Source of the DNA: Opitutia bacterium
GTDB lineage: Bacteria > Verrucomicrobiota > Verrucomicrobiia > Opitutales > UBA953
Reading direction: 5' to 3'
DNA length: 64,000 bases
Assembly: GCA_947453335.1 (NCBI GenBank)
Contig: CANGFP010000001.1
Span: forward strand, 310,001 to 374,000
Part shown: positions 1 to 64,000 of the stretch, one piece after another
How positions within the stretch are numbered: position 1 is the first letter of the stretch
Layout of the letters: every line of letters begins with the position of its first letter
Notes under the pieces: generated by a model
Database searches by the model: none
What the model was told of the DNA's origin: nothing
What the model saw: only the letters and a program-made list of their open reading frames with translations
Made by a program: the position numbers and the translations under genes

Positions 1-2
1 TG

Positions 3-269
3 CACCTCATCAAGGTCGGCGACACGCGCGCTCAGGTCATCGAGCTCCTCGGCGTCCCCAGCGACGCGTCGGCCGACGGCACGATGGAGACGCTTTACTA
101 CCGCATGCTCCCGACCACGGCCGAGCTCGAGTACGCCGCGGCGAACAAAGCCTTGGGCGGCTGGAAGAACGCTGCGGAAAAGCGCGCCGTCCCGGCCGTC
201 ACGCACGAGGTGCGTCTGCTCAACGGCATCGTGAGCGGGTATGGTCCGGCGTTGGCGCCGGTGCGCTGA
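3..269 (+). CDS. BamE/SmpA-like small protein, 3' part only
   Basis: The reading frame is open from the left edge, so the N-terminus lies outside the window. The visible 88 residues begin with a stretch containing KVGDTRAQVIELLGVPSD, which resembles the helix-helix-turn start of SmpA/OmlA (BamE-type) domains, where a Gly-x-Thr is followed by a helix and an LLGxP turn. These domains are usually found in small outer-membrane or periplasmic lipoproteins. Whether a signal peptide or lipobox exists cannot be seen. The gene converges on hisA with only three bases between the two stops. The family call rests on one motif and is moderate; the function is not established. Confidence 0.55.
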   Translation, partial: HLIKVGDTRAQVIELLGVPSDASADGTMETLYYRMLPTTAELEYAAANKALGGWKNAAEKRAVPAVTHEVRLLNGIVSGYGPALAPVR

Positions 270-272
270 CGC

Positions 273-1001
273 TCAACCGCGGGCCGCGACCAGCAGGCCC
301 GGGACGTCGCAACGACCCTCGTAGAGGGCCTTGCCGACGATGGCGCCGACGAGGTTCGGGTAGGCCTTGGACATCTGCGCCAGACGACGCACGTCCTCCG
401 CGCCCGCCACGCCGCCGGAGGCGATGACACCGCAGGAGCAGGCCTTGAGGACCGCTTCCAGCGATTTCCAGTTCGGACCGGTGAGCATGCCGTCGGTCGC
501 GATGTCGGTGTAGATGACCGTCGAGACCCCGAGGTCGCCCGCCTGCTTGGCGAAGTCGGTGGCCTGCAGGGCCGTCACGGCCGTCCAGCCCTTCACGGCG
601 ACGAGGCCGTCCTTGGCGTCGATGCCCACCGCGAGGCGCGGGCCGTGGGCCGCGGCCATCTCGCGCAGGAAGGCCGGGTCGGTCGCGGCGCGCGTGCCGA
701 TGACGACGCGGCTGGCGCCGGCGGCGTAGGCGGATTCGGCGAGGGCGCGGTCGCGCATGCCGCCGCCGAACTGGACCTTCGGTCCGAGCTGGGCGATGCG
801 CTGCAGCGTCGGGAGGTTGAGCGGGGCGCCGCCGAAGGCGCCGTCGAGGTCGACGACATGGATCCATTCCGCGCCGGCCTGCGCGAACTGCACCGCCGGT
901 TCGACGGGGTCCTCGTAGTAGTTGGTGCGCGCGTCGTCGCGGCCCTGGCTCAGGCGCACGCAGCGACCGCCGCGGATGTCGATGGCGGGATAGACGATCA
1001 T
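273..1001 (-). CDS. hisA: Phosphoribosylformimino-5-aminoimidazole carboxamide ribotide isomerase (HisA)
   Basis: This cytoplasmic (beta/alpha)8-barrel enzyme performs the Amadori isomerisation of ProFAR to PRFAR in histidine biosynthesis. The 242-residue length is normal for HisA. The N-terminus MIVYPAIDIRGGRCVRL carries the first catalytic Asp at residue 8. The second is in GIDAKDG, about halfway along. Phosphate-binding glycines are visible in QFGGGMR and IASGGV. The ATG at 1001 is chosen because the family starts at this point; longer readings run into clpX. It starts 5 bases after the clpX stop, so it is probably co-transcribed as the last gene of tig-clpP-clpX-hisA. No other his genes lie nearby, so the pathway is scattered. 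Confidence 0.95.
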   Translation of the reverse strand: MIVYPAIDIRGGRCVRLSQGRDDARTNYYEDPVEPAVQFAQAGAEWIHVVDLDGAFGGAPLNLPTLQRIAQLGPKVQFGGGMRDRALAESAYAAGASRVVIGTRAATDPAFLREMAAAHGPRLAVGIDAKDGLVAVKGWTAVTALQATDFAKQAGDLGVSTVIYTDIATDGMLTGPNWKSLEAVLKACSCGVIASGGVAGAEDVRRLAQMSKAYPNLVGAIVGKALYEGRCDVPGLLVAARG

Positions 1002-1006
1002 GGAAA

Positions 1007-2335
<1,329 letters not shown>

Positions 2336-2340
2336 GTGGA

Positions 2341-2937
2341 TCAGGCGCGGCCTGCCTTGGGCAGGACGACGTGGTCGACGAGGCCGTAGGCCTTGGCCTC
2401 TTCGGCCGTCATGTAGTTGTCGCGGTCCGAATCGCGCTGCAGTTCGGCCGGGGTGCGGCCGCTGTGCTTGGCGAGGACGTGGTTCAGCGTGTCGCGCCAG
2501 CGGAGGATCTCCTTGGCGGCGATGGAGATGTCGGACGTCTGGCCGGTGGCGCCGCCGCTGGGCTGGTGGATCATCACGCGGCAGTTGGGCAGCGCATGGC
2601 GCTTGCCCTTGGTGCCGGCGGCGAGGAGCACGGTCGCCATGGAGGCGGCCATGCCGATGCAGTAGGTGTTCACCTCGCACGTGAGGAAGTTCATCGTGTC
2701 GTAGATCGCCATGCCCGCGGTGATCGAGCCGCCCGGGGAGTTGATGTAGAGCGAGATGTCCTTCTTCGGGTCCTCCATCTGCAGGAACAGCATCTGCGCG
2801 ATGACCGCGTTGGCGACCTCGTCGTAGATGGGCGAACCCAGGAAGATGATGCGGTCCTTCAGCAGGCGGCTGTAGATGTCCCAGGCCCGTTCGCCGCGCG
2901 CATCTCTTTCGACAACGTTGGGGATGATGTAGGACAT
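2341..2937 (-). CDS. clpP: ATP-dependent Clp protease proteolytic subunit ClpP
   Basis: This is the serine peptidase subunit of the Clp protease; it forms two stacked heptamers with ClpX or ClpA caps. The 198 residues match the family length. The catalytic triad is visible as Ser99 in GMAASMA, His124 in MIHQPSGG and Asp173 in [10 protein letters not shown]. The oxyanion/strand motif INSPGGS is also present. It sits between tig and clpX in the classic tig-clpP-clpX order. The region before the start on the minus strand has no convincing Shine-Dalgarno sequence. The tig stop is about 33 bases upstream, and the short A+T-rich gap could hold a promoter or processing site. Confidence 0.97.
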
Positions 2938-2970
2938 AGGAGGTGGTATGCGGGATACTATACCCGGACC

Positions 2971-4281
2971 TTAGGCTTTCTCAACCGCTTCCGGGGCTTT
3001 CCCGTCGAGGACGAGGTCCAAGGCCTTGTTCAGGACCGCGTCGCGGCGGACGACCTGGAGCTGGTTGCGGTCCTTGGCCAGCTTCTCGGGCTGGACGTTG
3101 GTGCGGTAGGCCTCGCGGAGGATGGCCTGGGTGAACTCCTCGCGGGTGAGGTCGATGCCGTTCTCTTCGGCGATGCGGACCAGGACGACCTGGGCGCGGA
3201 CCTTGATCTCGGCGGCCTTGCGGGACTCGGCGACGATCTCCTCGCGCTGGGCCTCGAACTGGTCGGGCTTGAGCGTGCCGTTGCGGAGGCGGAGCTGCAG
3301 GTACTCGTTGAAGAGGCCCTGGGCGACGGAATCGACGGCGGACTGGGGGAGGGGGAGGTCGAGGCCGGCGACGAGGGCGTCGAGGGCCTTCTCGCGGCGG
3401 GCGGTCTCGGCGGCCTGCTCCTTGGAGCCCTGGATGCCCTTCTTGAGCTGTTCGCGGAGGTCGGCTTCGTCCTTCACGCCGACGGACTTGCAGAACGCCT
3501 CGTCGACGGTGGGGATCTCCTTGCGGCGGACTTCGGCGATGGAGAGCTCGTACTTCACGGTCTTGCCGCGGAGGGCTTCACGGGCGGCGTCGGCGCCGAA
3601 GGACTGCTCGGCCTTGGCGGTGTCGCCGGCCTTGAGGCCGACGATGGCCTTGGCGATGGCGGGGACGGCCACGATCTCGCTTTCGGAGCCGGCTTCTTCC
3701 CAGGTGGATTCGGACGAGCCCAGCGGGCCGGCCTCGGCGTCGACTTCCTTGACGGCCTTGCCGTCGACGGTGCCGGTGTAGCTGAGGCGGACGTAGTCGC
3801 CCTTGGCGGCGGCGGCTTCGGTCTTCTCGTAGCGGGCGCGCTGCTGGAGCAGCTTCTGGAGGTGCTCGGCGACGTCGGCTTCGGTCACCGTGACGGCTTC
3901 CTTGGCGATCTTGATGCTCTTCCAGTCGGGGGTCTTGAATTCGGGGAGGACGTCGACCTCGTAGCGGATGACGACGTCGGCGCCCTGCGCGGCCTCGTCC
4001 TTCTGGACGTCGGCGAGGGTGTAGACGGTGAAGCTCTTCTCTTCCTTGATGCGGTCGTAGCCCTGCGCGAGGAGGCGCTGGCTGACTTCCTCGGCGATGT
4101 TCTTGCCGTACTTCTGGCGGACCAGGGCTTCGGGGGCCTTGCCCGGACGGAAGCCGGGGAGGGCGGCTTCGCGCGTGAAGCCCTTGACCACTTCCTTCTC
4201 GGAGGCGGCGACGGTGGCCGCAGGGATCGTCACGGTGACGGAGCGGCGGGTCGGGTTGGTGACTTGGATTTTGATGTCCAT
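2971..4281 (-). CDS. tig: Trigger factor, ribosome-associated chaperone
   Basis: Trigger factor binds the ribosomal exit tunnel and folds nascent chains; it also has peptidyl-prolyl isomerase activity. The 436-residue protein has the ribosome-docking signature [12 protein letters not shown] about 40 residues in, a central FKBP-like domain beginning at [15 protein letters not shown], and a helical C-terminal domain. The ATG at 4281 (MDIKIQVTN) fits the family; an upstream in-frame start would add a non-conserved 25-residue extension. It is the first gene of the likely tig-clpP-clpX-hisA operon and is separated from coaD by 114 bases that hold no gene. No unusual features are seen. Confidence 0.95.
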
Positions 4282-4395
4282 GGATGTATAGAAAGGAGAG
4301 GGAAGGAGCCGCCCCGGCGGGCTCGCAAGGGGGGAAAGGGGGAGCAAACGGAACAATTCCCCACGGTCAACAGCGGAGGAAGGGCCTTTTTAGGC

Positions 4396-4887
4396 TCAAC
4401 CGAGGCGTTTTTTGAGGCGCGGGAGCACGCAGCGGGGCACAAAAGCGGCCGCTTGGGACAGTTTGTGGCGGGCGATGTCCTTTACGAAGGTAGAAGACGT
4501 CACGAACTGGTCCTGGCTGGGCATGAGGACCACGGTCTCGATTTCGGGCGCCATCAGCCGGTTGGCGTGGGCCAGGTCGAACTCGAACTCGAAGTCGCTG
4601 AACTTGCGGAGGCCGCGGATGATCGCGACGGCCTTCTGCTGACGGGCGAACTCGACGGTGAGGCCGTCGAGCTTCAGGACGCGCACCTTGCCCATGCCCT
4701 TGCAGGCCTCGCGGGCCATGACCAGGCGCTCGTCGAGCGGGAACCAGGGGTTCTTGGAATCGCTGGGCGCGACGGCGACGATGACGCGGTCGAAGAGCCG
4801 GGAGGCGCGGCGGAGCACGTCGAGGTGGCCCAGCGTGATCGGGTCGAAGGTGCCGGGGTAGACGGCGATGCGGTGCTTGCTGGCCAT
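4396..4887 (-). CDS. coaD: Pantetheine-phosphate adenylyltransferase
   Basis: CoaD converts 4'-phosphopantetheine and ATP to dephospho-CoA, the penultimate step of coenzyme A synthesis, in the cytoplasm. The 163-residue protein has the nucleotidyltransferase motif YPGTFDPITLGH with the T/HxGH-type site, the RGLRKFSDFEFE segment that binds the pantetheine arm, and the C-terminal TSSTFVKDI motif corresponding to ISSTxVR. The ATG at 4887 is preceded by a plausible AACAGGAAA ribosome-binding site. The gene is divergent from pgsA across a 54-base spacer, so the promoters of both must lie there. It may be co-transcribed with the downstream tig operon. Confidence 0.95.
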   Translation of the reverse strand: MASKHRIAVYPGTFDPITLGHLDVLRRASRLFDRVIVAVAPSDSKNPWFPLDERLVMAREACKGMGKVRVLKLDGLTVEFARQQKAVAIIRGLRKFSDFEFEFDLAHANRLMAPEIETVVLMPSQDQFVTSSTFVKDIARHKLSQAAAFVPRCVLPRLKKRLG

Positions 4888-4941
4888 TGTTTTCCTGTTG
4901 CGGGCGACTCTCGCCCCAGAACATTGTCCCCGCAAGCCTGC

Positions 4942-5607
4942 ATGCGCTTCCTCCGGCACATCCCCAACATCCTGACCGCGGCGCGGCTTCCGGCGGTCTT
5001 CCTCATCACGCTCCTGACCTGCTGGGGTGGAGTCTGGGCGAGCGCGGCCTTGGCTTTGTTCATCCTGGCGGCCTTGACCGACATCTTCGACGGCTGGATC
5101 GCGCGCAAACTGAACGCGGTGACGGACTTCGGGCGCCTCATGGACGCCTTGGTCGACAAGATCTTCATCCTCGGGCTGCTCGTGGCCCTGCTGGCCGCCG
5201 ATTGCCTGCCGGGACGGCACGTGCTCGGGCCTGTCGTGAGCGACCTGCCGGCCGCCGGTTACCTCGCCGCTTCCCAAGGCGAACGCCTGCTGGCCGCCTT
5301 CGGCGTCGTGCTGATCCTCTGCCGGGAATTCCTCATCACCGGCCTGCGCCTCGTCGCGGCCGCGTCGGGCCAGGTGCTCGAGGCCGAGGGGCTCGGCAAG
5401 ATCAAGACGTTCCTGCAGATCCTCGCCATCGGCCACCTCATCGGCCTCCGCGCCTATGAGACGCATTGGAAGCTTTCCGCGGTCTGGCACCAGCGTTGGG
5501 AGGTCATCATCATGGGTCTCTTCTGGCTCTCCGTCGCGCTCACGGTGATCTCCGGCGCCAGCTACCTCATCCGCCATCGCCGGCACCTGTCGGGATTGTC
5601 CGAATGA
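4942..5607 (+). CDS. pgsA: CDP-diacylglycerol-glycerol-3-phosphate 3-phosphatidyltransferase
   Basis: PgsA is an integral inner-membrane enzyme that makes phosphatidylglycerophosphate from CDP-diacylglycerol and glycerol-3-phosphate. The 221-residue protein has several hydrophobic segments. It carries the complete CDP-alcohol phosphotransferase motif D(x)2DG(x)2AR(x)8G(x)3D(x)3D, visible as DIFDGWIAR, then G-RLM-D-ALV-D around residues 48-75. It starts the unit pgsA-pgpA-ygfZ, and its stop overlaps the pgpA start by four bases (ATGA). PgsA and PgpA catalyse consecutive steps, so the pairing is functionally coherent. Confidence 0.93.
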   Translation: MRFLRHIPNILTAARLPAVFLITLLTCWGGVWASAALALFILAALTDIFDGWIARKLNAVTDFGRLMDALVDKIFILGLLVALLAADCLPGRHVLGPVVSDLPAAGYLAASQGERLLAAFGVVLILCREFLITGLRLVAAASGQVLEAEGLGKIKTFLQILAIGHLIGLRAYETHWKLSAVWHQRWEVIIMGLFWLSVALTVISGASYLIRHRRHLSGLSE

Positions 5608-6080
5608 TGGTCGGTATCGCCACGCTGGGGCCGTTGGGCCGTCTCAAGGCGCCGGGCACCTGGGGTTCCGCCGCCGGCGTGCTCTGGTGGGCGTTGGTGG
5701 TGCGTCTCGCGCACAACAAGGGCTGGTACCATGAGGTGGCCTTCGACTGCCTGGTCGTGCTGATGGCGATCCTGCTCTGCGGCGTCGCGGCGGTCATCAT
5801 CGGCAAGAAGGACCCCTCTGAGGTCATCCTCGACGAGTTCGCGGCGATGCCGCTGGTCTTCCTTTTCAATCCCTACGTCTACGGCGGCACGAAGTCGGGG
5901 CTGCTCTTCATCCTGCTGGGCTTCCTGCTCTTCCGCCTGTTCGACATCACCAAGCCTTTCGGCATCAAGGCGCTCGAAAAGCTGCCCGGCGGTTTCGGCA
6001 TCGTGCTCGACGACGTGATGGCGGCGTTCTACGCGAACCTGACGCTGCACGGCATCGCCTGGCTTTGGGCGATCCTCTGA
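5604..6080 (+). CDS. pgpA: Phosphatidylglycerophosphatase A
   Basis: PgpA dephosphorylates phosphatidylglycerophosphate to phosphatidylglycerol at the inner membrane. The 158-residue protein shows the GRLKAPGTWGS start region and the acidic motif DPSEVILDEFAAM, which corresponds to the metal-binding DxExVxDE signature. It has several hydrophobic helices and the late LDDVMAAFYAN segment typical of the family. The ATG at 5604 overlaps the pgsA stop, with a second ATG immediately after it. The stop overlaps the ygfZ start by one base (TGATG). Tight coupling suggests one transcript for pgsA-pgpA-ygfZ. Confidence 0.93.
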   Translation: MMVGIATLGPLGRLKAPGTWGSAAGVLWWALVVRLAHNKGWYHEVAFDCLVVLMAILLCGVAAVIIGKKDPSEVILDEFAAMPLVFLFNPYVYGGTKSGLLFILLGFLLFRLFDITKPFGIKALEKLPGGFGIVLDDVMAAFYANLTLHGIAWLWAIL

Positions 6081-6889
6081 TGTCCGTCCAGGTCGCCTCA
6101 GCCGACACCGCGGTCGTCCGGGTCACCGGCGAGGATGCGGCGGCTTTCCTGCAGGGACAGTGCACGGCCGACCTGCGTGGCATGGGCCAGGCCGACGCCC
6201 TCTGGCTGAACCGCAAGGGGCGCGTCCAAGCGCACACGATCGTGGTCCGTGAAGCCGATGGCTCCTTCCTTCTGCTGTGTCCGCACCTGCCGGCTGAGGC
6301 GCTGGTCCCGCTCGTGACCGCCAACGTCATCGCGGACGACGTCGTCGCTCAGGACGAGACGCCGCGCTGGCGGCGTTGGCTCGCGTGGGGCGCCGAGCCC
6401 GTGGGGCCGGGCGTGCGCGCCTTCGCGACCAAGCGCTACGGCGCGCCGGCCTGGGATGCGCTGTCGCCTCTCGACGCGGACGCCCCGGGCGTCGTCGCCG
6501 ACCGCGCCGAGCTGGAGGCGGCGCGCATCCGCGCCGGCATCCCGTCGGTGCCCGCGGATTGCGGCGAGGGCGAATTCCCGCAGGAGTGCGGGCTGGACGC
6601 CTGGGTCAGCTACACCAAGGGCTGCTACCTTGGGCAGGAAGTCATGGCGCGCATCCAGTCGATGGGCTCGTTGCGCCGCGTCCTGCGTCGCGTCGAATCC
6701 GCCGATGGCGCGGCCCTCGTCGCGGGCGCGGACCTCCTCGTCGCGGGCAAGGCCGTCGGCAAGCTGCGTTCCGTCAGCGACCTGCACGGACTGGCCTTGG
6801 TCTCCTTGGAGCTGGCCGAAGGCGCGCGTTGCGACACCCCGGCCGGCGGCGTGGTCCTCGGTGTCCCTGCCGCGCTGCCCGCTGCCTAG
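6080..6889 (+). CDS. ygfZ: YgfZ/GcvT-like folate-binding iron-sulfur cluster maintenance protein
   Basis: YgfZ is a folate-dependent protein related to GcvT that supports assembly or repair of certain iron-sulfur enzymes. The 269-residue protein has the family signature [13 protein letters not shown], including the conserved Cys, about 180 residues in. It also has the N-terminal [16 protein letters not shown] segment typical of the aminomethyltransferase-like fold. It is translationally coupled to pgpA by TGATG. The next gene encodes an oxygen-sensitive [4Fe-4S] class I fumarase, a type of enzyme that could benefit from YgfZ; that link is inference from proximity. Confidence 0.9.
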
Positions 6890-6947
6890 CCTCGCGAACC
6901 AAGGTTTCCGTTTGCGACCAAGCCGTCGGGCGCTTCATTGGGGAGCG

Positions 6948-8591
6948 ATGGCCTCGCAATTCCACTACCAGGAGCCTTTCCCGCTCGGACCCGATACCAC
7001 GAAGTATCGCCTCCTCACCAAGGACCACGTCTCCGTTGCGGAGTTCGCGGGCAAGCCCGTGCTCAAGGTCGCGCCCGAAGGCCTGACGCTGCTCGCCAAC
7101 CAGGCGTTCCACGACATCAACTTCTACCTGCGCTCCGAGCACCTCCAGCAGGTCGCCGCCATCCTCGCGGACCAGGAATCGAGCGACAACGACCGCGCCG
7201 TCGCGCTCGCCATGCTCCGGAACGCGGAGGTCGCCGCCAAGGGCGTGCTGCCTTTCTGCCAGGACACCGGCACCGCGGCCATCACCGCGAAGAAGGGCCA
7301 GCAGGTCTGGACCGGCGGCGACGACGCCGAGGCGCTGTCGTTCGGCGTCTACCAGGCCTACGCGCAGAACAACCTCCGCTACTCGCAGCTCGCGCCCCTC
7401 GACCTCTACGCCGAGAAGAACACCGGCACGAACCTGCCCGCGCAGATCGACATCGCCGCGACCGGGGGGATGAAGTTCGAGTTCCTCTTCGTCGCCAAGG
7501 GCGGCGGCTCCGCGAACAAGTGCTACCTGTACCAGGAGACCAAGGCCGTGCTGAACCCGAAGTCGCTCGTCGCCTTCCTCACCGAGAAGATGAAGAGCCT
7601 CGGTACCGCGGCCTGTCCGCCGTACCACCTCGCCATCGTCGTCGGCGGCACGTCCGCCGAGGCCACGATGAAGGCCGTCAAGCTGGCCTCCACTCATTAC
7701 TACGACGCCTTGCCCACGAAGGGCAACGAACATGGCCAGGCCTTCCGCGACCTCGCCCTCGAGGCCGAGCTCCTCAAGGCCGCGCACAACCTCGGCATCG
7801 GCGCCCAGTTCGGCGGCAAGTGGTTCGCCCTCGATGTGCGCGTCGTCCGTCTGCCGCGCCACGGCGCCTCTTGCCCGATCGGCATGGCCGTCTCCTGTTC
7901 GGCCGACCGCAACGCCAAGGCCAAGATCGACAAGGACGGCATCTGGATCGAGCAGCTTGAGACGAACCCGGGCCAGTTCATCCCGGCCTCGGCCCGCAAG
8001 CACGCCGACGCCACGAAGGTCGTGAAGATCGACCTCAACCGCCCGATGGCGGAGATCCGCGCCGAACTCTCCAAGCATCCCGTCACCACGCGCCTCGCGT
8101 TGACCGGCACCCTCGTCGTCGCGCGCGACATCGCGCACGCCAAGCTGCAGGAGCGTCTCCAGCGCGGCGAAGGCCTGCCGGAGTACTTCAAGAACCACCC
8201 CGTCTACTATGCCGGCCCGGCGAAGACCCCGGCGGGCATGGCCTCGGGCTCGTTCGGCCCGACCACGGCCGGCCGCATGGACAGCTACGTCGACCTTTTC
8301 CAGGCGAACGGCGGCTCGCTCGTCATGATCGCCAAGGGCAACCGCGGCCAGGCCGTCACCGACGCGTGCAAGAAGCATGGCGGCTTCTACCTGGGCTCCA
8401 TCGGCGGCCCCGCCGCGATCCTCGCGCAGGAGAACATCCGCAAGGTCGAAGTCATCGACTACCCCGAGCTCGGCATGGAGTCCGTCTGGAAGATCGAAGT
8501 CGTCGATTTCCCGGCGTTCATCCTCGTGGACGACAAAGGCAACGACTTCTTCCTGAACCTGCCTGCCGGCTGCGGCGTCTGCGCGACCTGA
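6948..8591 (+). CDS. fumA: Class I (iron-sulfur) fumarate hydratase
   Basis: This enzyme interconverts fumarate and malate in the TCA cycle using an oxygen-labile [4Fe-4S] cluster. The 547-residue single chain matches FumA/FumB-type fusions of the alpha and beta domains. Likely cluster ligands are Cys104 (FCQDTGT), Cys223 (AACPPYHL) and Cys309 (GASCPIG). The first two have the same spacing (119 residues) as the known ligands of Escherichia coli FumA. The beta domain includes [12 protein letters not shown] and GGPAAIL. GGGGAG-like purines lie just before the ATG at 6948. It follows ygfZ by 58 bases and ends in a strong hairpin terminator. Confidence 0.93.
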
Positions 8592-8610
8592 GCGCGGTCC
8601 CCGGAAAGCA

Positions 8611-8635
8611 GAAAGGGCGCCCGCTGGGCGCCCTT
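8611..8635. terminator. Hairpin terminator between fumA and nuoA
   Basis: A perfect 10-bp stem (AAGGGCGCCC and GGGCGCCCTT) encloses the loop GCT and is followed by TT on the plus strand. It sits between two convergent genes. The minus-strand flank is pyrimidine-rich, so it may serve nuoA as well. Confidence 0.85.
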
Positions 8636-8659
8636 TTCGTTTCCGTCTACGCGGCTGGT

Positions 8660-9052
8660 TTACTTATCCCATTCCAAGGCGCCGCGCTTCACCTCGTAGA
8701 GGAGGCCGAGGACGAGCGTGCCGAGGAAGACCGCGGTGGCGGCCGTGAGGGCGATTCCGGCGGCGAGGAACTCGCGGTAGACCAGGGCCCAGGGCACCAG
8801 GAAGACGACTTCGATGTCGAACAGGATGAACAGCATCGCCGTCACGTAGAACTTCACGGCGAAGCGAGGGTGGGGCTTTCCTTCCATCGGCAGGCCGCAC
8901 TCGTAGGCCTTGTCCTTGATGTAGTTGCCCTTGGCGCGCTGGCCGAAGAGGTGGCTGGCGGCGAGGATGCCGACCGGCAGCGCCAGGCCCAGGGCGGCTT
9001 GAATCACCACAGGGAGGTAGGTGGACAGGGATTGGGCTTCGGCGAGGACCAT
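8660..9052 (-). CDS. nuoA: NADH-quinone oxidoreductase subunit A
   Basis: NuoA is a three-helix membrane subunit of respiratory complex I, close to the quinone channel. The 130-residue protein has three hydrophobic segments and the conserved loop with KAYECGLPM, then the FDIEVVFLVPWA motif in the second membrane helix. The ATG at 9052 gives the canonical short periplasmic N-terminus; an upstream extension would run through a terminator hairpin. No other nuo gene is in the window, so this subunit stands apart from the usual nuoA-N operon and has terminators on both sides. It is presumably transcribed on its own. Confidence 0.92.
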   Translation of the reverse strand: MVLAEAQSLSTYLPVVIQAALGLALPVGILAASHLFGQRAKGNYIKDKAYECGLPMEGKPHPRFAVKFYVTAMLFILFDIEVVFLVPWALVYREFLAAGIALTAATAVFLGTLVLGLLYEVKRGALEWDK

Positions 9053-9066
9053 CGGAGACGGACACG

Positions 9067-9099
9067 AAAAAGCCCTCGCCGAGAGAGGCAAGGGCTTTT
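9067..9099 (-). terminator. Terminator of the mscS-ABC-DUF4340 cluster
   Basis: The arms AAAAGCCCT (9068-9076) and AGGGCTTTT (9091-9099) form a 9-bp stem with a 14-base loop. On the minus strand the stem is followed by a run of five T. It lies 14 bases after the stop of the DUF4340 gene and before the nuoA start, so nuoA needs its own promoter. Confidence 0.8.
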
Positions 9100-9112
9100 G
9101 CTTCCCGCCGGC

Positions 9113-10171
9113 TTATTTGGCCGCCGGCGGCGCCGAAACCGGGCCGTTTCCGCCCGGGAGCGACAGGCCTTGGAAGTTGCCCAGCTGGGGTGCGCCCGGG
9201 GCGGCCGGCGCTTCGGGCGGCGGCTCGACGCGCTTCTTGAAGTCCGCGAAGGACGCCGGGAGCTGTTCGGAGAGCCAAGGCTGCGAGAGGAACTCCGCCT
9301 TCGCGGCCATCGCGTTCGCGACGTGCTTCGGGTCGGAGTGGCTGACGCGCGTGAAGAGCTTCGGCTGTTCGTTGGGCGCGCCGGCGGGGCCCTTGGCGAA
9401 GACCGCCGTCACCGTCGAACCATCGAAGAGCTCGAGCTTCACCGTCCACGACTTGGCGAAGGCCGTCGCAGCTTCCTTGTCGCCCTTGGCGGCGGCGTCC
9501 GAGGCGCGCATGATGGCCAGCGCATTGACGATGTCCTCGACCGTCGGGCCTTCCTTGCCGCCGAACGGCTTGCCCTTTTCGGGGCGCGCGAAGGACTTCT
9601 GCCCGTCGGCCCAGGTGAACGCGATCGCCTTGATGTCCTCGGGCTTGCCGTTGAAGAGCACCGAATCCATCCAGTTGGTCGGGTCGGCCTCGAGGTAGCC
9701 GTTGAAGCTCGTGCGGATCGCCCCGGCCTCGCCTTGGAGGCGCATGGCCAGCCCGGCGCCGTCGTCGGTGGCCTTGCCGACCTCGGCCGTGAAGACCTTG
9801 CCGTCGTCGGCCGTCACGCTGATCGAACCATCGGCGAGGCCTAGCTTCTCGAGGCGCTTGGGGTTGCTGGTCAGCGGCCCGAGGTTCTCGGCCTTCTGTA
9901 GGGCGAGCACCAGAGGACGCAGACGGTTCTCGACGTCGACCGGCAGGCCGAACTTGTCCTTCACGGTCCAGGCGCCGTCGGCGGCGCGTTCGACCGTGGT
10001 GGAGCGCCCGTTGGCCTTGACCGTGAGGCTCTTCGGGTTGGCCAGGATCGCGGCCGGCACGAGCGGGCCCTTGGGCGCTTCGCCGGCGCCGTCCTGAGGC
10101 TTGAGGTTGAGCAGCGCGAGGGCGGCGAGGCCCAGGGCCAAGGTTCCGATCAGCAGGGTGCGGTTGCGCAT
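9113..10171 (-). CDS. DUF4340 domain protein, last gene of a Gld-like ABC cluster
   Basis: A 352-residue protein with a single N-terminal membrane helix (residues 5-22) and a long extracytoplasmic part. The internal pattern (VDVENRLRPLVLALQKAENL, then the NPKRLEKLGLADG turn) is typical of DUF4340 proteins, which are regularly found downstream of GldG-like ABC components. The molecular role is unknown. The C-terminal 50 residues are rich in Pro, Ala and Gly and probably disordered. The start lies one base after the stop of the GldG-like gene, which implies translational coupling and membership of the same complex. Confidence 0.8.
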   Translation of the reverse strand: MRNRTLLIGTLALGLAALALLNLKPQDGAGEAPKGPLVPAAILANPKSLTVKANGRSTTVERAADGAWTVKDKFGLPVDVENRLRPLVLALQKAENLGPLTSNPKRLEKLGLADGSISVTADDGKVFTAEVGKATDDGAGLAMRLQGEAGAIRTSFNGYLEADPTNWMDSVLFNGKPEDIKAIAFTWADGQKSFARPEKGKPFGGKEGPTVEDIVNALAIMRASDAAAKGDKEAATAFAKSWTVKLELFDGSTVTAVFAKGPAGAPNEQPKLFTRVSHSDPKHVANAMAAKAEFLSQPWLSEQLPASFADFKKRVEPPPEAPAAPGAPQLGNFQGLSLPGGNGPVSAPPAAK

Positions 10172-10172
10172 G

Positions 10173-12062
10173 TTAGGCGGCCTTGCGGCGGCGGGAGAGG
10201 AAGTAGAGGAGGCCGAGGAGGCCGGCGAGGAGCGGGCCTACGATGAGGTTGAAGACCGCCAGCTTGCGGCCGAGCGCGTTGACGTCCTCGCTGAGGCCGC
10301 GGCGGATCTGGCGGCGCTGCTCGGAGAGGTCGGCCGCCTCCTTCTGGAACTTGTCGATCTCGCGCTGCATCTCCGGCGTGATCACGAGGCCCTTCGAGAG
10401 GTCGCCGCCCGAGCGGCGGGAGATCTCGTTCACCTTGGCGTTGGCCTCCTCGAGGCGCTTCTCGATCTCATCGAGCTTCGCCTGGTACTGCATCTGCGCG
10501 CTGCGCTCGAGGGCGACCACGCGCTTGAACGGACGGATCGAGGTCCCCTTGGAGCGCAGGGAGACCAGCTCATCGCTGCCGCCGAGGGTCTCGAGCGTGC
10601 TCAGGACGAACTTCAGGTTGTCGTTGAGCTCCTCCATGACCGTCTGGCCGTTCATCTGCCGCTGGCGCACCGTGAACGGGTCGAGCATGAAGTCCGAGTC
10701 CGCGACCACGAAGAGACGGCCGGGCTTCTTCGATGCGGCGAGGTGGCCGGGGCCGGGCTTGGGCGCCTTGTCCTTCTCGTCGGCGGCGACGCCGTTGGGG
10801 AACGCCGTCGGGAACGTGCCCGTGAACGAGGCCGCGAGGATGCGCGGACGGCCGTCGGCCTTGAAGCCGAGGGAGACCTTCTCGAAGGGGCCGGCGTTGG
10901 CGGCGTTGGTGGCGGTCGCGCCGGTCGTGGCGCCCTTGAGCGCGACGAGCACCTCGAGCTGGAGGCGTTTCTCGGCGCCCGAGACGAGGGTGATCTCGCC
11001 CGCCTCCATGAAGGCCAGCTCGCGGAGGTCGGCGGTCAGCGGCGAGTTCGCGTTGAGCGATTCAGGGCCCACGGAGAAGGCGGGCGGGTACTGCACGGGC
11101 TGGTTGCGGGAGCCGCGGATCGGCACCGAACGCTGGCTGTCGCCGACGACCGCGTCCATGTCGACGTTCACGCCCCAGGCGCGGAGCAGGGCCGGGTCGG
11201 ACGAAGCGCCGAGCGCCATCGGCGCGACCATGAACGGCATGCCCCCCTGCTGGAACTTCTGGTAGCGCGACAGCGGGTCGACGGCCGCGAAGACCGAGCC
11301 GCCGTTGAGCAGGAATTGGTCGACCGCGTAGGCCAGCTTGTCGGAGAGGTGGTGCGGGTGGATGAGGGCCACCACGGCCGTGCCCTTGGGCAGTTCGGTG
11401 GCCTGGTTGTTCACGGTCACGACCTCGAAGGTCTGCCCAAGCTCGGCGAGGAGCACGTCGGCGGCGCCGGGCTGCTGCTGTTCGCCGCCCTGGGGGGCCG
11501 CGTTGGTGATCGCGAGCGTGCTGACGATCGCCAGCTTGGGGCGTTCGAGGCGCGCGACCGAAGCGATCAGCTTCGACAGGTCGTACTCCAGGAACTTCTC
11601 GCGGGTCGGGTCGAGGAAGCCGATGGCCTTGACCGTGTCGGCCTGCTGGGCGGTGACGCCGAGGTAGGCGGCGCCCGCGGGCGTGTTCATGGCGCCGAGG
11701 TTCTGGCGCTGCGCTCGCTGTTCCTCCTTCGTGTCGGGCTTGGGGTCGGTCACGACCAGCTTCACCTTGCCTTGGGACGCGGCGGCGTATTCGCGCAGCA
11801 ACGTCTCCACGCGCCGGGAGTAGCTTTCGAGGTAGGGACGCAGCTTGACGTCGGAGCGGCTGACGAAGAGTTCGAGGGTCACGGGTTCGTCGAGCCGGCC
11901 GACGATGCGGCGCGACCCCGGCGAGAGCGTGAACGTATGGTCTTCGGTGAGGTCGAGGCGCGAGCCGCCGAAGCGGTCGCCGACGACCCCGGCGATGAGG
12001 CTGACGAAGAAGGCCGCGGCCAGGACGGCGAGGGCGGCGAGGAGGGCTTGGAGGCGGGACAT
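10173..12062 (-). CDS. GldG-like ABC transporter auxiliary protein
   Basis: A 629-residue protein with an N-terminal membrane helix, a long periplasmic domain and a C-terminal membrane helix (AVFNLIVGPLLAGLLGLLYFL). This is the layout of GldG/ABC_transp_aux proteins that partner an ABC-2 ATPase and permease. A coiled-coil region at about residues 520-590 contains IEKRLEEANAKVNEISRR. In Bacteroidota GldA, GldF and GldG are required for gliding; homologues in non-gliding bacteria exist and their substrate is unknown. It sits 16 bases after the permease gene. A motility role here is not supported by anything else in the window. Confidence 0.82.
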   Translation of the reverse strand: MSRLQALLAALAVLAAAFFVSLIAGVVGDRFGGSRLDLTEDHTFTLSPGSRRIVGRLDEPVTLELFVSRSDVKLRPYLESYSRRVETLLREYAAASQGKVKLVVTDPKPDTKEEQRAQRQNLGAMNTPAGAAYLGVTAQQADTVKAIGFLDPTREKFLEYDLSKLIASVARLERPKLAIVSTLAITNAAPQGGEQQQPGAADVLLAELGQTFEVVTVNNQATELPKGTAVVALIHPHHLSDKLAYAVDQFLLNGGSVFAAVDPLSRYQKFQQGGMPFMVAPMALGASSDPALLRAWGVNVDMDAVVGDSQRSVPIRGSRNQPVQYPPAFSVGPESLNANSPLTADLRELAFMEAGEITLVSGAEKRLQLEVLVALKGATTGATATNAANAGPFEKVSLGFKADGRPRILAASFTGTFPTAFPNGVAADEKDKAPKPGPGHLAASKKPGRLFVVADSDFMLDPFTVRQRQMNGQTVMEELNDNLKFVLSTLETLGGSDELVSLRSKGTSIRPFKRVVALERSAQMQYQAKLDEIEKRLEEANAKVNEISRRSGGDLSKGLVITPEMQREIDKFQKEAADLSEQRRQIRRGLSEDVNALGRKLAVFNLIVGPLLAGLLGLLYFLSRRRKAA

Positions 12063-12078
12063 GGGCGTGGGCTCCGGA

Positions 12079-12840
12079 TTAGCGGCGTTCGACGATGATG
12101 GTGCTGAGCCCGAGGCCGGCGAAGGCCGCGGTCAGGAAGTAGGCGACCGGACGCACGTCGACGAGCCCGAGGGTGAACGGCTCGAGGTTGCGCCAGAGGC
12201 CGAGGCGGCGGACCGCGTCGACCGTGCCGGACGAGAAGGCCCCGGCGAGCAGCTCGTCGAAGACGCCGTAGCCGACGAGGACGAGGACGAAGCAGGCGAG
12301 GAAGCCGGTGACGAAGGCGATGACCTGGCTGCGCGTGAGCGCGGAGGCGACGGCGGCGATGCCGAGGCAGGCGCCGGCGCAGAGGAAGGAGCCGACGTAG
12401 CCCGAGACGATCACGCCGACGTCGGGGTCGCCGAGGTAGCAGACCGTGAAGGCCATCGGGAGGGTGATGAGCAGCGCGCAGCCGAGGAAGAGCCACGCCG
12501 CGAAGAACTTGCCGAGCGCGGCCTGCCAGACCGTGACCGGCCAGGTGAGGAGCAGCTCGATGGTGCCTTGGCGGCGCTCCTCGGCCCAGAGGCGGGCGCC
12601 GGCGGCCGGCGCGAGGAACGCCCACAGCCACGGATGGTACAGGAAGAAGCGGTCGAGGCTGGCGACGCCGGCTTCGTAGATGTTGCCCACGAAGAAGGCC
12701 AGCGAGATGGCGAACGCGTTGAACACCGCGAGGAAGACGTACGCCAGCGGCGTGCGGAAGTAGCCGGCGAACTCGCGGCGGAGCACGGCGAGGAAGGCGG
12801 CGCCGGCGCGGGGACCGGGGGTGGCGGGGGTGTCGGACAT
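12079..12840 (-). CDS. ABC-2 type permease, GldF-like
   Basis: A 253-residue membrane protein with about six hydrophobic segments. It begins with a cytoplasmic stretch (AVLRREFAGYFRTPLAYVFL) that is characteristic of GldF/NosY-type ABC-2 permeases, including the RREFxxYFxxPxAYVF pattern. RLWAEERRQGTIELLLTWPV is the coupling-helix motif (E-x-R-x-G-T-x-E-x-L). It would form the membrane channel with the upstream ATPase and interact with the downstream GldG-like and DUF4340 proteins. The gene starts 16 bases after the ATPase stop. The substrate is unknown. Confidence 0.88.
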   Translation of the reverse strand: MSDTPATPGPRAGAAFLAVLRREFAGYFRTPLAYVFLAVFNAFAISLAFFVGNIYEAGVASLDRFFLYHPWLWAFLAPAAGARLWAEERRQGTIELLLTWPVTVWQAALGKFFAAWLFLGCALLITLPMAFTVCYLGDPDVGVIVSGYVGSFLCAGACLGIAAVASALTRSQVIAFVTGFLACFVLVLVGYGVFDELLAGAFSSGTVDAVRRLGLWRNLEPFTLGLVDVRPVAYFLTAAFAGLGLSTIIVERR

Positions 12841-12856
12841 GGTCGGGGGAAGGGGG

Positions 12857-13561
12857 TTAGGCGGTGAGTTGGCGGAAGACCTGGTTGAGGTCGGCGCCGC
12901 GCTGCAGGAAGCGTTCCTTGGGCTCGTCGCAGCGGACCTCGCCTTGGGCGATGACGATCACGCGCGTGCAGAGCTCGCCGACCTCCTCGAGGATGTGCGT
13001 CGAGACGATCACGGCCTTGCGGGCGGCCATGTCCTTGAGGATGCGGCGCACCTCGAACTTCTGGTTCGGGTCGAGGCCGTCGGTGGGTTCGTCGAGGATG
13101 AGCACCGCGGGGTCGTGGATCACCGCCTGGGCGAAGCCCACGCGCATGCGGTAGCCCTTCGACAGCGTGTCGATCGCCTGCCCGGCGACCTCCTCGAGGC
13201 GGCAGAGCTTGAGCGTGTCGGCCACGCGCGCGGCCGGTTCGGCGAGGCCGCGCAGGTCGGCGGCGAAGCGGAGGAACTCCCGCACGGTCATCTCGCCGTA
13301 GGCCGGCGCGCCTTCGGGCGAATAGCCGAGGTGGGCCTTGGCGGCCACCGGGTCCTCGGTCACGTCGAAGCCCGCCACCACGGCCTTGCCGGCGTCGGGG
13401 CGGAGGTAGCCGGTGAGCAGCTTCATGGTCGTGGACTTGCCGGCGCCGTTGGGTCCGAGGAAGCCGACGACCTCGCCGCGGTCGACGGAGAAGGACACGT
13501 CCTTGACGGCGCGGATGGCGCCGTAGGACTTCTGCAGGTGGGAGACTTCGATGAGGGCCAT
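12857..13561 (-). CDS. ABC transporter ATP-binding protein, GldA-like
   Basis: A 234-residue nucleotide-binding subunit with Walker A GPNGAGKST, Q-loop region, ABC signature LSKGYRMRVGFAQ and Walker B AVLILDEPTDGLDP, followed by the H-loop STHILEE. The LSKGYR form of the signature is typical of the NosF/GldA branch that works with ABC-2 permeases. The enzyme hydrolyses ATP on the cytoplasmic face to drive the permease encoded next. The start lies 9 bases after the mscS stop. All catalytic motifs are intact. Confidence 0.92.
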   Translation of the reverse strand: MALIEVSHLQKSYGAIRAVKDVSFSVDRGEVVGFLGPNGAGKSTTMKLLTGYLRPDAGKAVVAGFDVTEDPVAAKAHLGYSPEGAPAYGEMTVREFLRFAADLRGLAEPAARVADTLKLCRLEEVAGQAIDTLSKGYRMRVGFAQAVIHDPAVLILDEPTDGLDPNQKFEVRRILKDMAARKAVIVSTHILEEVGELCTRVIVIAQGEVRCDEPKERFLQRGADLNQVFRQLTA

Positions 13562-13570
13562 GGGAAAGGA

Positions 13571-14707
13571 TCAGCGGGGCTGGGGCGTGCCTTGGGCGGC
13601 GAGGCGGATGCCCGCGGCCTGGAGCTTCTCGGTGATGCGGAGCACGAGCTTCTGGTTGAACTCGAGCTGCTTGGCGGAGCTCGCGGGGTGGAACCAGTAC
13701 AGGTAGCGGATGTTCACGGCCCAGTCGCTGAACTCGGTGACGTGCACGAGCGGCGGGTGGCGGGGGTCGGAGCCTTCGTGGTCGACGAGGAGCTCGCGGA
13801 CGATGGCCACGGCCTGCTGGATCTGCGCCGCGGGCGTGTTGACCTCGAGGTGCACGAGGTCCTGCGCGCGGATGAAGTCGCGGCGGGTGATGTTGACGAT
13901 CGCGCGGTTGGCGAGGTCGCCGTTCGGGATGGCGAGCTTCTGGCCGTCGAGCAGCTCGATGGTGGTGGAGCGCAGGCCGAGCGACTCGACCTTGCCCTCG
14001 TGCGTGCCGATGTTGATGAGGTCGCCCAGCGTGAAGGGCTGGTCGACGATGAGCATGACGGCGCCGAAGACGTTCTTGATCGTGTCCTGCGAGGCGAAGG
14101 CCAGGCCGACGACGGCGCCGGCGAGGAGGCCGAGGATGGCCTCGGAGGCCTTGGGGTCGACGATCGAGATGGCCTTGAAGCCGCCGACGAGGATGACCGA
14201 GATCTTGATGACGGTCGCGATCATCGGGACGAGGATGTCGTCCAGCTTGTTCTCGGTCTGGTCGGCGATCTTCTGCGCCCAGGCGATGGGGATCTCGACG
14301 AGGTAGAAGACGGCGGTGGTGTGCGCCAGCGAGCAGAGGAAGGTCGTGCTCAGCGCCGCGAAGTGCAGCCAGTCGGCGTGCTTCAGGTAGGGGGCGTTGT
14401 ACTTGATGATGAAGAGCAGGGCGTAGGCCGGCAGCAGGGTGGGCAGCGCCTTGCCGCAGGCGGCGACGGCGGCCTCCGCGATGGGGCTTTCGTCGAACTT
14501 GGTGGCCGCCCAGCCGAGGGCCTTCTTGGCGACCCAACCGATGACGAAGGCGAGGGCGACGTACCCGAGGCTGTGCAGGATCAGGTCCGACCAGTTCTGG
14601 GCGACCTCGGGCTTCACGGCGTCCAGGTCGCCGATGACGAAGAACTTGTTGGCGGCGTTGGCGGCCGCGGGGGCGGGGGTGGTCGTGACGGCTTGGGCGA
14701 GGAACAT
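13571..14707 (-). CDS. MscS-family mechanosensitive channel
   Basis: A 378-residue membrane protein with several N-terminal hydrophobic segments. It has the MscS core: a Gly/Ala-rich pore helix (LGLLAGAVVGLAFASQDT), followed by the beta-domain start DQPFTLGDLINIGTHEGKVE and the alpha/beta cytoplasmic vestibule. Such channels release solutes on hypo-osmotic shock. It is the first gene of a five-gene minus-strand unit with ABC and GldG-like components and has a good sigma-70 promoter just upstream. An mscS gene leading a Gld-type ABC cluster is unusual and may only reflect shared transcription. Confidence 0.9.
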   Translation of the reverse strand: MFLAQAVTTTPAPAAANAANKFFVIGDLDAVKPEVAQNWSDLILHSLGYVALAFVIGWVAKKALGWAATKFDESPIAEAAVAACGKALPTLLPAYALLFIIKYNAPYLKHADWLHFAALSTTFLCSLAHTTAVFYLVEIPIAWAQKIADQTENKLDDILVPMIATVIKISVILVGGFKAISIVDPKASEAILGLLAGAVVGLAFASQDTIKNVFGAVMLIVDQPFTLGDLINIGTHEGKVESLGLRSTTIELLDGQKLAIPNGDLANRAIVNITRRDFIRAQDLVHLEVNTPAAQIQQAVAIVRELLVDHEGSDPRHPPLVHVTEFSDWAVNIRYLYWFHPASSAKQLEFNQKLVLRITEKLQAAGIRLAAQGTPQPR

Positions 14708-14730
14708 AGGGAAGGGGGCGAGCGTCGTTT

Positions 14731-14759
14731 TATCTAGGCGGAAGAATCCGCCATTTCAA
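14731..14759 (-). promoter_or_regulatory. Sigma-70 promoter of mscS with inverted repeat in spacer
   Basis: Reading the minus strand, TTGAAA (14759-14754) and TAGATA (14736-14731) are separated by exactly 17 bases. The -10 element lies 23 bases from the mscS ATG, giving an mRNA leader of about 17 bases. The spacer holds the perfect inverted repeat GGCGGA-4-TCCGCC (14737-14752), a possible operator. Confidence 0.55.
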
Positions 14760-14824
14760 GCGTCACCGACTTCCCAATCCGCTTGATGCCCGGGCGGCGG
14801 CTTGCCACGCTGGGCTCCAGAGGA

Positions 14825-15844
14825 ATGAGCGAAACAGCCGAAAAAAAGCCCGCCAAGCCGGTGGTCCTGACCTGCGCCCAGCCGACGGGACGGCTCCATC
14901 TGGGCAACTACCTGGGGGCGGTCCTCAACTGGGGGCGGATGCAGGACGACTACGAATGCTATTTCGGCATCGTCGACCAGCATGCGATCACCGTCCCGCA
15001 CGTACCGGCCCAGCTCCGCGACAACACCTATTCCTGCCTGGCCCAGTACGTGGCCTGCGGCCTCGACCCGGCCCGTAGCCATCTCTTCGCCCAGTCGCAC
15101 GTCATCGGCCACACCGAGCTCGCCTGGATCCTCGGGTGTCTTTGCCCGTTGGGCCAGCTGGGGCGCATGACGCAGTTCAAGGACAAGGCCAAGAAGCAGC
15201 AGTCGGTCGATGCCGGCCTGCTGTTCTATCCGGTCCTGATGGCCGCGGACATCCTCCTGTATAACGCCGAGCTCGTGCCCGTGGGCGACGACCAGAAGCA
15301 GCACCTGGAGCTGGCGCGCGACCTGGCCGAGAAGTTCAACCACCGGTATTCCGAGACCTTCAAGGTCCCCTCCCCGTTCATCTCCAAGGTCGGCTCCCGC
15401 ATCATGTCCCTGCAGGACCCGACCGCGAAGATGTCGAAGTCCGACCCCAACCAGTCGTCCACCGTCTACGTCACCGACCGTCCCGAGGAGATCCGCAAGA
15501 AGCTCATGTCGGCCGTGACCGATTCCGGCTCGGAGGTCCGCCCCGGGGCGGACAAGCCCGGCGTCACCAACCTTCTCACCATCCTCTCGGCTTGCACGGG
15601 CCGGGACGTTCCGACGCTCACCGCCGAGTTCGCGGGCAAGGGCTACGGGGACTTCAAGAAGGCCGTCGCCGACGCCGTCGTCGCGACCCTCGACCCCGTC
15701 CGTCTGCGCTACGACGAACTCGTCAAGGACCGCGAGGCGCTCAACGCGATCTTCAGGTCCGGCGCCGAAAAGGCCCAGGCCACGGCCTTCCGTACGCTGT
15801 CGAAGGTCAACCGCAAGGTCGGCTTCGTCGAGCGGCCGCGCTGA
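14825..15844 (+). CDS. trpS: Tryptophan-tRNA ligase
   Basis: TrpRS charges tRNA-Trp in the cytoplasm. The 339-residue protein has the class I signatures HLGN at residues 25-28 (in QPTGRLHLGNYLGA) and KMSKS at residues 202-206 (PTAKMSKSDPN). The length is normal for bacterial TrpRS. The ATG at 14825 is chosen because it gives a short natural N-terminus; an upstream ATG at 14783 would add 14 residues that overlap likely promoter DNA. AGAGGA directly abuts the start. It is divergent from mscS and followed at 26 bases by two unknown genes in the same direction. Confidence 0.95.
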   Translation: MSETAEKKPAKPVVLTCAQPTGRLHLGNYLGAVLNWGRMQDDYECYFGIVDQHAITVPHVPAQLRDNTYSCLAQYVACGLDPARSHLFAQSHVIGHTELAWILGCLCPLGQLGRMTQFKDKAKKQQSVDAGLLFYPVLMAADILLYNAELVPVGDDQKQHLELARDLAEKFNHRYSETFKVPSPFISKVGSRIMSLQDPTAKMSKSDPNQSSTVYVTDRPEEIRKKLMSAVTDSGSEVRPGADKPGVTNLLTILSACTGRDVPTLTAEFAGKGYGDFKKAVADAVVATLDPVRLRYDELVKDREALNAIFRSGAEKAQATAFRTLSKVNRKVGFVERPR

Positions 15845-15870
15845 GGTCCCCCTTACCCCAACCCCACCCC

Positions 15871-17088
15871 ATGAACCGCGACCTCGAGAAGATCCTCAAA
15901 GAAAAATGGTACCTGGTGGCGGCCGACCTGATCGCCGTCTTCGCCATCCTTTACCTCGACCTCAACCCTCGCGACGGCCTGGAGGCCTTCCTCGCGGTGG
16001 TCGGCATCCTCGGCGCTTCGCTCATCGTGGTCATCCCCGTGCTCATGGACGGCGGCGACAAGAAGGACCGCCTCGCCGAACAGGCGCGTCTCCGCGCGGC
16101 GCTCGCCGCCGAGATCGACGGTTTGCGCGACGATTTCCGCGCTGGCACCGAAGCTCTCTCCCGCCGCGTCGGCGAGGTCGAGGTCGGCGCCCGTCAGGCA
16201 GGTGAGGCCGCCGCGGCGGCCGTCGCCCAGCGCGCCTCCTCCGAACTCAACGCGCTCAAGGCCGCGCTCGCTTCCTTGGAGGTCAAGGTCAAGGCGCTCG
16301 AAGCCGCCGTCGCCGCCGGCCAGGATTCCGCGAAGAAGGAAACCGTCGAGGAACTCGGCACGCAGGTCGAGGCGCTGGCCGTCTCCGTCCGCGGCGCCGT
16401 CACCGACGCCGAGGAGGCCGCCGAGGCCGTGAAGGCCTTGCGCGCCGAGGTCGCCGCCCAGCACGGCGCCGTCGCCGACGACGTCAAGAAGCTGCGCGAC
16501 GACGTGAAGAAGTCCGGCCAGAAGGTCTCGGCCGCGACCGACAAGCTTTCCGAGGCGCTGGACGCGGTCCAGGCCGACCTCAAGGCCCTGCAGGAAAACC
16601 CTCCGGTCGCCTCCGCTCCTAGCCCGTCGTCGGATGCCGACGAAGAGCCGGAGGCCGTCGCCGTCGAAGCCGAGGAAGCCCCGACGGTCGAAGCCGCCGC
16701 GCCTGCGGCCAGCGACGAGGAGGAAGATTCCGAGGCGGAGGAGGCGGACGAGGATGAGGAAGAAGTCGCGCTCGAGTCCGACGACGTGGTCGACGCTCCG
16801 GTGTCCGCCGCGCCGGCCACCGGCGGCGGCACTTCGCTCACCATCAACCTCATGATCGGCATCGGCAACAAGCCGTTCGTCCGCGGCACCGGTCCCGGCC
16901 TCAGCCGCGACAAGGGCCAGCTGATGACTTTCCTGGGGATCGGTCGATGGCAGTGGGTCTCCCCTGAGCCCGACGCGCCCGCCACCGTGGAAGTCTGGAA
17001 GAACGACCAGACGCCGCTCGGCGAACCGCTCCATCTTTCCGGCGGCGAACCCGTCGAGGTCGACGAGAGCCACTTCACCGGTTCGTGA
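15871..17088 (+). CDS. Membrane-anchored coiled-coil protein of unknown function
   Basis: The 405-residue product is not recognised as a named family. Two hydrophobic segments lie at about residues 15-30 and 40-58. They are followed by a long Ala/Glu/Lys-rich heptad region (about 70-240) with repeated LxxLxxxV spacing that should form a coiled coil. Next comes a very acidic Glu/Asp/Ala/Pro stretch (about 250-315). The C-terminal 85 residues look like a small beta-rich domain (SLTINLMIGIGNKPFVRG, then RWQWVSPEPD). The layout suggests a membrane-tethered scaffold. It follows trpS by 26 bases, and the next unknown gene starts 4 bases after its stop. Confidence 0.75.
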   Translation: MNRDLEKILKEKWYLVAADLIAVFAILYLDLNPRDGLEAFLAVVGILGASLIVVIPVLMDGGDKKDRLAEQARLRAALAAEIDGLRDDFRAGTEALSRRVGEVEVGARQAGEAAAAAVAQRASSELNALKAALASLEVKVKALEAAVAAGQDSAKKETVEELGTQVEALAVSVRGAVTDAEEAAEAVKALRAEVAAQHGAVADDVKKLRDDVKKSGQKVSAATDKLSEALDAVQADLKALQENPPVASAPSPSSDADEEPEAVAVEAEEAPTVEAAAPAASDEEEDSEAEEADEDEEEVALESDDVVDAPVSAAPATGGGTSLTINLMIGIGNKPFVRGTGPGLSRDKGQLMTFLGIGRWQWVSPEPDAPATVEVWKNDQTPLGEPLHLSGGEPVEVDESHFTGS

Positions 17089-17092
17089 GTCG

Positions 17093-18193
17093 ATGCTGAG
17101 CCTGCTGGCCACGTGTTTCCTCCTGGCGGCGGGAGAGCCGGTCGCGGCGCCGGCGCCGGAAGACCCGCGCATCTACGCGAACGAGGGTCCCTTGGCCACC
17201 GTGCTGGGCTACGAGCTCGCCGACGTCAGCTTCGTGGCCGCACATTGCGCGGCCTTGGACCGCTATACCCAGCAGGTGCTGGCGGTGCCGGCGATCCCCG
17301 GCGTCGTCAACGGCGTCCCTCAGGCGAAGGGGCGCGTCGAACTCGTCGACCTGCCTGGCCGGCCGGACGTCAGCGTCCGCGTCCAGACGGGGCAGGTCAT
17401 CGTCTCGGTGCGCTTGAAGGACGCGGCGTCCGCCGCCGCGCTCTCCTCCGAGGCCGCGGCGCGCACCTGGGTCGGTCGCGTCGCCTTCGCCGCAGGGCAG
17501 CCGCTGACCGCGAGCGAGCCGTGGGTCCCGCAGGCCTTGGCGAGCGAGACCCGCGCTTTGCTGCGGCCGGCCTTGGTCGACCTCTGGTATCGGGAAGGGC
17601 GCCTCGCGGCCCCGACGTCGCTCGCCGACATCCTGCAGGGCAAGGCGCCGGAGCGCGAAGCCTTCCTCTTCTGGCGCGCGTTGCGGCATGACGTCGGCGG
17701 CGCCGCCGAGCAGGCCCGCGTGCTGATCGCGGCGGCCCAAGGGAAGGACACCCGCAAGGTCCTCGCGGCCTTGGCCAAGTCGGAGGAAGCCTGGTGGTTG
17801 GCCGCACGCGCGAACCTGCTGCTGACCCGCAGCCCGGTGAGCCTAGGCATGCGCGAATCCGCCGAGTCGCTCGAGGAACTCACCCGCTTCGTCTTCGACC
17901 TCGGCGCCGGTGACGTCGTCCTGACCGGCCCGCAGGTCGTGCGCCATCGTGCCGCCGCCGGCGTGCGGCAGGGCATGGAGGCGCGCCTGCTGACGCTCCG
18001 CCGCGAGATCCTCAGGCAGAACCCCGTCTACCATAACGCCTGGCGCACCTTGGGCGCGTGGCTCGAGCGTTTTCCGAAGTCCTCGCCGGAGGAGCTCGAC
18101 CTGCTGTGGGCCGAGTTCGAGAAGGACGTCCGCGAGGCCGAGGCCATGCGCAAGGAGATCCAAGGGGTGCTGGCTGAGCCGACGCTGAAATGA
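17093..18193 (+). CDS. Exported protein of unknown function
   Basis: The 366-residue product begins with a short signal-like segment (MLSLLATCFLLAAGEPVAA). The next region, up to about residue 180, includes YANEGPLATVLGYELADVSF and VGRVAFAAGQPLTASEPW, which has a SurA-like flavour but lacks a recognisable PPIase domain. The C-terminal half is helical with charged heptads (EEAWWLAARANLLLTRSP and later). No catalytic motif is evident. It starts 4 bases after the coiled-coil gene, so the two probably act together. A chaperone-like or envelope role is possible but not shown. Confidence 0.7.
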   Translation: MLSLLATCFLLAAGEPVAAPAPEDPRIYANEGPLATVLGYELADVSFVAAHCAALDRYTQQVLAVPAIPGVVNGVPQAKGRVELVDLPGRPDVSVRVQTGQVIVSVRLKDAASAAALSSEAAARTWVGRVAFAAGQPLTASEPWVPQALASETRALLRPALVDLWYREGRLAAPTSLADILQGKAPEREAFLFWRALRHDVGGAAEQARVLIAAAQGKDTRKVLAALAKSEEAWWLAARANLLLTRSPVSLGMRESAESLEELTRFVFDLGAGDVVLTGPQVVRHRAAAGVRQGMEARLLTLRREILRQNPVYHNAWRTLGAWLERFPKSSPEELDLLWAEFEKDVREAEAMRKEIQGVLAEPTLK

Positions 18194-18217
18194 AAAAGGC
18201 CAGCGCGCAGCTGGCCT
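18192..18217 (-). terminator. Terminator of the small membrane protein gene
   Basis: AGGCCAGC (18197-18204) and GCTGGCCT (18210-18217) form an 8-bp stem with loop GCGCA. On the minus strand it is followed by five T. It lies 20 bases downstream of the stop at 18237 and also separates it from the convergent gene ending at 18193. Confidence 0.8.
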
Positions 18218-18236
18218 GAGGAGGGGCGGGGTGCGC

Positions 18237-18503
18237 TCAGCGACCTTGGCGGTCGGACTGGTCCTTCGGGAGCATCTGGTCCGCCAGCGTGACGCGGAAC
18301 AGGTTGAGGGCCATCCAGAGGACGCCGGAGAGGCAGGCCGAGCAGAGCAGGGCGCCGCAAAGGACGGCGGTTTCGCCGGACTCGACCCAAGGCACGTGCT
18401 TCTTGAGGACGGTCGTCATCCAGGCGAAGAAGACCACGGTCAGGGTGAGGTCGACGACGACCCCCCACTTGGTGATCAGCTTGGGCTTCATGTTGTTGTC
18501 CAT
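18237..18503 (-). CDS. Small two-helix membrane protein, unknown
   Basis: The 88-residue product has two hydrophobic helices (about 14-32 and 45-68) joined by a short loop with KKHVPWVESGE. It ends in a charged tail. No family is recognised and no catalytic motif is visible. It is a single gene between convergent and divergent neighbours, with a clear terminator behind it. The divergent ileS start is 175 bases away. Its coding character is supported by the GC-rich third positions, the ATG start and the terminator at the right distance. Confidence 0.65.
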   Translation of the reverse strand: MDNNMKPKLITKWGVVVDLTLTVVFFAWMTTVLKKHVPWVESGETAVLCGALLCSACLSGVLWMALNLFRVTLADQMLPKDQSDRQGR

Positions 18504-18614
18504 GGGGCCTCATTCGTGCCGTTCCCGTCCCGCCTGTCAATCCCGCCCCGTCGACCCCCGCCGGAGGCCCGTTTCCGGGGCCATCTCCGCCCTTGCCACG
18601 CCCGTCCGTCCGTT

Positions 18615-18638
18615 CACCCTGCCCGCCCCGGCAGGGTG
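18615..18638. other. Hairpin in the ileS upstream region
   Basis: CACCCTGCC (18615-18623) and GGCAGGGTG (18630-18638) form a perfect 9-bp stem with a six-base loop, 40 bases before the ileS ATG. There is no T-run. The same nine-base stem occurs again at 27977-27998. Confidence 0.5.
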
Positions 18639-18678
18639 TTGCCTCGCCGGGCCCATCTCCTTCATTTTACCCGTCAAC

Positions 18679-21504
18679 ATGGCCGAAGAGCTCAAGGATA
18701 CCCTCAACCTGCCCGTGACCGACTTCCCGATGCGGGCCGGCCTGGCCGAACGCGAGCCCCAGCGCATCGCCCATTGGGAGAAGAACCGCCTCTACGAGGG
18801 CATCCAGAAGCGCGCCGCCGGCAAGCCCGCCTTCGTGCTCCACGACGGCCCGCCGTTCACCAACGGCGACGTCCATATCGGCACCGCGCTCAACAAGCTC
18901 CTCAAGGACGCCATCCTGCGCTTCAAGTCCATGCGCGGCTTCCGCACCCCCTACGTCCCGGGCTGGGACTGCCACGGCCTGCCGATCGAGCACAAGGTCA
19001 TGAAGGAGCTCCAGGCCAAGAAGCAGTCGCTCGACGCCCTCGGCGTGCGCAAGGCCTGCGCCGAGTTCTCCGCCGCGTACATCGAGAAGCAGCGCGGGCA
19101 GTTCCGCCGCCTCGGCATCCTCGCCGACTGGAAGTCCGAGTACCGCACGATGGACCCCGCCTACGAGGCCGAGATCCTCAAGGGCTTCAGCAGCTTCGTG
19201 GAGCAGGGCCTCGTCTACCGCTCGAAGAAGCCCGTCTACTGGTCCATCCCGTGCCAGACCGCCTTGGCCGAGGCCGAGATCGAGTACCTGACCAAGCGTT
19301 CGCACTCGATCTGGGTCGCCTTCCCCGTCGCCGACCCCGCCGCCAAGGGCCTCGCCCCCGCGCACCCGCTCTCCGTCGTCATCTGGACGACCACGCCCTG
19401 GACGCTGCCGGCCAACCTGGCCATCGCCGTGCATCCGGAACTCGAATACGTCGAGGTCCGCCACGGCGACCGCTCCTTCCTCGTCGCCGCGGCCCGCCGC
19501 GAGGCCTTCGTGGCCGAGTGCGGCCTCGAAGGCGCCACCGACGGCTTCCGCGCGAAGGGCCGCGCCCTCGAAGGCCTCCAGCCCCGGCATCCGTTCATCG
19601 ACCGCCCCTCCCCGGTGGTGCTCGCCGACTACGTCACCACCGACGCCGGTTCCGGCTGCGTCCACACCGCGCCCGGCCACGGCCTCGAGGACTTCCAGAC
19701 CGGCAACAAGTACGGCCTCGAGCCCTATTGCCCGGTGCGGGACGACGGCACCTACGTCGACGACGGTCGCGTGCCGGCGGCGCTCGTGGGCGTCACGGTC
19801 CTCGAGACCGACGGCAAGAACCCCGCGAACATCGCCGTCCTCGGCCTGCTCAAGGAGAAGGGCGCCCTGCTGAAGTCGCAGAGCTTCGAGCACCAGTACC
19901 CGCATTGCTGGCGCTCCAAGTCGCCCGTCGTCTTCCGCGCCCTCGACCAATGGTTCGTCGGCCTCGACCGCGGAGGCCTGCGCGTCAAGGCCCTCGCCGC
20001 GGTGGGCCAGGTGAAGTGGATCCCCGCCAGCGGCGAGAACCGCATCCGCGCCGCCCTCGAAGGCCGCCCGGATTGGTGCATCTCGCGCCAGCGCGCCTGG
20101 GGCGTCCCGATCCCTTCCTTCTACTCGCCGTCGACCGGCGAATCCTACCTCGACGCCGGCGTCGTCCGCCATGTCGCCGCCCAGGTGGCCACGCGCGGCG
20201 GCGACTGGTGGTGGGCGTCTTCGGTCGACGAGGTCCTCGCCGGCGCGCCGGTCCCGGCCGCCTGGCCGAAGGACCTGCGCAAGGGCACCGACACGCTCGA
20301 CGTGTGGATCGACTCCGGTTCGAGCCACCTCGCGGTGTGCGCGCGCCACCCCGACCTGCATTGGCCGGCCGACCTCTACCTCGAGGGCTCCGACCAGCAC
20401 CGCGGTTGGTTCCAGTCCTCCCTCTGGACCGCCATCGCGGTCAAGGGCGCCGCGCCCTACCGCTCCGTCCTCACCCACGGCTTCGTCGTGAACGAGAAGC
20501 GCCAGAAGATCTCGAAGTCCGACACCGGCGGCAAGCCGCAGACCGCCGACGACTACGTCAAGAAGTACGGCGCCGACATCGTGCGCCTCTGGGTCGCCTC
20601 CGAGAACTACCAGAGCGACATCCCGATCTCCGACGCGATCTTCGAGACGATCTCGAACCAGTACCGCGGCATGCGCAATTCCCTGCGCTACCAGCTCGGC
20701 AACCTGTTCGACTTCGACGCGGCGAAGGACGCCGTGCCGGTGGCCCGCCTCTCGCCCGTGGACCGCTGGGTGCTCGTCGAGACCGCCAAGCTCATCCGCG
20801 AGGTCACCGACGCCTGCGACCGCAACGAGTTCCACCGCGCCGCCGCCGCGCTGGCCGGCTTCACCACCGGCACGCTCTCCGCGGCCTACCACAACGTCGT
20901 CAAGGACCGCCTCTACACGACCGCGCCGAACGACCCGCTGCGCCGCTCGACGCAGACCGCGCTCGACCTCGTCCTCCGGGCCTACCTCAAGCTGATCGCG
21001 CCGTTCGTGCCGTTCACGGCGGACGAAGCGTGGTCGCACCTGCACGCGCGCGCCGAGTACACCGACGCCACCTCCGTCCATCTCCAGGACTGGCCGGTGG
21101 TCGACGCCGCCTGGGAGGACGCCGAGGGCCTGGCCGCGCATGCCGCCGTCACGTCGATCCAGACGCTGGCCGCCCAGGTCAACATCCCGCTCGAACGCCT
21201 CCGCCAGGAGAAGAAGATCGGCCAGTCCCTCGAGGCGGCCGTCGTCGTCACCGGAGACCCGGCCGACGCCGATTTCGCGCTGCTTTCGCGGCACGCGGGC
21301 CTTTTGGCCGAACTTTGGATCGTTTCCGCGGTCACGGTCCAGCCCCAGCCCAAGGCTCCGCTGGCCTTCGCCGTCGACCATGCCCCTGGGGTGAAATGCC
21401 CGAGGTCTTGGCGTTGGGTGCCCGAACTTGTGGAAGCCGGGAAATACGGTATGGTATCTCCTCGCTGCCGCGACGCCCTTGCCGCGAAGTACCCGCAATC
21501 CTAA
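18679..21504 (+). CDS. ileS: Isoleucine-tRNA ligase
   Basis: IleRS charges tRNA-Ile and edits Val. The 941-residue protein has HIGT at residues 66-69 (PPFTNGDVHIGTALNK), the editing-domain segment VVIWTTTPWTLPANLAI, and KISKS at 610-614 in place of KMSKS. The C-terminal zinc-binding region aligns with the bacterial CxxC...CxxC pattern but reads C907-P-R-S910 and S927-P-R-C930, so two of the four expected cysteines are serine. Zinc is therefore unlikely to bind there. The ATG at 18679 gives the expected N-terminus. It starts the ileS-dksA-like-lspA unit, with an 11-base gap to the next gene. Confidence 0.95.
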   Translation: MAEELKDTLNLPVTDFPMRAGLAEREPQRIAHWEKNRLYEGIQKRAAGKPAFVLHDGPPFTNGDVHIGTALNKLLKDAILRFKSMRGFRTPYVPGWDCHGLPIEHKVMKELQAKKQSLDALGVRKACAEFSAAYIEKQRGQFRRLGILADWKSEYRTMDPAYEAEILKGFSSFVEQGLVYRSKKPVYWSIPCQTALAEAEIEYLTKRSHSIWVAFPVADPAAKGLAPAHPLSVVIWTTTPWTLPANLAIAVHPELEYVEVRHGDRSFLVAAARREAFVAECGLEGATDGFRAKGRALEGLQPRHPFIDRPSPVVLADYVTTDAGSGCVHTAPGHGLEDFQTGNKYGLEPYCPVRDDGTYVDDGRVPAALVGVTVLETDGKNPANIAVLGLLKEKGALLKSQSFEHQYPHCWRSKSPVVFRALDQWFVGLDRGGLRVKALAAVGQVKWIPASGENRIRAALEGRPDWCISRQRAWGVPIPSFYSPSTGESYLDAGVVRHVAAQVATRGGDWWWASSVDEVLAGAPVPAAWPKDLRKGTDTLDVWIDSGSSHLAVCARHPDLHWPADLYLEGSDQHRGWFQSSLWTAIAVKGAAPYRSVLTHGFVVNEKRQKISKSDTGGKPQTADDYVKKYGADIVRLWVASENYQSDIPISDAIFETISNQYRGMRNSLRYQLGNLFDFDAAKDAVPVARLSPVDRWVLVETAKLIREVTDACDRNEFHRAAAALAGFTTGTLSAAYHNVVKDRLYTTAPNDPLRRSTQTALDLVLRAYLKLIAPFVPFTADEAWSHLHARAEYTDATSVHLQDWPVVDAAWEDAEGLAAHAAVTSIQTLAAQVNIPLERLRQEKKIGQSLEAAVVVTGDPADADFALLSRHAGLLAELWIVSAVTVQPQPKAPLAFAVDHAPGVKCPRSWRWVPELVEAGKYGMVSPRCRDALAAKYPQS

Positions 21505-21515
21505 CCCGATTTTTC

Positions 21516-22604
21516 ATGTCCAAGAAACCCGCCTCCAAGAAACCCGCCGCCAAATCCAAGGCGCCGGTCAAGCCCGCCAAGCCGGCCAAGAAGCCTTTGG
21601 CGAAGGCCGCCCCGGCCCCCGTCAAGAAGCCGGCGCCGGCGGCCAAGGTCGCCGTCAAGGCGAAGGCTCCCGTCAAGGCGCCTGTCCCGGCCAAGGCGGG
21701 CAAGCCCGCCGCGAAGCCGTCGCCGACCGCCGTCGTCCCTGCCAAGGGCGCGAAGGTCGCCGCCCCGGCCAAGGCCGTCAAGGGCGCGAAGAAGGACACC
21801 AAGGCCGAGCACGAGAAGCAGAAGCAGCTCCTGGATAAGCACCGCGGCCTGCATGACCAGTCGACGAACCTGGAGGTCCCGGTGCGCGCGAAGCTGCAGT
21901 TCTTCACCTTCGCGGATGTCCTGGAGCACCTCAAGTCCCGCAAGCGCGACGGCTCGAAGCTGAACCTCTGGGTCCCGGAGGAGGAGCGCAAGGCCCGCGA
22001 GAAGGCCGCCATCTCGGCCCGCGACAAGGGCAACAAGTCGCACAACATCGCGGCGGCCTCGATCGCCGACCTCCTCGGCGGCGTGAATCCCTTCCGCAAG
22101 GGGGCCGGCGCGGTCGACGAGTCCAAGCAGATCCCCGAGAAGCTGCGCCGCTACTACCATCTCCTGGTCGCGATGCGCGAGGCGATCCAGAAGGGTCTGG
22201 CCTTCCACTCCGAAGAGGCCCTCAAGAAGAACGGCAAGGACGACGCCGGCGACCTTTCCGGCTATTCGCAGCACCTCGCGGACGCCGGTACGGACACCGC
22301 CGACCGCGACTTCGCCCTGTCGCTCATCTCCAACGAGCAGGAGGCCCTGAAGGAGATCGCCGACGCCATCGAACGCCTGAAATCGGGCAAGTACGGCGTC
22401 TGCGAGATCACCGGCAAGGCCATCCCGCACGCCCGCCTGATGGCGGTGCCTTTCACGCGCTATTCGCTCGAGGGCCAGAAGGAACTCGAGCGCAACCGTC
22501 GCGCCCATCGTCGCCGCGGCAACAATCCGCTCGGTGAGATCGGCGACGAGGTCGGCTTCGGCACGGGCGGCGGCGGCGGCGAGGAAGACCAGCCCGAGTC
22601 TTGA
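21516..22604 (+). CDS. DksA/TraR-like protein with Lys/Ala/Pro-rich N-terminal tail and degenerate zinc finger
   Basis: The 362-residue product has a basic, low-complexity N-terminus (about residues 1-95; repeats such as KAPVKAPVPAKAGKPAAK) that resembles histone-H1-like tails. A helical middle follows, and the C-terminus resembles DksA/TraR: DRDFALSLISNEQEALKEI leads to YGVCEITGKAIPHARLMAVP. In DksA the zinc finger is CxxC...CxxC; here only the first Cys remains (CEIT, later TRYSL), so zinc binding is not expected. DksA homologues bind RNA polymerase; this one might also bind nucleic acid through its tail. It lies between ileS and lspA, and the lspA start overlaps its stop. Confidence 0.8.
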   Translation: MSKKPASKKPAAKSKAPVKPAKPAKKPLAKAAPAPVKKPAPAAKVAVKAKAPVKAPVPAKAGKPAAKPSPTAVVPAKGAKVAAPAKAVKGAKKDTKAEHEKQKQLLDKHRGLHDQSTNLEVPVRAKLQFFTFADVLEHLKSRKRDGSKLNLWVPEEERKAREKAAISARDKGNKSHNIAAASIADLLGGVNPFRKGAGAVDESKQIPEKLRRYYHLLVAMREAIQKGLAFHSEEALKKNGKDDAGDLSGYSQHLADAGTDTADRDFALSLISNEQEALKEIADAIERLKSGKYGVCEITGKAIPHARLMAVPFTRYSLEGQKELERNRRAHRRRGNNPLGEIGDEVGFGTGGGGGEEDQPES

Positions 22605-23170
22605 GCGCCGGCTTCGCCAGTCCTGCGCGCCTGCGTCCCTACCTCATGTTCTGGGGCGTGGCCGTGGTCGCGTTCGCCTTGGACGTGCTCACGAAGCTCC
22701 TCGTCGTGCGGCGCATCCCCTTCGGCGCCTATTTCGCGGAGGACCCCGACCGTTCGCCGATCGCGGTCTTCCCTTGGCTCTGGGTCGTGCACGTCGGCAA
22801 CAAAGGCGCCGCCTGGGGCCTGGGCTCCGAGTACGACGTCCGTCCGTTCCTCGTCTTCCTTGCGTTGGCCGTGCTCGCCTTGGTCTGGCGCTGGCGCAAG
22901 CCGCTGATGCGCGAGCTCGCCGGCGGCCAGGTGGCCTTCGGCCTCTTCGTCGGCGGGACGCTCGGGAACGTCCGCGACCGCCTGTTCGGCGACCATGTGG
23001 TCGACTTCATCGACGTCCATCTCCCTGGCTACCGCTTCCCGGCCTTCAACGTCGCCGACTCCTGCATCTGCGTGGGCGTGGTCATCTATCTCTTCATGTC
23101 CTACCGGCAGGACTACCTCCGCCGCGAGGCCATCGTCTCCCAGTCCGGCGAGGATCCGCCGCGCGCCTGA
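22601..23170 (+). CDS. lspA: Lipoprotein signal peptidase II
   Basis: LspA is an inner-membrane aspartyl protease that removes signal peptides from prolipoproteins. The 189-residue protein has four hydrophobic segments and the conserved motifs GTLGNVRDRL and FNVADSCICVG, which carry the two catalytic aspartates. The likely start is TTG at 22601, overlapping the previous stop as TTGA; an ATG at 22646 would remove part of the first helix-preceding region. The ileS-lspA neighbourhood is widely conserved in bacteria. Several predicted lipoproteins in this window are plausible substrates. Confidence 0.92.
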   Translation: MSAGFASPARLRPYLMFWGVAVVAFALDVLTKLLVVRRIPFGAYFAEDPDRSPIAVFPWLWVVHVGNKGAAWGLGSEYDVRPFLVFLALAVLALVWRWRKPLMRELAGGQVAFGLFVGGTLGNVRDRLFGDHVVDFIDVHLPGYRFPAFNVADSCICVGVVIYLFMSYRQDYLRREAIVSQSGEDPPRA

Positions 23171-23172
23171 GC

Positions 23173-23787
23173 ATGGACGCCGTACGCTTCGACGTGGCGG
23201 CGCACCCCGGCGCCATGGCGTACAAGCTGCTCGCCGGCCTCGTCGTGCCGCGGCCCATCGCGCTGGTCACGACCGTCGACGCCGCGGGCCGCGTCAACGC
23301 CGCCCCGTTCTCGTTCTTCAACGTCATGGGCACCGAGCCGCCGCTGGCGGTCTTCGCGCCCGGCGACCGCGACGACGGCACGCCGAAGGACACGGCGGCT
23401 AACCTCCTGGTGACGGGCGAGTGCGTGATCCATCTGTGCGACGAACCCTTGGTCGACCGCATGATCGCCTGCGCCCGGGCGTTGCCGCCCGGCGAGGACG
23501 AGGCCGCCCGCGCGGGCTTGGCCACGCGTCCCGCCGAACGGGTGCGCCCGCCGATCCTGGCCGATTGCCCCGTCGCCCTCGAGTGCCGCGTGCTCGATGT
23601 CCGCCGGTACGGCGACAACCGCGTCGTCGTCGTCGAGATCCTGCTCGCGCATGTCCGCGCCGGCATCGCCGATCCGGCGACATGGCGCGTGGACTACGCG
23701 GCCTACGCGCCGCTGGGCCGCATGAACAGCCCCGACGGCTACGTCCGGACCGGCGACGTCTTCCGGCGCGCCTCCCCGCGGGACTAG
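23173..23787 (+). CDS. Flavin reductase-like FMN-binding protein
   Basis: A 204-residue cytoplasmic protein with the split-barrel flavin reductase fold. The N-terminal segment VVPRPIALVTTVDAAGRVN followed by APFSFFNVMGTEPP is the typical FMN-binding signature of the FlaRed family. NLLVTGECVIHLC follows. Such proteins bind FMN and reduce flavin or an attached partner; the physiological partner is unknown. The start is 2 bases after the lspA stop. It converges on the RluA-like gene; both stops are encoded within the same palindrome CTAG. Confidence 0.85.
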   Translation: MDAVRFDVAAHPGAMAYKLLAGLVVPRPIALVTTVDAAGRVNAAPFSFFNVMGTEPPLAVFAPGDRDDGTPKDTAANLLVTGECVIHLCDEPLVDRMIACARALPPGEDEAARAGLATRPAERVRPPILADCPVALECRVLDVRRYGDNRVVVVEILLAHVRAGIADPATWRVDYAAYAPLGRMNSPDGYVRTGDVFRRASPRD

Positions 23788-24584
23788 GCGGACTTCCCGA
23801 GCCGCTTCACCACCGTCGCGAAATCGTCGGGCAGCGGCGCCGTCAGGTCGACGGGGACGCCGCCCACGTTGCCTTGCAGGCGGCCCAGGTGCAGCAGCAG
23901 GCAGCGGTGCAGCGGCTTGTCCTCGCCCTTGTTGAGCCGGCCGCGGCGCGTGGTGTCGGTGAGCGTCACGCGGCCCGAGCGGGCGTACTGGAGCTCGCCG
24001 GCGATGCGGAGGCCGCACTCGTTGGCGTGGGCGCGGACCTGGTCGCGGCGGGGGAAGCGCGTCGTCGCCGTCCAGCGGCGCCAGCGGTTGAACGTCTCGC
24101 CGCCTTGGAAGGTCGTCTCGGCCTGCTTGCCGAGGCGATGCGAGATGAAGGCCCGGCCGCGTTCGTCGTCCATCCCGAGCGGCAGGTCGCAGAGCCCGCC
24201 TTCGGGCGGCGCGTCCTCGGTGCGCGCGATGAATTCGTAGGTGAAGCCCAGCTGGAACGAGCCGATCGCCTCGCGCCAGGCGGCCAGGGCCGTGGTGCGG
24301 TCGGCGAGGATGAGCAGACCCGAGACCTCCGGTTCGGGGCTGAAGGCCACGGCGGGTTCCTTGAGTCCGAGCCGCGCCATCTCGGGCTTGCCCAGCTGGA
24401 GCTGCAGGCGGAGTTCGCCGACGAGGTGGGCGGCGTTCTTCTGCCACGGGTGATCGTCGCCCGGCAGGTTCACCGGCTTGTTCAGCGCGACCCACCCGGG
24501 TCCGTGGGCGACGACCTCGAGGCGCACGGGGGCCTCGCCGAAGACGCCGGAGGGGAAGCCGATGGAGGAGGGGAACGCGGTCAT
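23784..24584 (-). CDS. RluA-family pseudouridine synthase-like protein with altered catalytic motif
   Basis: The 266-residue product has the RluA fold elements WVALNKPVNLPG near the N-terminus, SGLLILA at 88-94, and the RRDQVRAHANECGLRIAGE segment that corresponds to the RxHQIRxH motif. At the catalytic site, where the family has HRLDxxTSG, this protein reads F81-S-P-E84-P-E-V-S-G. The essential Asp is thus replaced by Glu84, and His and Arg are lost. Activity is doubtful; an RNA-binding or chaperone role is possible. It shares its CTAG stop with the flavin reductase gene and is upstream of nothing on the same strand. Confidence 0.8.
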   Translation of the reverse strand: MTAFPSSIGFPSGVFGEAPVRLEVVAHGPGWVALNKPVNLPGDDHPWQKNAAHLVGELRLQLQLGKPEMARLGLKEPAVAFSPEPEVSGLLILADRTTALAAWREAIGSFQLGFTYEFIARTEDAPPEGGLCDLPLGMDDERGRAFISHRLGKQAETTFQGGETFNRWRRWTATTRFPRRDQVRAHANECGLRIAGELQYARSGRVTLTDTTRRGRLNKGEDKPLHRCLLLHLGRLQGNVGGVPVDLTAPLPDDFATVVKRLGKSA

Positions 24585-24595
24585 CCTGATGAAAC

Positions 24596-24627
24596 AAAAA
24601 GACCCCGGCGTCTCAGACGGCGGGGTC
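24596..24627 (-). terminator. Terminator of rpsT
   Basis: GACCCCGGCGTCT (24601-24613) and AGACGGCGGGGTC (24615-24627) pair over 12 of 13 positions, with one G-G mismatch. On the minus strand it is followed by TTTTTG. It lies 25 bases after the rpsT stop at 24652. Confidence 0.8.
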
Positions 24628-24651
24628 GTGGGGGAGCCCGATCGGCATCCC

Positions 24652-24897
24652 TTACTTCTTGGCCGCGGCCAGCTTCTTCGCGAGGCGGGCCTTGATGCGG
24701 TTCGCCTTGTTGCGATGGATCACGCCCGACTTGACGGCCTTGTCGGCGGCGGAAGCCACGGCGGCAGGGTTGGCGGAGGCGGCGCCGGCGACGAAGCCCT
24801 TCACGAGGGTCTTCAGGCGGGTGCGGACGATCTTGTTGCGGGCGGCGCGAGCAGCGGTCTGGCGGATGCTCTTCTTGTTAGCTTTGATGTTGGCCAT
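24652..24897 (-). CDS. rpsT: 30S ribosomal protein S20
   Basis: S20 binds 16S rRNA in the body of the small subunit. The 81-residue basic, helical protein has the family hallmarks MANIKANKKSIRQTAARAAR at the start and GVIHRNKANRIKARLAKKL at the end. The length is normal. It is a single-gene unit, as usual for rpsT, with a strong terminator behind it. The upstream region, shared with tRNA-Tyr on the same strand, contains GCGTTGACT 65-70 bases before the ATG but no well-spaced -10 element. Confidence 0.96.
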   Translation of the reverse strand: MANIKANKKSIRQTAARAARNKIVRTRLKTLVKGFVAGAASANPAAVASAADKAVKSGVIHRNKANRIKARLAKKLAAAKK

Positions 24898-24990
24898 GTG
24901 TGACAGTAGGGAAGCCGTGGGCGGCCCTCGGAGTCAACGCGGATTTACGATTCGACCCCGGAAGCACGGGGTCTCGTCAAATCGTCCTAC

Positions 24991-25077
24991 TGGTGGAAGG
25001 GGTGGGATTCGAACCCACGAACAGCGAAGCTGAACGGATTTACAGTCCGCGACCTTTAGCCACTTGGATACCCTTCC
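24991..25077 (-). tRNA. tRNA-Tyr (GUA)
   Basis: The 87-base gene reads GGAAGGG...CCCTTCC-A-CCA, giving a perfect 7-bp acceptor stem with encoded CCA. The anticodon loop CTGTAAA contains GTA, which is tyrosine. A long variable arm (pairs CAGC/GCTG with loop TTC) is present, as expected for bacterial tRNA-Tyr. The T-stem is GTGGG/CCCAC around TTCGAAT. A hairpin GACCCCG/CGGGGTC at 24954-24973 follows it but lacks a T-run. Confidence 0.97.
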
Positions 25078-25093
25078 GGCCAGTAGGAAGGGC

Positions 25094-25123
25094 TTATTTG
25101 GCAGTCCCGGGCTTCCGTGACAA
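25094..25123 (-). promoter_or_regulatory. Probable promoter of tRNA-Tyr
   Basis: On the minus strand TTGTCA (25123-25118) lies 18 bases before AAATAA (25099-25094). The -35 matches five of six consensus positions; the -10 is weaker. The tRNA 5' end is 17 bases downstream. Confidence 0.4.
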
Positions 25124-25207
25124 GCGCTTTCCCTTGCTTTTGGTGGTCCGGCCCGGGAAACGCGGAAACGCCTTCACTCCCGGCCGTTTTTCAGGGAAAA
25201 CAATGGC

Positions 25208-25594
25208 ATGGAGCCCGACCCCATCATCGTCCTGATCGACGGGGAATGCGCCATGTGCAACCGGACGGCCCTCTGGTTCTCGGCCCGAGACCGCCGCGGG
25301 GCCATGCTTTTCGCCGCCAACACCGGCGAGGCCGCCCGGGTCTGCGGAGAGCCCGTCGGCGGCGACCAACGGACGGTCGTGGTCTGGGTCGGCTCCCGTC
25401 GGCTGGTGCGTTCGGAGGCCGTCGCGGCCATGCTTGCCCGGCTCGGCGGAGGATGGGCGTTGGCCGCCAAGCTCATCGCCTGCACGCCACGCGCCTGGGC
25501 GGACCGGGCGTACGACCTCGTTGCCCGGCGACGCCATCGGTTCGGCGGCGCCCCCGCCTGTGCGCTCTTGAATCCCTGGCATCAGGCGGATTGA
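25208..25594 (+). CDS. DCC-family (DUF393) thiol-disulfide oxidoreductase-like protein
   Basis: A 128-residue protein with the diagnostic DxxCxxC motif near the start (IDGECAMCNRTALWF), which is thought to be a thioredoxin-like redox site. The rest is typical of the DCC/DUF393 family: a middle strand-rich part and a C-terminal segment (WADRAYDLVARRRHRFGG). The C-terminus has one more Cys (APACALLNPW). Such proteins are small redox proteins of unknown partner. It is followed by a small lipoprotein 8 bases after its stop. Confidence 0.85.
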   Translation: MEPDPIIVLIDGECAMCNRTALWFSARDRRGAMLFAANTGEAARVCGEPVGGDQRTVVVWVGSRRLVRSEAVAAMLARLGGGWALAAKLIACTPRAWADRAYDLVARRRHRFGGAPACALLNPWHQAD

Positions 25595-25602
25595 CTGCCC
25601 GC

Positions 25603-25881
25603 ATGAAGACCGTGCTCCTCCTCGCGGCCGCGGCCTCGCTCGCGGGGTGCGCTGCGTTCCAGAACCACGTCCAGGACGACGCCGACGCGCAGATGCGTCG
25701 CGACAGCGCGGAACGCCAGGCCCGCCTCAAGGCCGAAGGCAAGCTGAACGCCACCGAGCTCGAAGCCGTCTCCGCCCGCATGGGCTGGGTTCGCGGCGAT
25801 GCCCGCGGTCTGCCCGACGCCTTGACGACCGAAGAGATGGAGCGGCGCGCCAAGGAAGCAGAGGCGGCCCGCAAGCGCTGA
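25603..25881 (+). CDS. Small lipoprotein, unknown function
   Basis: The 92-residue product begins with a type II signal peptide; MKTVLLLAAAASLAGCAAF has the lipobox LAGC with the lipidated Cys at residue 16. The mature part is highly charged and probably helical (DADAQMRRDSAERQARLKAE). No family is recognised. The start is 8 bases after the DCC gene and the stop 6 bases before the permease gene, so it may be co-transcribed with the permeases. It is too short to be their binding protein. Confidence 0.75.
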   Translation: MKTVLLLAAAASLAGCAAFQNHVQDDADAQMRRDSAERQARLKAEGKLNATELEAVSARMGWVRGDARGLPDALTTEEMERRAKEAEAARKR

Positions 25882-25887
25882 GCCCCG

Positions 25888-26811
25888 ATGTTCCTCTACG
25901 TCCTCAAGCGGCTGGCCGAAATGATCCCCGTCCTGCTGGTCGTGGTCGTGGCGACGTTCTTCCTCGCCCACGCCGTGCCGGGCGGCCCCTTCGACAAGGA
26001 ACGCCCCATGCCGGCCGAGGTGAAGAAGCAGGTCGAGGCCTACTACGGTTTGGACCAGCCCCTCCACGTCCAGTTGGGCAGCTACATCGGCAACCTCGCC
26101 CATGGTTCCCTGGGGCCTTCGATGAAGTATCCTGGCTGGACCGTGAACCAGATCATCGGCGAGCGCATCCCGGTCTCCGTCATCCTTGGCTCCGTCGCGC
26201 TCCTCATCGCCATCCTCGTCGGGATCCCGATCGGCGTGGTCGCGGCCTCGAAGCCCAACACCTGGATGGACCGGGTGCCCATGGGTTTCGCGCTGGTCGG
26301 CATCTGCATCCCTTCGTTCGTCTTCGGCCCGCTGCTGGCGCTCGTCTTCTCGCTGCAGCTGGGCTGGTTCCCGCCCTGCGGATGGGGCACGTTGCCCCAC
26401 CTCGTGCTTCCGGCGCTCGCGCTCGGGCTCATCACCGCCGCGCCGCTCGCGCGACTGACCCGCGGTGAGCTCATGGAAGTCTACACGCTGGACTACGTGC
26501 GCACCGCCCGCGCCAAGGGCGTCTCGCCGTGGCGCGTCCGCTTCGTGCACGCCTTGCGCAACGGCATCCTGCCGGTCGTCACCTACCTCGGGCCCGCCGC
26601 CGCCGCGCTGGTCTCGGGCTCCTTCGTCGTCGAGTCGCTCTTCGACATCCCCGGCGTCGGCCGGCTCTTCGTCACGGCGATCGTGAACCGCGACGTGCCC
26701 GTCATCCTCGGCACGACGCTGCTGTACGCCGTCGCCCTGCTTTGCCTCAACCTGGTGGCCGACCTCGCCAAGGCCGCCCTCGACCCGCGCACCGCGCGCG
26801 ACCGCCGATGA
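25888..26811 (+). CDS. OppB/DppB-type ABC transporter permease
   Basis: A 307-residue inner-membrane protein with six predicted helices and the peptide-transporter permease layout: an N-terminal FLYVLKRLAEMIPVLL helix with a characteristic charged start, then a cytoplasmic EAA-like loop (YVRTARAKGVSPWRVRFVHA) at about residues 205-225. It would form a heterodimer with the next gene product to import oligopeptides, dipeptides or nickel. The two overlap by four bases (ATGA). No binding protein or ATPase is adjacent in the window. Confidence 0.9.
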   Translation: MFLYVLKRLAEMIPVLLVVVVATFFLAHAVPGGPFDKERPMPAEVKKQVEAYYGLDQPLHVQLGSYIGNLAHGSLGPSMKYPGWTVNQIIGERIPVSVILGSVALLIAILVGIPIGVVAASKPNTWMDRVPMGFALVGICIPSFVFGPLLALVFSLQLGWFPPCGWGTLPHLVLPALALGLITAAPLARLTRGELMEVYTLDYVRTARAKGVSPWRVRFVHALRNGILPVVTYLGPAAAALVSGSFVVESLFDIPGVGRLFVTAIVNRDVPVILGTTLLYAVALLCLNLVADLAKAALDPRTARDRR

Positions 26812-27686
26812 GCGCCGCCCCCGTCGTCCTTTCCGCCCCGACCGAGACCGGTTGGCAGCGGTTCCGCCGCGACCGGACCCCGGTCTTCGCGCTGTGGTTC
26901 CTCGTGGGGGTCGCCGCGCTGTGCTTCAGTTCGCCGCTGCTGACCGCGCTGCACCTGCTGCCCGATTACAAGGCCCAGGACCTGGCCCTCGGCCCCGTCG
27001 CCCCCGGAGCCGCCCATTGGCTCGGGACGGATCTCCTCGGCCGCGACCTGCTCGCCCGCCTGCTGCAGGGGGGGGTGATCTCGATCTCCGTCGGCCTCAT
27101 CGCGACCGCCGTCGCCTTGCTGGTCGGTGTCGTCTACGGCGTCGTCGCCGCGGAGGTCGGCGGACGCTTCGAGGACCTCGCCATGCGCGCGGTCGACATC
27201 ATCAGCACGCTGCCGCTGACGCTCATCGTGATCCTCTGCACCGTGGTCTTCGGCCAGAACATCTGGATGATCTTCCTCGCCGTCGGCGGCGTCTCGTGGC
27301 TCACGATGGCCCGGATCGTCAGCACGAAGACGCGTTCGCTCAAGAACCGCCAGTTCGTCGAGGCCGCCGTCTCGCTCGGCCAGTCGCGCACCGGCGTCGT
27401 GCTCCGCCATTACCTGCCGAACCTCTCCGGCACCATCGCCGTGTACGCCACCTTGACCGTCCCCGGCGTCATGCTGCTCGAGGCCTTCGTCAGCTTCCTC
27501 GGGCTGGGCGTGAAGGCCCCGATGACCTCCTGGGGCATGATGATCAAGGAGGGGTCCGACGTCATGGAGCAGTGCCCGTGGCTCCTCGTCATCCCGTCGG
27601 TCGTGTTCGCCTTGACCCTGCTCTCGCTGAGCTACCTCGGCGACGGCCTGCGCGACGCCTTCGACCCCCGCACCGCCAAGAAGTGA
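26808..27686 (+). CDS. OppC/DppC-type ABC transporter permease
   Basis: A 292-residue inner-membrane protein with a cytoplasmic N-terminus (WQRFRRDRTPVFALWFLV), the periplasmic GTDLLGRDLLARLLQGG motif that is diagnostic for OppC-type permeases, and the EAA-like loop QFVEAAVSLGQSRTGVVLRH. GLGVKAPMTSWGMMIKEG near the C-terminus is also conserved. It pairs with the OppB-type permease just upstream. The gene following it by one base encodes an unrelated small protein. The energising ATPase and solute-binding protein must be elsewhere. Confidence 0.9.
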   Translation: MSAAPVVLSAPTETGWQRFRRDRTPVFALWFLVGVAALCFSSPLLTALHLLPDYKAQDLALGPVAPGAAHWLGTDLLGRDLLARLLQGGVISISVGLIATAVALLVGVVYGVVAAEVGGRFEDLAMRAVDIISTLPLTLIVILCTVVFGQNIWMIFLAVGGVSWLTMARIVSTKTRSLKNRQFVEAAVSLGQSRTGVVLRHYLPNLSGTIAVYATLTVPGVMLLEAFVSFLGLGVKAPMTSWGMMIKEGSDVMEQCPWLLVIPSVVFALTLLSLSYLGDGLRDAFDPRTAKK

Positions 27687-27687
27687 C

Positions 27688-27951
27688 ATGCCCCTGCGCC
27701 GCTACATCGCGATCAAGGCCGACGGCTCCGAAGGCGACGAGTTCGAGGTGGACCTGCCTTCCGACGCGCCGGACTTCACCGTGCACCCGGTGACCCAGGA
27801 GCCTTGCCGCCGGGTCCTTGTGACGCCCAGCCTCACCATCAAGTACGGTGAAGGCGCCATGCGCCAGGCCGTGTCCGACAAGCGACTGGCTCAGGCCGGC
27901 TTCCAGAAGCTTGAGAAGGACGGCAACGGCGGGTGGACCAAGATCAACTGA
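27688..27951 (+). CDS. Small conserved-looking cytoplasmic protein, unknown
   Basis: The 87-residue product starts MPLRRYIAIKADGSEGDEFE, reminiscent of the N-terminal strand pair of FmdB-type zinc-ribbon proteins, but the CxxC knuckles are absent; only one Cys is present at about position 40. The C-terminus (SDKRLAQAGFQKLEKDGNG) is basic. No function can be assigned. It starts one base after the oppC-type stop and is probably on the same transcript. A zinc-free remnant of an FmdB-like protein is one reading; confidence in that is low. Confidence 0.65.
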   Translation: MPLRRYIAIKADGSEGDEFEVDLPSDAPDFTVHPVTQEPCRRVLVTPSLTIKYGEGAMRQAVSDKRLAQAGFQKLEKDGNGGWTKIN

Positions 27952-27975
27952 CCTCCGGCGCCGCCACCAAACGAA

Positions 27976-27999
27976 ACACCCTGCCGGTGGGCAGGGTGT
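27976..27999 (-). terminator. Terminator of rpsP
   Basis: ACACCCTGCC (27976-27985) and GGCAGGGTGT (27990-27999) make a perfect 10-bp stem with a four-base loop. On the minus strand the stem is followed by TTCGTTT. It lies 42 bases after the rpsP stop and shares its nine-base core with the hairpin at 18615-18638. Confidence 0.65.
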
Positions 28000-28041
28000 G
28001 ACGTCGTCAGGGTGGGCGTTTCCGCCGTGTAGAGGGATGAC

Positions 28042-28302
28042 TTAGGCCTTCGGAGCAGCCGAGGCGCGGGCGCGCTTCACGAGCGACTTCGCGGTATCGG
28101 AGGGCTGGGCGCCGAGCTTGACCCAGTGGTCGACGCGTTCGACGTTGATCACGAGGGGGATGGCCTTGCCGCGGGCGGCAGGATTGTAGTGGCCGAGGAC
28201 TTCGACGAAGCGACCGTCGCGACGGACGCTCTGTTCGGCGACGACGAGGCGGTAGGTCGGCTCGTTCTTGGTGCCGAAGCGTTGGAGGCGGATGCGTAGC
28301 AT
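28042..28302 (-). CDS. rpsP: 30S ribosomal protein S16
   Basis: S16 is an assembly protein of the small subunit. The 86-residue protein has the family start MLRIRLQRFGTKNEPTYRLV and the conserved FVEVLGHYNP segment. The length is normal. In most bacteria rpsP heads rpsP-rimM-trmD-rplS; here it lies downstream of rplS, behind a terminator, and rimM is missing. It therefore needs its own promoter, probably in the A+T-rich stretch upstream (28411-28505). Confidence 0.96.
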   Translation of the reverse strand: MLRIRLQRFGTKNEPTYRLVVAEQSVRRDGRFVEVLGHYNPAARGKAIPLVINVERVDHWVKLGAQPSDTAKSLVKRARASAAPKA

Positions 28303-28410
28303 AGTAGTAGAGAAGAGGGAGGAAGGGACCCGGCGCTTGGGTGAGCCAAACGAGGGATGTGCAAAGACGCAGGCGGGCAGGGAGGAGTCAAGCCTGCAGG
28401 CGGCGGATTC

Positions 28411-28505
28411 CGAAAAATATCTCCAGGGTCTTATCGTGATTTTTGCCTTATCGCGAGATAAGTGCCTTATCAGCATGTATTTGTTATGCCTGAAATTGCT
28501 CGTTT
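28411..28505 (-). promoter_or_regulatory. A+T-rich regulatory island with GATAAG repeats upstream of rpsP
   Basis: This stretch is far richer in A+T than its surroundings. On the minus strand the hexamer GATAAG occurs three times in the same direction (28471-28466, 28452-28447, 28435-28430; steps of 19 and 17 bases) as TGATAAGGC, CGATAAGGC and CGATAAGAC. A fourth copy in the opposite direction makes CTTATC-GCGA-GATAAG (28447-28462), a 6-bp inverted repeat. It could hold the rpsP promoter and an operator. The exact -10/-35 elements are uncertain. Confidence 0.4.
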
Positions 28506-28530
28506 AATGAGCAGGCCTCGGAGGTGGGCA

Positions 28531-28558
28531 TAAAAAAGCCCCGCAAGCGGGGCTTTTT
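28531..28558 (-). terminator. Terminator of trmD-rplS
   Basis: AAAAAGCCCCGC (28533-28544) and GCGGGGCTTTTT (28547-28558) form a 12-bp stem with an AA turn. On the minus strand a T6 run follows. It lies 18 bases after the rplS stop and separates it from the rpsP control region. Confidence 0.9.
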
Positions 28559-28576
28559 GGAAGGCTCGGAAGCCGC

Positions 28577-28966
28577 TTACTTGGCTTCGGCGGCAGCCGA
28601 AGGGTCGTAGCGCTTTTCCTTAACCTTGGTGGCGGACTTGCCGTGGCGATCGCGGAGGTAGTAGAGGCGGGCCTTCATGACCTGGGACACGCGCTCGACT
28701 TCGATCTTCTCGATGTTCGGGGAGTGGACCGGGAAGGTGCGCTCAACGCCTTCGCCGAAGGAGACGCGGCGGACGGTGAAGGTTTCCTGCACGTTGCCAC
28801 CCTTGCGGGCGATGACGATGCCGGAGAACACCTGGGTGCGCTCCTTGTCGCCTTCGCGGACCTTGGTGGAGACGCGGACGCCGTCGCCGACCTTGAAGGA
28901 GTCGTCGCCGCGGCCGGTCTTCAGCTGCGATTGGGTGGCGTATTGGAGGAGGGGATGGTTGCTCAT
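28577..28966 (-). CDS. rplS: 50S ribosomal protein L19
   Basis: L19 sits at the 30S-50S interface. The 129-residue protein includes the family motifs [33 protein letters not shown] and [20 protein letters not shown], and ends in the basic [16 protein letters not shown]. The ATG at 28966 overlaps the trmD stop by four bases (ATGA), so the two are translationally coupled as in many bacteria. A strong terminator follows. Confidence 0.96.
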
Positions 28967-29670
28967 GGCTGGTGTTCTTGGTCTTCCAGTAGGTCGGGCC
29001 TGCGTTGCTTTGTTTTCTCGATTTGCTGGGCCCGGCGCCACTTTTCGATTTCGGCGTGGTGTCCTCCTAGGAGGACCGGGGGCACCTCGAGACCATCATA
29101 AACAGCGGGTCTGGTGTACTGCGGAAAGGCGAGCAACTTGCCGTTGTAGCTATCCCCCGTCAAGGAGTTTTCCTCTCCGAGGACGCCTGGGATCTGCCGG
29201 CCGATGCAATCCACGAGGACGCAGGCGGGGAGGGTGCCATTGGTCAAAACATAGTCCCCGATGGAGATTTCCCGGGTTACCTTGCGGTCCCGGAAGCGCT
29301 GGTCGATGCCTTCATAGTGGCCAGAAACGAGGATTAAGTGGCTTTTTTGGGCTAATTCTCGGGCCAAGGGGTTCGTCAGCTGCTCCCCGTCCGGGCAAAG
29401 GTAGATGACCTCGCAATCCGGGGTGGATAGGGCGTCGACCGCGTCGAAAAGCGGCTGGCAGGTCATCAGCATCCCGGGGCCGCCGCCGTAAGGGATGTCG
29501 TCGACCTTCCGGTGCTTGTCCTTGGAGTACTGGCGCAGGTCGTGGGCTTTGAACCCGATCGTGCCCTTTTCGATGGCCCGGCCGATGACGGATTCCTGCA
29601 GGAAGCCGTCGGCCATGGCCGGGAAGAGCGTGAGGAGGTCGATGCGGATGGCCACGGGAAGAGGGTCCAT
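28963..29670 (-). CDS. trmD: tRNA (guanine-N1-)-methyltransferase
   Basis: TrmD methylates G37 of tRNAs using S-adenosylmethionine, which prevents frameshifting. The 235-residue SPOUT enzyme has the trefoil-knot motifs [23 protein letters not shown] and [16 protein letters not shown]. The start is uncertain: the ATG at 29670 gives five residues before the usual [12 protein letters not shown], while the GTG at 29655 would give the tighter family N-terminus. The stop overlaps rplS by four bases. rimM, the usual upstream partner, is absent here. Confidence 0.95.
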
Positions 29671-29713
29671 CCAACGGGCGGATGGGCTCGAGGGCAAGCC
29701 GTCGGTGCGGGAC

Positions 29714-30763
29714 TTACTTCTTCTTGCCGGCGCCGCGCAGGTTCATGCGGGTCTCGGGCTCGGCCGGGACCGCCTGGCCGACCTCGTCCACCGAGGAGGT
29801 GAACAGGTACTTCCAGACTTCTTCCTGCAGGTAGTTGCCTTGCGCGTCCTTGGGGGCGTTCTTGTTCACCTGCACGAAACCGTGCGCCTTGTTGGGGTCG
29901 CCTTTCACGTCGTACTTGGTGATCAGGCGGCGCGAGTGGCCGAACGGCGCCTTGGCTTCGTCGGTGTTCACGATGGGGCCGAACTTGTTCAGGCCCATGA
30001 GCAGCCAGGAGCGCGGGTAGTGGTCGCCTGACCAGCCGCCGTCGAGGACGTGGCTGTAGCCGAAGAAGCGGTTCGCCGGCGTGGCCGACGGCAGCGCCTG
30101 CCAGTCGTCGAGCTGGTCGCGGGGGCCGCAGAACATCACGATGCGCGCGCACTTCTGCGCGATGCCGAAGCGCGCCGACGACGTCGCGCCGTGCGAGGCG
30201 CCGGAGACGATGACCTTCTCCCAGTCGAGGGCCTTGCCGTCCTTGGTCAGGAAGAATTCCCAGCGGCCTTGCGGGTTGGACTTGGCCAGCGCCTTCACGA
30301 GCTGGTACGCGCGTTCCTTCATGCTGTCGGGCACGGGGATGTCGATGGACTTGGACGCGTCGACGCCGGTCAGCGCCTCGAGGCGGATGTTACCGAGGTG
30401 CTGCGTGTCGTCGAGGGGCTCGGTGTTGAGCTTGGCGAACCATTCGCGCGCGTAGGCGACCTGGATGTAGTGGAGGCCGTAGCCGTTGACCTTGTCGGCG
30501 AGCGGCTGGCTGTGGCCCATGAGCCAGACGACGAGCTGGCCGCGGGGGGCGACGCGGGTGTCGACGTTCGCATGCTCGGTGTCGGCGGGTTTGCCGGCGC
30601 TCTCGAGGACGAAGCCGACCTCGGGGTGCGACTTGCAGCGCGGATCGATCTCGCTGGCGCGGAGCGTCAGGCTATAGGCCTGCGGCTTGGGGTCGGCGAA
30701 CTTGAGCGCGGGCTCGGCGCCGAAGCACGCGAGGGCCAGGAGGAGGGGCAGCAGGGACTTCAT
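29714..30763 (-). CDS. Exported alpha/beta-hydrolase-like protein
   Basis: The 349-residue product has a signal peptide (MKSLLPLLLALACFGAEP) and the hydrolase nucleophile elbow VSGASHGATS, with the likely catalytic Ser190. PRGQLVVWLMGH earlier looks like the strand and oxyanion loop, and late acidic and histidine residues (SGDHYPRS; KAHGFVQVN) could complete a triad. It resembles the BPSS1187-type uncharacterised hydrolases; this is tentative. The substrate is unknown. It is the first of several secreted hydrolases and has a 43-base gap to trmD and 61 bases to the next gene, all on the minus strand. Confidence 0.7.
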   Translation of the reverse strand: MKSLLPLLLALACFGAEPALKFADPKPQAYSLTLRASEIDPRCKSHPEVGFVLESAGKPADTEHANVDTRVAPRGQLVVWLMGHSQPLADKVNGYGLHYIQVAYAREWFAKLNTEPLDDTQHLGNIRLEALTGVDASKSIDIPVPDSMKERAYQLVKALAKSNPQGRWEFFLTKDGKALDWEKVIVSGASHGATSSARFGIAQKCARIVMFCGPRDQLDDWQALPSATPANRFFGYSHVLDGGWSGDHYPRSWLLMGLNKFGPIVNTDEAKAPFGHSRRLITKYDVKGDPNKAHGFVQVNKNAPKDAQGNYLQEEVWKYLFTSSVDEVGQAVPAEPETRMNLRGAGKKK

Positions 30764-30824
30764 GGGGGAGGAGACACCCAAGGGGCTTCCTGCGTTCCCT
30801 GCAAACCTTCAGGTGCCCCGCCGG

Positions 30825-31688
30825 TCACTTGGGTAGTTTGCCGTCCACCTCGTCCAAGGCCTTCTCGATCACGTCCTTGGGGGCCCACTGGTGGCCACCC
30901 TCGAACTCGAAGACCTCGATGCGGGAGCCGAAGGCCTTCTTCAGCTTGGCGGCTTCCTTGTAGTTCATGTCCTTCTTGCCGAAGGTCGCGGCGACGGTCT
31001 TCACCTTGATGTCCTTCACGACGTAGGACCCGTCGGGGTTGATGTCGCTGCAGCCGGCGCCTTGGAAGATCAGGCCGCCGAAGCCCGGGGCGATGGCCAC
31101 GAAGAGCGAGCTGGCGCGGGCGCCGCCCGAGAAGCCGGTGGCGACCTTCTTGCCGTCGGCGACGCGCATGCGCTTCAGGACGTCCTCGTGCGCGGACAGG
31201 AAGTTGCCGACGATCGGCCCCCAGTCGCCGTTCTTCGACTCCTCGAGCATCACGGCGATGTAGCCGTGCGCCTTGATCCAGTCGCCCATCGCGCCGAGCT
31301 TCGCCTTGCCGTTGGGGTCGGCGATGAAGATCGTCTTCCAGGTCTTCTTGGGGTCGGCGGAATAGCCTTCCGGAACCCAGAGGGCGTAATGGTAGGTGCC
31401 AGCGGCCGCGCCGTTCTTGCCGGCTCCCTTGTAGACGCAGGTGATGCGCGTCTCGGCGCCGTCCTTCAGCGGCGCGGTCAGCGGCGTGGCTTCCTCCGTG
31501 GGCTTGTCCGCCTTGCCCGTGGGCTTCGGGTCGGTCTTCCCGCCGGCCTTGACCCCGGTGGTCGCGCTGCCCGTCGCGCCGCCGCCGGCGTTGACGGCTT
31601 CCTTGGTGGCGTTCGCTTTCTCGGCGTTGGTCGCGGCCAGCGCGAGCGCGGCGCCGGCGAGGAGGGAGAGGAGGGCGGTGGTCTTCAT
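30825..31688 (-). CDS. Exported alpha/beta hydrolase (esterase-like)
   Basis: The 287-residue product starts with a signal peptide (MKTTALLSLLAGAALALAA). A Gly/Ala/Lys/Thr-rich linker (about 25-70) follows, then a hydrolase domain. The nucleophile elbow is VATGFSGGARASSL with Ser187, and GGHQWAP near the C-terminus is the probable His site. YALWVPEGYSADPKKTWKTI resembles the start of polyhydroxybutyrate-depolymerase or feruloyl-esterase-like domains. The substrate is unknown. It lies 8 bases after the membrane protein gene upstream. Confidence 0.75.
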   Translation of the reverse strand: MKTTALLSLLAGAALALAATNAEKANATKEAVNAGGGATGSATTGVKAGGKTDPKPTGKADKPTEEATPLTAPLKDGAETRITCVYKGAGKNGAAAGTYHYALWVPEGYSADPKKTWKTIFIADPNGKAKLGAMGDWIKAHGYIAVMLEESKNGDWGPIVGNFLSAHEDVLKRMRVADGKKVATGFSGGARASSLFVAIAPGFGGLIFQGAGCSDINPDGSYVVKDIKVKTVAATFGKKDMNYKEAAKLKKAFGSRIEVFEFEGGHQWAPKDVIEKALDEVDGKLPK

Positions 31689-31696
31689 GAAGAGGG

Positions 31697-32368
31697 TCAG
31701 CGGCGGCGCTTCTTGCCTTTCATCGCGTCGAACTTGGCCTTCACCTTCAGTCCGACGATGGCGAGCGAGATGGCCGCGAAGCCTGCGAAAAGGATGTTGC
31801 TGAGCTGGAAGCCGCCGAAGCCTTCGTCGGATTCGGCCGCGCCGGCGCCGAGCACCGGGCGCGTCGCGACCGCCGCGTCGGCGGCCGGTTTCTCCGCGAG
31901 GGCGTTGACCACGGGTTGGGCGGACTGGAGCAGCGGGTAGTAGGCGCCTTCGAACTTCGCGGCGCCGGAATAGGCTCCTTGGACCGTGAACTTCTGGCCC
32001 ATGGTATGGCCGCTGCCTTGGATCACCACGGGGGTCGGAATCGGAGCCTCGAGCACGAGCACGAGCTCCAGGCCGTCGATCTCGGCGCGGATGAGCTGCA
32101 CGAGCACGGTCGGGGCGGCGGGGGCCTCGGGTTGACGGGCCTTGATCTGCGAACGGAGCGCGTCGAGTTCCGCCTGGTCCTCCGGGCTCATCACGCCTTT
32201 GGCCGCCGGTGTCTTGGGCGCCGCGGGTTCGGGCGCCTCGCTCCGCATCTTCTGCTTGAGCTGCTCCAGTTCGGCGAGGTCGTCGCCGGAGACCGCAGGC
32301 GTCGCCGTCCGTTCCGCCGCGCCGAGGCAGGCGCAGAGGCAAAGGAGGAGGTGGGGCGACCAACGCAT
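31697..32368 (-). CDS. Exported, C-terminally membrane-anchored protein with an internal duplication
   Basis: The 223-residue product has a signal peptide (MRWSPHLLLCLCACLGAA). Two helical repeats follow, DDLAELEQLKQKMRSEAPEP and EDQAELDALRSQIKARQPEA, each followed by an Ala/Pro stretch. A beta-rich part (VLVQLIRAEIDGLELVLVLE) is next, and a C-terminal membrane helix (LSNILFAGFAAISLAIVGL) precedes a basic tail KGKKRRR. No family is recognised. The ATG at 32368 is preferred over the GTG two codons earlier. It is 8 bases upstream of the esterase-like gene and may anchor or present it; that is inference. Confidence 0.65.
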   Translation of the reverse strand: MRWSPHLLLCLCACLGAAERTATPAVSGDDLAELEQLKQKMRSEAPEPAAPKTPAAKGVMSPEDQAELDALRSQIKARQPEAPAAPTVLVQLIRAEIDGLELVLVLEAPIPTPVVIQGSGHTMGQKFTVQGAYSGAAKFEGAYYPLLQSAQPVVNALAEKPAADAAVATRPVLGAGAAESDEGFGGFQLSNILFAGFAAISLAIVGLKVKAKFDAMKGKKRRR

Positions 32369-32423
32369 GCCCACGACTAAGCAGAGCCGAGGGCGGAGGG
32401 CAAGGTCGGCATGCGTTTGCGGC

Positions 32424-32451
32424 TTGGAAGGCCGGTGCGGCTCACCCTAAT
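32424..32451 (+). promoter_or_regulatory. Possible promoter of the ABC ATPase gene
   Basis: TTGGAA (32424-32429) and CCTAAT (32446-32451) are separated by 16 bases. The predicted start of transcription is only a few bases before the ATG at 32463. The match is moderate. Confidence 0.3.
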
Positions 32452-32462
32452 GAAGGCGTCCC

Positions 32463-33254
32463 ATGAAGCCGCCGCCCCAGCCAGTCCTCGAGGTCGCCCG
32501 CCTCCGCATCGCGCGCGAAGGCAAGGTCATCCTCAAGGGCGTCGACTGGACCGTCCGCGCCGGCGAACAGTGGGTCCTCCTCGGGCCGAACGGTTCGGGC
32601 AAATCGTCGCTGCTCGCCGCGTTGACCGGCTACTTCGCGCCCACCTCGGGCCGCATCTCCGTCCTCGGCGAGACGTTCGGCCGCAGCGACTGGCGCGAGC
32701 TGCGCCGCCGCATCGGGCTCGTCGGGCCTTCCGTCGCCGCGATGATCCAGCCGTCCGAGCCGGCCTTGCACGTCGTCGCCGGCGGCGTCGACGGCACCAT
32801 CAACCTCTGGAGGCGTCCGTCGGCCGCCGTGCTGGCCCGCGCGCGCCTGATGCTGCGCCGGCTTAAGGTCGGATCGTTGGCCGCGCGTCCGTACGGACAC
32901 CTGTCCCAAGGCGAGCGCCAACGCGTGCTCATCGCCCGCGCGCTCATCGGCCGGCCGGCCTTGCTGATCCTCGACGAGCCTTGCGCCGGCCTCGACCCGG
33001 CGGCGCGGGCCGATTTCCTCGCCCTGCTCGCCGGGTTGCCGCGGGTCGCGCGGGGCATCGCCTTGGTCCTCGTCACGCACCACGTCGAGGAGATCGCGCC
33101 GGTCTTCACGCATGCGCTCCTGCTCCGTAACGGCACCCGCCTGCACGCCGGCCCCCTCCGCACCGCGCTGACCCGTCCGTTGCTGGCCCGTCTCTTCGGC
33201 CGGCCGGTCGCCCTGACGAAGGGCCGGTCCGGCTGGGCCTTGCGCGTCCGCTGA
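32463..33254 (+). CDS. ABC transporter ATP-binding protein, ModF-like
   Basis: The 263-residue nucleotide-binding protein has Walker A GPNGSGKSS, signature LSQGERQRVLIARAL, Walker B ALLILDEPCAGLDP and the H-loop VTHHVEEI. The QWVLLGPNGSGKSSLLAALTGY form and the THHVEEI switch resemble the ModF/YlmA branch, whose members act without a dedicated permease nearby. No permease or binding protein is adjacent. It could be a regulatory or soluble ABC protein; the substrate is unknown. The C-terminus is basic. Confidence 0.85.
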   Translation: MKPPPQPVLEVARLRIAREGKVILKGVDWTVRAGEQWVLLGPNGSGKSSLLAALTGYFAPTSGRISVLGETFGRSDWRELRRRIGLVGPSVAAMIQPSEPALHVVAGGVDGTINLWRRPSAAVLARARLMLRRLKVGSLAARPYGHLSQGERQRVLIARALIGRPALLILDEPCAGLDPAARADFLALLAGLPRVARGIALVLVTHHVEEIAPVFTHALLLRNGTRLHAGPLRTALTRPLLARLFGRPVALTKGRSGWALRVR

Positions 33255-33317
33255 CGCCGGGCCGCCCGGTTTCGGCTTTCCCTTCCGCCCGAGTTCCTCC
33301 TTCCTGTCCCTTTTCCG

Positions 33318-34808
33318 ATGCCTTCGCCCTTCGAGAACCTGCTGCCCCGCTACGACGCCGTCGTCATCGGCGCCGGCCTTGGCGGGATGACGGCCGCGAA
33401 CAACCTCGCGAAGTTCGGCCGCAAGGTCCTCCTCCTCGAGCACCATTACCAGCTCGGCGGCCTCGCGACCTACTTCAAGCGCGCCGGCGGGCACGTCTTC
33501 GACATCTCCCTGCATGGTTTCCCGCACGGGATGATCAAGTCCACCCGCCGCTACTGGACGAAGGAGATCTCCGACCGCATCCACCAGCTGCACGACGTCC
33601 GCTTCATCAACCCGGACTTCGACGTCCGCACGACCTTCGACCGGGTCGACTTCACGCGGATCATGATCGAGCAGTTCCGCGTCCCGGCCGAGACCGTCGA
33701 GGCGTTCTTCGCGCACCTGCGCGCGATGAACTACTACGACAACGACCCGCGCACGACCCGCGAGCTGTTCGAGCAGTTCTTCCCGGGCCGCCCCGACATC
33801 CAGCGCCTGTTGCTCGAGCCCATCGCCTACGCCAACGGCTCCACCCTCGACGACCCGGCCATCACCTTCGGCATCGTCTTCTCGAACTTCATGTCGAAGG
33901 GCGTGTACATCTTCCAGGGCGGCACGGACACGATGATCAACCTGATGACCGCCGAGATGAAGGCCAACGGGGTGGACATCCGCCGCAACGTCCTCGTCGA
34001 GAAGGTGCTCGTCGAGAAGGACCCCGCCGGGCGCCGCCGCGTGGTCGGCGTCAAGCTCCGCGGGACGCGCCTCGGCGAGGAGGCCGAGGTCGCCTGCGCG
34101 ACCGTGGTCTCCAACGCCAACATCAAGGACACCGTCCTCAAGCTGGCCGACGCCGACGCCTTCGACGGCGCCTTCCTCGACCAGGCGCGCCAGGTGCGCG
34201 TGAACACCTCCTCCTGCCAGGTCTACATGGGCGTGCGCACCGGCGAGAGCATCCCCCACATCGGCGACCTCGTCTTCACGTCCGAGGCCAAGCCGTTCTC
34301 GAGCCGCGAGCTCGTCGACTTCCACACGACGTCCCGCACCTATTCGGTCTACTACCCGGACACCCGTCCGCACACGAAGGTCCCGCGCTACGGGATCGTG
34401 ACGTCGATCAACCAGAAGTACGAGGACTGGGCGCACCTTTCCGAGGCCGACTACCAGACGCACAAGGCCCGCGTCATCGAGGAATCCTTCCGCGGGCTCG
34501 AGAAGTTCATCCCCGACATCCGCTCCAAGGTCGACCACGCCGAGGCGGCGACGCCCCGCACGGTCAACCGCTACGTGCGCCACGTCGGCGGCACGTCCTT
34601 CGGCACCAAGTTCGAGGGGCTCAAGATCTCGATGGGCCTGCCCGAGCAGGTCGGCGGGCTCTACCACGCCGGCAGCGTCGGCATCATCATGTCCGGCTGG
34701 CTCGGTACGATCAACTACGGTGTGATCGTCTCCGCCAAGGCCGACGCCTACCTGCGCGACCCCGACGCTGGTCCGCTCGGCGAGGCCGCCGCCAGCGCCG
34801 GGCTCTGA
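33318..34808 (+). CDS. NAD(P)/FAD-dependent oxidoreductase, phytoene desaturase/retinol saturase-like
   Basis: The 496-residue protein has an N-terminal Rossmann dinucleotide motif ([20 protein letters not shown] with acidic end LLLEHH) and the C-terminal [19 protein letters not shown] segment that closes the FAD site in the CrtI/carotenoid isomerase superfamily. The middle contains [20 protein letters not shown] and [11 protein letters not shown], also typical. Members desaturate, isomerise or saturate polyenes and lipids; the exact substrate here is unknown, and no carotenoid genes are nearby. Confidence 0.85.
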
Positions 34809-34817
34809 GGCTCAGGG

Positions 34818-36743
34818 TTAGTCGAGCAGGTTCTCCCGGAGGAAGAGGACGGTCGCCTGGAACTGGAAGTCGGCGTTCGACTTCTTGGCGAACCCATGGC
34901 CTTCGTCGTTGGCCATCACGAACCAGACGCGGCCGCCGTGCGCGCGGATCGCGTCGCGCATGCGTTCGGCCTCGGTGAAGGGGACGCGCGGGTCGTTGCG
35001 TCCTTGGACGATCAGGAGCGGCGCGCGGACGCGGTCGGCATGGTTGGCCGGGGAGATGCGCTCGAGGAAGGCGCGCACCTCGGGCTTGCGCTCGTCGCCG
35101 TACTCGAGGCGGCGGTTGCCGCGCCGGTAGTCGGAGGTGTCGCGCAGGAAGGTCACGAAGTTGGCGATGCCCACGTTGTCGATGCCGCAGCGGAAGCGTC
35201 CGGGGTAGTTCGTCAGGCAGGCCAGGCTCATGAACCCGCCGTAGCTCCCGCCGTAGGCGGCGACGCGCGCCGCGTCCAGGCGGTCCGACCGGCCGATCCA
35301 GTCGAGCACGGCGGCGACGTCCTTCACGGCGTCCTCGCGCTTCACGCCGTCGTCGAGGCCGAGGTAGGTGCGGCCGTAGCCGGTGGAGCCGCGGACGTTC
35401 GGGTAGACGAGCGCGACGCCGAGCTCGTTGAGGTAGTAGAGCGCCGAGCCGCGGTAGCCGGGGCGCGACTGGCCTTCGGGGCCGCCGTGGAAGAGCATGA
35501 GCACGGGGCGCTTGCCCGGGAACTTCTTCGCGTCGGGGTAGTAGACGAGCGCCGGGATGCTGAGGCCGTCGAAGCTGGGCGTGCGCACGACCTCGGGCTG
35601 CGTCACGGCTATCTCCTTCTTGGGCTTCGTCGTGCGGTTCGTCCAGCGCGTGAGCCGGCCGGCGTCGAGGTCGAGGGACCAGGCGTCGCTGGCCGAATCC
35701 TCGGTGTTCAGGGTGAAGCCGAGCTCATGGCTGCCGGCGCGCCAGGCGAGGTTGGAGAGCACGCCGGGCTTCACCGCCGACACGGGCGTCTCGCGGCCGG
35801 TCTCGAGGTCCCAGCAGTGGAGCTTCGAGAAGCCTTCTTCGTTGACCGCGAACGCGAGGCGCTTGCCGTCGGTGGACACCGCGAGCTCCTCGGCGTCCCA
35901 CTTCGGCTCCGCGACCAGGGGCGTGAGCTTGCCCGTCGCGACCTCGAGACGCACGACGGAGAGGAAGTCGGAGCCGTGGTTGGAGAGGGCGTAGATCGCG
36001 CGGTCGCCTTCCGCGAAGAGGCTCTGCTGGTAGAGGCAGGGGGCGCCTTTGGGGCTGACCTGCGCGCGCTTGCCGGTCGCGACGTCGACGGTCCAGAGGC
36101 GCGAGGCGGCGTTGCCGAGGCTTTGGCGGACGAGCAGCAGTCTGCCGTCGGCGGACCAATCCACCGGCGCCCAGCCGGAGGAATCGAGGCGGACGAGTTC
36201 GCGGGGCTCGCCGGGCCGGGCGACGTCCGCGAGCAGGATGTCGCTGTCCTTGCCGTTGCGGCGGTTGGAGCAGTAGGCGATCGTCGCGCCGTCCTTCGAC
36301 CAGACCGCGTCGGTGTTGCGCGACTTGCCGTCCGTCAGGCGCACGGGCGGAAGCTCGGGATGCGCGGCGTCCGTCAGCCAGAGCTGGTAGTTCTCGTCGC
36401 CGCCGTGGTCCACGGAGTAGAGCAGCCGCGTCCCGCGGGGCTGGAACGTCCCGCTGCGCACGGTGTCGGGGCCTTTGGTGAGGGCGACGCGCTTCGCCAG
36501 CGGGGCCGCCATGGAGTGCAGGTGCGTGGCGTCGCCGTTGCGCGTCGTGACGAGGATCGCCCGCGTCGTGGTCGCCCAGCCGCGGAAGCCCGCGCCGCCG
36601 AGGTTCGCGTAGGGCTCGAGTTCGGCCTTCAGCTCCGGCGTGATGGCGGGGATCCCTTCGGTGACGAGGTTGGCCGGATGCGTCGGGGCCGTCTGGCAGG
36701 CCGACAGCAGCAGGAGGAGGCCGAGCAGGGCGGGGCGGACCAT
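34818..36743 (-). CDS. Prolyl oligopeptidase-family (S9) peptidase lipoprotein
   Basis: The 641-residue product begins with a lipoprotein signal (LLGLLLLLSACQTAP, lipobox LSAC). A beta-propeller-like part (about 40-380) precedes an alpha/beta-hydrolase peptidase domain. The catalytic triad is visible: Ser500 in GGSYGGFMS, Asp584 in GRNDPRVP and His616 in NDEGHGF. These enzymes cleave short peptides, often after proline or like acyl-aminoacyl peptidases. The ATG at 36743 is preferred; an upstream ATG adds five residues. It is divergent from the esterase gene across an 86-base spacer that contains an A+T pocket (ATGATATAACC). Confidence 0.9.
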   Translation of the reverse strand: MVRPALLGLLLLLSACQTAPTHPANLVTEGIPAITPELKAELEPYANLGGAGFRGWATTTRAILVTTRNGDATHLHSMAAPLAKRVALTKGPDTVRSGTFQPRGTRLLYSVDHGGDENYQLWLTDAAHPELPPVRLTDGKSRNTDAVWSKDGATIAYCSNRRNGKDSDILLADVARPGEPRELVRLDSSGWAPVDWSADGRLLLVRQSLGNAASRLWTVDVATGKRAQVSPKGAPCLYQQSLFAEGDRAIYALSNHGSDFLSVVRLEVATGKLTPLVAEPKWDAEELAVSTDGKRLAFAVNEEGFSKLHCWDLETGRETPVSAVKPGVLSNLAWRAGSHELGFTLNTEDSASDAWSLDLDAGRLTRWTNRTTKPKKEIAVTQPEVVRTPSFDGLSIPALVYYPDAKKFPGKRPVLMLFHGGPEGQSRPGYRGSALYYLNELGVALVYPNVRGSTGYGRTYLGLDDGVKREDAVKDVAAVLDWIGRSDRLDAARVAAYGGSYGGFMSLACLTNYPGRFRCGIDNVGIANFVTFLRDTSDYRRGNRRLEYGDERKPEVRAFLERISPANHADRVRAPLLIVQGRNDPRVPFTEAERMRDAIRAHGGRVWFVMANDEGHGFAKKSNADFQFQATVLFLRENLLD

Positions 36744-36829
36744 GGTGTCGTCATACAAATGATATAACCGATGATGGGTCGAGCCGAAGTTGGCTCGCCT
36801 CCGGGCGCCGGCCCCGTCAGCCTCCCGGC

Positions 36830-37954
36830 ATGCTCCGTCGGTCCTCCTGCGTCCTCGTGCTCTGCGCCGGCCTCGTCGCCCAGGCGGCCGAGGGCCTCAC
36901 GCGCGTCGCCGCGGAGGCGCGCGTCGCCGTGGTGGCGGCCGAGCGCTCGGCGGAACTGAGGAAGGAGCGGGCGGCGGAGGTGGCCGCGAAGGAACTGCGC
37001 CAAGGCGAGCTGTCTTTGCGTTGGCTGGAGAAGGAGTTCGCTCCCGCGGCCGAGGGCAAGCGCAGCCTGTGGATCTCCATGCATGGCGGCGGCGGCGCCC
37101 CGGCCTCCGTCAACGACCAGCAGTGGAGGAACCAGATCCGCCTGTACGCGCCCGCCGAGGGCATCGTGGTGGCGCCGCGCGCGCCGACCAACACCTGGAA
37201 CCTCTGGCATGAGGCGCACATCGACCGGATGTTCGCGCGCCTGATCGACGACTTCGTGGCCGTGCGCGGGGTCGACCCCTCGAGGGTCTACCTGCTCGGC
37301 TATTCCGCCGGCGGCGACGGCGTCTGGCAGCTGGCGCCGCGCATGCCCGACCGTTTCGCGGCGGCTTCGATGATGGCCGGCCATCCGAACGGCGTGAGCA
37401 CGCTCGGCGTCCGCAACCTGCCGTTCGCGATGTTCGTCGGAGGCGCCGACGCCGCCTACGGCCGGAACAAGGTCGTCGCGGAGAAGATCGCCGAGTTCGA
37501 CCGTCTGCAGCGGGAGGACGCCGAAGGTTACGTCCATCTCGGCCGGGTCTACGAAGGGTTGCCGCATTGGATGGACCGCAAGGACGCCGAGGCTTTGCCG
37601 TGGATGGCCAAGTTCACCCGCCAGGCTTGGCCCAAGCGGCTCATCTGGGTCCAGACCGGCGTGGTGCACGACAAGTTCTACTGGCTGCAGGTGCCGGCCG
37701 CCGCCGCCCAGCCGGGCCAGAAGCTCGTCGCGGTGGTGACCGGTCAGACGATCGCCGTCACGGGCGAGCCGCCCAAGGGTTGGGCGCTGCGCCTCAACGA
37801 CGCCCTCGTCGACCTCGATGCGCCGGTCACCGTGACGCTGAACGGCCAGCAGCTCTTCCAGGGCAAGGTGCCGCGTACCGAGGCGGTCATCCGCTCTGCG
37901 CTGGCCGAACGCCTCGACGCGGCGATCTGTCCGACGGCGGAGCTGAAGTTCTGA
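36830..37954 (+). CDS. Exported PHB-depolymerase/feruloyl-esterase-like alpha/beta hydrolase
   Basis: The 374-residue product has a signal peptide (MLRRSSCVLVLCAGLVAQAAE), a charged helical region (residues 25-65), and a hydrolase domain. SLWISMHGGGGAPA is the oxyanion-hole HGGGG motif. Ser159 is in LLGYSAGGDGVW, and His near GLPHWMDR is the likely triad His. This matches esterases of the PHB depolymerase/LpqC group. The C-terminal region (VTLNGQQLFQGKVPRTEA) is a strand-rich extension. The upstream region shares a 15-base identity with the leader of the next gene. Confidence 0.82.
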   Translation: MLRRSSCVLVLCAGLVAQAAEGLTRVAAEARVAVVAAERSAELRKERAAEVAAKELRQGELSLRWLEKEFAPAAEGKRSLWISMHGGGGAPASVNDQQWRNQIRLYAPAEGIVVAPRAPTNTWNLWHEAHIDRMFARLIDDFVAVRGVDPSRVYLLGYSAGGDGVWQLAPRMPDRFAAASMMAGHPNGVSTLGVRNLPFAMFVGGADAAYGRNKVVAEKIAEFDRLQREDAEGYVHLGRVYEGLPHWMDRKDAEALPWMAKFTRQAWPKRLIWVQTGVVHDKFYWLQVPAAAAQPGQKLVAVVTGQTIAVTGEPPKGWALRLNDALVDLDAPVTVTLNGQQLFQGKVPRTEAVIRSALAERLDAAICPTAELKF

Positions 37955-38060
37955 GTCCCCGGCCGGGCTTCCTCCGCGCAGGCGTCGCGCATGTCGGACG
38001 GGTGGTCCCGGAAGTTGGCTCGCCTGCGGCCGGCCACTTCCCACCATCCTCGGGAACCCC

Positions 38061-38738
38061 ATGAAGCCACTGCCCCTGCTCTTCGCCTTCGTCTCGGTGG
38101 CGTCATCCGCCGCGCCCGCCAAGGAAACCTATCCCGTCAGCGCTCCCGCCATCGCCGTGACGCACCCCGCCGCGGATGCCGCGGGTTTCGCGCCGCTCTT
38201 CAACGGCAAGGATCTCGCGGGCTGGAAGACCAAGGGGAACTGGGTCTACGACCGCGACGGCAGCGTGACCTTGCAGCCGCGCCCCGGGGAGACGGGCTGG
38301 AAGCGCTTCGACGCGTACCTGTTCACCGAGCGCAAGTACCGCAGCTTCGTCCTCGACCTCGAGTTCAAGTTCGAGCCGACCGGAAACTCCGGCGTGTTCT
38401 TCTGCGTCGCCGATCCGCTGGATCCGGTCGACAAAGGCATCGAGCTCCAGATCCTCGATACCCATGGGCTCGCGACGCCCGGCCACCATGACTGCGGCGG
38501 CATCATCCGCGCGATGGCTCCGGCCAAGAACATGGTCAAGCCAGCCGGCGAATGGAACCGCTACACGTTGACCCTCGAGGGCCGCGCGTTGACCGTCGAC
38601 TTCAACGGCCAGCGCACGATCGTGCTCAAGCTCGACGAGTCGCCGATGAAGGATCGGCCGGCCGAGGGCCACATCGGCTTCCAGGACGAGGCCAAGCGCG
38701 TCTGGTACCGCGGCGTGCGGATCCGCGAGCTGAAGTAG
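38061..38738 (+). CDS. DUF1080 (3-keto-disaccharide hydrolase-like) exported protein
   Basis: The 225-residue product has a signal peptide (MKPLPLLFAFVSVASSAAPA), then the domain start FAPLFNGKDLAGWKTKGNW, a hallmark of DUF1080. This concanavalin/LamG-like jelly-roll fold is abundant in Planctomycetes and Verrucomicrobia. The sheet strands FVLDLEFKFEPTGNSGVFF and GHIGFQDEAKRVWYRGVRI are typical. Some members hydrolyse 3-keto-glycosides. The gene is preceded by a 15-base segment identical to one before the esterase gene, at a similar distance from the start. Confidence 0.88.
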   Translation: MKPLPLLFAFVSVASSAAPAKETYPVSAPAIAVTHPAADAAGFAPLFNGKDLAGWKTKGNWVYDRDGSVTLQPRPGETGWKRFDAYLFTERKYRSFVLDLEFKFEPTGNSGVFFCVADPLDPVDKGIELQILDTHGLATPGHHDCGGIIRAMAPAKNMVKPAGEWNRYTLTLEGRALTVDFNGQRTIVLKLDESPMKDRPAEGHIGFQDEAKRVWYRGVRIRELK

Positions 38739-38747
38739 GCCGTCCGC

Positions 38748-39158
38748 TCAACCCCGGCGCCGCAGGCTCTTCCACGGCTCCTGGTCGCTGACGTCGACCA
38801 TGAACGGGCCCTTGCTGTCGCCGGGCGAGAGGATCGCGAGGATGACGGCGTCTTCGCGGGAGCTGTTGAACGTCGCGTGCACCAGGCCCGCCGGGATGTG
38901 GGCGCTTTCGCCGGCCTTGAGGATGCGGAACTCCTGCTCGACCCATTGCTCTACCTCCCCGCGGAGGACGTAGATCATCTCCTCGAGCTCGGGGTGTATG
39001 TGGAAGTTGTGGCCTTCACCGGCCGGGAGGGTGGCTTCGCAGACCTGCAGGGCCTTGGCCTCGGTCACGCCGGGGCGGCACAGCCAGTAGTTGGTGCGGC
39101 CTTTGTACTCCTCCTTCAGGGCGTTGGCGGGGGTGACGAAGCGCAGCGGTTGGCTCAT
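38748..39158 (-). CDS. Cupin-domain protein
   Basis: A 136-residue single-domain cupin. Motif 1, HNFHIHPELEEMIYVLRGEV, has the His-x-His and Glu metal ligands, and motif 2, HIPAGLVHATFN, has the fourth His. Small cupins bind a metal and act as isomerases, dioxygenases or sugar-binding sensors; no substrate can be assigned. It has no signal peptide, so it is cytoplasmic. It converges on the DUF1080 gene with a 9-base gap. Sequence before the divergent SGNH gene has no obvious operator. Confidence 0.88.
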   Translation of the reverse strand: MSQPLRFVTPANALKEEYKGRTNYWLCRPGVTEAKALQVCEATLPAGEGHNFHIHPELEEMIYVLRGEVEQWVEQEFRILKAGESAHIPAGLVHATFNSSREDAVILAILSPGDSKGPFMVDVSDQEPWKSLRRRG

Positions 39159-39260
39159 GGTCCGACGCTGGGCGGCCGAGGCTCCCGGGGCAAGCGTCCG
39201 CAACGGCGCGTTGACAGGAAGGAACCTCGGAGGGAGAAGCGGTGTCCTGCTCCCATCCCC

Positions 39261-40052
39261 ATGAAGCCCCTCCATACCCTGCTCCTCGGCGCCGCCTTCC
39301 TCGGCGCCTCCCTCTTCGCCGATGAGGCCAAGAAGCCCGCGGCCGACGCGCCCAAGCCCGCCGTCAAGCCCGCCGCGGTGAAGCTGCCCGTGCAGCCCGC
39401 CGACGTCGCCGCTCCTAAGCTCGGCAACGATGGCCAGATCCAGGCCGGCTTCGCCAAGTCGCACGAGTCCTTCGTGGCCCAGGCCAAGAAGGGCGAAGCG
39501 CAGGTCGTCTTCCTCGGCGACTCCATCACCGCCGGCTGGAACGGCCAGAAGGCGCTCTTCGACAAGGAGTACTCCCAGTACAAGGCCGTCAACTTCGGCA
39601 TCGGCGGCGACCGCGTCCAGCACGTGCTTTGGCGCGTCGAGAACGGCGAGTTCGAGGGCATCAAGCCCAAGGTCGTCGTCCTCATGATCGGCACCAACAA
39701 CTCCGGCACCGCCGAGAACTCCGTCGAGCAGGTCGCGGGCGGCATCAAGAACATCATCGACGCCATCCACAAGCGTTCGCCCGACACCAAGGTCCTCCTG
39801 CTCGCGATCTTCCCGCGCGGCCCCGGCGAAGCCAACAACCCCGGACGCGCCAAGAACAAGGCCGTGAACGAGCTCATCGCCAAGTTCCATGACGGCAAGA
39901 AGGTCCACTACCTCGACATCGGTCCGAAGTTCCTCGCCGCCGACGGCACGCTCTCGAAGGACATCATGCCCGACCTGCTGCACCTGAACGCCAAGGGCTA
40001 CCAGATCGAGGCCGACGCGATCCGCGAGAAGCTCGCCGAGCTCGCCAAGTAA
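39261..40052 (+). CDS. Exported SGNH/GDSL-family esterase
   Basis: The 263-residue product has a signal peptide (MKPLHTLLLGAAFLGASLFA), then an Ala/Pro/Lys linker. The SGNH blocks are all visible: block I GDSITAGW with Ser88, block II Gly in GIGGDRVQ, block III GTNN, and block V DLLHLN with Asp and His. This subgroup is similar to platelet-activating-factor acetylhydrolase-like lipases and carbohydrate acetylesterases. It probably deacetylates sugars or lipids in the periplasm. A strong terminator follows. Confidence 0.9.
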   Translation: MKPLHTLLLGAAFLGASLFADEAKKPAADAPKPAVKPAAVKLPVQPADVAAPKLGNDGQIQAGFAKSHESFVAQAKKGEAQVVFLGDSITAGWNGQKALFDKEYSQYKAVNFGIGGDRVQHVLWRVENGEFEGIKPKVVVLMIGTNNSGTAENSVEQVAGGIKNIIDAIHKRSPDTKVLLLAIFPRGPGEANNPGRAKNKAVNELIAKFHDGKKVHYLDIGPKFLAADGTLSKDIMPDLLHLNAKGYQIEADAIREKLAELAK

Positions 40053-40075
40053 GCCGTCCCCTCGGTGGGTCACGC

Positions 40076-40102
40076 AGGCCGGCCCCAAAGGGCCGGCCTT
40101 TT
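40076..40102 (+). terminator. Terminator after the SGNH esterase
   Basis: AGGCCGGCCC (40076-40085) and GGGCCGGCCT (40090-40099) form a 10-bp stem with a four-base loop, followed by TTTT. It lies between convergent genes. Confidence 0.85.
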
Positions 40103-40122
40103 GCGTGCCCGCATGCGGAGCC

Positions 40123-41436
40123 TCACTTGCGGCGCCAGCTCGCCGGGAGGTCCGGCAGCGTCGCCGTCAGGATCTCGTCGATGGCCTTGCGTTCGGCCGC
40201 GGGGAGGTAGGCGTAGTCCGCCGGGGGTTCCTCGGCGCGGAGGATCGCCGCGAGTCGAGTGAGCACCAGAGTGCGCAGCTCGGGTGGGAAGCCTTTGAAG
40301 GATTCGCTGTAGACCAGCGGGCTGCAGCGGTAGCGGAAGAGGCGGGTCTTGAGGTCGAGGTCGCGCAGCGCGCGGCCCTGCGGGTCGGCGCGACGGCCCT
40401 TCTCGTAACATTTCTCGAACTCGCCGTCGCCGCGCAGGCCTTCGGCGGGCAGCGGGGGTTCCTCCCGGCAGAGGAGCGCCGAGATGACCTTGTCGGCCTC
40501 GCTCGTCAGCGAGACGAGCGTCGAGCCCGCGAGGGGCGCGTCGGCGGGGAGCTGGAGGATCTCGCGGGTCGCGGGCCAGCGGGCGAGCGAGAGGCGGGCG
40601 GTCTGGTTGGCCGCGGCGAGGACGTTGTGCACGAAGACCTGGTGGTCGTGGACGCTGAGGGCGACGATGTCGCTGGTGGTCTTGGGGTAGCGGCCGATGT
40701 CGAAGTAGTCCTTGAGCGATTGGAGCGTGACGCCGCCCTTGCCGTCGGCGGTGCGGAAGTCGGCCTCGGTCTTGCCTACGGTGTTGCCGCGGTGCCGGAA
40801 GGGGCTGGGGGCTCCGGTGACGTACCAACCGCCCCAGCGTTCCGCGTACGGGGTGTCGGGGTCGATGTTCGAGATGCTGGAGCCGCTCAACGCCTCGCCT
40901 TCGGCGTCGGGCATCACGGAGCGGGCGCGCAGGCTAGGCGTGCGTTCGTAGCTCTTGTGGCAGGACAGGCACTGGTTGTCGCGCTGGAGGATGGGCTTGT
41001 CGCCGTCCTCGGTCGCGTCGAGGAGGTAGAAGGTCGCGCCGAGCACGGGATCGAACAGCGTGACTTCCATCGCGCCACCGGGGACCCAGCCGACGTAGGC
41101 TTCGTCGGAGAAGAAGAGGACGCGCGGGTTCTTGGGGCCGATGATCGCCCGCTGGTGGCTGGTCTTGCTGAAGACGAGGATCTGCGAATCGACGGGGACG
41201 TCGAGCTGGTCGAGCAGCCAGCGGAGGCGGCGGCGCGCGGGCCAGCCGCGGATCTCGTCGGCCTGCTTGCGGAAGGCTTCGTTGAGCTTGGATGCCCGGT
41301 CGTTCGGCTTCGTGGCCGAATAGTTGATGGGCGGGTCCTCGAAGGGTTCGGCTTCCTGTGCGCGGCCGCCCGCGGCCAAACCGGCCAGGCAAAGCCCGGC
41401 GATGAGATTCCGGCTCCAGCGGCGAGGCATCTTCAT
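40123..41436 (-). CDS. Exported monohaem c-type cytochrome-like protein
   Basis: The 437-residue product has an N-terminal signal (NLIAGLCLAGLAAGG) and a single CxxCH haem-binding motif at C156-L-S-C159-H160 (in DNQCLSCHKSYER). The rest of the protein does not look like a classical cytochrome c. A first part with RGWPARRRLRWLLDQLDVP and a middle with FSDEAYVGWVPGGAMEVT surround the haem, followed by a helical half. I do not recognise a named family, but such proteins occur in Verrucomicrobia and Planctomycetes. It is likely periplasmic and may carry electrons. It lies 112 bases downstream of the sigma factor gene on the same strand. Confidence 0.75.
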   Translation of the reverse strand: MKMPRRWSRNLIAGLCLAGLAAGGRAQEAEPFEDPPINYSATKPNDRASKLNEAFRKQADEIRGWPARRRLRWLLDQLDVPVDSQILVFSKTSHQRAIIGPKNPRVLFFSDEAYVGWVPGGAMEVTLFDPVLGATFYLLDATEDGDKPILQRDNQCLSCHKSYERTPSLRARSVMPDAEGEALSGSSISNIDPDTPYAERWGGWYVTGAPSPFRHRGNTVGKTEADFRTADGKGGVTLQSLKDYFDIGRYPKTTSDIVALSVHDHQVFVHNVLAAANQTARLSLARWPATREILQLPADAPLAGSTLVSLTSEADKVISALLCREEPPLPAEGLRGDGEFEKCYEKGRRADPQGRALRDLDLKTRLFRYRCSPLVYSESFKGFPPELRTLVLTRLAAILRAEEPPADYAYLPAAERKAIDEILTATLPDLPASWRRK

Positions 41437-41548
41437 GTGTCCGATAATAGGCAGTCCGGGTCGAAGGACAAGGGCTGGTCTCGGCCTGGTTGTCCCGTGC
41501 CGGTGGTATTAGCCGGACGCACCCGGGGCGTAAGGCGGCCGCGTGGTC

Positions 41549-42526
41549 TCAGTTGGCCCCGAAAGCGGCCGGCTGGACGAGCGCGCGCAGCTTGCGGTGG
41601 GTGCGTTCCTCGATCTGGCGGACGCGTTCCCGGCTGACGTTCAGGTGGTCGCCGATCTCGTCGAGCGTCCATTCCCGGCCGTCGCGCAGGCCGGTGCGGA
41701 GCTCGACGATGAGCGTCTCGCGTTCGCCCAGGAGGCGGAGGTGCCCACGGATGAGTTCGGCGTCGAGGCGCCGGGCCGCGAGCTTCGCCGTGCCCGGCGC
41801 CTCGTCGTCGCGGAGCGTCTCGCCCAAGGTCAGTTCGCCGTCGTCGCCCACGGGTGCGTCGAGCGAGATGTTCGCCTGGCCGAGTTCGCGGAGGGAGGCG
41901 ACCTTCTCGGCGGGGAGGTCCAGCCGGAGAGCGAGCTCCTCGTCGGTGGCGTCGCGGCCCAGGGCCTGGAGCAGGGTCGCTTCGGCCCGGCGGACCAGGC
42001 GCAAGGTCTCGCGGATGTTGCGGGGCAGGTCGACGACGCGGCGGCGGCGGCCGAGCTCGGCTACGATCATGCTGTAGATCGGCCAGGTGGCGTAGGTGTT
42101 GAAGCGGACGTTCTTCCCGGGCAGGAAGCGCTCGGCGGCCAGCATGAGGCCGTGGTTGGCGGCGCTGGTGAGGTCTTCGCGTTCCTCCGCGGTGCGCGCG
42201 TATTTGTTGGCGCAGTAGACGGCGAGCTTGAGGTTGTGCTCGACGAGGGTGTCGCGCGCGGCCCGGGCGACCGCGGTGAACGAACCGTCGGCGGCGCGGC
42301 CGGCTTGGACCAAGGTGGCCAAGCGGCGTTCTTCCGCTGCGTCCAGCATCTCGTGCGAGCCGATCTGCTGCAGGTAGGCCTGGAAGCCGTCGAGCTCGGC
42401 CGCGGCTTGGGTCGCCGGGGATTCATCCGTCCATCCGAAGGTGGTCGGGTCCTGCTGCGGGCCAGACGGGTGGCGGTCAGGGATGAGGGGGGTGATGGGC
42501 GTGGCGGTGGGGAGGAGCGTGATCAT
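41549..42526 (-). CDS. Divergent sigma-70 family RNA polymerase sigma factor
   Basis: The 325-residue product has sigma-70 regions 1.2 to 4: DGFQAYLQQIGSHEMLD (1.2), NLKLAVYCANKYARTAEERE (2.1), NVRFNTYATWPIYSMI (2.3-2.4), SLDAPVGDDGELTLGETL (3.2) and WTLDEIGDHLNVSRERVRQI (4.2, an intact helix-turn-helix). Compared with primary sigma factors, the 2.2 motif is EDLTSAANHGLML rather than EDLIQEGNIGLM, and 2.4 reads TWPIYSMI rather than TWWIRQAI. This suggests a group 2 or 3 alternative factor. The first 45 residues are Pro/Thr-rich and variable. Its targets are unknown. Confidence 0.85.
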   Translation of the reverse strand: MITLLPTATPITPLIPDRHPSGPQQDPTTFGWTDESPATQAAAELDGFQAYLQQIGSHEMLDAAEERRLATLVQAGRAADGSFTAVARAARDTLVEHNLKLAVYCANKYARTAEEREDLTSAANHGLMLAAERFLPGKNVRFNTYATWPIYSMIVAELGRRRRVVDLPRNIRETLRLVRRAEATLLQALGRDATDEELALRLDLPAEKVASLRELGQANISLDAPVGDDGELTLGETLRDDEAPGTAKLAARRLDAELIRGHLRLLGERETLIVELRTGLRDGREWTLDEIGDHLNVSRERVRQIEERTHRKLRALVQPAAFGAN

Positions 42527-42594
42527 GGAAAAATGCGAAGGGCCTGTATATAAGGGGCCGGAAAAGGGGGTTTCCGGAGGCGTGTTTCCGTAAG

Positions 42595-42640
42595 TGTCTG
42601 AATGTGAACGAAATAAATTCGTATTATATTATCTGGCCCA
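42595..42640. promoter_or_regulatory. A+T-rich promoter region between sigma factor and M13 peptidase genes
   Basis: A sharp A+T island in a GC-rich chromosome. It holds the inverted repeat ACGAA-5-TTCGT (42608-42622). Next is ATTATATTAT, which reads as a perfect TATAAT on the minus strand (42628-42623). No good -35 lies at 16-18 bases on either strand. Divergent promoters are likely here, perhaps read by an alternative factor. Confidence 0.4.
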
Positions 42641-42779
42641 CCGGTGGATTGGGCCTGAGGAGGCGGCTGGCCGCGGCGGAGGCGACACCTTGCCCGTGGC
42701 AATGGTGGCCACAAGGGGGCTCGGCCCAATTTCCCAAAAAAAGGGTTCCGCAGGGCAGGGCGTCGGATTGACTCGTGGG

Positions 42780-44783
42780 ATGCTGCGTACCCCCTGCATG
42801 GCCATCCTGCTGGCCACCGCCTTCGTCCAGGCCGACCTCGTCGATGCGAACCGCGACTCTTCCGTCGCGCCGACCGCCGACTTCTGGCTCCACGCCAACG
42901 GCCGTTGGAACCAGGCGCACCCGATCCCGGCCGACCGCGCGGTCTACAATTCCTTCGCGTGGCAGGATGACCTGATCAAGAAGGACCTCCTCGCGATCAA
43001 CCGGGATCTGGTCTCGCTCGGCCGCGACGCCACCGGCGACCAGCGTCGCTTGGCCGACTTCTGGCGGTCGGCGCTCGGATTCGAGTCCGGTCCGACCGAA
43101 CTACCCGCCGGCCTCCGCGCCGTGCTGGCCCGGCTCGACCAAGCCGCCACGCCGCAGGCCCTGCTGGACGCCTCCGCGGACCTTTACGCCGAAGGCACCG
43201 GTTCGTTCCTGGGCGTGTACGCCTCGCAGGACAAGAAGGACGAGACCAAGGTCGCGCTCCATCTCTGGCAGTCCGGCCTCTCCTTGCCCGAGCGCGCCTT
43301 CTACTTCAGCGACGAGCCCGCGACGAAGCGCGTGCGCGCCGCCTTCCCCGCGCACGTAGCCAGGATGCTGGGCTTCCTCGGCTACGACGCCGCGCGCGCC
43401 CAGCGCGCCGGGGCCGCGGTCCTCGCCTTCGAGACCAAGCTCGCCGAGGTCTCCCTCCCGATGGTGAAGCTGCGCGACCCCGACGCGCACTACCATCCGA
43501 TGGGCTGGGCCGAGCTCGACGCCCTCACGCCCGGCCTCCGCTGGGAAGCGGCGACCCGCCGGGCCGGCGCGCCTGCCGTCGCCCGCGTGATCGTCGGCCA
43601 GCCTGACTTCCTCAAGGCCCTCGCGCGGATCCTCGCCGAGACCCCGGCCGACGACGTCCGCGACTACCTGCGCTTCCAGGCCATCTCGGGCTACGCCTCC
43701 GTGCTGAACGCCACGACCGCCGCCGCCGCCTTCGAGTTCGACGGCGTCGTGCTGACCGGCGCCAGGCAGCAGCGCAGCCTCGAGGAGCGCGCGCTCAAGT
43801 TCCAGGACGGCGCCCTTGGCGACCTGCTCGGCAAGGAGTACGTCGCCCGTCGTTTCACGCCGGCCCAGCGCGAGCGTTTCCGCCTCGTCTGCGAGAACGT
43901 CCGCGCCGCCTTCGCCGCGCGCATCCGCCGCCTCGAGTGGATGGACGCCGAGACCCAGGCCTGGGCCCTCCGCAAGCTCGCGGCCATCAAGCTCCGCGTG
44001 GGCTACCCCGACAAGTTCCGCGGCTACGAAGGCGTGGAGATCCGCGCCGACGGCCTCGCCCAGAACCTCGTGAACGTCAGCAAGTGGTCGCGCGCGCGCG
44101 CGTTCGCCCGCGTCGGCGGCGCGCCCGAGCGGGAGGAGTGGGGCATGCGTCCCTACACCGTCAACGCCTACTACAGCCCGATGAACAACGAGATCGTCAT
44201 GCCCGCCGCCATCCTCGCGGTCCCGACGTACGACGGCGGGCTCCTCGACGACGCGGTCCTCTACGGCTTCATCGCCTGCACCATCGGCCATGAGCTGACG
44301 CACGGCTTCGACGACTCCGGCCGCCGCTTCGGCCCGACCGGCCGCCTCGAGCAGGGCTGGTCCCCGCCGACGGAGAAGGGGTTCCGCGACCGCTGCGACC
44401 GCATCGTCGCGCAGTACGACCGCGAGGAGCCGCTGCCCGGCATCCGCGTCAACGGCAAGCTGACCCTCGGCGAGAACATCGCCGACCTCGGCGGCGTGGA
44501 GATCGCGCTCGACGCGTTCCGCACCACGGAGGCCTTCCGTTCGGGCCGGCTCATCGCCGGACAGACGCCGCTGCAGCGCTTCTTCCTCGCCCACGCGTTC
44601 GCCTTCGCCGGCAACATCCGCCCGGAGACCCTCCGGAACCGCCTCCTCTCCGACACGCATTCCCCGATGCCCCAACGCATCAACGTCGTGCTCCGCAACG
44701 TGGATGCCTTCCATGAAGCCTTCGCCACCAAGCCGGGTGACGCCATGTGGCTGGACCCCAAGGAGCGCGTGAAGATCTGGTGA
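42780..44783 (+). CDS. M13 (neprilysin-like) zinc metallopeptidase
   Basis: The 667-residue exported enzyme has a signal peptide (CMAILLATAFVQA) and the M13 layout: an N-terminal DFWLHANGRWNQAHPIP motif, the substrate-binding VNAYYSPMNNEIVMPA and the zinc site H504-E-L-T-H508 (IGHELTHGFDDSG). The third ligand is E565 in ENIADLGG with D569. These enzymes cleave short peptides in the periplasm. The ATG at 42780 precedes a plausible signal peptide; a second start at 42798 is possible. It is divergent from the sigma factor gene and 8 bases upstream of the sulfatase gene. Confidence 0.92.
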   Translation: MLRTPCMAILLATAFVQADLVDANRDSSVAPTADFWLHANGRWNQAHPIPADRAVYNSFAWQDDLIKKDLLAINRDLVSLGRDATGDQRRLADFWRSALGFESGPTELPAGLRAVLARLDQAATPQALLDASADLYAEGTGSFLGVYASQDKKDETKVALHLWQSGLSLPERAFYFSDEPATKRVRAAFPAHVARMLGFLGYDAARAQRAGAAVLAFETKLAEVSLPMVKLRDPDAHYHPMGWAELDALTPGLRWEAATRRAGAPAVARVIVGQPDFLKALARILAETPADDVRDYLRFQAISGYASVLNATTAAAAFEFDGVVLTGARQQRSLEERALKFQDGALGDLLGKEYVARRFTPAQRERFRLVCENVRAAFAARIRRLEWMDAETQAWALRKLAAIKLRVGYPDKFRGYEGVEIRADGLAQNLVNVSKWSRARAFARVGGAPEREEWGMRPYTVNAYYSPMNNEIVMPAAILAVPTYDGGLLDDAVLYGFIACTIGHELTHGFDDSGRRFGPTGRLEQGWSPPTEKGFRDRCDRIVAQYDREEPLPGIRVNGKLTLGENIADLGGVEIALDAFRTTEAFRSGRLIAGQTPLQRFFLAHAFAFAGNIRPETLRNRLLSDTHSPMPQRINVVLRNVDAFHEAFATKPGDAMWLDPKERVKIW

Positions 44784-44791
44784 CCCCGCCC

Positions 44792-46114
44792 ATGCGATTC
44801 CTGCTCCTGTTCCTGTGCGCGTCGGTGTTGGGCGCGGCCGAACCCGCGTCGGCCCCCAAGCCTCCGAATATCCTGATGATCATCTCGGACGATCAGGCGT
44901 GGTTCGACCATGGGTTCATGGGGTCCAAGGCGGTGAACACGCCGAACCTGGACAAGCTCGCGGCCGAGTCGCGCGCGTTCCCCCGCGGCTACGTCACCAA
45001 TTCCCTCTGCGGGCCGAGCCTCGCCTCGATCCTGACCGGCCGTCATGTGCATCGCCACGGCATCACCGGCAACGATCCTTTGGTGCCCGCGGGGACCACC
45101 CCGGCGGCCCGGCAGAAGAGCCCGGCGTTCCTCGAGGGACGCGCCCGGATGATCAAGCTCTTCCAGGAGTCCCCGCACCTGCCTCGTCTTCTGGCGGAGC
45201 GCGGCTACGTGAGCATGCAGACCGGCAAGTGGTGGATGGGCGACTACACGACCGGCGGCTTCACCGAAGGCATGACGCAGGGCGGGCGCCATGGCGACGT
45301 CGGCCTGGACATCGGCCGCAAGACCTTGGCGCCGCTGACGGAGTTCATCACGCGCGCCAAGCGGGATGGGAAGCCGTTCTTCGCTTGGTACGCGCCGATG
45401 ATGCCGCACGATCCGCACAACCCGCCGGAGCGGTTGCTCGCCAAGTACCGCGACCGTTCGCCCACGCCGCAGGCCGCCCGCTACCATGCGATGGTCGAGT
45501 GGTTCGACGAGACCGTCGGCGACGTCCGCGCGCATCTCGAGAAGGAGGGCCTGACGCGCGACACCATCGTCGTGTACATCGTCGACAACGGCTGGATCCC
45601 GCGCACGGACAAGCCGGCGGTGGACTTCGAGCGCTCCAAGCAGTCGCCTTTCGACGGGGGCGTCCGCACCCCGATCCTCGTGAGCTGGCCTGGCCATATC
45701 GCCCCCGCCGTGGTGGACGCGCCCGCCAGCGCGGTCGACCTGATGCCGACCTTGCTCAAGCTCGCCGGCGCGCGCGTCCCCGCCGACGGCGATGGGCTCG
45801 ACCTGCTGGATGACGCGGCGTTGCGCGCCCGGCCTTTCGTCGCCGGACAGAATTCGACCCACGACATCCGGGAACTCGGCCGCCCTGGCGCAAGCCTGCG
45901 CTATCGCTGGTTGGTCGCCGGCGACCTCAAGCTCATCGTGTCGAGCGGCCTCAGGACCGGCGAGACCGCCAACGGCTCGACCGACGCCTTGGAGCCGCCG
46001 CGGTTGTTCGACCTGAAGGCCGACCCGTCCGAGCTGCACGACCTCGCGGCCGATCGTCCGGCCGACGTGAAGCGCCTCGCCGCCCTGCTGGATGCCTGGT
46101 GGGATGGCCGCTGA
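44792..46114 (+). CDS. Exported sulfatase (formylglycine type)
   Basis: The 440-residue product has a signal peptide (MRFLLLFLCASVLGA) and the alkaline-phosphatase-fold sulfatase blocks. NILMIISDDQAWFDHG carries the Ca-binding Asp33-Asp34. NSLCGPSLASILTGRH carries Cys73, expected to be converted to formylglycine. VDNGW is the later Asp-Asn. The core motif is CxPSL instead of the usual CxPSR, a variation known in some PVC-type sulfatases. A formylglycine-generating enzyme is not seen in the window. Substrates could be sulfated polysaccharides. It starts 8 bases after the M13 gene. Confidence 0.92.
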   Translation: MRFLLLFLCASVLGAAEPASAPKPPNILMIISDDQAWFDHGFMGSKAVNTPNLDKLAAESRAFPRGYVTNSLCGPSLASILTGRHVHRHGITGNDPLVPAGTTPAARQKSPAFLEGRARMIKLFQESPHLPRLLAERGYVSMQTGKWWMGDYTTGGFTEGMTQGGRHGDVGLDIGRKTLAPLTEFITRAKRDGKPFFAWYAPMMPHDPHNPPERLLAKYRDRSPTPQAARYHAMVEWFDETVGDVRAHLEKEGLTRDTIVVYIVDNGWIPRTDKPAVDFERSKQSPFDGGVRTPILVSWPGHIAPAVVDAPASAVDLMPTLLKLAGARVPADGDGLDLLDDAALRARPFVAGQNSTHDIRELGRPGASLRYRWLVAGDLKLIVSSGLRTGETANGSTDALEPPRLFDLKADPSELHDLAADRPADVKRLAALLDAWWDGR

Positions 46115-46163
46115 GATTTTGTTTGGAACCATCGCCCTTCGCCGTCCTCTTACTTTCTACCCC

Positions 46164-47261
46164 ATGCGCCCCCTCCTGTCCCTCCTTGCCCTCATGTCCG
46201 CCTCCGCCTTCGCCGCTGACCTCACCTTCTACGTCGGCACTTCCGGCGCCGATTCGAAGGGCATCCTCCGCGGCACCATCGACGCCGAGACCGGCAAGCT
46301 CTCCGCGCCGGTCGTCATCGCCGACGCGAAAGGGCCGTCCTACCTGGCCTTGAGCAACGACGGCAAGGTGCTCTATGCCACCGCCGAAGTCGCCGGCGGC
46401 GGCGTCGCGGCCTATCGCCTCTCGCCGGATGGCAAGGCGACCTTCCTCAACGCCCAGGACACGAAGGGCAAGGGCGCCACGCACGTGTCGGTCGACCGCA
46501 CGGGCAGGTTCCTCTTCGCCGCGAACTACGGCTCGGGCTCCGTCGCCTGCCTGCCGCTCCAGGCCGACGGTTCCATCGGCGCCGCCACCGGTTTCTTCCA
46601 GCACGAGGGCGCGGGCCCGAACAAGGCCCGCCAGTCCGGTCCGCACGCGCACGGCATCTATCCCGACGCCGCGAACCGCTTCGTCTACGTGCCCGACCTC
46701 GGCACCGACGACGTCTTCATCTACCGTTTCGACGCCGCCAAGGGCGCGCTGACCCCGAACGAACCCAAGTCGGGCCGCGTGGCCCCGGGTTCCGGTCCGC
46801 GCCACCTCGCCTTCCATCCGCAGGGTGGCTTCGCCTACGTCTGCAACGAGATGCTGATGACCGTCAGCGTCTTCGCCGTCGACGCGCAGACCGGGGCGAT
46901 GAAGGAAGTCCAGGTCCTGCCGACGTTGCCCGAGGGCGCGTCCGCCAAGGGAGCCTCGACCGCCGAGGTCTTCTGCCTGCCCAGCGCCAAGGCGCTCTAC
47001 GTCTCCAACCGCGGCCATAATTCGCTGGCGGTGTACTCTGTCGGCGCGGACGGGAAGCTGACGCTCATCCAGCACGTCCTCGACGTCCCGGCGGTGCCGC
47101 GCGGCTTCGGCCTGAGCGAGGACGGGCGCTGGCTCGTGTGCGCCGGCCAGAAGTCCGGCACGCTCAACGCCTACCGCGTCGACCCCGCGACCGGCAAGCT
47201 CACGGACACCCGCCAGTCCGTCGCGGCCGGCTCCGCCTGCTGCATCGTCTTCGCGCGCTGA
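46164..47261 (+). CDS. Lactonase family seven-bladed beta-propeller (6-phosphogluconolactonase-like), exported
   Basis: The 365-residue product has a signal peptide (MRPLLSLLALMSASAFAAD) and a propeller of repeated segments such as PSYLALSNDGKVLYATAEV, RHLAFHPQGGFAYVCNE and PRGFGLSEDGRWLVCAGQ, each ending in a beta-strand followed by Tyr or Phe. This is the PF10282 lactonase type; cytoplasmic members hydrolyse 6-phosphogluconolactone, whereas exported members presumably act on other lactones. It is 49 bases after the sulfatase and ends in a 19-bp terminator. Confidence 0.9.
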   Translation: MRPLLSLLALMSASAFAADLTFYVGTSGADSKGILRGTIDAETGKLSAPVVIADAKGPSYLALSNDGKVLYATAEVAGGGVAAYRLSPDGKATFLNAQDTKGKGATHVSVDRTGRFLFAANYGSGSVACLPLQADGSIGAATGFFQHEGAGPNKARQSGPHAHGIYPDAANRFVYVPDLGTDDVFIYRFDAAKGALTPNEPKSGRVAPGSGPRHLAFHPQGGFAYVCNEMLMTVSVFAVDAQTGAMKEVQVLPTLPEGASAKGASTAEVFCLPSAKALYVSNRGHNSLAVYSVGADGKLTLIQHVLDVPAVPRGFGLSEDGRWLVCAGQKSGTLNAYRVDPATGKLTDTRQSVAAGSACCIVFAR

Positions 47262-47277
47262 ACCGTCCGTCGTCCGC

Positions 47278-47317
47278 GCAAGCAAAAGGGCGCCCGGTCG
47301 GGCGCCCTTTTGCTTGC
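47278..47317. terminator. Bidirectional hairpin terminator
   Basis: A perfect 19-bp stem, 47278-47296 with 47299-47317, has a two-base turn. The stem includes AAAAGGGCGCCC and its complement, so T-runs face both strands. It serves the convergent lactonase and zinc-ribbon genes. Confidence 0.9.
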
Positions 47318-47332
47318 CGTCGTTGCCGTCGT

Positions 47333-47596
47333 TCAGTCGCGCTTGCGCTTGTCGGTCGTCTTGCAGGCCTTGCACGCGAAGATCTTGAAGATGCCGCCCC
47401 CGTCGTCGGGTAGCATCTCGTAGCCTTCGAGCTCCATGTCCTTCTTGCACTTGGGGCAGACCGGGGTCGCCGGAGGGGCGACCTTGGGGGCCGTGGGCTT
47501 GGTCTCGGGGCTGGTCGCGGGCTTCTGTTCGGCGGCGACGGTCCCGGCGGCCATGCCGGCGAGCAGGCAGAGGATGAGGGTGGGGCGGAGGGACAT
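47333..47596 (-). CDS. Small exported zinc-ribbon protein
   Basis: The 87-residue product has a signal peptide (MSLRPTLILCLLAGMAAGTVA), a Pro/Thr/Ala/Lys linker, and two Cys pairs, CPKCKKDM and FACKACKTTDK, separated by about 27 residues. They could bind one zinc or iron ion (rubredoxin-like ribbon). An exported ribbon of this size is unusual; no function is known. The start is at 47596, and it is divergent from the PSCyt gene, with a promoter for that gene in between. Confidence 0.7.
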   Translation of the reverse strand: MSLRPTLILCLLAGMAAGTVAAEQKPATSPETKPTAPKVAPPATPVCPKCKKDMELEGYEMLPDDGGGIFKIFACKACKTTDKRKRD

Positions 47597-47659
47597 GGTT
47601 CCATGCTGTCGATTTGCCCCGAGGCAGGAAGTCAAATCCGTGCGTATCGTCGCGGTGGC

Positions 47660-47687
47660 TTGATAACCCTAGGCGGGCCCGTAGGTT
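47660..47687 (+). promoter_or_regulatory. Candidate promoter of the first PSCyt gene
   Basis: TTGATA (47660-47665) and TAGGTT (47682-47687) are separated by 16 bases. The ATG is at 47694, only 6 bases after the -10, so the transcript may be leaderless. Confidence 0.35.
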
Positions 47688-47693
47688 GTCCGG

Positions 47694-50090
47694 ATGCGGA
47701 GCCACCTGGTCCCACTCTTCCTGTTCGCCCTTTCGCCCTTGGGCGCCGCGGTGGATTTCGACCATGAGATCGTGCCGCTCCTCCGCAAGCATTGCGGCGA
47801 GTGCCATGCCGGCGACAAGCGGAAGGGAAGCTTCTCGATGAACACGCGGGAGAGCCTGCTGGAAGGCGGCGAGAACGGCGTGGTGCTCGTGCCGTCGGAT
47901 GCCGGTCGCAGCAAGCTGCTGGAGGTTGTCGCGAGCGCGGACCCCGACGTCCGCATGCCCCCGAAAGGACCTGGGTTGACGCCGGCGGAGCAGGCCCGTC
48001 TTCGCGCCTGGATCGCCGAAGGCGCTCCTTGGACGACGGGCTTCGCCTTCAGGCAGCCGGCCTATGAGCCGCCGCTCAAGCCGCGGACGCCGGTGCTGCC
48101 GCCCGCGCAGGATGACCGCGTCCACCCCATCGACCGGCTGCTCGATGCATGGTGCAAGGACAAGGGCCTGGCCCGTCCGGCCCCGGCCGACGACGCCACC
48201 TTCCTGCGTCGCGTCCAGCTCGACCTCATCGGTCTCCTGCCGACCGCCGCCGAGACCGAAGCCTTCGTCGCCGACCCGTCTCCCGATAAGCGGGCCGTCC
48301 GCGTCCGCGCGCTTCTGGCGCGGGACGTCGATTACGCCGACCATTGGATGGCGTTCTGGAACGACCTGCTCCGCAACGACTACGCGGGCACGGGCTACAT
48401 CGACGGCGGCCGCAAGCAGGTCACCGGCTGGCTCTACGCGTCGCTGCTGGCCAACAAGCCTTACGATGCGTTCGCCCGCGAGCTCATCGCGCCCACCGCG
48501 GAGAGCGAAGGCTTCGCCAAGGGCATCGTCTGGCGCGGCAGCGTCAGCGCGGGCGCCCGGCCGGAGCTGCAGTTCGCCCAGAGCGTCTCGCAGACCTTCC
48601 TCGGCATCAACATGAAGTGCGCGTCCTGCCACGACAGCTTCACCGACCGGTGGAAGCTGCGCGACGCCTACGGCCTGGCCGCGATCACCTCCACCCGGCC
48701 CTTGGAGCTCGTCCGCTGCGACATCCCCACGGGCAAGCCTGCCGTCGCGGCGTGGCCCTTCCCCGAACTTGGCCAGGTCGATCCCGCCAAGCCGCGCGCG
48801 GAGCGCCTGCAGCAGCTCGCCGCGCTCATGACCCATCCCGACAACGGCCGCTTCCAGCGCACCGTCGTCAACCGCCTCTGGCATCGGCTCATGGGCCGCG
48901 GCGTCGTCCATCCCGTCGATGCCATGCAGACCGCGCCGTGGAACCAGGACCTCCTCGACGCGCTCGCCAACCGGTTGGTGGAATCCAAGTACGACCTGAA
49001 GGCCGTCCTCGCGTTCATCGCGACCTCGCAGGCCTACCAGTCGCAGGCCGAGACGCTCGTCCGCGGAGCCGACGACAAGGGCTACGTCTACCGTGGACCG
49101 CGCGCGAAGCGCCTGACCGCCGAGCAGTTCGTCGACGCCCTCTGGCGCCTGACCAGCACCGTGCCCGCGAAGATCGACGCCGCCGTGGACCGCGCCCCGT
49201 CCGGCCGGACCGCCGTGGTCTGGCAGGCCCGGCCGATCTGGTCCAACGACAAGGCGAAGGGCGAGCTGCCCCTCGTGGGCGAGACCCGCGTCTTCCGTCT
49301 GCGCTTCCCGCTGGCCGCCATGCCGGCCGCGGCCCGTTGCGTGGTCGCCTGCGACAACTCCTATGAGCTCTTCGTGAACGGCCGCACCGCGTCCAAGGGC
49401 GAAGACTGGCAGACGCCGGACGCCCTCGACCTGACCTCCCATCTCCGGGCCGGCGACAACCAGTTCCTGGTCGTCGGCCGCAACGCCGGCAAGGCCCCCA
49501 ACGCGGCCGGGCTCTGGCTGCAGGTCACGTTGGTCGACGCCCAGGGCAAGGAGACCACGCTGGCGACCGGCGCGGCTTGGGAATGGACGCTACCTGGCGC
49601 GACCGCCCGTGGTTTGCCGGGTGCGAACGCCGTCTGGCGTCCGGTGGAGGTCCTGCCCGAAACCCCTTGGGCCAAGGGTGTCGGCCGCCTGCCTGAGGCG
49701 CTCGGGCGCCTTTCCGGCACAGGCGGCCCGCCCGCCCGGGCCTCGCTGGTGAAGTCCGACCTCCTGCAACGCTCCTTGGGTCGACCCAACCGCGAGCAGA
49801 TCGTCTCGATGCGTCCGAACGAACTGAGCACGCTGGAGGCCATCGACCTCGCGAACGGCCAGGCTTTCGCCGACCTGCTGAACCGCGGGGCGGCCAACCT
49901 GGTCCGCCGGCCGTGGCGCTCCCCCGAGGAGTTCGTCCGCTGGCTCTACCTGTCCGCCTTGTGCCGTCCGCCTTCCGCCGCCGAGCAGAAGGTCGCCTTG
50001 GAGATCCTCGGGCCGCGCCTCGCCGAACAAGGCGTCGCCGACCTGCTCTGGGCCGTGTGCATGCTCCCCGAATTCCAGACCATCCGCTGA
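47694..50090 (+). CDS. PSCyt1/DUF1549/DUF1553 cytochrome protein with an inserted beta-sandwich
   Basis: The 798-residue exported product has a signal peptide and two CxxCH motifs: C34-G-E-C37-H38 in the PSCyt1 part and C309-A-S-C312-H313 in DUF1549. PIDRLLDAWCKDKGL and LRRVQLDLIGLLPT are DUF1549 marks; RTVVNRLWHRLMGRGVVHP and AKRLTAEQFVDALWR are DUF1553. Between about residues 510 and 660 there is an extra domain (FVNGRTASKGEDWQ, DNQFLVVGRNAGK) that looks like the beta-sandwich sugar-binding modules of glycosidases. Members are thought to be periplasmic cytochromes of polysaccharide-degradation loci. The DUF1501 gene follows at 4 bases. Confidence 0.88.
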   Translation: MRSHLVPLFLFALSPLGAAVDFDHEIVPLLRKHCGECHAGDKRKGSFSMNTRESLLEGGENGVVLVPSDAGRSKLLEVVASADPDVRMPPKGPGLTPAEQARLRAWIAEGAPWTTGFAFRQPAYEPPLKPRTPVLPPAQDDRVHPIDRLLDAWCKDKGLARPAPADDATFLRRVQLDLIGLLPTAAETEAFVADPSPDKRAVRVRALLARDVDYADHWMAFWNDLLRNDYAGTGYIDGGRKQVTGWLYASLLANKPYDAFARELIAPTAESEGFAKGIVWRGSVSAGARPELQFAQSVSQTFLGINMKCASCHDSFTDRWKLRDAYGLAAITSTRPLELVRCDIPTGKPAVAAWPFPELGQVDPAKPRAERLQQLAALMTHPDNGRFQRTVVNRLWHRLMGRGVVHPVDAMQTAPWNQDLLDALANRLVESKYDLKAVLAFIATSQAYQSQAETLVRGADDKGYVYRGPRAKRLTAEQFVDALWRLTSTVPAKIDAAVDRAPSGRTAVVWQARPIWSNDKAKGELPLVGETRVFRLRFPLAAMPAAARCVVACDNSYELFVNGRTASKGEDWQTPDALDLTSHLRAGDNQFLVVGRNAGKAPNAAGLWLQVTLVDAQGKETTLATGAAWEWTLPGATARGLPGANAVWRPVEVLPETPWAKGVGRLPEALGRLSGTGGPPARASLVKSDLLQRSLGRPNREQIVSMRPNELSTLEAIDLANGQAFADLLNRGAANLVRRPWRSPEEFVRWLYLSALCRPPSAAEQKVALEILGPRLAEQGVADLLWAVCMLPEFQTIR

Positions 50091-50094
50091 TCCC

Positions 50095-51558
50095 ATGTCC
50101 TTGCCCCACGGCCTGCCCCTCGATCCTTCCTTGCCCGAGCCCTTGGCTCGGCGCGAGTTCCTCCGCCTCCTCGCCGGCGCCGGCCTGGCGACGCTTTCCC
50201 TGGGCGCGCCGCGCCTGCTCGGCGCGGACGACAAGGCCGTCGTCCATCCGCCGGCGAAGGCCGACGCGTGCATCCTCATCTGGCTCGCCGGCGGCATGGC
50301 CGCGCCGGAGACCTTCGATCCGAAGCGCTACGCTCCCTACGAGAAGGGCCTCGAGTACAAGCGCGTGCTGAGCACGTTCCCGGCGATCCCCACCGCCGTC
50401 GACGGCGTGCGCATCTGCCAAGGCCTCGAGTCCATCGCGCAGGTCATGGACCGCGCGACGCTCATCCGCTCGGCCGTGCAGCCCGACCTCGGCAGCATCC
50501 TGCATTCGCGCCACCAGTTCCACTGGCACACCGGCTACGTCCCGCCGCAGACCGTGGCCGCGCCGCACATCGGCGCCTGGATGGCCCGCGTGCTCGGTCC
50601 GCGCAACCCGGTCATGCCCGCGTTCATCAACATCGGCCAACGCCTCGAAGGCGTCGGCGAGAGCGAGGAGCTCAAGGCCTTCACGACCGGAGGCTTCTTC
50701 GGCGGCGAATACGGACCGATGAACCTGCCCTTCCCCGAGGACGCCGCCGCCGCGGTGCGTCCGCCGAAGGGCATGGACGCCGGTCGCTTCGTCAACCGCG
50801 ACAAGGAGTTCCGCCGCCTCGTCGACGCGACGCCGCACCGCGACCTCCTCAGCGACCACCAGCACGAGTCCATGCTCCGCTCGATGGACAACGCCTATCG
50901 CCTGCTCAGCGCGAAGGAACGCGCGGCCTTCGACCTCTCCCTGGAGCCCAAGGAGGTCCAGCAGGAGTACGACACCTCCCGCTTCGGCCGCGGTTGCCTG
51001 CTCGCCCGCCGGCTCGTCGAGAACGGCGCGCGCTTCGTCGAGGTCACGACCGAGTACGTGCCGTTCTTCCAGTGGGACACCCACGGCAAGGGGCACGACA
51101 TGGTCGCGAAGATGCACAAGGAGATCGACCGACCCATCGCCCGCCTCATCCGCGACCTCGAGGCCCGCGGCCTCCTGGACCGCACCTTGGTCGTCATCGC
51201 CAGCGAGTTCAGCCGCGACGCCATGATCGAGGGGCGCCCCGGGTCCAAGGCCGGGGACCAGTCCTTCCACAAAGGTTCGACGATCGAGAACCCCGACCAT
51301 TACGGCCTGCATCGCCACTTCACGGGCGGCACGAGCGTCGTCATGTTCGGCGGCGGCGTGGGCAAGGGCAAGGTCTACGGCGCGACCGCGGACGAACGGC
51401 CGCTCGTCGCGGTCAAGGATCCGGTCTCCGTCGAGGACATGCACGCCACCATCTTCACGGCGATGGGCATCAGCCCGCAGACCGTCTTCGACGTCGAAGG
51501 CCGTCCTTTCTACGCGACCATCGACGGCAAGGGGAAGCCCGCGCGGATCTTCGGCTGA
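50095..51558 (+). CDS. DUF1501 protein, Tat-exported
   Basis: The 487-residue product has a twin-arginine-like signal (ARREFLRLLAGAGLATLSLG). The DUF1501 domain has the sulfatase/phosphatase-like fold; CILIWLAGGMAAPETFDPK, HQFHWHTGYVPPQ, VIASEFSRDAMIEG and VSVEDMHATIFTAMGISP are the recognisable blocks. Most partners of DUF1549/DUF1553 proteins are of this type, and the two are adjacent by 4 bases here. The catalytic role is unproven. The stop touches the glycerate kinase stop back to back (TGATCA). Confidence 0.88.
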   Translation: MSLPHGLPLDPSLPEPLARREFLRLLAGAGLATLSLGAPRLLGADDKAVVHPPAKADACILIWLAGGMAAPETFDPKRYAPYEKGLEYKRVLSTFPAIPTAVDGVRICQGLESIAQVMDRATLIRSAVQPDLGSILHSRHQFHWHTGYVPPQTVAAPHIGAWMARVLGPRNPVMPAFINIGQRLEGVGESEELKAFTTGGFFGGEYGPMNLPFPEDAAAAVRPPKGMDAGRFVNRDKEFRRLVDATPHRDLLSDHQHESMLRSMDNAYRLLSAKERAAFDLSLEPKEVQQEYDTSRFGRGCLLARRLVENGARFVEVTTEYVPFFQWDTHGKGHDMVAKMHKEIDRPIARLIRDLEARGLLDRTLVVIASEFSRDAMIEGRPGSKAGDQSFHKGSTIENPDHYGLHRHFTGGTSVVMFGGGVGKGKVYGATADERPLVAVKDPVSVEDMHATIFTAMGISPQTVFDVEGRPFYATIDGKGKPARIFG

Positions 51559-52668
51559 TCAGCGCAGCGCGCGGAGCTCGGTGGCGTGCGCCGCCAGCGC
51601 GGCCTGGATCAGCTCGTCGGTTCGCCGCATCGCCTCGGCGAGCGGCATGTCGGCCGGCTTCACGCCGATGAGGAGGTCGAAGCACGCGCGCAACCCGGGA
51701 CCGTCGCCGACGCCGCCGGCCACGCCCACGACCTTTTTGCCGAGCGCACGGGCCAGCTTCGCGACGCCTACCGGGCCCTTGCCCTGCAGGCTTTGGTCGT
51801 CGATGCGGCCTTCGCCCGTCAGCACGAGGTCGGCTTGGCGGATCCGTTCCGCGAGGCCGACCTGCGCGGCGACGAGCTCGAAGCCGCTGGTGAGCCGTCC
51901 GCCCGCGAAGGCCATGAGCCCGAAGCCCAGGCCGCCCGCCGCGCCGGCGCCAGGCTGGTGCTGGAAGTCCGCGCCGTTCGCGGCTTGGGCCAGCTGGGCC
52001 AGGTGCGCGAGGCGTGCCTCGAACCATCCGGAATCCACGACGCCTTTCTGCGGGCCGTAGACGCGCGTCGCGCCGCGCGGACCGAGCAGCGGATTGTCGA
52101 CGTCGCAGGCCACGAGCAGTTCCGGATAGGGCAGGGCAGGGCGCCCGAGGCGCGCGGCTTCGGGCACGGTCGCGAGCGTAGGCTGGAACTCCGAGCCGTC
52201 GGCGCGGAAGAACCGCCAGCCCAACGCGATGGCCACGCCGAGACCGCCGTCGTTGGTCGCGCTTCCGCCGATGCCGAGGATCACCTTGGTCGCGCCAAGG
52301 GCGCGGGCCGCGAGCAGCATCTCGCCGGTGCCGAAGGTGCTGGCCTGCTGCGGGACGAGCGGCAGGTCGCTCACGATGGCCAGGCCGCTGGCCGCGCTCA
52401 TCTCCATGACCGCCAGCTTCTGGGCGGGGATCCAACCGTAGCGGGCGAGGCGCGGACGCGCCTGGGCGTCCAAGACCGGCGTTTCCCGCCAAACCCCGTC
52501 CAATGCGGCCACCATCGATTCGGTGGTGCCTTCGCCCCCATCCGCGATGGGGCAGACGTCGAATTCCGCCCCTGGGAACACGTTTTCCAAGGCCTTTTGG
52601 CAGCTTTGGGCGACGCCTTGGGCCGAAAGGGCCCCCTTGAACTTGTCGCTGGCCAGTAGGATCCGCAT
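51559..52668 (-). CDS. Glycerate kinase (GarK/GlxK type)
   Basis: The 369-residue cytoplasmic enzyme phosphorylates D-glycerate with ATP. The type I glycerate kinase motifs are clear: RILLASDKFKGALSA at the N-terminus, CPIADGGEGT, GIGGSATNDGGLG and the C-terminal VLTGEGRIDDQSLQGKGP. The ATG at 52668 is chosen because of the family start and because it has a good Shine-Dalgarno sequence, AAAGGAGAGGAC, just upstream on the minus strand. It is a single gene. Product may be 2- or 3-phosphoglycerate; type I enzymes make the 2-phospho form. Confidence 0.92.
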   Translation of the reverse strand: MRILLASDKFKGALSAQGVAQSCQKALENVFPGAEFDVCPIADGGEGTTESMVAALDGVWRETPVLDAQARPRLARYGWIPAQKLAVMEMSAASGLAIVSDLPLVPQQASTFGTGEMLLAARALGATKVILGIGGSATNDGGLGVAIALGWRFFRADGSEFQPTLATVPEAARLGRPALPYPELLVACDVDNPLLGPRGATRVYGPQKGVVDSGWFEARLAHLAQLAQAANGADFQHQPGAGAAGGLGFGLMAFAGGRLTSGFELVAAQVGLAERIRQADLVLTGEGRIDDQSLQGKGPVGVAKLARALGKKVVGVAGGVGDGPGLRACFDLLIGVKPADMPLAEAMRRTDELIQAALAAHATELRALR

Positions 52669-52747
52669 CGAGTCCTCTCCTTTTAGCATCGTTTATCAAG
52701 AGGGGAAGGGGATTTTCGCTTGGGGGCCGCTGTGGCTTCGCCATCCC

Positions 52748-52828
52748 TCTTGCATCCATGGTGCAAGGCTTTTTACTCCACGGAAGCATCCTGGCTACCC
52801 ACCAGGCGGGAACCCCCGCCGCCTTCCG
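52748..52828 (+). promoter_or_regulatory. Structured 5' leader with terminator-like hairpin
   Basis: CTTGCA (52749-52754) and TGCAAG (52762-52767) form a stem followed by GCTTTTTA, which looks like an intrinsic terminator about 90 bases before the start codon. After it, CGGAAG (52781-52786) pairs with CTTCCG (52823-52828) around two inner hairpins (CCTGG/CCAGG and CGGG/CCCG). Attenuation is possible but unproven. Confidence 0.3.
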
Positions 52829-52864
52829 GCTGTTTGCTTCTACACCCCTTCGTTCCATCCGACC

Positions 52865-55800
52865 ATGCACGCCTCCGTCCCTCGTCTCGCCTTCCTTGCC
52901 GTCTTGGGCGTCGTCCGCCTCGCGGCCGCCGAGACCGCGCCTGAGCCCACGAAGGAAGGCTTGGAGTTCTTCGAGAAGAACGTCCGGCCGATCCTCTCCG
53001 AGCACTGCTACAAGTGCCATTCCGCCGCCGAAAGCTCCGCCAAGGGCGGCCTCATCCTCGACTCCCGCGACGGGATGCTCAAGGGCGGCGACGAAGGTCC
53101 TTCGGTCGTCCCCGGCAACCTCGCCAAGTCGATGCTGATCCGCGCGGTCACCTACACCGACAACGAACTGCAGATGCCGCCGAAGAAGAGCGGCGGCAAG
53201 ATCAGCGACGCCAAGATCAAGGTCCTCGAGGACTGGATCAAGATGGGCGCGCCGGCCCCCGTCGGCGCCGGCAACAAGCTCACCGGCCTCTCCGAGAAGG
53301 CCCGCGGCCACTGGGCCTACCAGCCGGTCGTCAAGCCGGCCGTGCCGGAGGTGAAGAACAAGGCTTGGGTGCACAACCCCGTGGACGCCTTCATCCTCGC
53401 CAAGCTTGAGGCCGCCGGACTCCAGCCCAATCCTTCGACCAACCCCGAGTCGCTGCTCCGCCGCCTGCATTACGACCTGGTCGGCCTCCCGCCCGCCGCC
53501 GACAAGGTGCACGCCTTCAGCATGCAGTACGCCGCCGCGGTGAACGTCGACGCCGCCAGCGCGCAGCGCGGAACGCCCGCCACCGCGGTCGATGCGCTCA
53601 TCGCCAAGGAGGTCGACGAGCTGCTCTCCTCCCCCCACTACGGCGAACGCTGGGGCCGCCACTGGCTCGACACCGCCCGCTATTCCGACACCCGCGGCCT
53701 CGCGGTCGACCAGGGCAACTCGCTCTTCGAGGACTACCGCTACGCCTACGCCTGGACTTACCGCAACTACGTCATCGACGCCTTCAACGGCGACAAGCCC
53801 TACGACCAGTTCATCGTCGAGCAGCTCGCCGCGGACCGCCTGCCTGACCTCAAGAAGGAGGATCCGCGCCTCGCGGCCCTCGGCTTCATCACCGTCGGCA
53901 AGCGCTTCGACAACAAGGACGACACGATCGACGAACGCATCGACACCACCAGCAAGGCCTTCCTGGGCCTGACCGTCTCCTGCGCCCGCTGCCATGACCA
54001 TAAGTTCGACCCGATCCCGATGGCCGACTACTACTCGCTGCACGGCGTCTTCGCGTCCACCATCGAGCCGTTGCAGCGCCCGGTGATCTCCACGCCCGAC
54101 TCCGTCGCCCAGCGCGCCGACTTCGAGAAGCGCCTCAAGGCGCTCCAGGAGGAGAGCGCCGCCGGCTACTACGAGTACAACCGCGAGATGCGGGCCCGCT
54201 ACAACCGCGAGATGGCCGGGCGACTCGTCGCGACCACCTTCAAGCGCGGCTCGGCCGAATGGGGCGACGTGAACGAACGCTACAAGCTGGAGACCCCGCT
54301 GCCCGACTTCGAGGCCATGCGCGTCCAGATCGATTCCCCGATCACCGGTCCCTTCGCCCGCTGCGCCGCCATCCCCGTGGCCGAGTTCGCCGAGCGCGCC
54401 CCGGCCGTCATCGCCGCGGCCCTCGCCGACAAGAAACGCCCGGTCAACGCGCTGATCGCCGCCGCCCTCCGCGACCTCAAGCCCAAGACGATCGACGACG
54501 TCGCGATGGCCTACCAGAAGGTCTACAACGACTCCAAGGAGTCGATCCTGGCGCACATCGCGCGCTGCGCCAAGCCCGGCCACAGCAGCAAGGAGACCCC
54601 GGCCGCCATCGCCCAGCTCGCCAGCTACCCGTGGCCGCTGCCCGACGTCGAGGACATCCTGGACAACGAGGAGCTCATCTCGATGTTCAACTCGCGCAAG
54701 TTCTGCAACGACTGGCAGAACCGACCCATCTACGGCGGACAGAACAACCGCGCCCCGGCCCGCCACTTCCGCTTCACCCAGATCAACGAGCTGCGCCTCA
54801 CCCACCCGGGCGTGCCCCGCGAAGCCATGGCCGTGACGGATGCGGAGACGCCGCGCGACAGCTACGTCTACCTCCGCGGCGACAAGAACAAGCGCGGCCC
54901 CGTGGCCCCGCGGCAGTTCCTCGACATCCTCACCGTCGGGCCGCGCAAGCCCTTCACCGAGGGCAGCGGCCGCCTGGAGCTCGCCAAGGCCATCGCCAGC
55001 AAGGAAAACCCCCTCACCGCCCGCGTCGCCATGAACCGCCTCTGGATGAAGCACTTCGGCGAAGGCTTCGTCTCCACGCCCGATGACCTCGGCAACATGT
55101 CCGAGAAGCCCACCCATCCGGAGCTCCTCGATTGGCTGGCGAGCGAGTTCACCGCGAACGGCTGGTCCCTCAAGCGCATGCATCGCCTCATCATGACGAG
55201 CTCGACCTACCGCCTGGACTCGAATCCGAACGTCAATCCGCTGGTGGTCAAGAAGGCCGCGCTCGACCCGCTGAAGGTCGACGCCGGCAACCGCCTCTTC
55301 TGGCGCGCCAACCTGCACCGCCTGGACTTCGAGGCCATCCGCGATTCGATGCTCAAGTTGACCGGCAAGCTTAGCCCGGTCGTCGGCGGCCAGCCGGCGA
55401 ACATCACGGACGAGCCGTACTCCTACCGCCGCAGCATCTACGGCTACGTCGACCGCCTGCGCCTGAGCGACACGCTCTCCCAGTTCGACTACGCCGACCC
55501 CGATATGGCGAACTCCAAGCGAGGCTCCACCATCGTGCCGCAGCAGGCGCTGTTCTTCATGAACAACCCTCTGTCCGTCGAGGTGGCCCGCGCCGTCGCC
55601 GCCCGTCCCGAGGTCGCCAAGGCGATGTCCGAGGACTCGCGCATCAACGCGATGTTCCTGGCGATCTTCCAGCGCCGGGCGACCTCCAATGAGATCCGTT
55701 GGGCGAGCGACTTCCTCTCCCGGGAGCGCACGTTGGTCAATGAGGCCAAGCGCGCCGTCGCTTCCGGCAAGCCTGCGTCGGGCGCGGCGAAGGGCACGGC

Positions 55801-56065
55801 GAAGGGCAAGGCCACCGCCGCCAAGGAAAAGGACCCGAAGGCCCCGACCACCGTCGCCAAGGACACCACCAAGCCGGCCACCGGCGCGAAGGACAGCCCG
55901 GCCATGAAGGACGGCAACGAATCCATGATGGAGGCCAAGACCGCCGGTGGCGCCGAAGGCGTCCTGCAGAACGTCGGGGACATGGTTTCTCGCAACCCCT
56001 TGACGCCCATCGAGTTGCTGGCCCACGCCCTCCTGCTCTCCAACGAGTTCGTCTACGTGAACTGA
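52865..56065 (+). CDS. PSCyt1/DUF1549/DUF1553 cytochrome protein, first of a tandem pair
   Basis: The 1066-residue exported product has a signal peptide (LAFLAVLGVVRLAAAE) and haem motifs C48-Y-K-C51-H52 and C373-A-R-C376-H377. PSCyt1 is followed by the DUF1549 block HYGERWGRHWLDTARYSDT and the DUF1553 blocks RVAMNRLWMKHFGEGFVSTP and RRSIYGYVDRLRLSDTL. A Lys/Ala/Thr-rich low-complexity insert (about residues 960-1035) lies before the C-terminus SNEFVYVN. No DUF1501 gene is directly next to it. It is a paralogue of the following gene, with near-identical tracts. A strong terminator follows. Confidence 0.9.
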   Translation: MHASVPRLAFLAVLGVVRLAAAETAPEPTKEGLEFFEKNVRPILSEHCYKCHSAAESSAKGGLILDSRDGMLKGGDEGPSVVPGNLAKSMLIRAVTYTDNELQMPPKKSGGKISDAKIKVLEDWIKMGAPAPVGAGNKLTGLSEKARGHWAYQPVVKPAVPEVKNKAWVHNPVDAFILAKLEAAGLQPNPSTNPESLLRRLHYDLVGLPPAADKVHAFSMQYAAAVNVDAASAQRGTPATAVDALIAKEVDELLSSPHYGERWGRHWLDTARYSDTRGLAVDQGNSLFEDYRYAYAWTYRNYVIDAFNGDKPYDQFIVEQLAADRLPDLKKEDPRLAALGFITVGKRFDNKDDTIDERIDTTSKAFLGLTVSCARCHDHKFDPIPMADYYSLHGVFASTIEPLQRPVISTPDSVAQRADFEKRLKALQEESAAGYYEYNREMRARYNREMAGRLVATTFKRGSAEWGDVNERYKLETPLPDFEAMRVQIDSPITGPFARCAAIPVAEFAERAPAVIAAALADKKRPVNALIAAALRDLKPKTIDDVAMAYQKVYNDSKESILAHIARCAKPGHSSKETPAAIAQLASYPWPLPDVEDILDNEELISMFNSRKFCNDWQNRPIYGGQNNRAPARHFRFTQINELRLTHPGVPREAMAVTDAETPRDSYVYLRGDKNKRGPVAPRQFLDILTVGPRKPFTEGSGRLELAKAIASKENPLTARVAMNRLWMKHFGEGFVSTPDDLGNMSEKPTHPELLDWLASEFTANGWSLKRMHRLIMTSSTYRLDSNPNVNPLVVKKAALDPLKVDAGNRLFWRANLHRLDFEAIRDSMLKLTGKLSPVVGGQPANITDEPYSYRRSIYGYVDRLRLSDTLSQFDYADPDMANSKRGSTIVPQQALFFMNNPLSVEVARAVAARPEVAKAMSEDSRINAMFLAIFQRRATSNEIRWASDFLSRERTLVNEAKRAVASGKPASGAAKGTAKGKATAAKEKDPKAPTTVAKDTTKPATGAKDSPAMKDGNESMMEAKTAGGAEGVLQNVGDMVSRNPLTPIELLAHALLLSNEFVYVN

Positions 56066-56095
56066 GCCTGCGAAGGCTTCCTGACCTCGGTCGGA

Positions 56096-56132
56096 AAAGG
56101 CCTGGGCTCCGCGGAGCCCAGGCCTTTCTTTT
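56096..56132 (+). terminator. Terminator between the tandem PSCyt genes
   Basis: A perfect inverted repeat of 16 bp (56096-56111 with 56112-56127) is followed by CTTTTT. It ends the transcript of the first PSCyt gene about 30 bases after its stop, so the second gene has its own promoter. Confidence 0.92.
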
Positions 56133-56211
56133 TCGCTCCTAAAAGACTTCAATCTCCCGCTTGCAGTCTGTGGCGGCGGGTAGAGAATTGTACGTAGTTG
56201 ATAACCCCCGT

Positions 56212-56230
56212 CACGGCCCCGTGGTTTTTT
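56212..56230 (+). promoter_or_regulatory. Terminator-like hairpin and T6 run in the second PSCyt leader
   Basis: CACG (56212-56215) and CGTG (56220-56223) form a short stem followed by GTTTTTT, 50 bases before the ATG at 56281. The stem is weak. The position recalls the leader hairpin of the first PSCyt gene. Confidence 0.25.
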
Positions 56231-56280
56231 CCGATTCCGCGGTGCTCTTGGCGTCCCTGAACCCAGCCCACACGCCTCCT

Positions 56281-59200
56281 ATGTCCCGGTCCTTCCTCTC
56301 CTCCCGCACCATCGCGCTCTTCGCCTTCGCGGCCCTCTCCGCGCAGGAGATGCAGGACATGTCCATGAAGGACGCCGCCGCGAAGGCCGCGCCCGTCGCC
56401 GGCGCCAAGGTCGAGGAGAAGCAGGATCCCGCGGGCCTGGAGTTCTACGAGAAGAACGTCCGCCCGATCCTCACCGACCGCTGCTACAAGTGCCACTCCG
56501 CCGCGGAGAGCAGCTCGAAGGGCGGCCTCGTCCTCGATTCCCGCGCCGCGATGCTCGCCGGCGGCGACCAAGGTCCGGCCGTCGTCCCGCGCAACGCGAA
56601 GAAGTCCCTCCTCCTCGTCTCGGTCTACCAGAACGACCCCGACCTCTCGATGCCGCCCCGCAAGGCCGGCCCTAAGCTGACCGACGACCAGATCAAGGTG
56701 CTCGAGCAGTGGATCGCCATGGGCGCGCCGGCTCCCGTCGGCTCCGGCGCGGTCAAGCTGACCGGCCTCTCCCAGAAGGCGCGCGACCACTGGGCCTTCA
56801 AGCCCGTCGTCCAGCCCGAGGTGCCCGTGGTCCGCAACCAGGCCTGGTGCCAGAACGAGCTCGACGCCTTCGTGATGCAGAAGCTCGAGCAGAACGGCCT
56901 CAAGCCGAACCCGCCGACCGACGGCGATTCGCTGCTGCGCCGCCTCACCTACGACCTGCACGGTCTGCCGCCCACGGCCGCCGAATCCGACGCCTTCGCC
57001 CGCGAGTACGACGCCGCCGTCGCCCGCGACGCCTACGCGATGCGCGCCGGCCAGCCCGCCCGCAACGCCACGCTCGTCGTCGAGCGCGCCGTCGACCGCC
57101 TGCTCGCCTCGCCCCGCTACGGCGAACGCTGGGCCCGCCACTGGCTCGACACCGCCCGCTACTCCGACACGCGCGGCAACCGCCGCGACATCGAAGGCGA
57201 ACGCTTCCCGAGCGCCTGGACCTACCGCGACTACGTCATCGAGGCCCTGAACACCGACAAGCCGTACGACCAGTTCATCATCGAGCAGCTCGCGGCGGAC
57301 CGCCTGCCGGACCTCGCCAAGGACGACCCGCGCCTCGCCGCGCTGGGCTTCATCACCGTCGGCAAGCGCTTCGACAACAACGACGACACGATCGACGAGC
57401 GCATCGACACCACGACCAAGGCCTTCATGGGGCTGACGGTCTCCTGCGCCCGCTGCCACGACCATAAGTTCGACCCGATCCCCGCCGCCGACTACTACTC
57501 GATGCACGGCATCTTCGCCTCGACCATCGAGCCCCTGCAGGAGCCGGTCATCCGCGGCACCCGCATCGGCAACGCCGCCGAGCGCGCCGACTACGACAAG
57601 AAGATGCGCGAGCTCGTGGAATCCAACACGCGCGGCTACTACCGCTACATCGCCGCGCAGCTGAGCATCCTGCACAAGGACTTCGCCGGCCGCGCCCTGT
57701 TCCAGATGGCCGGCCAGCGTTCCGAGAAGGGCTTCGACATCCAGAAGCAGTACAAGTTCGAGCCGGTCCGCGAGGTCGACGGCTCCATCAACATCGCGGC
57801 CAACTCGCCCATCACCGGCCCGCTCGCCCGTCTCCGTCGCCTGACCGAGGCGGAGTTCGCCACGCGCGCCCCTGAGGTCCTCGCCGCCGCGCTCGCGGAC
57901 AAGAAGTCGCCGGTGAACCCGCTCGTCGCCGAAGCCTTGGCCAACCTCAAGCCCAAGACCCTCGACGAGGTCGCGCTGGCCTACCAGGCGCTCTTCCAGA
58001 AGAACCACGCGCGCATCCTCGCCCACATCGGCCTGCGCGGCAGCCCCGGCGGCGCCGGCGAGAAGGACGAGAAGGCGCTGGCTCAGCTCGCCGCCTGGCC
58101 TTGGCCGCTGCCCAACTACGAGGAGGTCGCCTCGACCCCGCTCCTGACCGTGCTGATCTCGAGCCGCAGCTTCTGCGAACCTTGGCAGTCCGCGCCCAGC
58201 TTCCGCAACGGCAACATCCCGACCAAGTACTTCCGCTTCGACGACATCAACAAGCTCGAGCTGACCCATCCGGGCGGTCCCGGCACCGCGATGGTCGTCG
58301 CCGACAGCGAGCGTCCCCGGAACACCAACGTGTACCTGCGCGGCGACCGCAACAAGCAGGGCCCCGTCGCCCCGCGCCAGTTCCTCGAGATCCTCGCCGG
58401 CCCCGACCGCCAGCCCTTCTTCGACGGCAGCGGCCGCCGCGAGCTCGCCGTCGCCATCGCCAGCCGCACCAACCCGCTGACCTCGCGCGTGCTCGTCAAC
58501 CGCGTCTGGATGCACCATTTCGGCGCCGGCATCGTCTCCTCGCCCGACGACTTCGGCAACATGTCGGAGAAGCCCTCGCATCCCGAGCTCCTCGACTGGC
58601 TGTCCGCCAGCTTCGTGGACAACGGCTGGTCGATCAAGAAGCTGCACCGCAAGATCCTCACCTCGCAGACCTACCGCCAGTCCGCCAACCCGCAGCAGAA
58701 CCCGCTCGTGGCCCAGAAGGGCGAGGTCGATCCGCTCAAGGTGGACGCCGGCAACAAGTTCCTCTGGCGCTCCAACCTGCGCCGCCTCGACTTCGAGAGC
58801 ATCCGCGACGCCATGATCATGCTCACCGGCAAGATGGACCTCTCCGTCGGCGGCCGGCCGGTCAACATCACCGAGGAGCCGATCAGCTACCGCCGCAGCA
58901 TCTACGGCTACATCGACCGCGACCGCCTCAGCGACCTCCAGTCGCAGTTCGACTTCGCCGATCCGATGATGGCTAACTCGCGCCGCAACTCCACCATCGT
59001 GCCGCAGCAGGCGCTGTTCTTCATGAACAACCCGCTGTCCGTCGAGGTGGCCCGCGCCACCGCCGCCCGTCCCGAGTTCCTCAGCGCCTCGAGCGACGAA
59101 GGCCGCATCGCCGTCCTCTACCGCGTGATGTTCCAGCGCGTCCCGAAGCCCGAGGAGGTCCGCATCGCCAAGGACTTCGTCAAGAAGGTAGCCGGCTACA

Positions 59201-59466
59201 TCGACGAGCCGGTCGCGCAGGCGAAGCCGAAGGTTCCGACGACCACCCCCAAGGTGACCAAGGAGGAGGCCCGCGCCATGATGAACAAGCCGCTCGTGCC
59301 TTCCACCCCGCCGCCGGGCCAGGCTCCGACCAAGGGCGCCACGACCATCGCGGGCGGGGTCATCGTCAACGTGGGCGAGAAAATCTCCCGCAAACAGCCC
59401 GTTTCCCCTTGGGAGATGCTGGCCCAGGCGATGATCTGCTCCAACGAATTCGTTTACCTCGACTAA
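56281..59466 (+). CDS. PSCyt1/DUF1549/DUF1553 cytochrome protein, second of a tandem pair
   Basis: The 1061-residue exported product has a signal-like N-terminus (TIALFAFAALSAQ), a Met/Ala/Lys-rich stretch, and haem motifs C68-Y-K-C71-H72 and C389-A-R-C392-H393. The DUF1549 block YGERWARHWLDTARYSDTRG and the DUF1553 blocks VLVNRVWMHHFGAGIVSSP and RRSIYGYIDRDRLSDLQ are present, with a Pro/Lys/Thr-rich insert before SNEFVYLD. It lies 42 bases upstream of a DUF1501 gene, the usual partner. It is paralogous to the previous gene. Confidence 0.9.
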   Translation: MSRSFLSSRTIALFAFAALSAQEMQDMSMKDAAAKAAPVAGAKVEEKQDPAGLEFYEKNVRPILTDRCYKCHSAAESSSKGGLVLDSRAAMLAGGDQGPAVVPRNAKKSLLLVSVYQNDPDLSMPPRKAGPKLTDDQIKVLEQWIAMGAPAPVGSGAVKLTGLSQKARDHWAFKPVVQPEVPVVRNQAWCQNELDAFVMQKLEQNGLKPNPPTDGDSLLRRLTYDLHGLPPTAAESDAFAREYDAAVARDAYAMRAGQPARNATLVVERAVDRLLASPRYGERWARHWLDTARYSDTRGNRRDIEGERFPSAWTYRDYVIEALNTDKPYDQFIIEQLAADRLPDLAKDDPRLAALGFITVGKRFDNNDDTIDERIDTTTKAFMGLTVSCARCHDHKFDPIPAADYYSMHGIFASTIEPLQEPVIRGTRIGNAAERADYDKKMRELVESNTRGYYRYIAAQLSILHKDFAGRALFQMAGQRSEKGFDIQKQYKFEPVREVDGSINIAANSPITGPLARLRRLTEAEFATRAPEVLAAALADKKSPVNPLVAEALANLKPKTLDEVALAYQALFQKNHARILAHIGLRGSPGGAGEKDEKALAQLAAWPWPLPNYEEVASTPLLTVLISSRSFCEPWQSAPSFRNGNIPTKYFRFDDINKLELTHPGGPGTAMVVADSERPRNTNVYLRGDRNKQGPVAPRQFLEILAGPDRQPFFDGSGRRELAVAIASRTNPLTSRVLVNRVWMHHFGAGIVSSPDDFGNMSEKPSHPELLDWLSASFVDNGWSIKKLHRKILTSQTYRQSANPQQNPLVAQKGEVDPLKVDAGNKFLWRSNLRRLDFESIRDAMIMLTGKMDLSVGGRPVNITEEPISYRRSIYGYIDRDRLSDLQSQFDFADPMMANSRRNSTIVPQQALFFMNNPLSVEVARATAARPEFLSASSDEGRIAVLYRVMFQRVPKPEEVRIAKDFVKKVAGYIDEPVAQAKPKVPTTTPKVTKEEARAMMNKPLVPSTPPPGQAPTKGATTIAGGVIVNVGEKISRKQPVSPWEMLAQAMICSNEFVYLD

Positions 59467-59508
59467 CCTCAGCCACCCTCCACACTCTAACCACACAAGA
59501 CCACCCCC

Positions 59509-60897
59509 ATGGAAATCCAGAACTGCAACAACAGCCTGCCGACGCCCACCTCCCGCCGTGACTTCCTCCGCCAGACGGGGATGAGCATGGGCACCATCGC
59601 GTTCGGCACGATGGTCGCCGACTACATGGTCAACCCGGCCAAGGCTGAGATCAGCGCGACGCTCAAGCCGCGCCAGGCTCCGCTGCCGGCCAAGGCCAAG
59701 CACGTCATCCACATCTTCGCGGGCGGCGCTCCGTCGCACCTCGACACCTTCGACTACAAGCCCGGCATGAAGGCCTACGCCGAGAAGTCCCAGGGCGGCG
59801 GCGGCGGCGTCCTCTTCCCCACTCCCTTTGAGTTCAAGAAGTCCGGCAAGTCCGGCCTCGAGATCTCCGAGATCTTCCCGAAGCTCCAGGAGCAGGCCGA
59901 CGAGATGTGCGTGATCCGCTCGCTGCACTCCGACCTCCCTGCCCACGGCCCGGCCGCCAAGCTCATGCACACCGGCTCGGCGATCCTCACCAAGCCTTGC
60001 CTGGGTTCCTGGGTCCTCTACGGCCTCGGCACCGAAAGCCAGGACCTGCCTGGTTTCGTCAGCCTCGGCGGCGGCGCCGAAGGTCGCCAGTCCGCGTTCC
60101 TCCCCAGCATCTTCCAGGGCGCGAAGACCTCCTTCCGTCCCGGCGCTCCTTCCAACAAGGTGATCGCGAACCTCCAGAGCGAGTTCACGACCGAGGAAGC
60201 CCAGCGCAAGCAGCTCGACCTCGTGCACCAGCTCAACGAGCGCCACATGCAGACCGTCCAGAAGGACGAGCAGCTTGAGGCCCGCATCGAGTCCTTCGAG
60301 CTCGCCTTCCGCATGCAGACCGCGGCCACCGACGCCTTCGACATCTCCAAGGAGTCCCAGAAGACCCGCGACATGTACGGCAAGAGCGACCTCGGCGCCA
60401 AGCTCCTCTGCGCCCGCCGCCTCGTCGAGCGCGGCGTCCGCTTCGTCCAGGTCGACGCCGGCGGCTGGGACCACCACACGAACATCTTCACCTCGGCCAC
60501 CCGCACCGGCGCGGCCATCGACACGCCGGCCGCGGCGCTCATCGCCGACCTCAAGCAGCGCGGTCTCCTCGACCAGACGCTCATCATCTGGGGCGGAGAG
60601 TTCGGCCGCACCCCGACCACCGCGGGCCGCGTCAACCAGAACTCCGGCCGCGACCACCATTCCAAGGCCTTCTGCTGCTGGATGGCGGGTGGCGGCGTCA
60701 AGGGCGGCATGCACTACGGCGAGACCGACGAGATCGGCAGCCAGGTGGCCGCGGACGGCGTCGACATTCATGACCTGCACGCGACGATCCTCCGCCTCCT
60801 CGGCTTCGATCACACCAAGCTCACCTACCGCTACAACGGCCGCGACTTCCGCCTGACCGACAACTTCGGCAAGGTGGTCAACAAGGTCATCGCCTAA
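59509..60897 (+). CDS. DUF1501 protein, Tat-exported
   Basis: The 462-residue product has a twin-arginine signal (TSRRDFLRQTGMSMGTIAFG). The DUF1501 blocks are clear: HVIHIFAGGAPSHLDTFDYK, CVIRSLHSDLPAHGPA, FVQVDAGGWDHHTN, IIWGGEFGRTP and DGVDIHDLHATILRLLGFDH. The His/Asp-rich motifs suggest a metal-dependent phosphatase- or sulfatase-like fold. It is the partner of the PSCyt protein encoded 42 bases upstream. Two Cys in FCCWMAGG are unusual. A terminator follows. Confidence 0.9.
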   Translation: MEIQNCNNSLPTPTSRRDFLRQTGMSMGTIAFGTMVADYMVNPAKAEISATLKPRQAPLPAKAKHVIHIFAGGAPSHLDTFDYKPGMKAYAEKSQGGGGGVLFPTPFEFKKSGKSGLEISEIFPKLQEQADEMCVIRSLHSDLPAHGPAAKLMHTGSAILTKPCLGSWVLYGLGTESQDLPGFVSLGGGAEGRQSAFLPSIFQGAKTSFRPGAPSNKVIANLQSEFTTEEAQRKQLDLVHQLNERHMQTVQKDEQLEARIESFELAFRMQTAATDAFDISKESQKTRDMYGKSDLGAKLLCARRLVERGVRFVQVDAGGWDHHTNIFTSATRTGAAIDTPAAALIADLKQRGLLDQTLIIWGGEFGRTPTTAGRVNQNSGRDHHSKAFCCWMAGGGVKGGMHYGETDEIGSQVAADGVDIHDLHATILRLLGFDHTKLTYRYNGRDFRLTDNFGKVVNKVIA

Positions 60898-60915
60898 GCG
60901 GACCTGTTCCGGATG

Positions 60916-60948
60916 AAGGGCGGCTCCCGCGAGGGGGTCGCCCTTTTT
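60916..60948 (+). terminator. Terminator after the second DUF1501 gene
   Basis: AAGGGCG (60916-60922) pairs with CGCCCTT (60939-60945), enclosing a second hairpin, and is followed by a T5 run. Confidence 0.8.
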
Positions 60949-60998
60949 CGTGCCGGCTTGCCCCGCGGCGTGTTTGTGTCATTCTACAATCAAAGACC

Positions 60999-61565
60999 AT
61001 GCCCAAGAGCTTCCTGGCCCTCTGCTTCGCCTCCCTGGCCGCCGTCGTGCTGGTCGCCTGGCCGTCCCGCCCGCCCGAACGTCGTGCGGCCGCCGCTCCG
61101 GCCCGCGCGCCCGGCCCGGCTCCGGCGCCCGCCCTCGTGGCCGGAGGGGCGACGGCGATCGGACTGCCGTCCGCGGCGCCTGCCGGGACCGCGGGCCTTC
61201 CGTCCTCCGGCGGCCAGGTCGGCGTGGATGCGTTCGGCAACCGCGTGGTGAGGCTGGACAACGGCGTCGTGGCCACCACGACCAAGGATCCCTTCGGCGG
61301 CTCGACGACGCGCTACAGCGACGGGGTCGTCGCCACGACCCGGACGGATCCGTTCGGTGGCGCGACCACCACCTACTCCAACGGCGTGACGGCGACTTCG
61401 CGTCGCGACGCGTTCGGGAACGTCGACACGACGTACAGCGACGGCACGCGCGCCACGACGCGGACCGACCCCTTCGGCAACCAGGTCACGACCTACGCCG
61501 ACGGCCGCACGGAGACGCTCCGGCCGGACCCCTTCGCGCCGCGCGCGAAGGACGCCCGCAAATGA
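60999..61565 (+). CDS. Membrane-anchored or exported protein with five 20-residue repeats
   Basis: The 188-residue product begins with a hydrophobic segment (SFLALCFASLAAVVLVAWP), then an Ala/Pro/Arg-rich linker (residues 27-75). Residues 77-176 are five tandem 20-residue units of the form D-P/A-F-G-x5-Y-S-D-G-V-x-A-T-T-x-x; for example DPFGGSTTRYSDGVVATTRT. The YxDG core resembles RHS/YD-type repeats, but these are regular and short. The C-terminus is DPFAPRAKDARK. No function is known. It may form a beta-solenoid or a surface spacer. The gene has terminators on both sides. Confidence 0.75.
   Translation: MPKSFLALCFASLAAVVLVAWPSRPPERRAAAAPARAPGPAPAPALVAGGATAIGLPSAAPAGTAGLPSSGGQVGVDAFGNRVVRLDNGVVATTTKDPFGGSTTRYSDGVVATTRTDPFGGATTTYSNGVTATSRRDAFGNVDTTYSDGTRATTRTDPFGNQVTTYADGRTETLRPDPFAPRAKDARK
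61227..61526 (+). repeat. Five tandem 60-base coding repeats
   Basis: Each unit encodes DPFGGxTTxYSDGVxATTRx or a variant (first unit DAFGNRVVRLDNGVVATTTK). Units begin at 61227, 61287, 61347, 61407 and 61467. Nucleotide drift between units is clear, so the array is old rather than freshly expanded. Confidence 0.85.
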
Positions 61566-61633
61566 CGGGTTTTGGCCGCATCGGCCGCTTGCCACGGCCG
61601 GTCGACTCGGCAGGCTGACCTCACTTCCCCCCC

Positions 61634-62731
61634 ATGACTCCTACCCTTAACCGCTGGGCGGCCATCGCCGCCCTCGTCCTCGCGGCGCCGCTCCTCTCGG
61701 CCGCCGAAGCCTTCACGTCCGGTCCCGGTTGGCTCGACTTCCCCGGCGGCAAGGGTCCGGGCGCCGGCAAGACCGTCGTCCTTCTCGCGGGCGACGAGGA
61801 ATACCGCTCCGAGGAATCGATGCCGATGCTCGCGCGCATCCTCGCCGAGCGCCATGGTTTCCATGCGGTCGTGCTCTTCTCGCACGACGACGGCGTGATC
61901 AACCCGAACAACCAGGCGTCCTTGGGCAAGCCCGAGGCCCTCGACGGCGCCGACGCCCTCGTCCTCGGCCTGCGCTTCCGCAAATGGAACGAAGCCGCGC
62001 TCGCGAAGTTCGACGCCGCCGTGAAGCGCGGCGTGCCGATCGTCGCCACGCGCACCAGCACGCACGCCTTCGCGGGCATCCCGAAGGAGAGCGCTTTCGC
62101 CGCGTACAACTTCAACGCCAAGGGCGGCTTCGGGAAGAACGTCCTCGGCGAGACCTGGGTCAGCCACTGGGGCAACCACAAGTTCGAGGCCACCCGCACG
62201 GCCGTCGAGCCCGGCGCCGAGAAGTCCCCGCTGCTCAACGGCGTGGGCGTGGTCTTCGGCGACACCGACGTCTACGAGGCCTATCCGCCCGCCGACGCCA
62301 AGGTGCTGTTCCGCGGCGTCGTCCTCAAGGACATGGACCCCAAGAGCCCGCCCAGCGAGCGCCGCAAGAAGCGTTCCACCGACAAGCAGGAGCAGGGTGT
62401 GAACGAGCCCGCGATGGCCGTGGCCTGGACCCGCGAGATCAAGAACGACGCCGGCAAGGTGAACCGCATCCTCACGACCACGATGGCTTCCGCCAGCGAC
62501 CTGAAGGACGAATCGCTCCGCCGCCTGCTCGTCAACGGAGTCTTCTGGGGTCTGCAGCTGGAAGTCCCGGCTTCCGCCGACGTGACTCCGCTGGTCGAGT
62601 GGAAGCCCAGCAAGTACTCCTTCAACCTCTACCACAAGGGCCTCAAGTCGGCCGACTTCGCGGGCGTGCTGCCTGAGCCCGCCGTCGCTCCGGCCCCCGC
62701 GCCGGCCAAGAAGCCCGCCGGCGCCAAGTAA
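61634..62731 (+). CDS. ThuA-like domain exported protein
   Basis: The 365-residue product has a signal peptide (MTPTLNRWAAIAALVLAAP). The class I glutamine-amidotransferase-like domain of ThuA type follows: KTVVLLAGDEEYRSEESMPM, then LDGADALVLGLRFRKWNEA, VKRGVPIVATRTSTHAF and SHWGNHKFEA with its His. ThuA proteins are implicated in trehalose or other sugar metabolism and are common next to PSCyt genes in PVC bacteria. The C-terminus is Ala/Pro/Lys-rich. It is 68 bases after the repeat-protein gene. The motif CTTGCCACG, also seen before ileS, lies 38 bases upstream. Confidence 0.85.
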   Translation: MTPTLNRWAAIAALVLAAPLLSAAEAFTSGPGWLDFPGGKGPGAGKTVVLLAGDEEYRSEESMPMLARILAERHGFHAVVLFSHDDGVINPNNQASLGKPEALDGADALVLGLRFRKWNEAALAKFDAAVKRGVPIVATRTSTHAFAGIPKESAFAAYNFNAKGGFGKNVLGETWVSHWGNHKFEATRTAVEPGAEKSPLLNGVGVVFGDTDVYEAYPPADAKVLFRGVVLKDMDPKSPPSERRKKRSTDKQEQGVNEPAMAVAWTREIKNDAGKVNRILTTTMASASDLKDESLRRLLVNGVFWGLQLEVPASADVTPLVEWKPSKYSFNLYHKGLKSADFAGVLPEPAVAPAPAPAKKPAGAK

Positions 62732-62753
62732 GCGCCGGTCGGCTGGCGGTGGC

Positions 62754-62781
62754 GAAGGCGTCCCGGCAGGGACGCCTTCTT
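62754..62781. terminator. Hairpin terminator between convergent genes
   Basis: GAAGGCGTCCC (62754-62764) and GGGACGCCTTC (62769-62779) form an 11-bp stem with loop GGCA, followed by a short T-containing tail TTCG. It is next to the stop of the minus-strand gene at 62787. Confidence 0.7.
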
Positions 62782-62786
62782 CGTCT

Positions 62787-64000
62787 TCAGATCCGGATCC
62801 CGCGGCGCGACAGCAGCCGCACCAGCGCGTCGTTGTTGATCACGTGGGCGCCTTGGCGTTGGCAGGCGTCGCGCACCTCGGCGTCGTCCGACACGATGAA
62901 CCACGGCGCGTCGACCGTCTTGTCCTTGGCGACGAGGTCCATCAGGTCGTGGTCGGCCTTCGCGCCGGCGCGGCTCGTCAGCATCCGGACGCGCGCGTTC
63001 GCGATCTTGGGCGCCGCGGTCTGTCCGTCGAAGCAGGCCCAGAGGTGCAGGCCGGTGCCGTCGTCCGCCAGCTTCTCCAGCAGGCCGATGAGGCGCTGCC
63101 GGGCGGCGAGGTCCACGATGAAGCGGGCTTCCCCTTGGGGGTTCTTCTTCGAGGGCAGCTTGAGCCCGAGGAACGCCTGCTGCAGGCACGTGAAGTTGTT
63201 GGCGTCGAGGCCGAGGCGGGCCTTCTCCCCGACCGCGAGGGCGCGTTCCAGGAGCGCCAGCGGGCCGACCTGCTTCTGTTCGTGGTAGAGGCCGTCGGCG
63301 AGGTAGGAGCGGCGTTCGTGCAGCTTGCGTCGGCAGAGGTCGGCGTGGCGGGAGTCGAGGAGGCCGGCCTGTTCCGAGGAGAGGCAGGCGGCTTCGATCG
63401 CCTTCAGCTCGTGCATCTCCGCGGCGTTGATGCGCGCGAAGAGGCGGCTGAGGGTCGGGTCGCTCGGGCCATCCCGTCCGTCGAGCGTGTGCCGGACCTT
63501 GTCGATGTGCTCGGAGATCCGCTGCTGGAGCTCCACGAAGGCGGGGGTGGGTTTGCCCGCCTTGCCTTGGTAGCCCAGGATCAGCTTCCGCATCTCCTCC
63601 ATCTGGGGCAACGCCTGCCGCAGCTCGTGCTCCTTGGCGAGGAAGGGGTCGGCGTCGCGCTGCACCTTGCGGGCCTTCTCGATCTCGTCCGTGGTCAGCT
63701 CGCGGATCCGGGCGACCTCCTCCGCCGCCGCGCGCAGGCGGCGGGCGTCGGCGAACCACGGCCGCAGCTCCTCGGACAGCAGTTCCTCCGCGATCTCCCG
63801 CGCGCGCCGCGCGACCTGTTCGCGGCCTTGGTCCACCTCGCCCTTGAGGCGGGCGTTGTCCTGCTCGAGCGCCGCCGCCTTGGCCTGGGCGGCGAGCAGG
63901 GCGGCCTCGAGCGCGGCCTTGGCCTCCGCGTGGGCGGCGCGTTCCTCGGTGAGTTCCGCGTTGAGGGCGGCGATCCGTTTCGCGAACCCTTCGGCCTCGT
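62787..64000 (-). CDS. Coiled-coil protein with C-terminal NYN/PIN-like domain, 5' end outside window
   Basis: The frame is open to the right edge, so the start lies beyond 64000; about 404 residues are visible. The first 170 are a heptad-rich coiled coil rich in Ala, Glu, Lys and Arg, followed by a helical region. The last 160 residues look like a PIN/NYN nuclease-like fold: ARFIVDLAARQRLIGLLEKL, an early HLWACFDGQ, then GAKADHDLMDLVAKD, PWFIVSDDAEVRDACQRQG and a final LLSRRGIRI. The Asp residues (FDGQ, KADHD, SDD) are arranged like YacP-type metal ligands. If active it would be an RNase. The substrate is unknown. Confidence 0.7.
   Translation of the reverse strand, partial: EAEGFAKRIAALNAELTEERAAHAEAKAALEAALLAAQAKAAALEQDNARLKGEVDQGREQVARRAREIAEELLSEELRPWFADARRLRAAAEEVARIRELTTDEIEKARKVQRDADPFLAKEHELRQALPQMEEMRKLILGYQGKAGKPTPAFVELQQRISEHIDKVRHTLDGRDGPSDPTLSRLFARINAAEMHELKAIEAACLSSEQAGLLDSRHADLCRRKLHERRSYLADGLYHEQKQVGPLALLERALAVGEKARLGLDANNFTCLQQAFLGLKLPSKKNPQGEARFIVDLAARQRLIGLLEKLADDGTGLHLWACFDGQTAAPKIANARVRMLTSRAGAKADHDLMDLVAKDKTVDAPWFIVSDDAEVRDACQRQGAHVINNDALVRLLSRRGIRI

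Follow-up and report, generated by a model that had tools for sequence, protein, structure and literature searches.

A gene of the RluA pseudouridine synthase fold, located next to the ribosomal protein gene rpsT, belongs to a branch of the RluA family that is degenerate and well supported and that, judged by its residues, looks like a pseudoenzyme. It lies at positions 23784–24584 on the minus strand of the window, a 64,000-nucleotide stretch of contig CANGFP010000001.1 from an Opitutia bacterium, and its conserved linkage to the gene for 30S ribosomal protein S20 suggests a ribosomal role. With moderate confidence, we favour a reading in which an RluA paralogue gave up pseudouridine synthesis in the ancestor of the clade and was kept as a putative RNA-binding protein in 30S assembly or S20 supply. 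The residues speak for a loss of catalysis, the fold suggests RNA binding, and gene order suggests the role in the ribosome. The rpsT linkage, which was absent from an earlier note on this DNA, offers the best hint of what the protein does.

The open reading frame runs from an ATG at 24584 to a stop codon at 23784–23786 and encodes 266 amino acids (266 codons), with a charge near neutral (34 Lys and Arg against 30 Asp and Glu). According to the AlphaFold model (pLDDT 95.6, pTM 0.92, 46 sequences), the protein has the RluA-type catalytic-domain fold; Foldseek matched the model to RluA and RluC (E about 1e-15), and VIA-align superposed it on RluC (1xpi) over 222 residues with Z 25.0 and rmsd 2.4. 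TIGR00005 matched the protein alone at E 1.8e-7, with 30.8 bits against a cut-off of 192.7, and also matched all 36 members of alignment A1 (the window protein and 35 relatives). These matches, together with the predicted fold, exclude similarity by chance. A canonical RluA-type gene of the same genome, L001, was likewise under the TIGR00005 cut-off (146.3 bits), hence the cut-off is a weak criterion. PF00849 did not match the window protein alone in hmmscan against Pfam, gave it 10.4 bits against a cut-off of 26.8 in the genome search, and found 16 of the 36 A1 members.

The earlier note had described an RluA-like synthase in which the catalytic Asp was replaced by Glu84 and the His and Arg of HRLD were gone, and this was borne out by two alignments, one to the RluD structure 1prz by single-sequence phmmer (E 2.2e-4) and one to RluC (1xpi) by the A1 profile (E 3e-19). 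Both place E84 on the catalytic Asp, F81 on the His and S82 on the Arg, with the A1 profile aligning the segment column by column with HRLDRDTSG of RluC. The degenerate motif II, F81-SPEPEVS-G89 instead of HRLDxxTSG, is encoded at 24318–24344 on the minus strand. The KPVNLPG, SGLLILA and RRDQVRAHANECGL segments, which the note had listed as retained, are all present. Tyr116 (24237–24239, minus strand), which corresponds to the catalytic Tyr in KxY, is also present, and the Lys two residues ahead of it is Phe114. Motif III is retained as R179-RDQVRA-H186 (canonical RTHQIRVH; 24027–24050, minus strand), such that R179, Q182, R184 and H186 of GRTHQIRxH are kept and the Gly is replaced by Pro178. 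Sequencing error was rejected as a source of the degenerate motif, as eight relatives with 86–90% identity (L005–L012) read GPEPQVSG at the same place. The possibility that the catalytic Asp lies elsewhere in the protein was also rejected, no better acidic column being found in the clade alignment.

Relatives of the window protein fall on their own branch. In a quick tree with 50 canonical RluA-type rows, calculated with no bootstrap, all 67 clade rows were separated from the canonical ones by a branch with SH-aLRT 100, a result that was unchanged when the motif columns were dropped. L001, of the same superfamily and with intact SRLDRETSG and GRKHQIR, sits across this branch from the window protein. 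Seven duplicate loci and a fragment (L183) were left out ahead of the main alignment, start codons of the relatives were assigned by script guess, and the 145 clade rows were thinned to 91 sharing less than 90% identity, and for the tree to 67 sharing less than 72%. Motif was used to pick 21 of the 50 canonical rows, and motif counts use the remaining 29, which were labelled after viewing the motif table; the tree agrees with the labels. Eight of the 30 loci L214–L243 failed the motif pattern and hence were left out of the tree (five with an RLD motif, three with no pattern), as was L229.

The clade was seen here only in Verrucomicrobiota of Opitutales type. Matches at E <= 1e-5 were present in 75 of the 79 genomes of the window's family; across the phylum, 46 of 387 genomes matched at E <= 1e-8, and those better than 1e-12 all came from the same order. 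A profile search of 374 genomes of the phylum placed 51 at E <= 1e-27, comprising 29 clade genomes (E <= 2.2e-60), 10 of family f3 and 12 from outside the order. All 10 f3 genomes carry HRLD or HRID, and reading all 12 outside genomes revealed no further clade members; 10 have HRLD, one HHLD (G195), and one has an HRLD copy and an NELD copy (G370). Loss of the motif II Arg with Asp kept therefore also occurs outside the order. On named contigs, where a scan with one motif-III pattern kept 80 of 343 loci, clade proteins (L104–L162) were found in Opitutales, Puniceicoccaceae, Cerasicoccus (L135, L144 and L145), Coraliomargarita, Pelagicoccus and other Opitutia/Verrucomicrobia records. Profile matches in family f97 ranged from E 1e-30 to 1e-42. 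Families f84 and f98, with genomes of only 0.7–1.1 Mb, had clade-like matches at E 1e-38 to 1e-64. The genome from which the window comes, 1.13 Mb at 63% completeness, has three PF00849 matches, namely canonical L001, L002 (TruB by eye) and the window gene, a count that is a lower limit in a partial genome; in nine more complete genomes of the order, each has 4–9 PF00849 members (E <= 0.01, scoring clade members included).

Directly upstream of the RluA-like gene, on the same strand, lies rpsT (24652–24897, minus strand), encoding the 81-amino-acid S20 (TIGR00029 E 1.6e-17, PF01649 E 1e-15). A tRNA-Tyr(GTA) gene (24991–25077, minus strand) is in turn directly upstream of rpsT, and the three may form one transcription unit. 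In a sample of 60 genomes of the order Opitutales, S20 was detected in all and the clade protein in 47. The gene adjoins rpsT in 45 of these 47, in 44 as the next gene downstream on the same strand and in one as a convergent neighbour; in the other two it lies 1.3 kb from rpsT (G472) or on another contig (G415). The 13 genomes with rpsT and no clade gene were 12 of family f3 and G460. Six of them match the clade profile weakly (E 5e-31 to 8e-26), and four of these matches read as HRLD (G096, G153, G166 and G177; the other two are G123 and G199). Among 91 non-redundant loci, 80 had rpsT as a same-strand neighbour, three were convergent and eight had no S20 in view, although the tblastn search for S20 used the window's copy as query and may overlook divergent ones. 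One of these eight, L021, starts 36 bases from its contig end. A separate S20 profile was built from a single sequence.

Gene order can be inherited without a joint function, and the protein could instead be a catalysis-free RNA-binding paralogue serving 23S rRNA, tRNA or mRNA and not the 30S subunit or S20, with the rpsT neighbourhood a stable inherited arrangement. The nearest solved relatives, RluC and RluD, are 23S enzymes, which is consistent with such a role, as are the separation from rpsT in G415 and G472 and the eight of 91 loci where S20 was unseen. However, rpsT and the clade gene have stayed neighbours in many families of the order, share a strand in 44 of 47 genomes and are kept in g5 as a convergent pair, hence we regard a role away from the 30S subunit as rather doubtful. 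A 30S or S20 role is the most likely one because the gene is inherited together with S20. Adjacency alone is no proof of joint function, and the 13 of 60 genomes with rpsT and no clade gene, as well as the convergent order in g5, also count against it.

Between rpsT and the RluA-like gene, an intrinsic-terminator-like hairpin (24601–24627) is followed by a T-rich tail (24592–24600); the whole element (24592–24627, minus strand) folds at -19.4 kcal/mol with its flank and ends 7 nt before the RluA-like ATG. A simple terminator scan did not list this hairpin, probably owing to its internal mismatch. A terminator-like hairpin with a T-run was detected in 71 of the 80 same-strand intergenic stretches, against 5 of 375 shuffled controls (made from the 75 stretches at least 20 bases long). 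In all four gene-less f3 loci read by eye, rpsT is likewise followed by a similar hairpin; it is therefore rpsT's own terminator and says little about the partner gene. The median distance from T-run to start codon was 15 nt in same-strand pairs, which in most of them leaves little room for a promoter of the gene's own, so that low expression by read-through of the rpsT terminator is plausible from the sequence. The post-rpsT stem-loops vary among families yet keep strong pairing. In a set of related loci (L092, L095, L097, L115, L127 and L142), a recurring stem-loop carries CCCTCG in its 5' arm, with GGGGG or GAGGG preceding a C/TATTTTGT tail.

Active-site positions were scored in the 91 clade rows and in the 29 canonical RluA rows. 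The base-flipping Arg of HRLD, Ser82 in the window protein, was present in one clade row and in all canonical rows; the Lys of KxY in none of the clade rows against 28 of 29; and the Gly that precedes the Arg of motif III in none against 29 of 29. The catalytic Tyr was retained in 38 of 91 rows (29 of 29 canonical), with Phe, His or Ile at the Tyr116 position in the other 53, and the Thr of TSG in 6 of 91 (29 of 29). Position 84 held Asp in 42 clade rows, Glu in 44 and neither in five, where all 29 canonical rows have Asp. Kept in the clade were the motif-I Lys (84 of 91), R179 (91), Q182 (90) and H186 (91), and W171 has become near-invariant (89 of 91). The clade thus shares with RluC, RluD and RluA (TIGR00005, PF00849) the fold, the KP of motif I, the Arg, Gln and His of motif III and the GK-T-F strand, but differs in lacking the motif II Arg, the Lys of KxY and the Gly ahead of the motif-III Arg, in an Asp that is not fixed, and in having SHxTGKKxxTxF and WxA signatures of its own. 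Column 197, the Asp of canonical GDxxY, is acidic in every clade row (Asp 41, Glu 50; E197 in the window protein) and Asp throughout the 29 canonical rows, which makes it the second invariant Asp to have become interchangeable with Glu in the clade.

Read across the alignment, the clade-wide change is the loss of the flipping and catalytic set, and Glu at 84 is one interchangeable state. The His-Arg loss of the earlier note accordingly extends to the whole clade, but its Glu is only one of several states at 84: Glu is conserved in same-genus rows, whereas Asp and Glu interchange in the wider order. A clade defined by Glu was rejected on this interchange, in both the 91 rows and the 67-row tree. 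Parsimony on the 67-row tree required a minimum of 14 changes at Tyr116 and 12 Asp/Glu changes at 84, the latter a count from a single quick tree where support is below 80 on 47 of the 114 inner branches and misplaced rows may inflate the number. Asp84 and Tyr116 occur together in 12 clade rows.

Asp-to-Glu mutants of TruA are reportedly inactive. In published mutagenesis, Asp mutants of TruA, TruB, RluA and RsuA are described as without activity, RluB Arg108Ala as having 0.6% activity and RluB Tyr140Phe about 3%, and RluA with its Arg changed to Met or Lys as inactive (PMC3919597). Given that RluB and RluA lose activity when only the Arg is changed, and that the Asp is essential, synthase activity has likely been lost across the whole clade and its loss is not a property of Glu84.

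The earlier note had also raised an enzyme with a changed mechanism, in which the Asp or Glu at 84 would still act and another residue would flip the base. An acid is indeed retained at 84 in 86 of 91 rows and the motif-III Arg in all 91, on a high-confidence predicted RluA fold; moreover, TruB enzymes are described as flipping the base with His instead of Arg (PMC3919597), and Arg-less motifs with Asp kept exist outside the clade (L244 and L263). However, columns 81–83 of the 91 clade rows show no conserved Arg or His that could stand in for the lost one, and no other acidic column is suitable, column 197 being the GDxxY Asp and E86 less conserved. The 12 Asp/Glu changes, the five rows with no acid, the Tyr lost in 53 of 91 and the inactivity of the published Arg and Asp mutants (PMC3919597) all point away from catalysis, and we consider a working synthase with an altered site unlikely.

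Purifying selection on the gene was strong, with a median dN/dS of 0.03 and a maximum of 0.12 (36 pairs among nine close relatives). Decay of a functionless gene, which could be read from the lost catalytic residues, the absence of the gene in 12 sampled f3 genomes and one internal stop each in the matches of G567 and G544 (families f84 and f98), is contradicted by this dN/dS of 0.03 and by the presence of a match in all but four of the 79 genomes from the window's family, the matches listed being nearly all near full length and free of internal stops, and is highly improbable.

The reading that we prefer, a pseudoenzyme serving the 30S subunit, carries forward the note's proposal of an RNA-binding paralogue without catalysis: the catalytic set is lost clade-wide, fold, motif III and purifying selection are kept, and RNA binding is suggested by the modelled fold. 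After the loss of pseudouridine synthesis, the protein would have been retained as an RNA binder holding structured RNA in the old cleft, of which the motif III side is kept. It would then act as a 16S rRNA/30S assembly factor or match S20 supply to assembly, and perhaps be produced in small amounts through read-through of the rpsT terminator. More tentatively, it is possible that this is an order-wide bacterial pseudoenzyme dedicated to S20 and the 30S subunit, which would clamp 16S rRNA during S20 loading, or bind the post-rpsT stem-loop and so control S20 output and its own read-through. Against a pseudoenzyme, the acid kept at 84 in 86 of 91 rows would be unneeded in a dead enzyme, the window protein retains Tyr116, loss of the motif II Arg is not unique to the clade (G195 and G370), and the near-neutral charge of the protein also speaks against an RNA binder. 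Whichever acid occupies position 84, it has probably been kept for a salt bridge to the invariant Arg179 and not as a nucleophile.

Inactive E. coli TruA and RluA still bind substrate, but the mutator effect of TruA and RluA in Pseudomonas putida is described as dependent on catalysis (PMC7822408), so binding roles are not a rule. The trypanosome mitoribosomal large-subunit assembly factor mt-LAF3 (6yxx, 7aoi) has an RluA-like fold (Z about 19) and is reported as an rRNA-linked factor that does not need its own catalytic function (PMC11469412). It differs in being mitochondrial, in belonging to the large subunit and in its length of about 370–410 residues; its likeness to the clade is one of fold, with no close sequence kinship shown. 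RsuA is comparable as a pseudouridine synthase favouring a 30S assembly intermediate stabilised by S17 (PMC7356742), but it is an active enzyme with an S4-like domain, and its fold matches only distantly (1ksk, Z 10.5).

Whether bacterial pseudouridine synthases are of value for the modification itself or for RNA handling is usually probed with engineered dead mutants. Here evolution appears to have run the dead-mutant experiment, discarding the chemistry while strong selection preserved the fold and the gene stayed linked to one for a ribosomal protein, and named Opitutales strains that carry the gene, such as Cerasicoccus, would make the question testable. A literature search, with most subscription journals outside its coverage, found no published work on Opitut- pseudouridine synthases, no title, among those listed, linking rpsT and a pseudouridine synthase in an operon, no report of a D60E mutant and, by title, no relevant paper on a protein lacking catalysis.

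Degenerate RluA copies were also observed beyond the clade. In G370, from another order of the class, an independently degenerate copy (L244, 2790–3593, plus strand) has NELD for HRLD with the Asp kept and is directly downstream of a 552-amino-acid open reading frame, SurA-like by eye. The tree with L244 added places it outside the rpsT clade, with a support of 91 for the branch that encloses only the canonical rows. In G195, of the same phylum, an RluA-type copy (L263) has HHLD for HRLD, keeps the Asp and TGRHHQIR, and lacks W171. Within the window, a flavin-reductase-like gene (PF01613; 23170–23787, plus strand) is convergent with the RluA-like gene, and the stop codons of the two overlap at 23784–23787.
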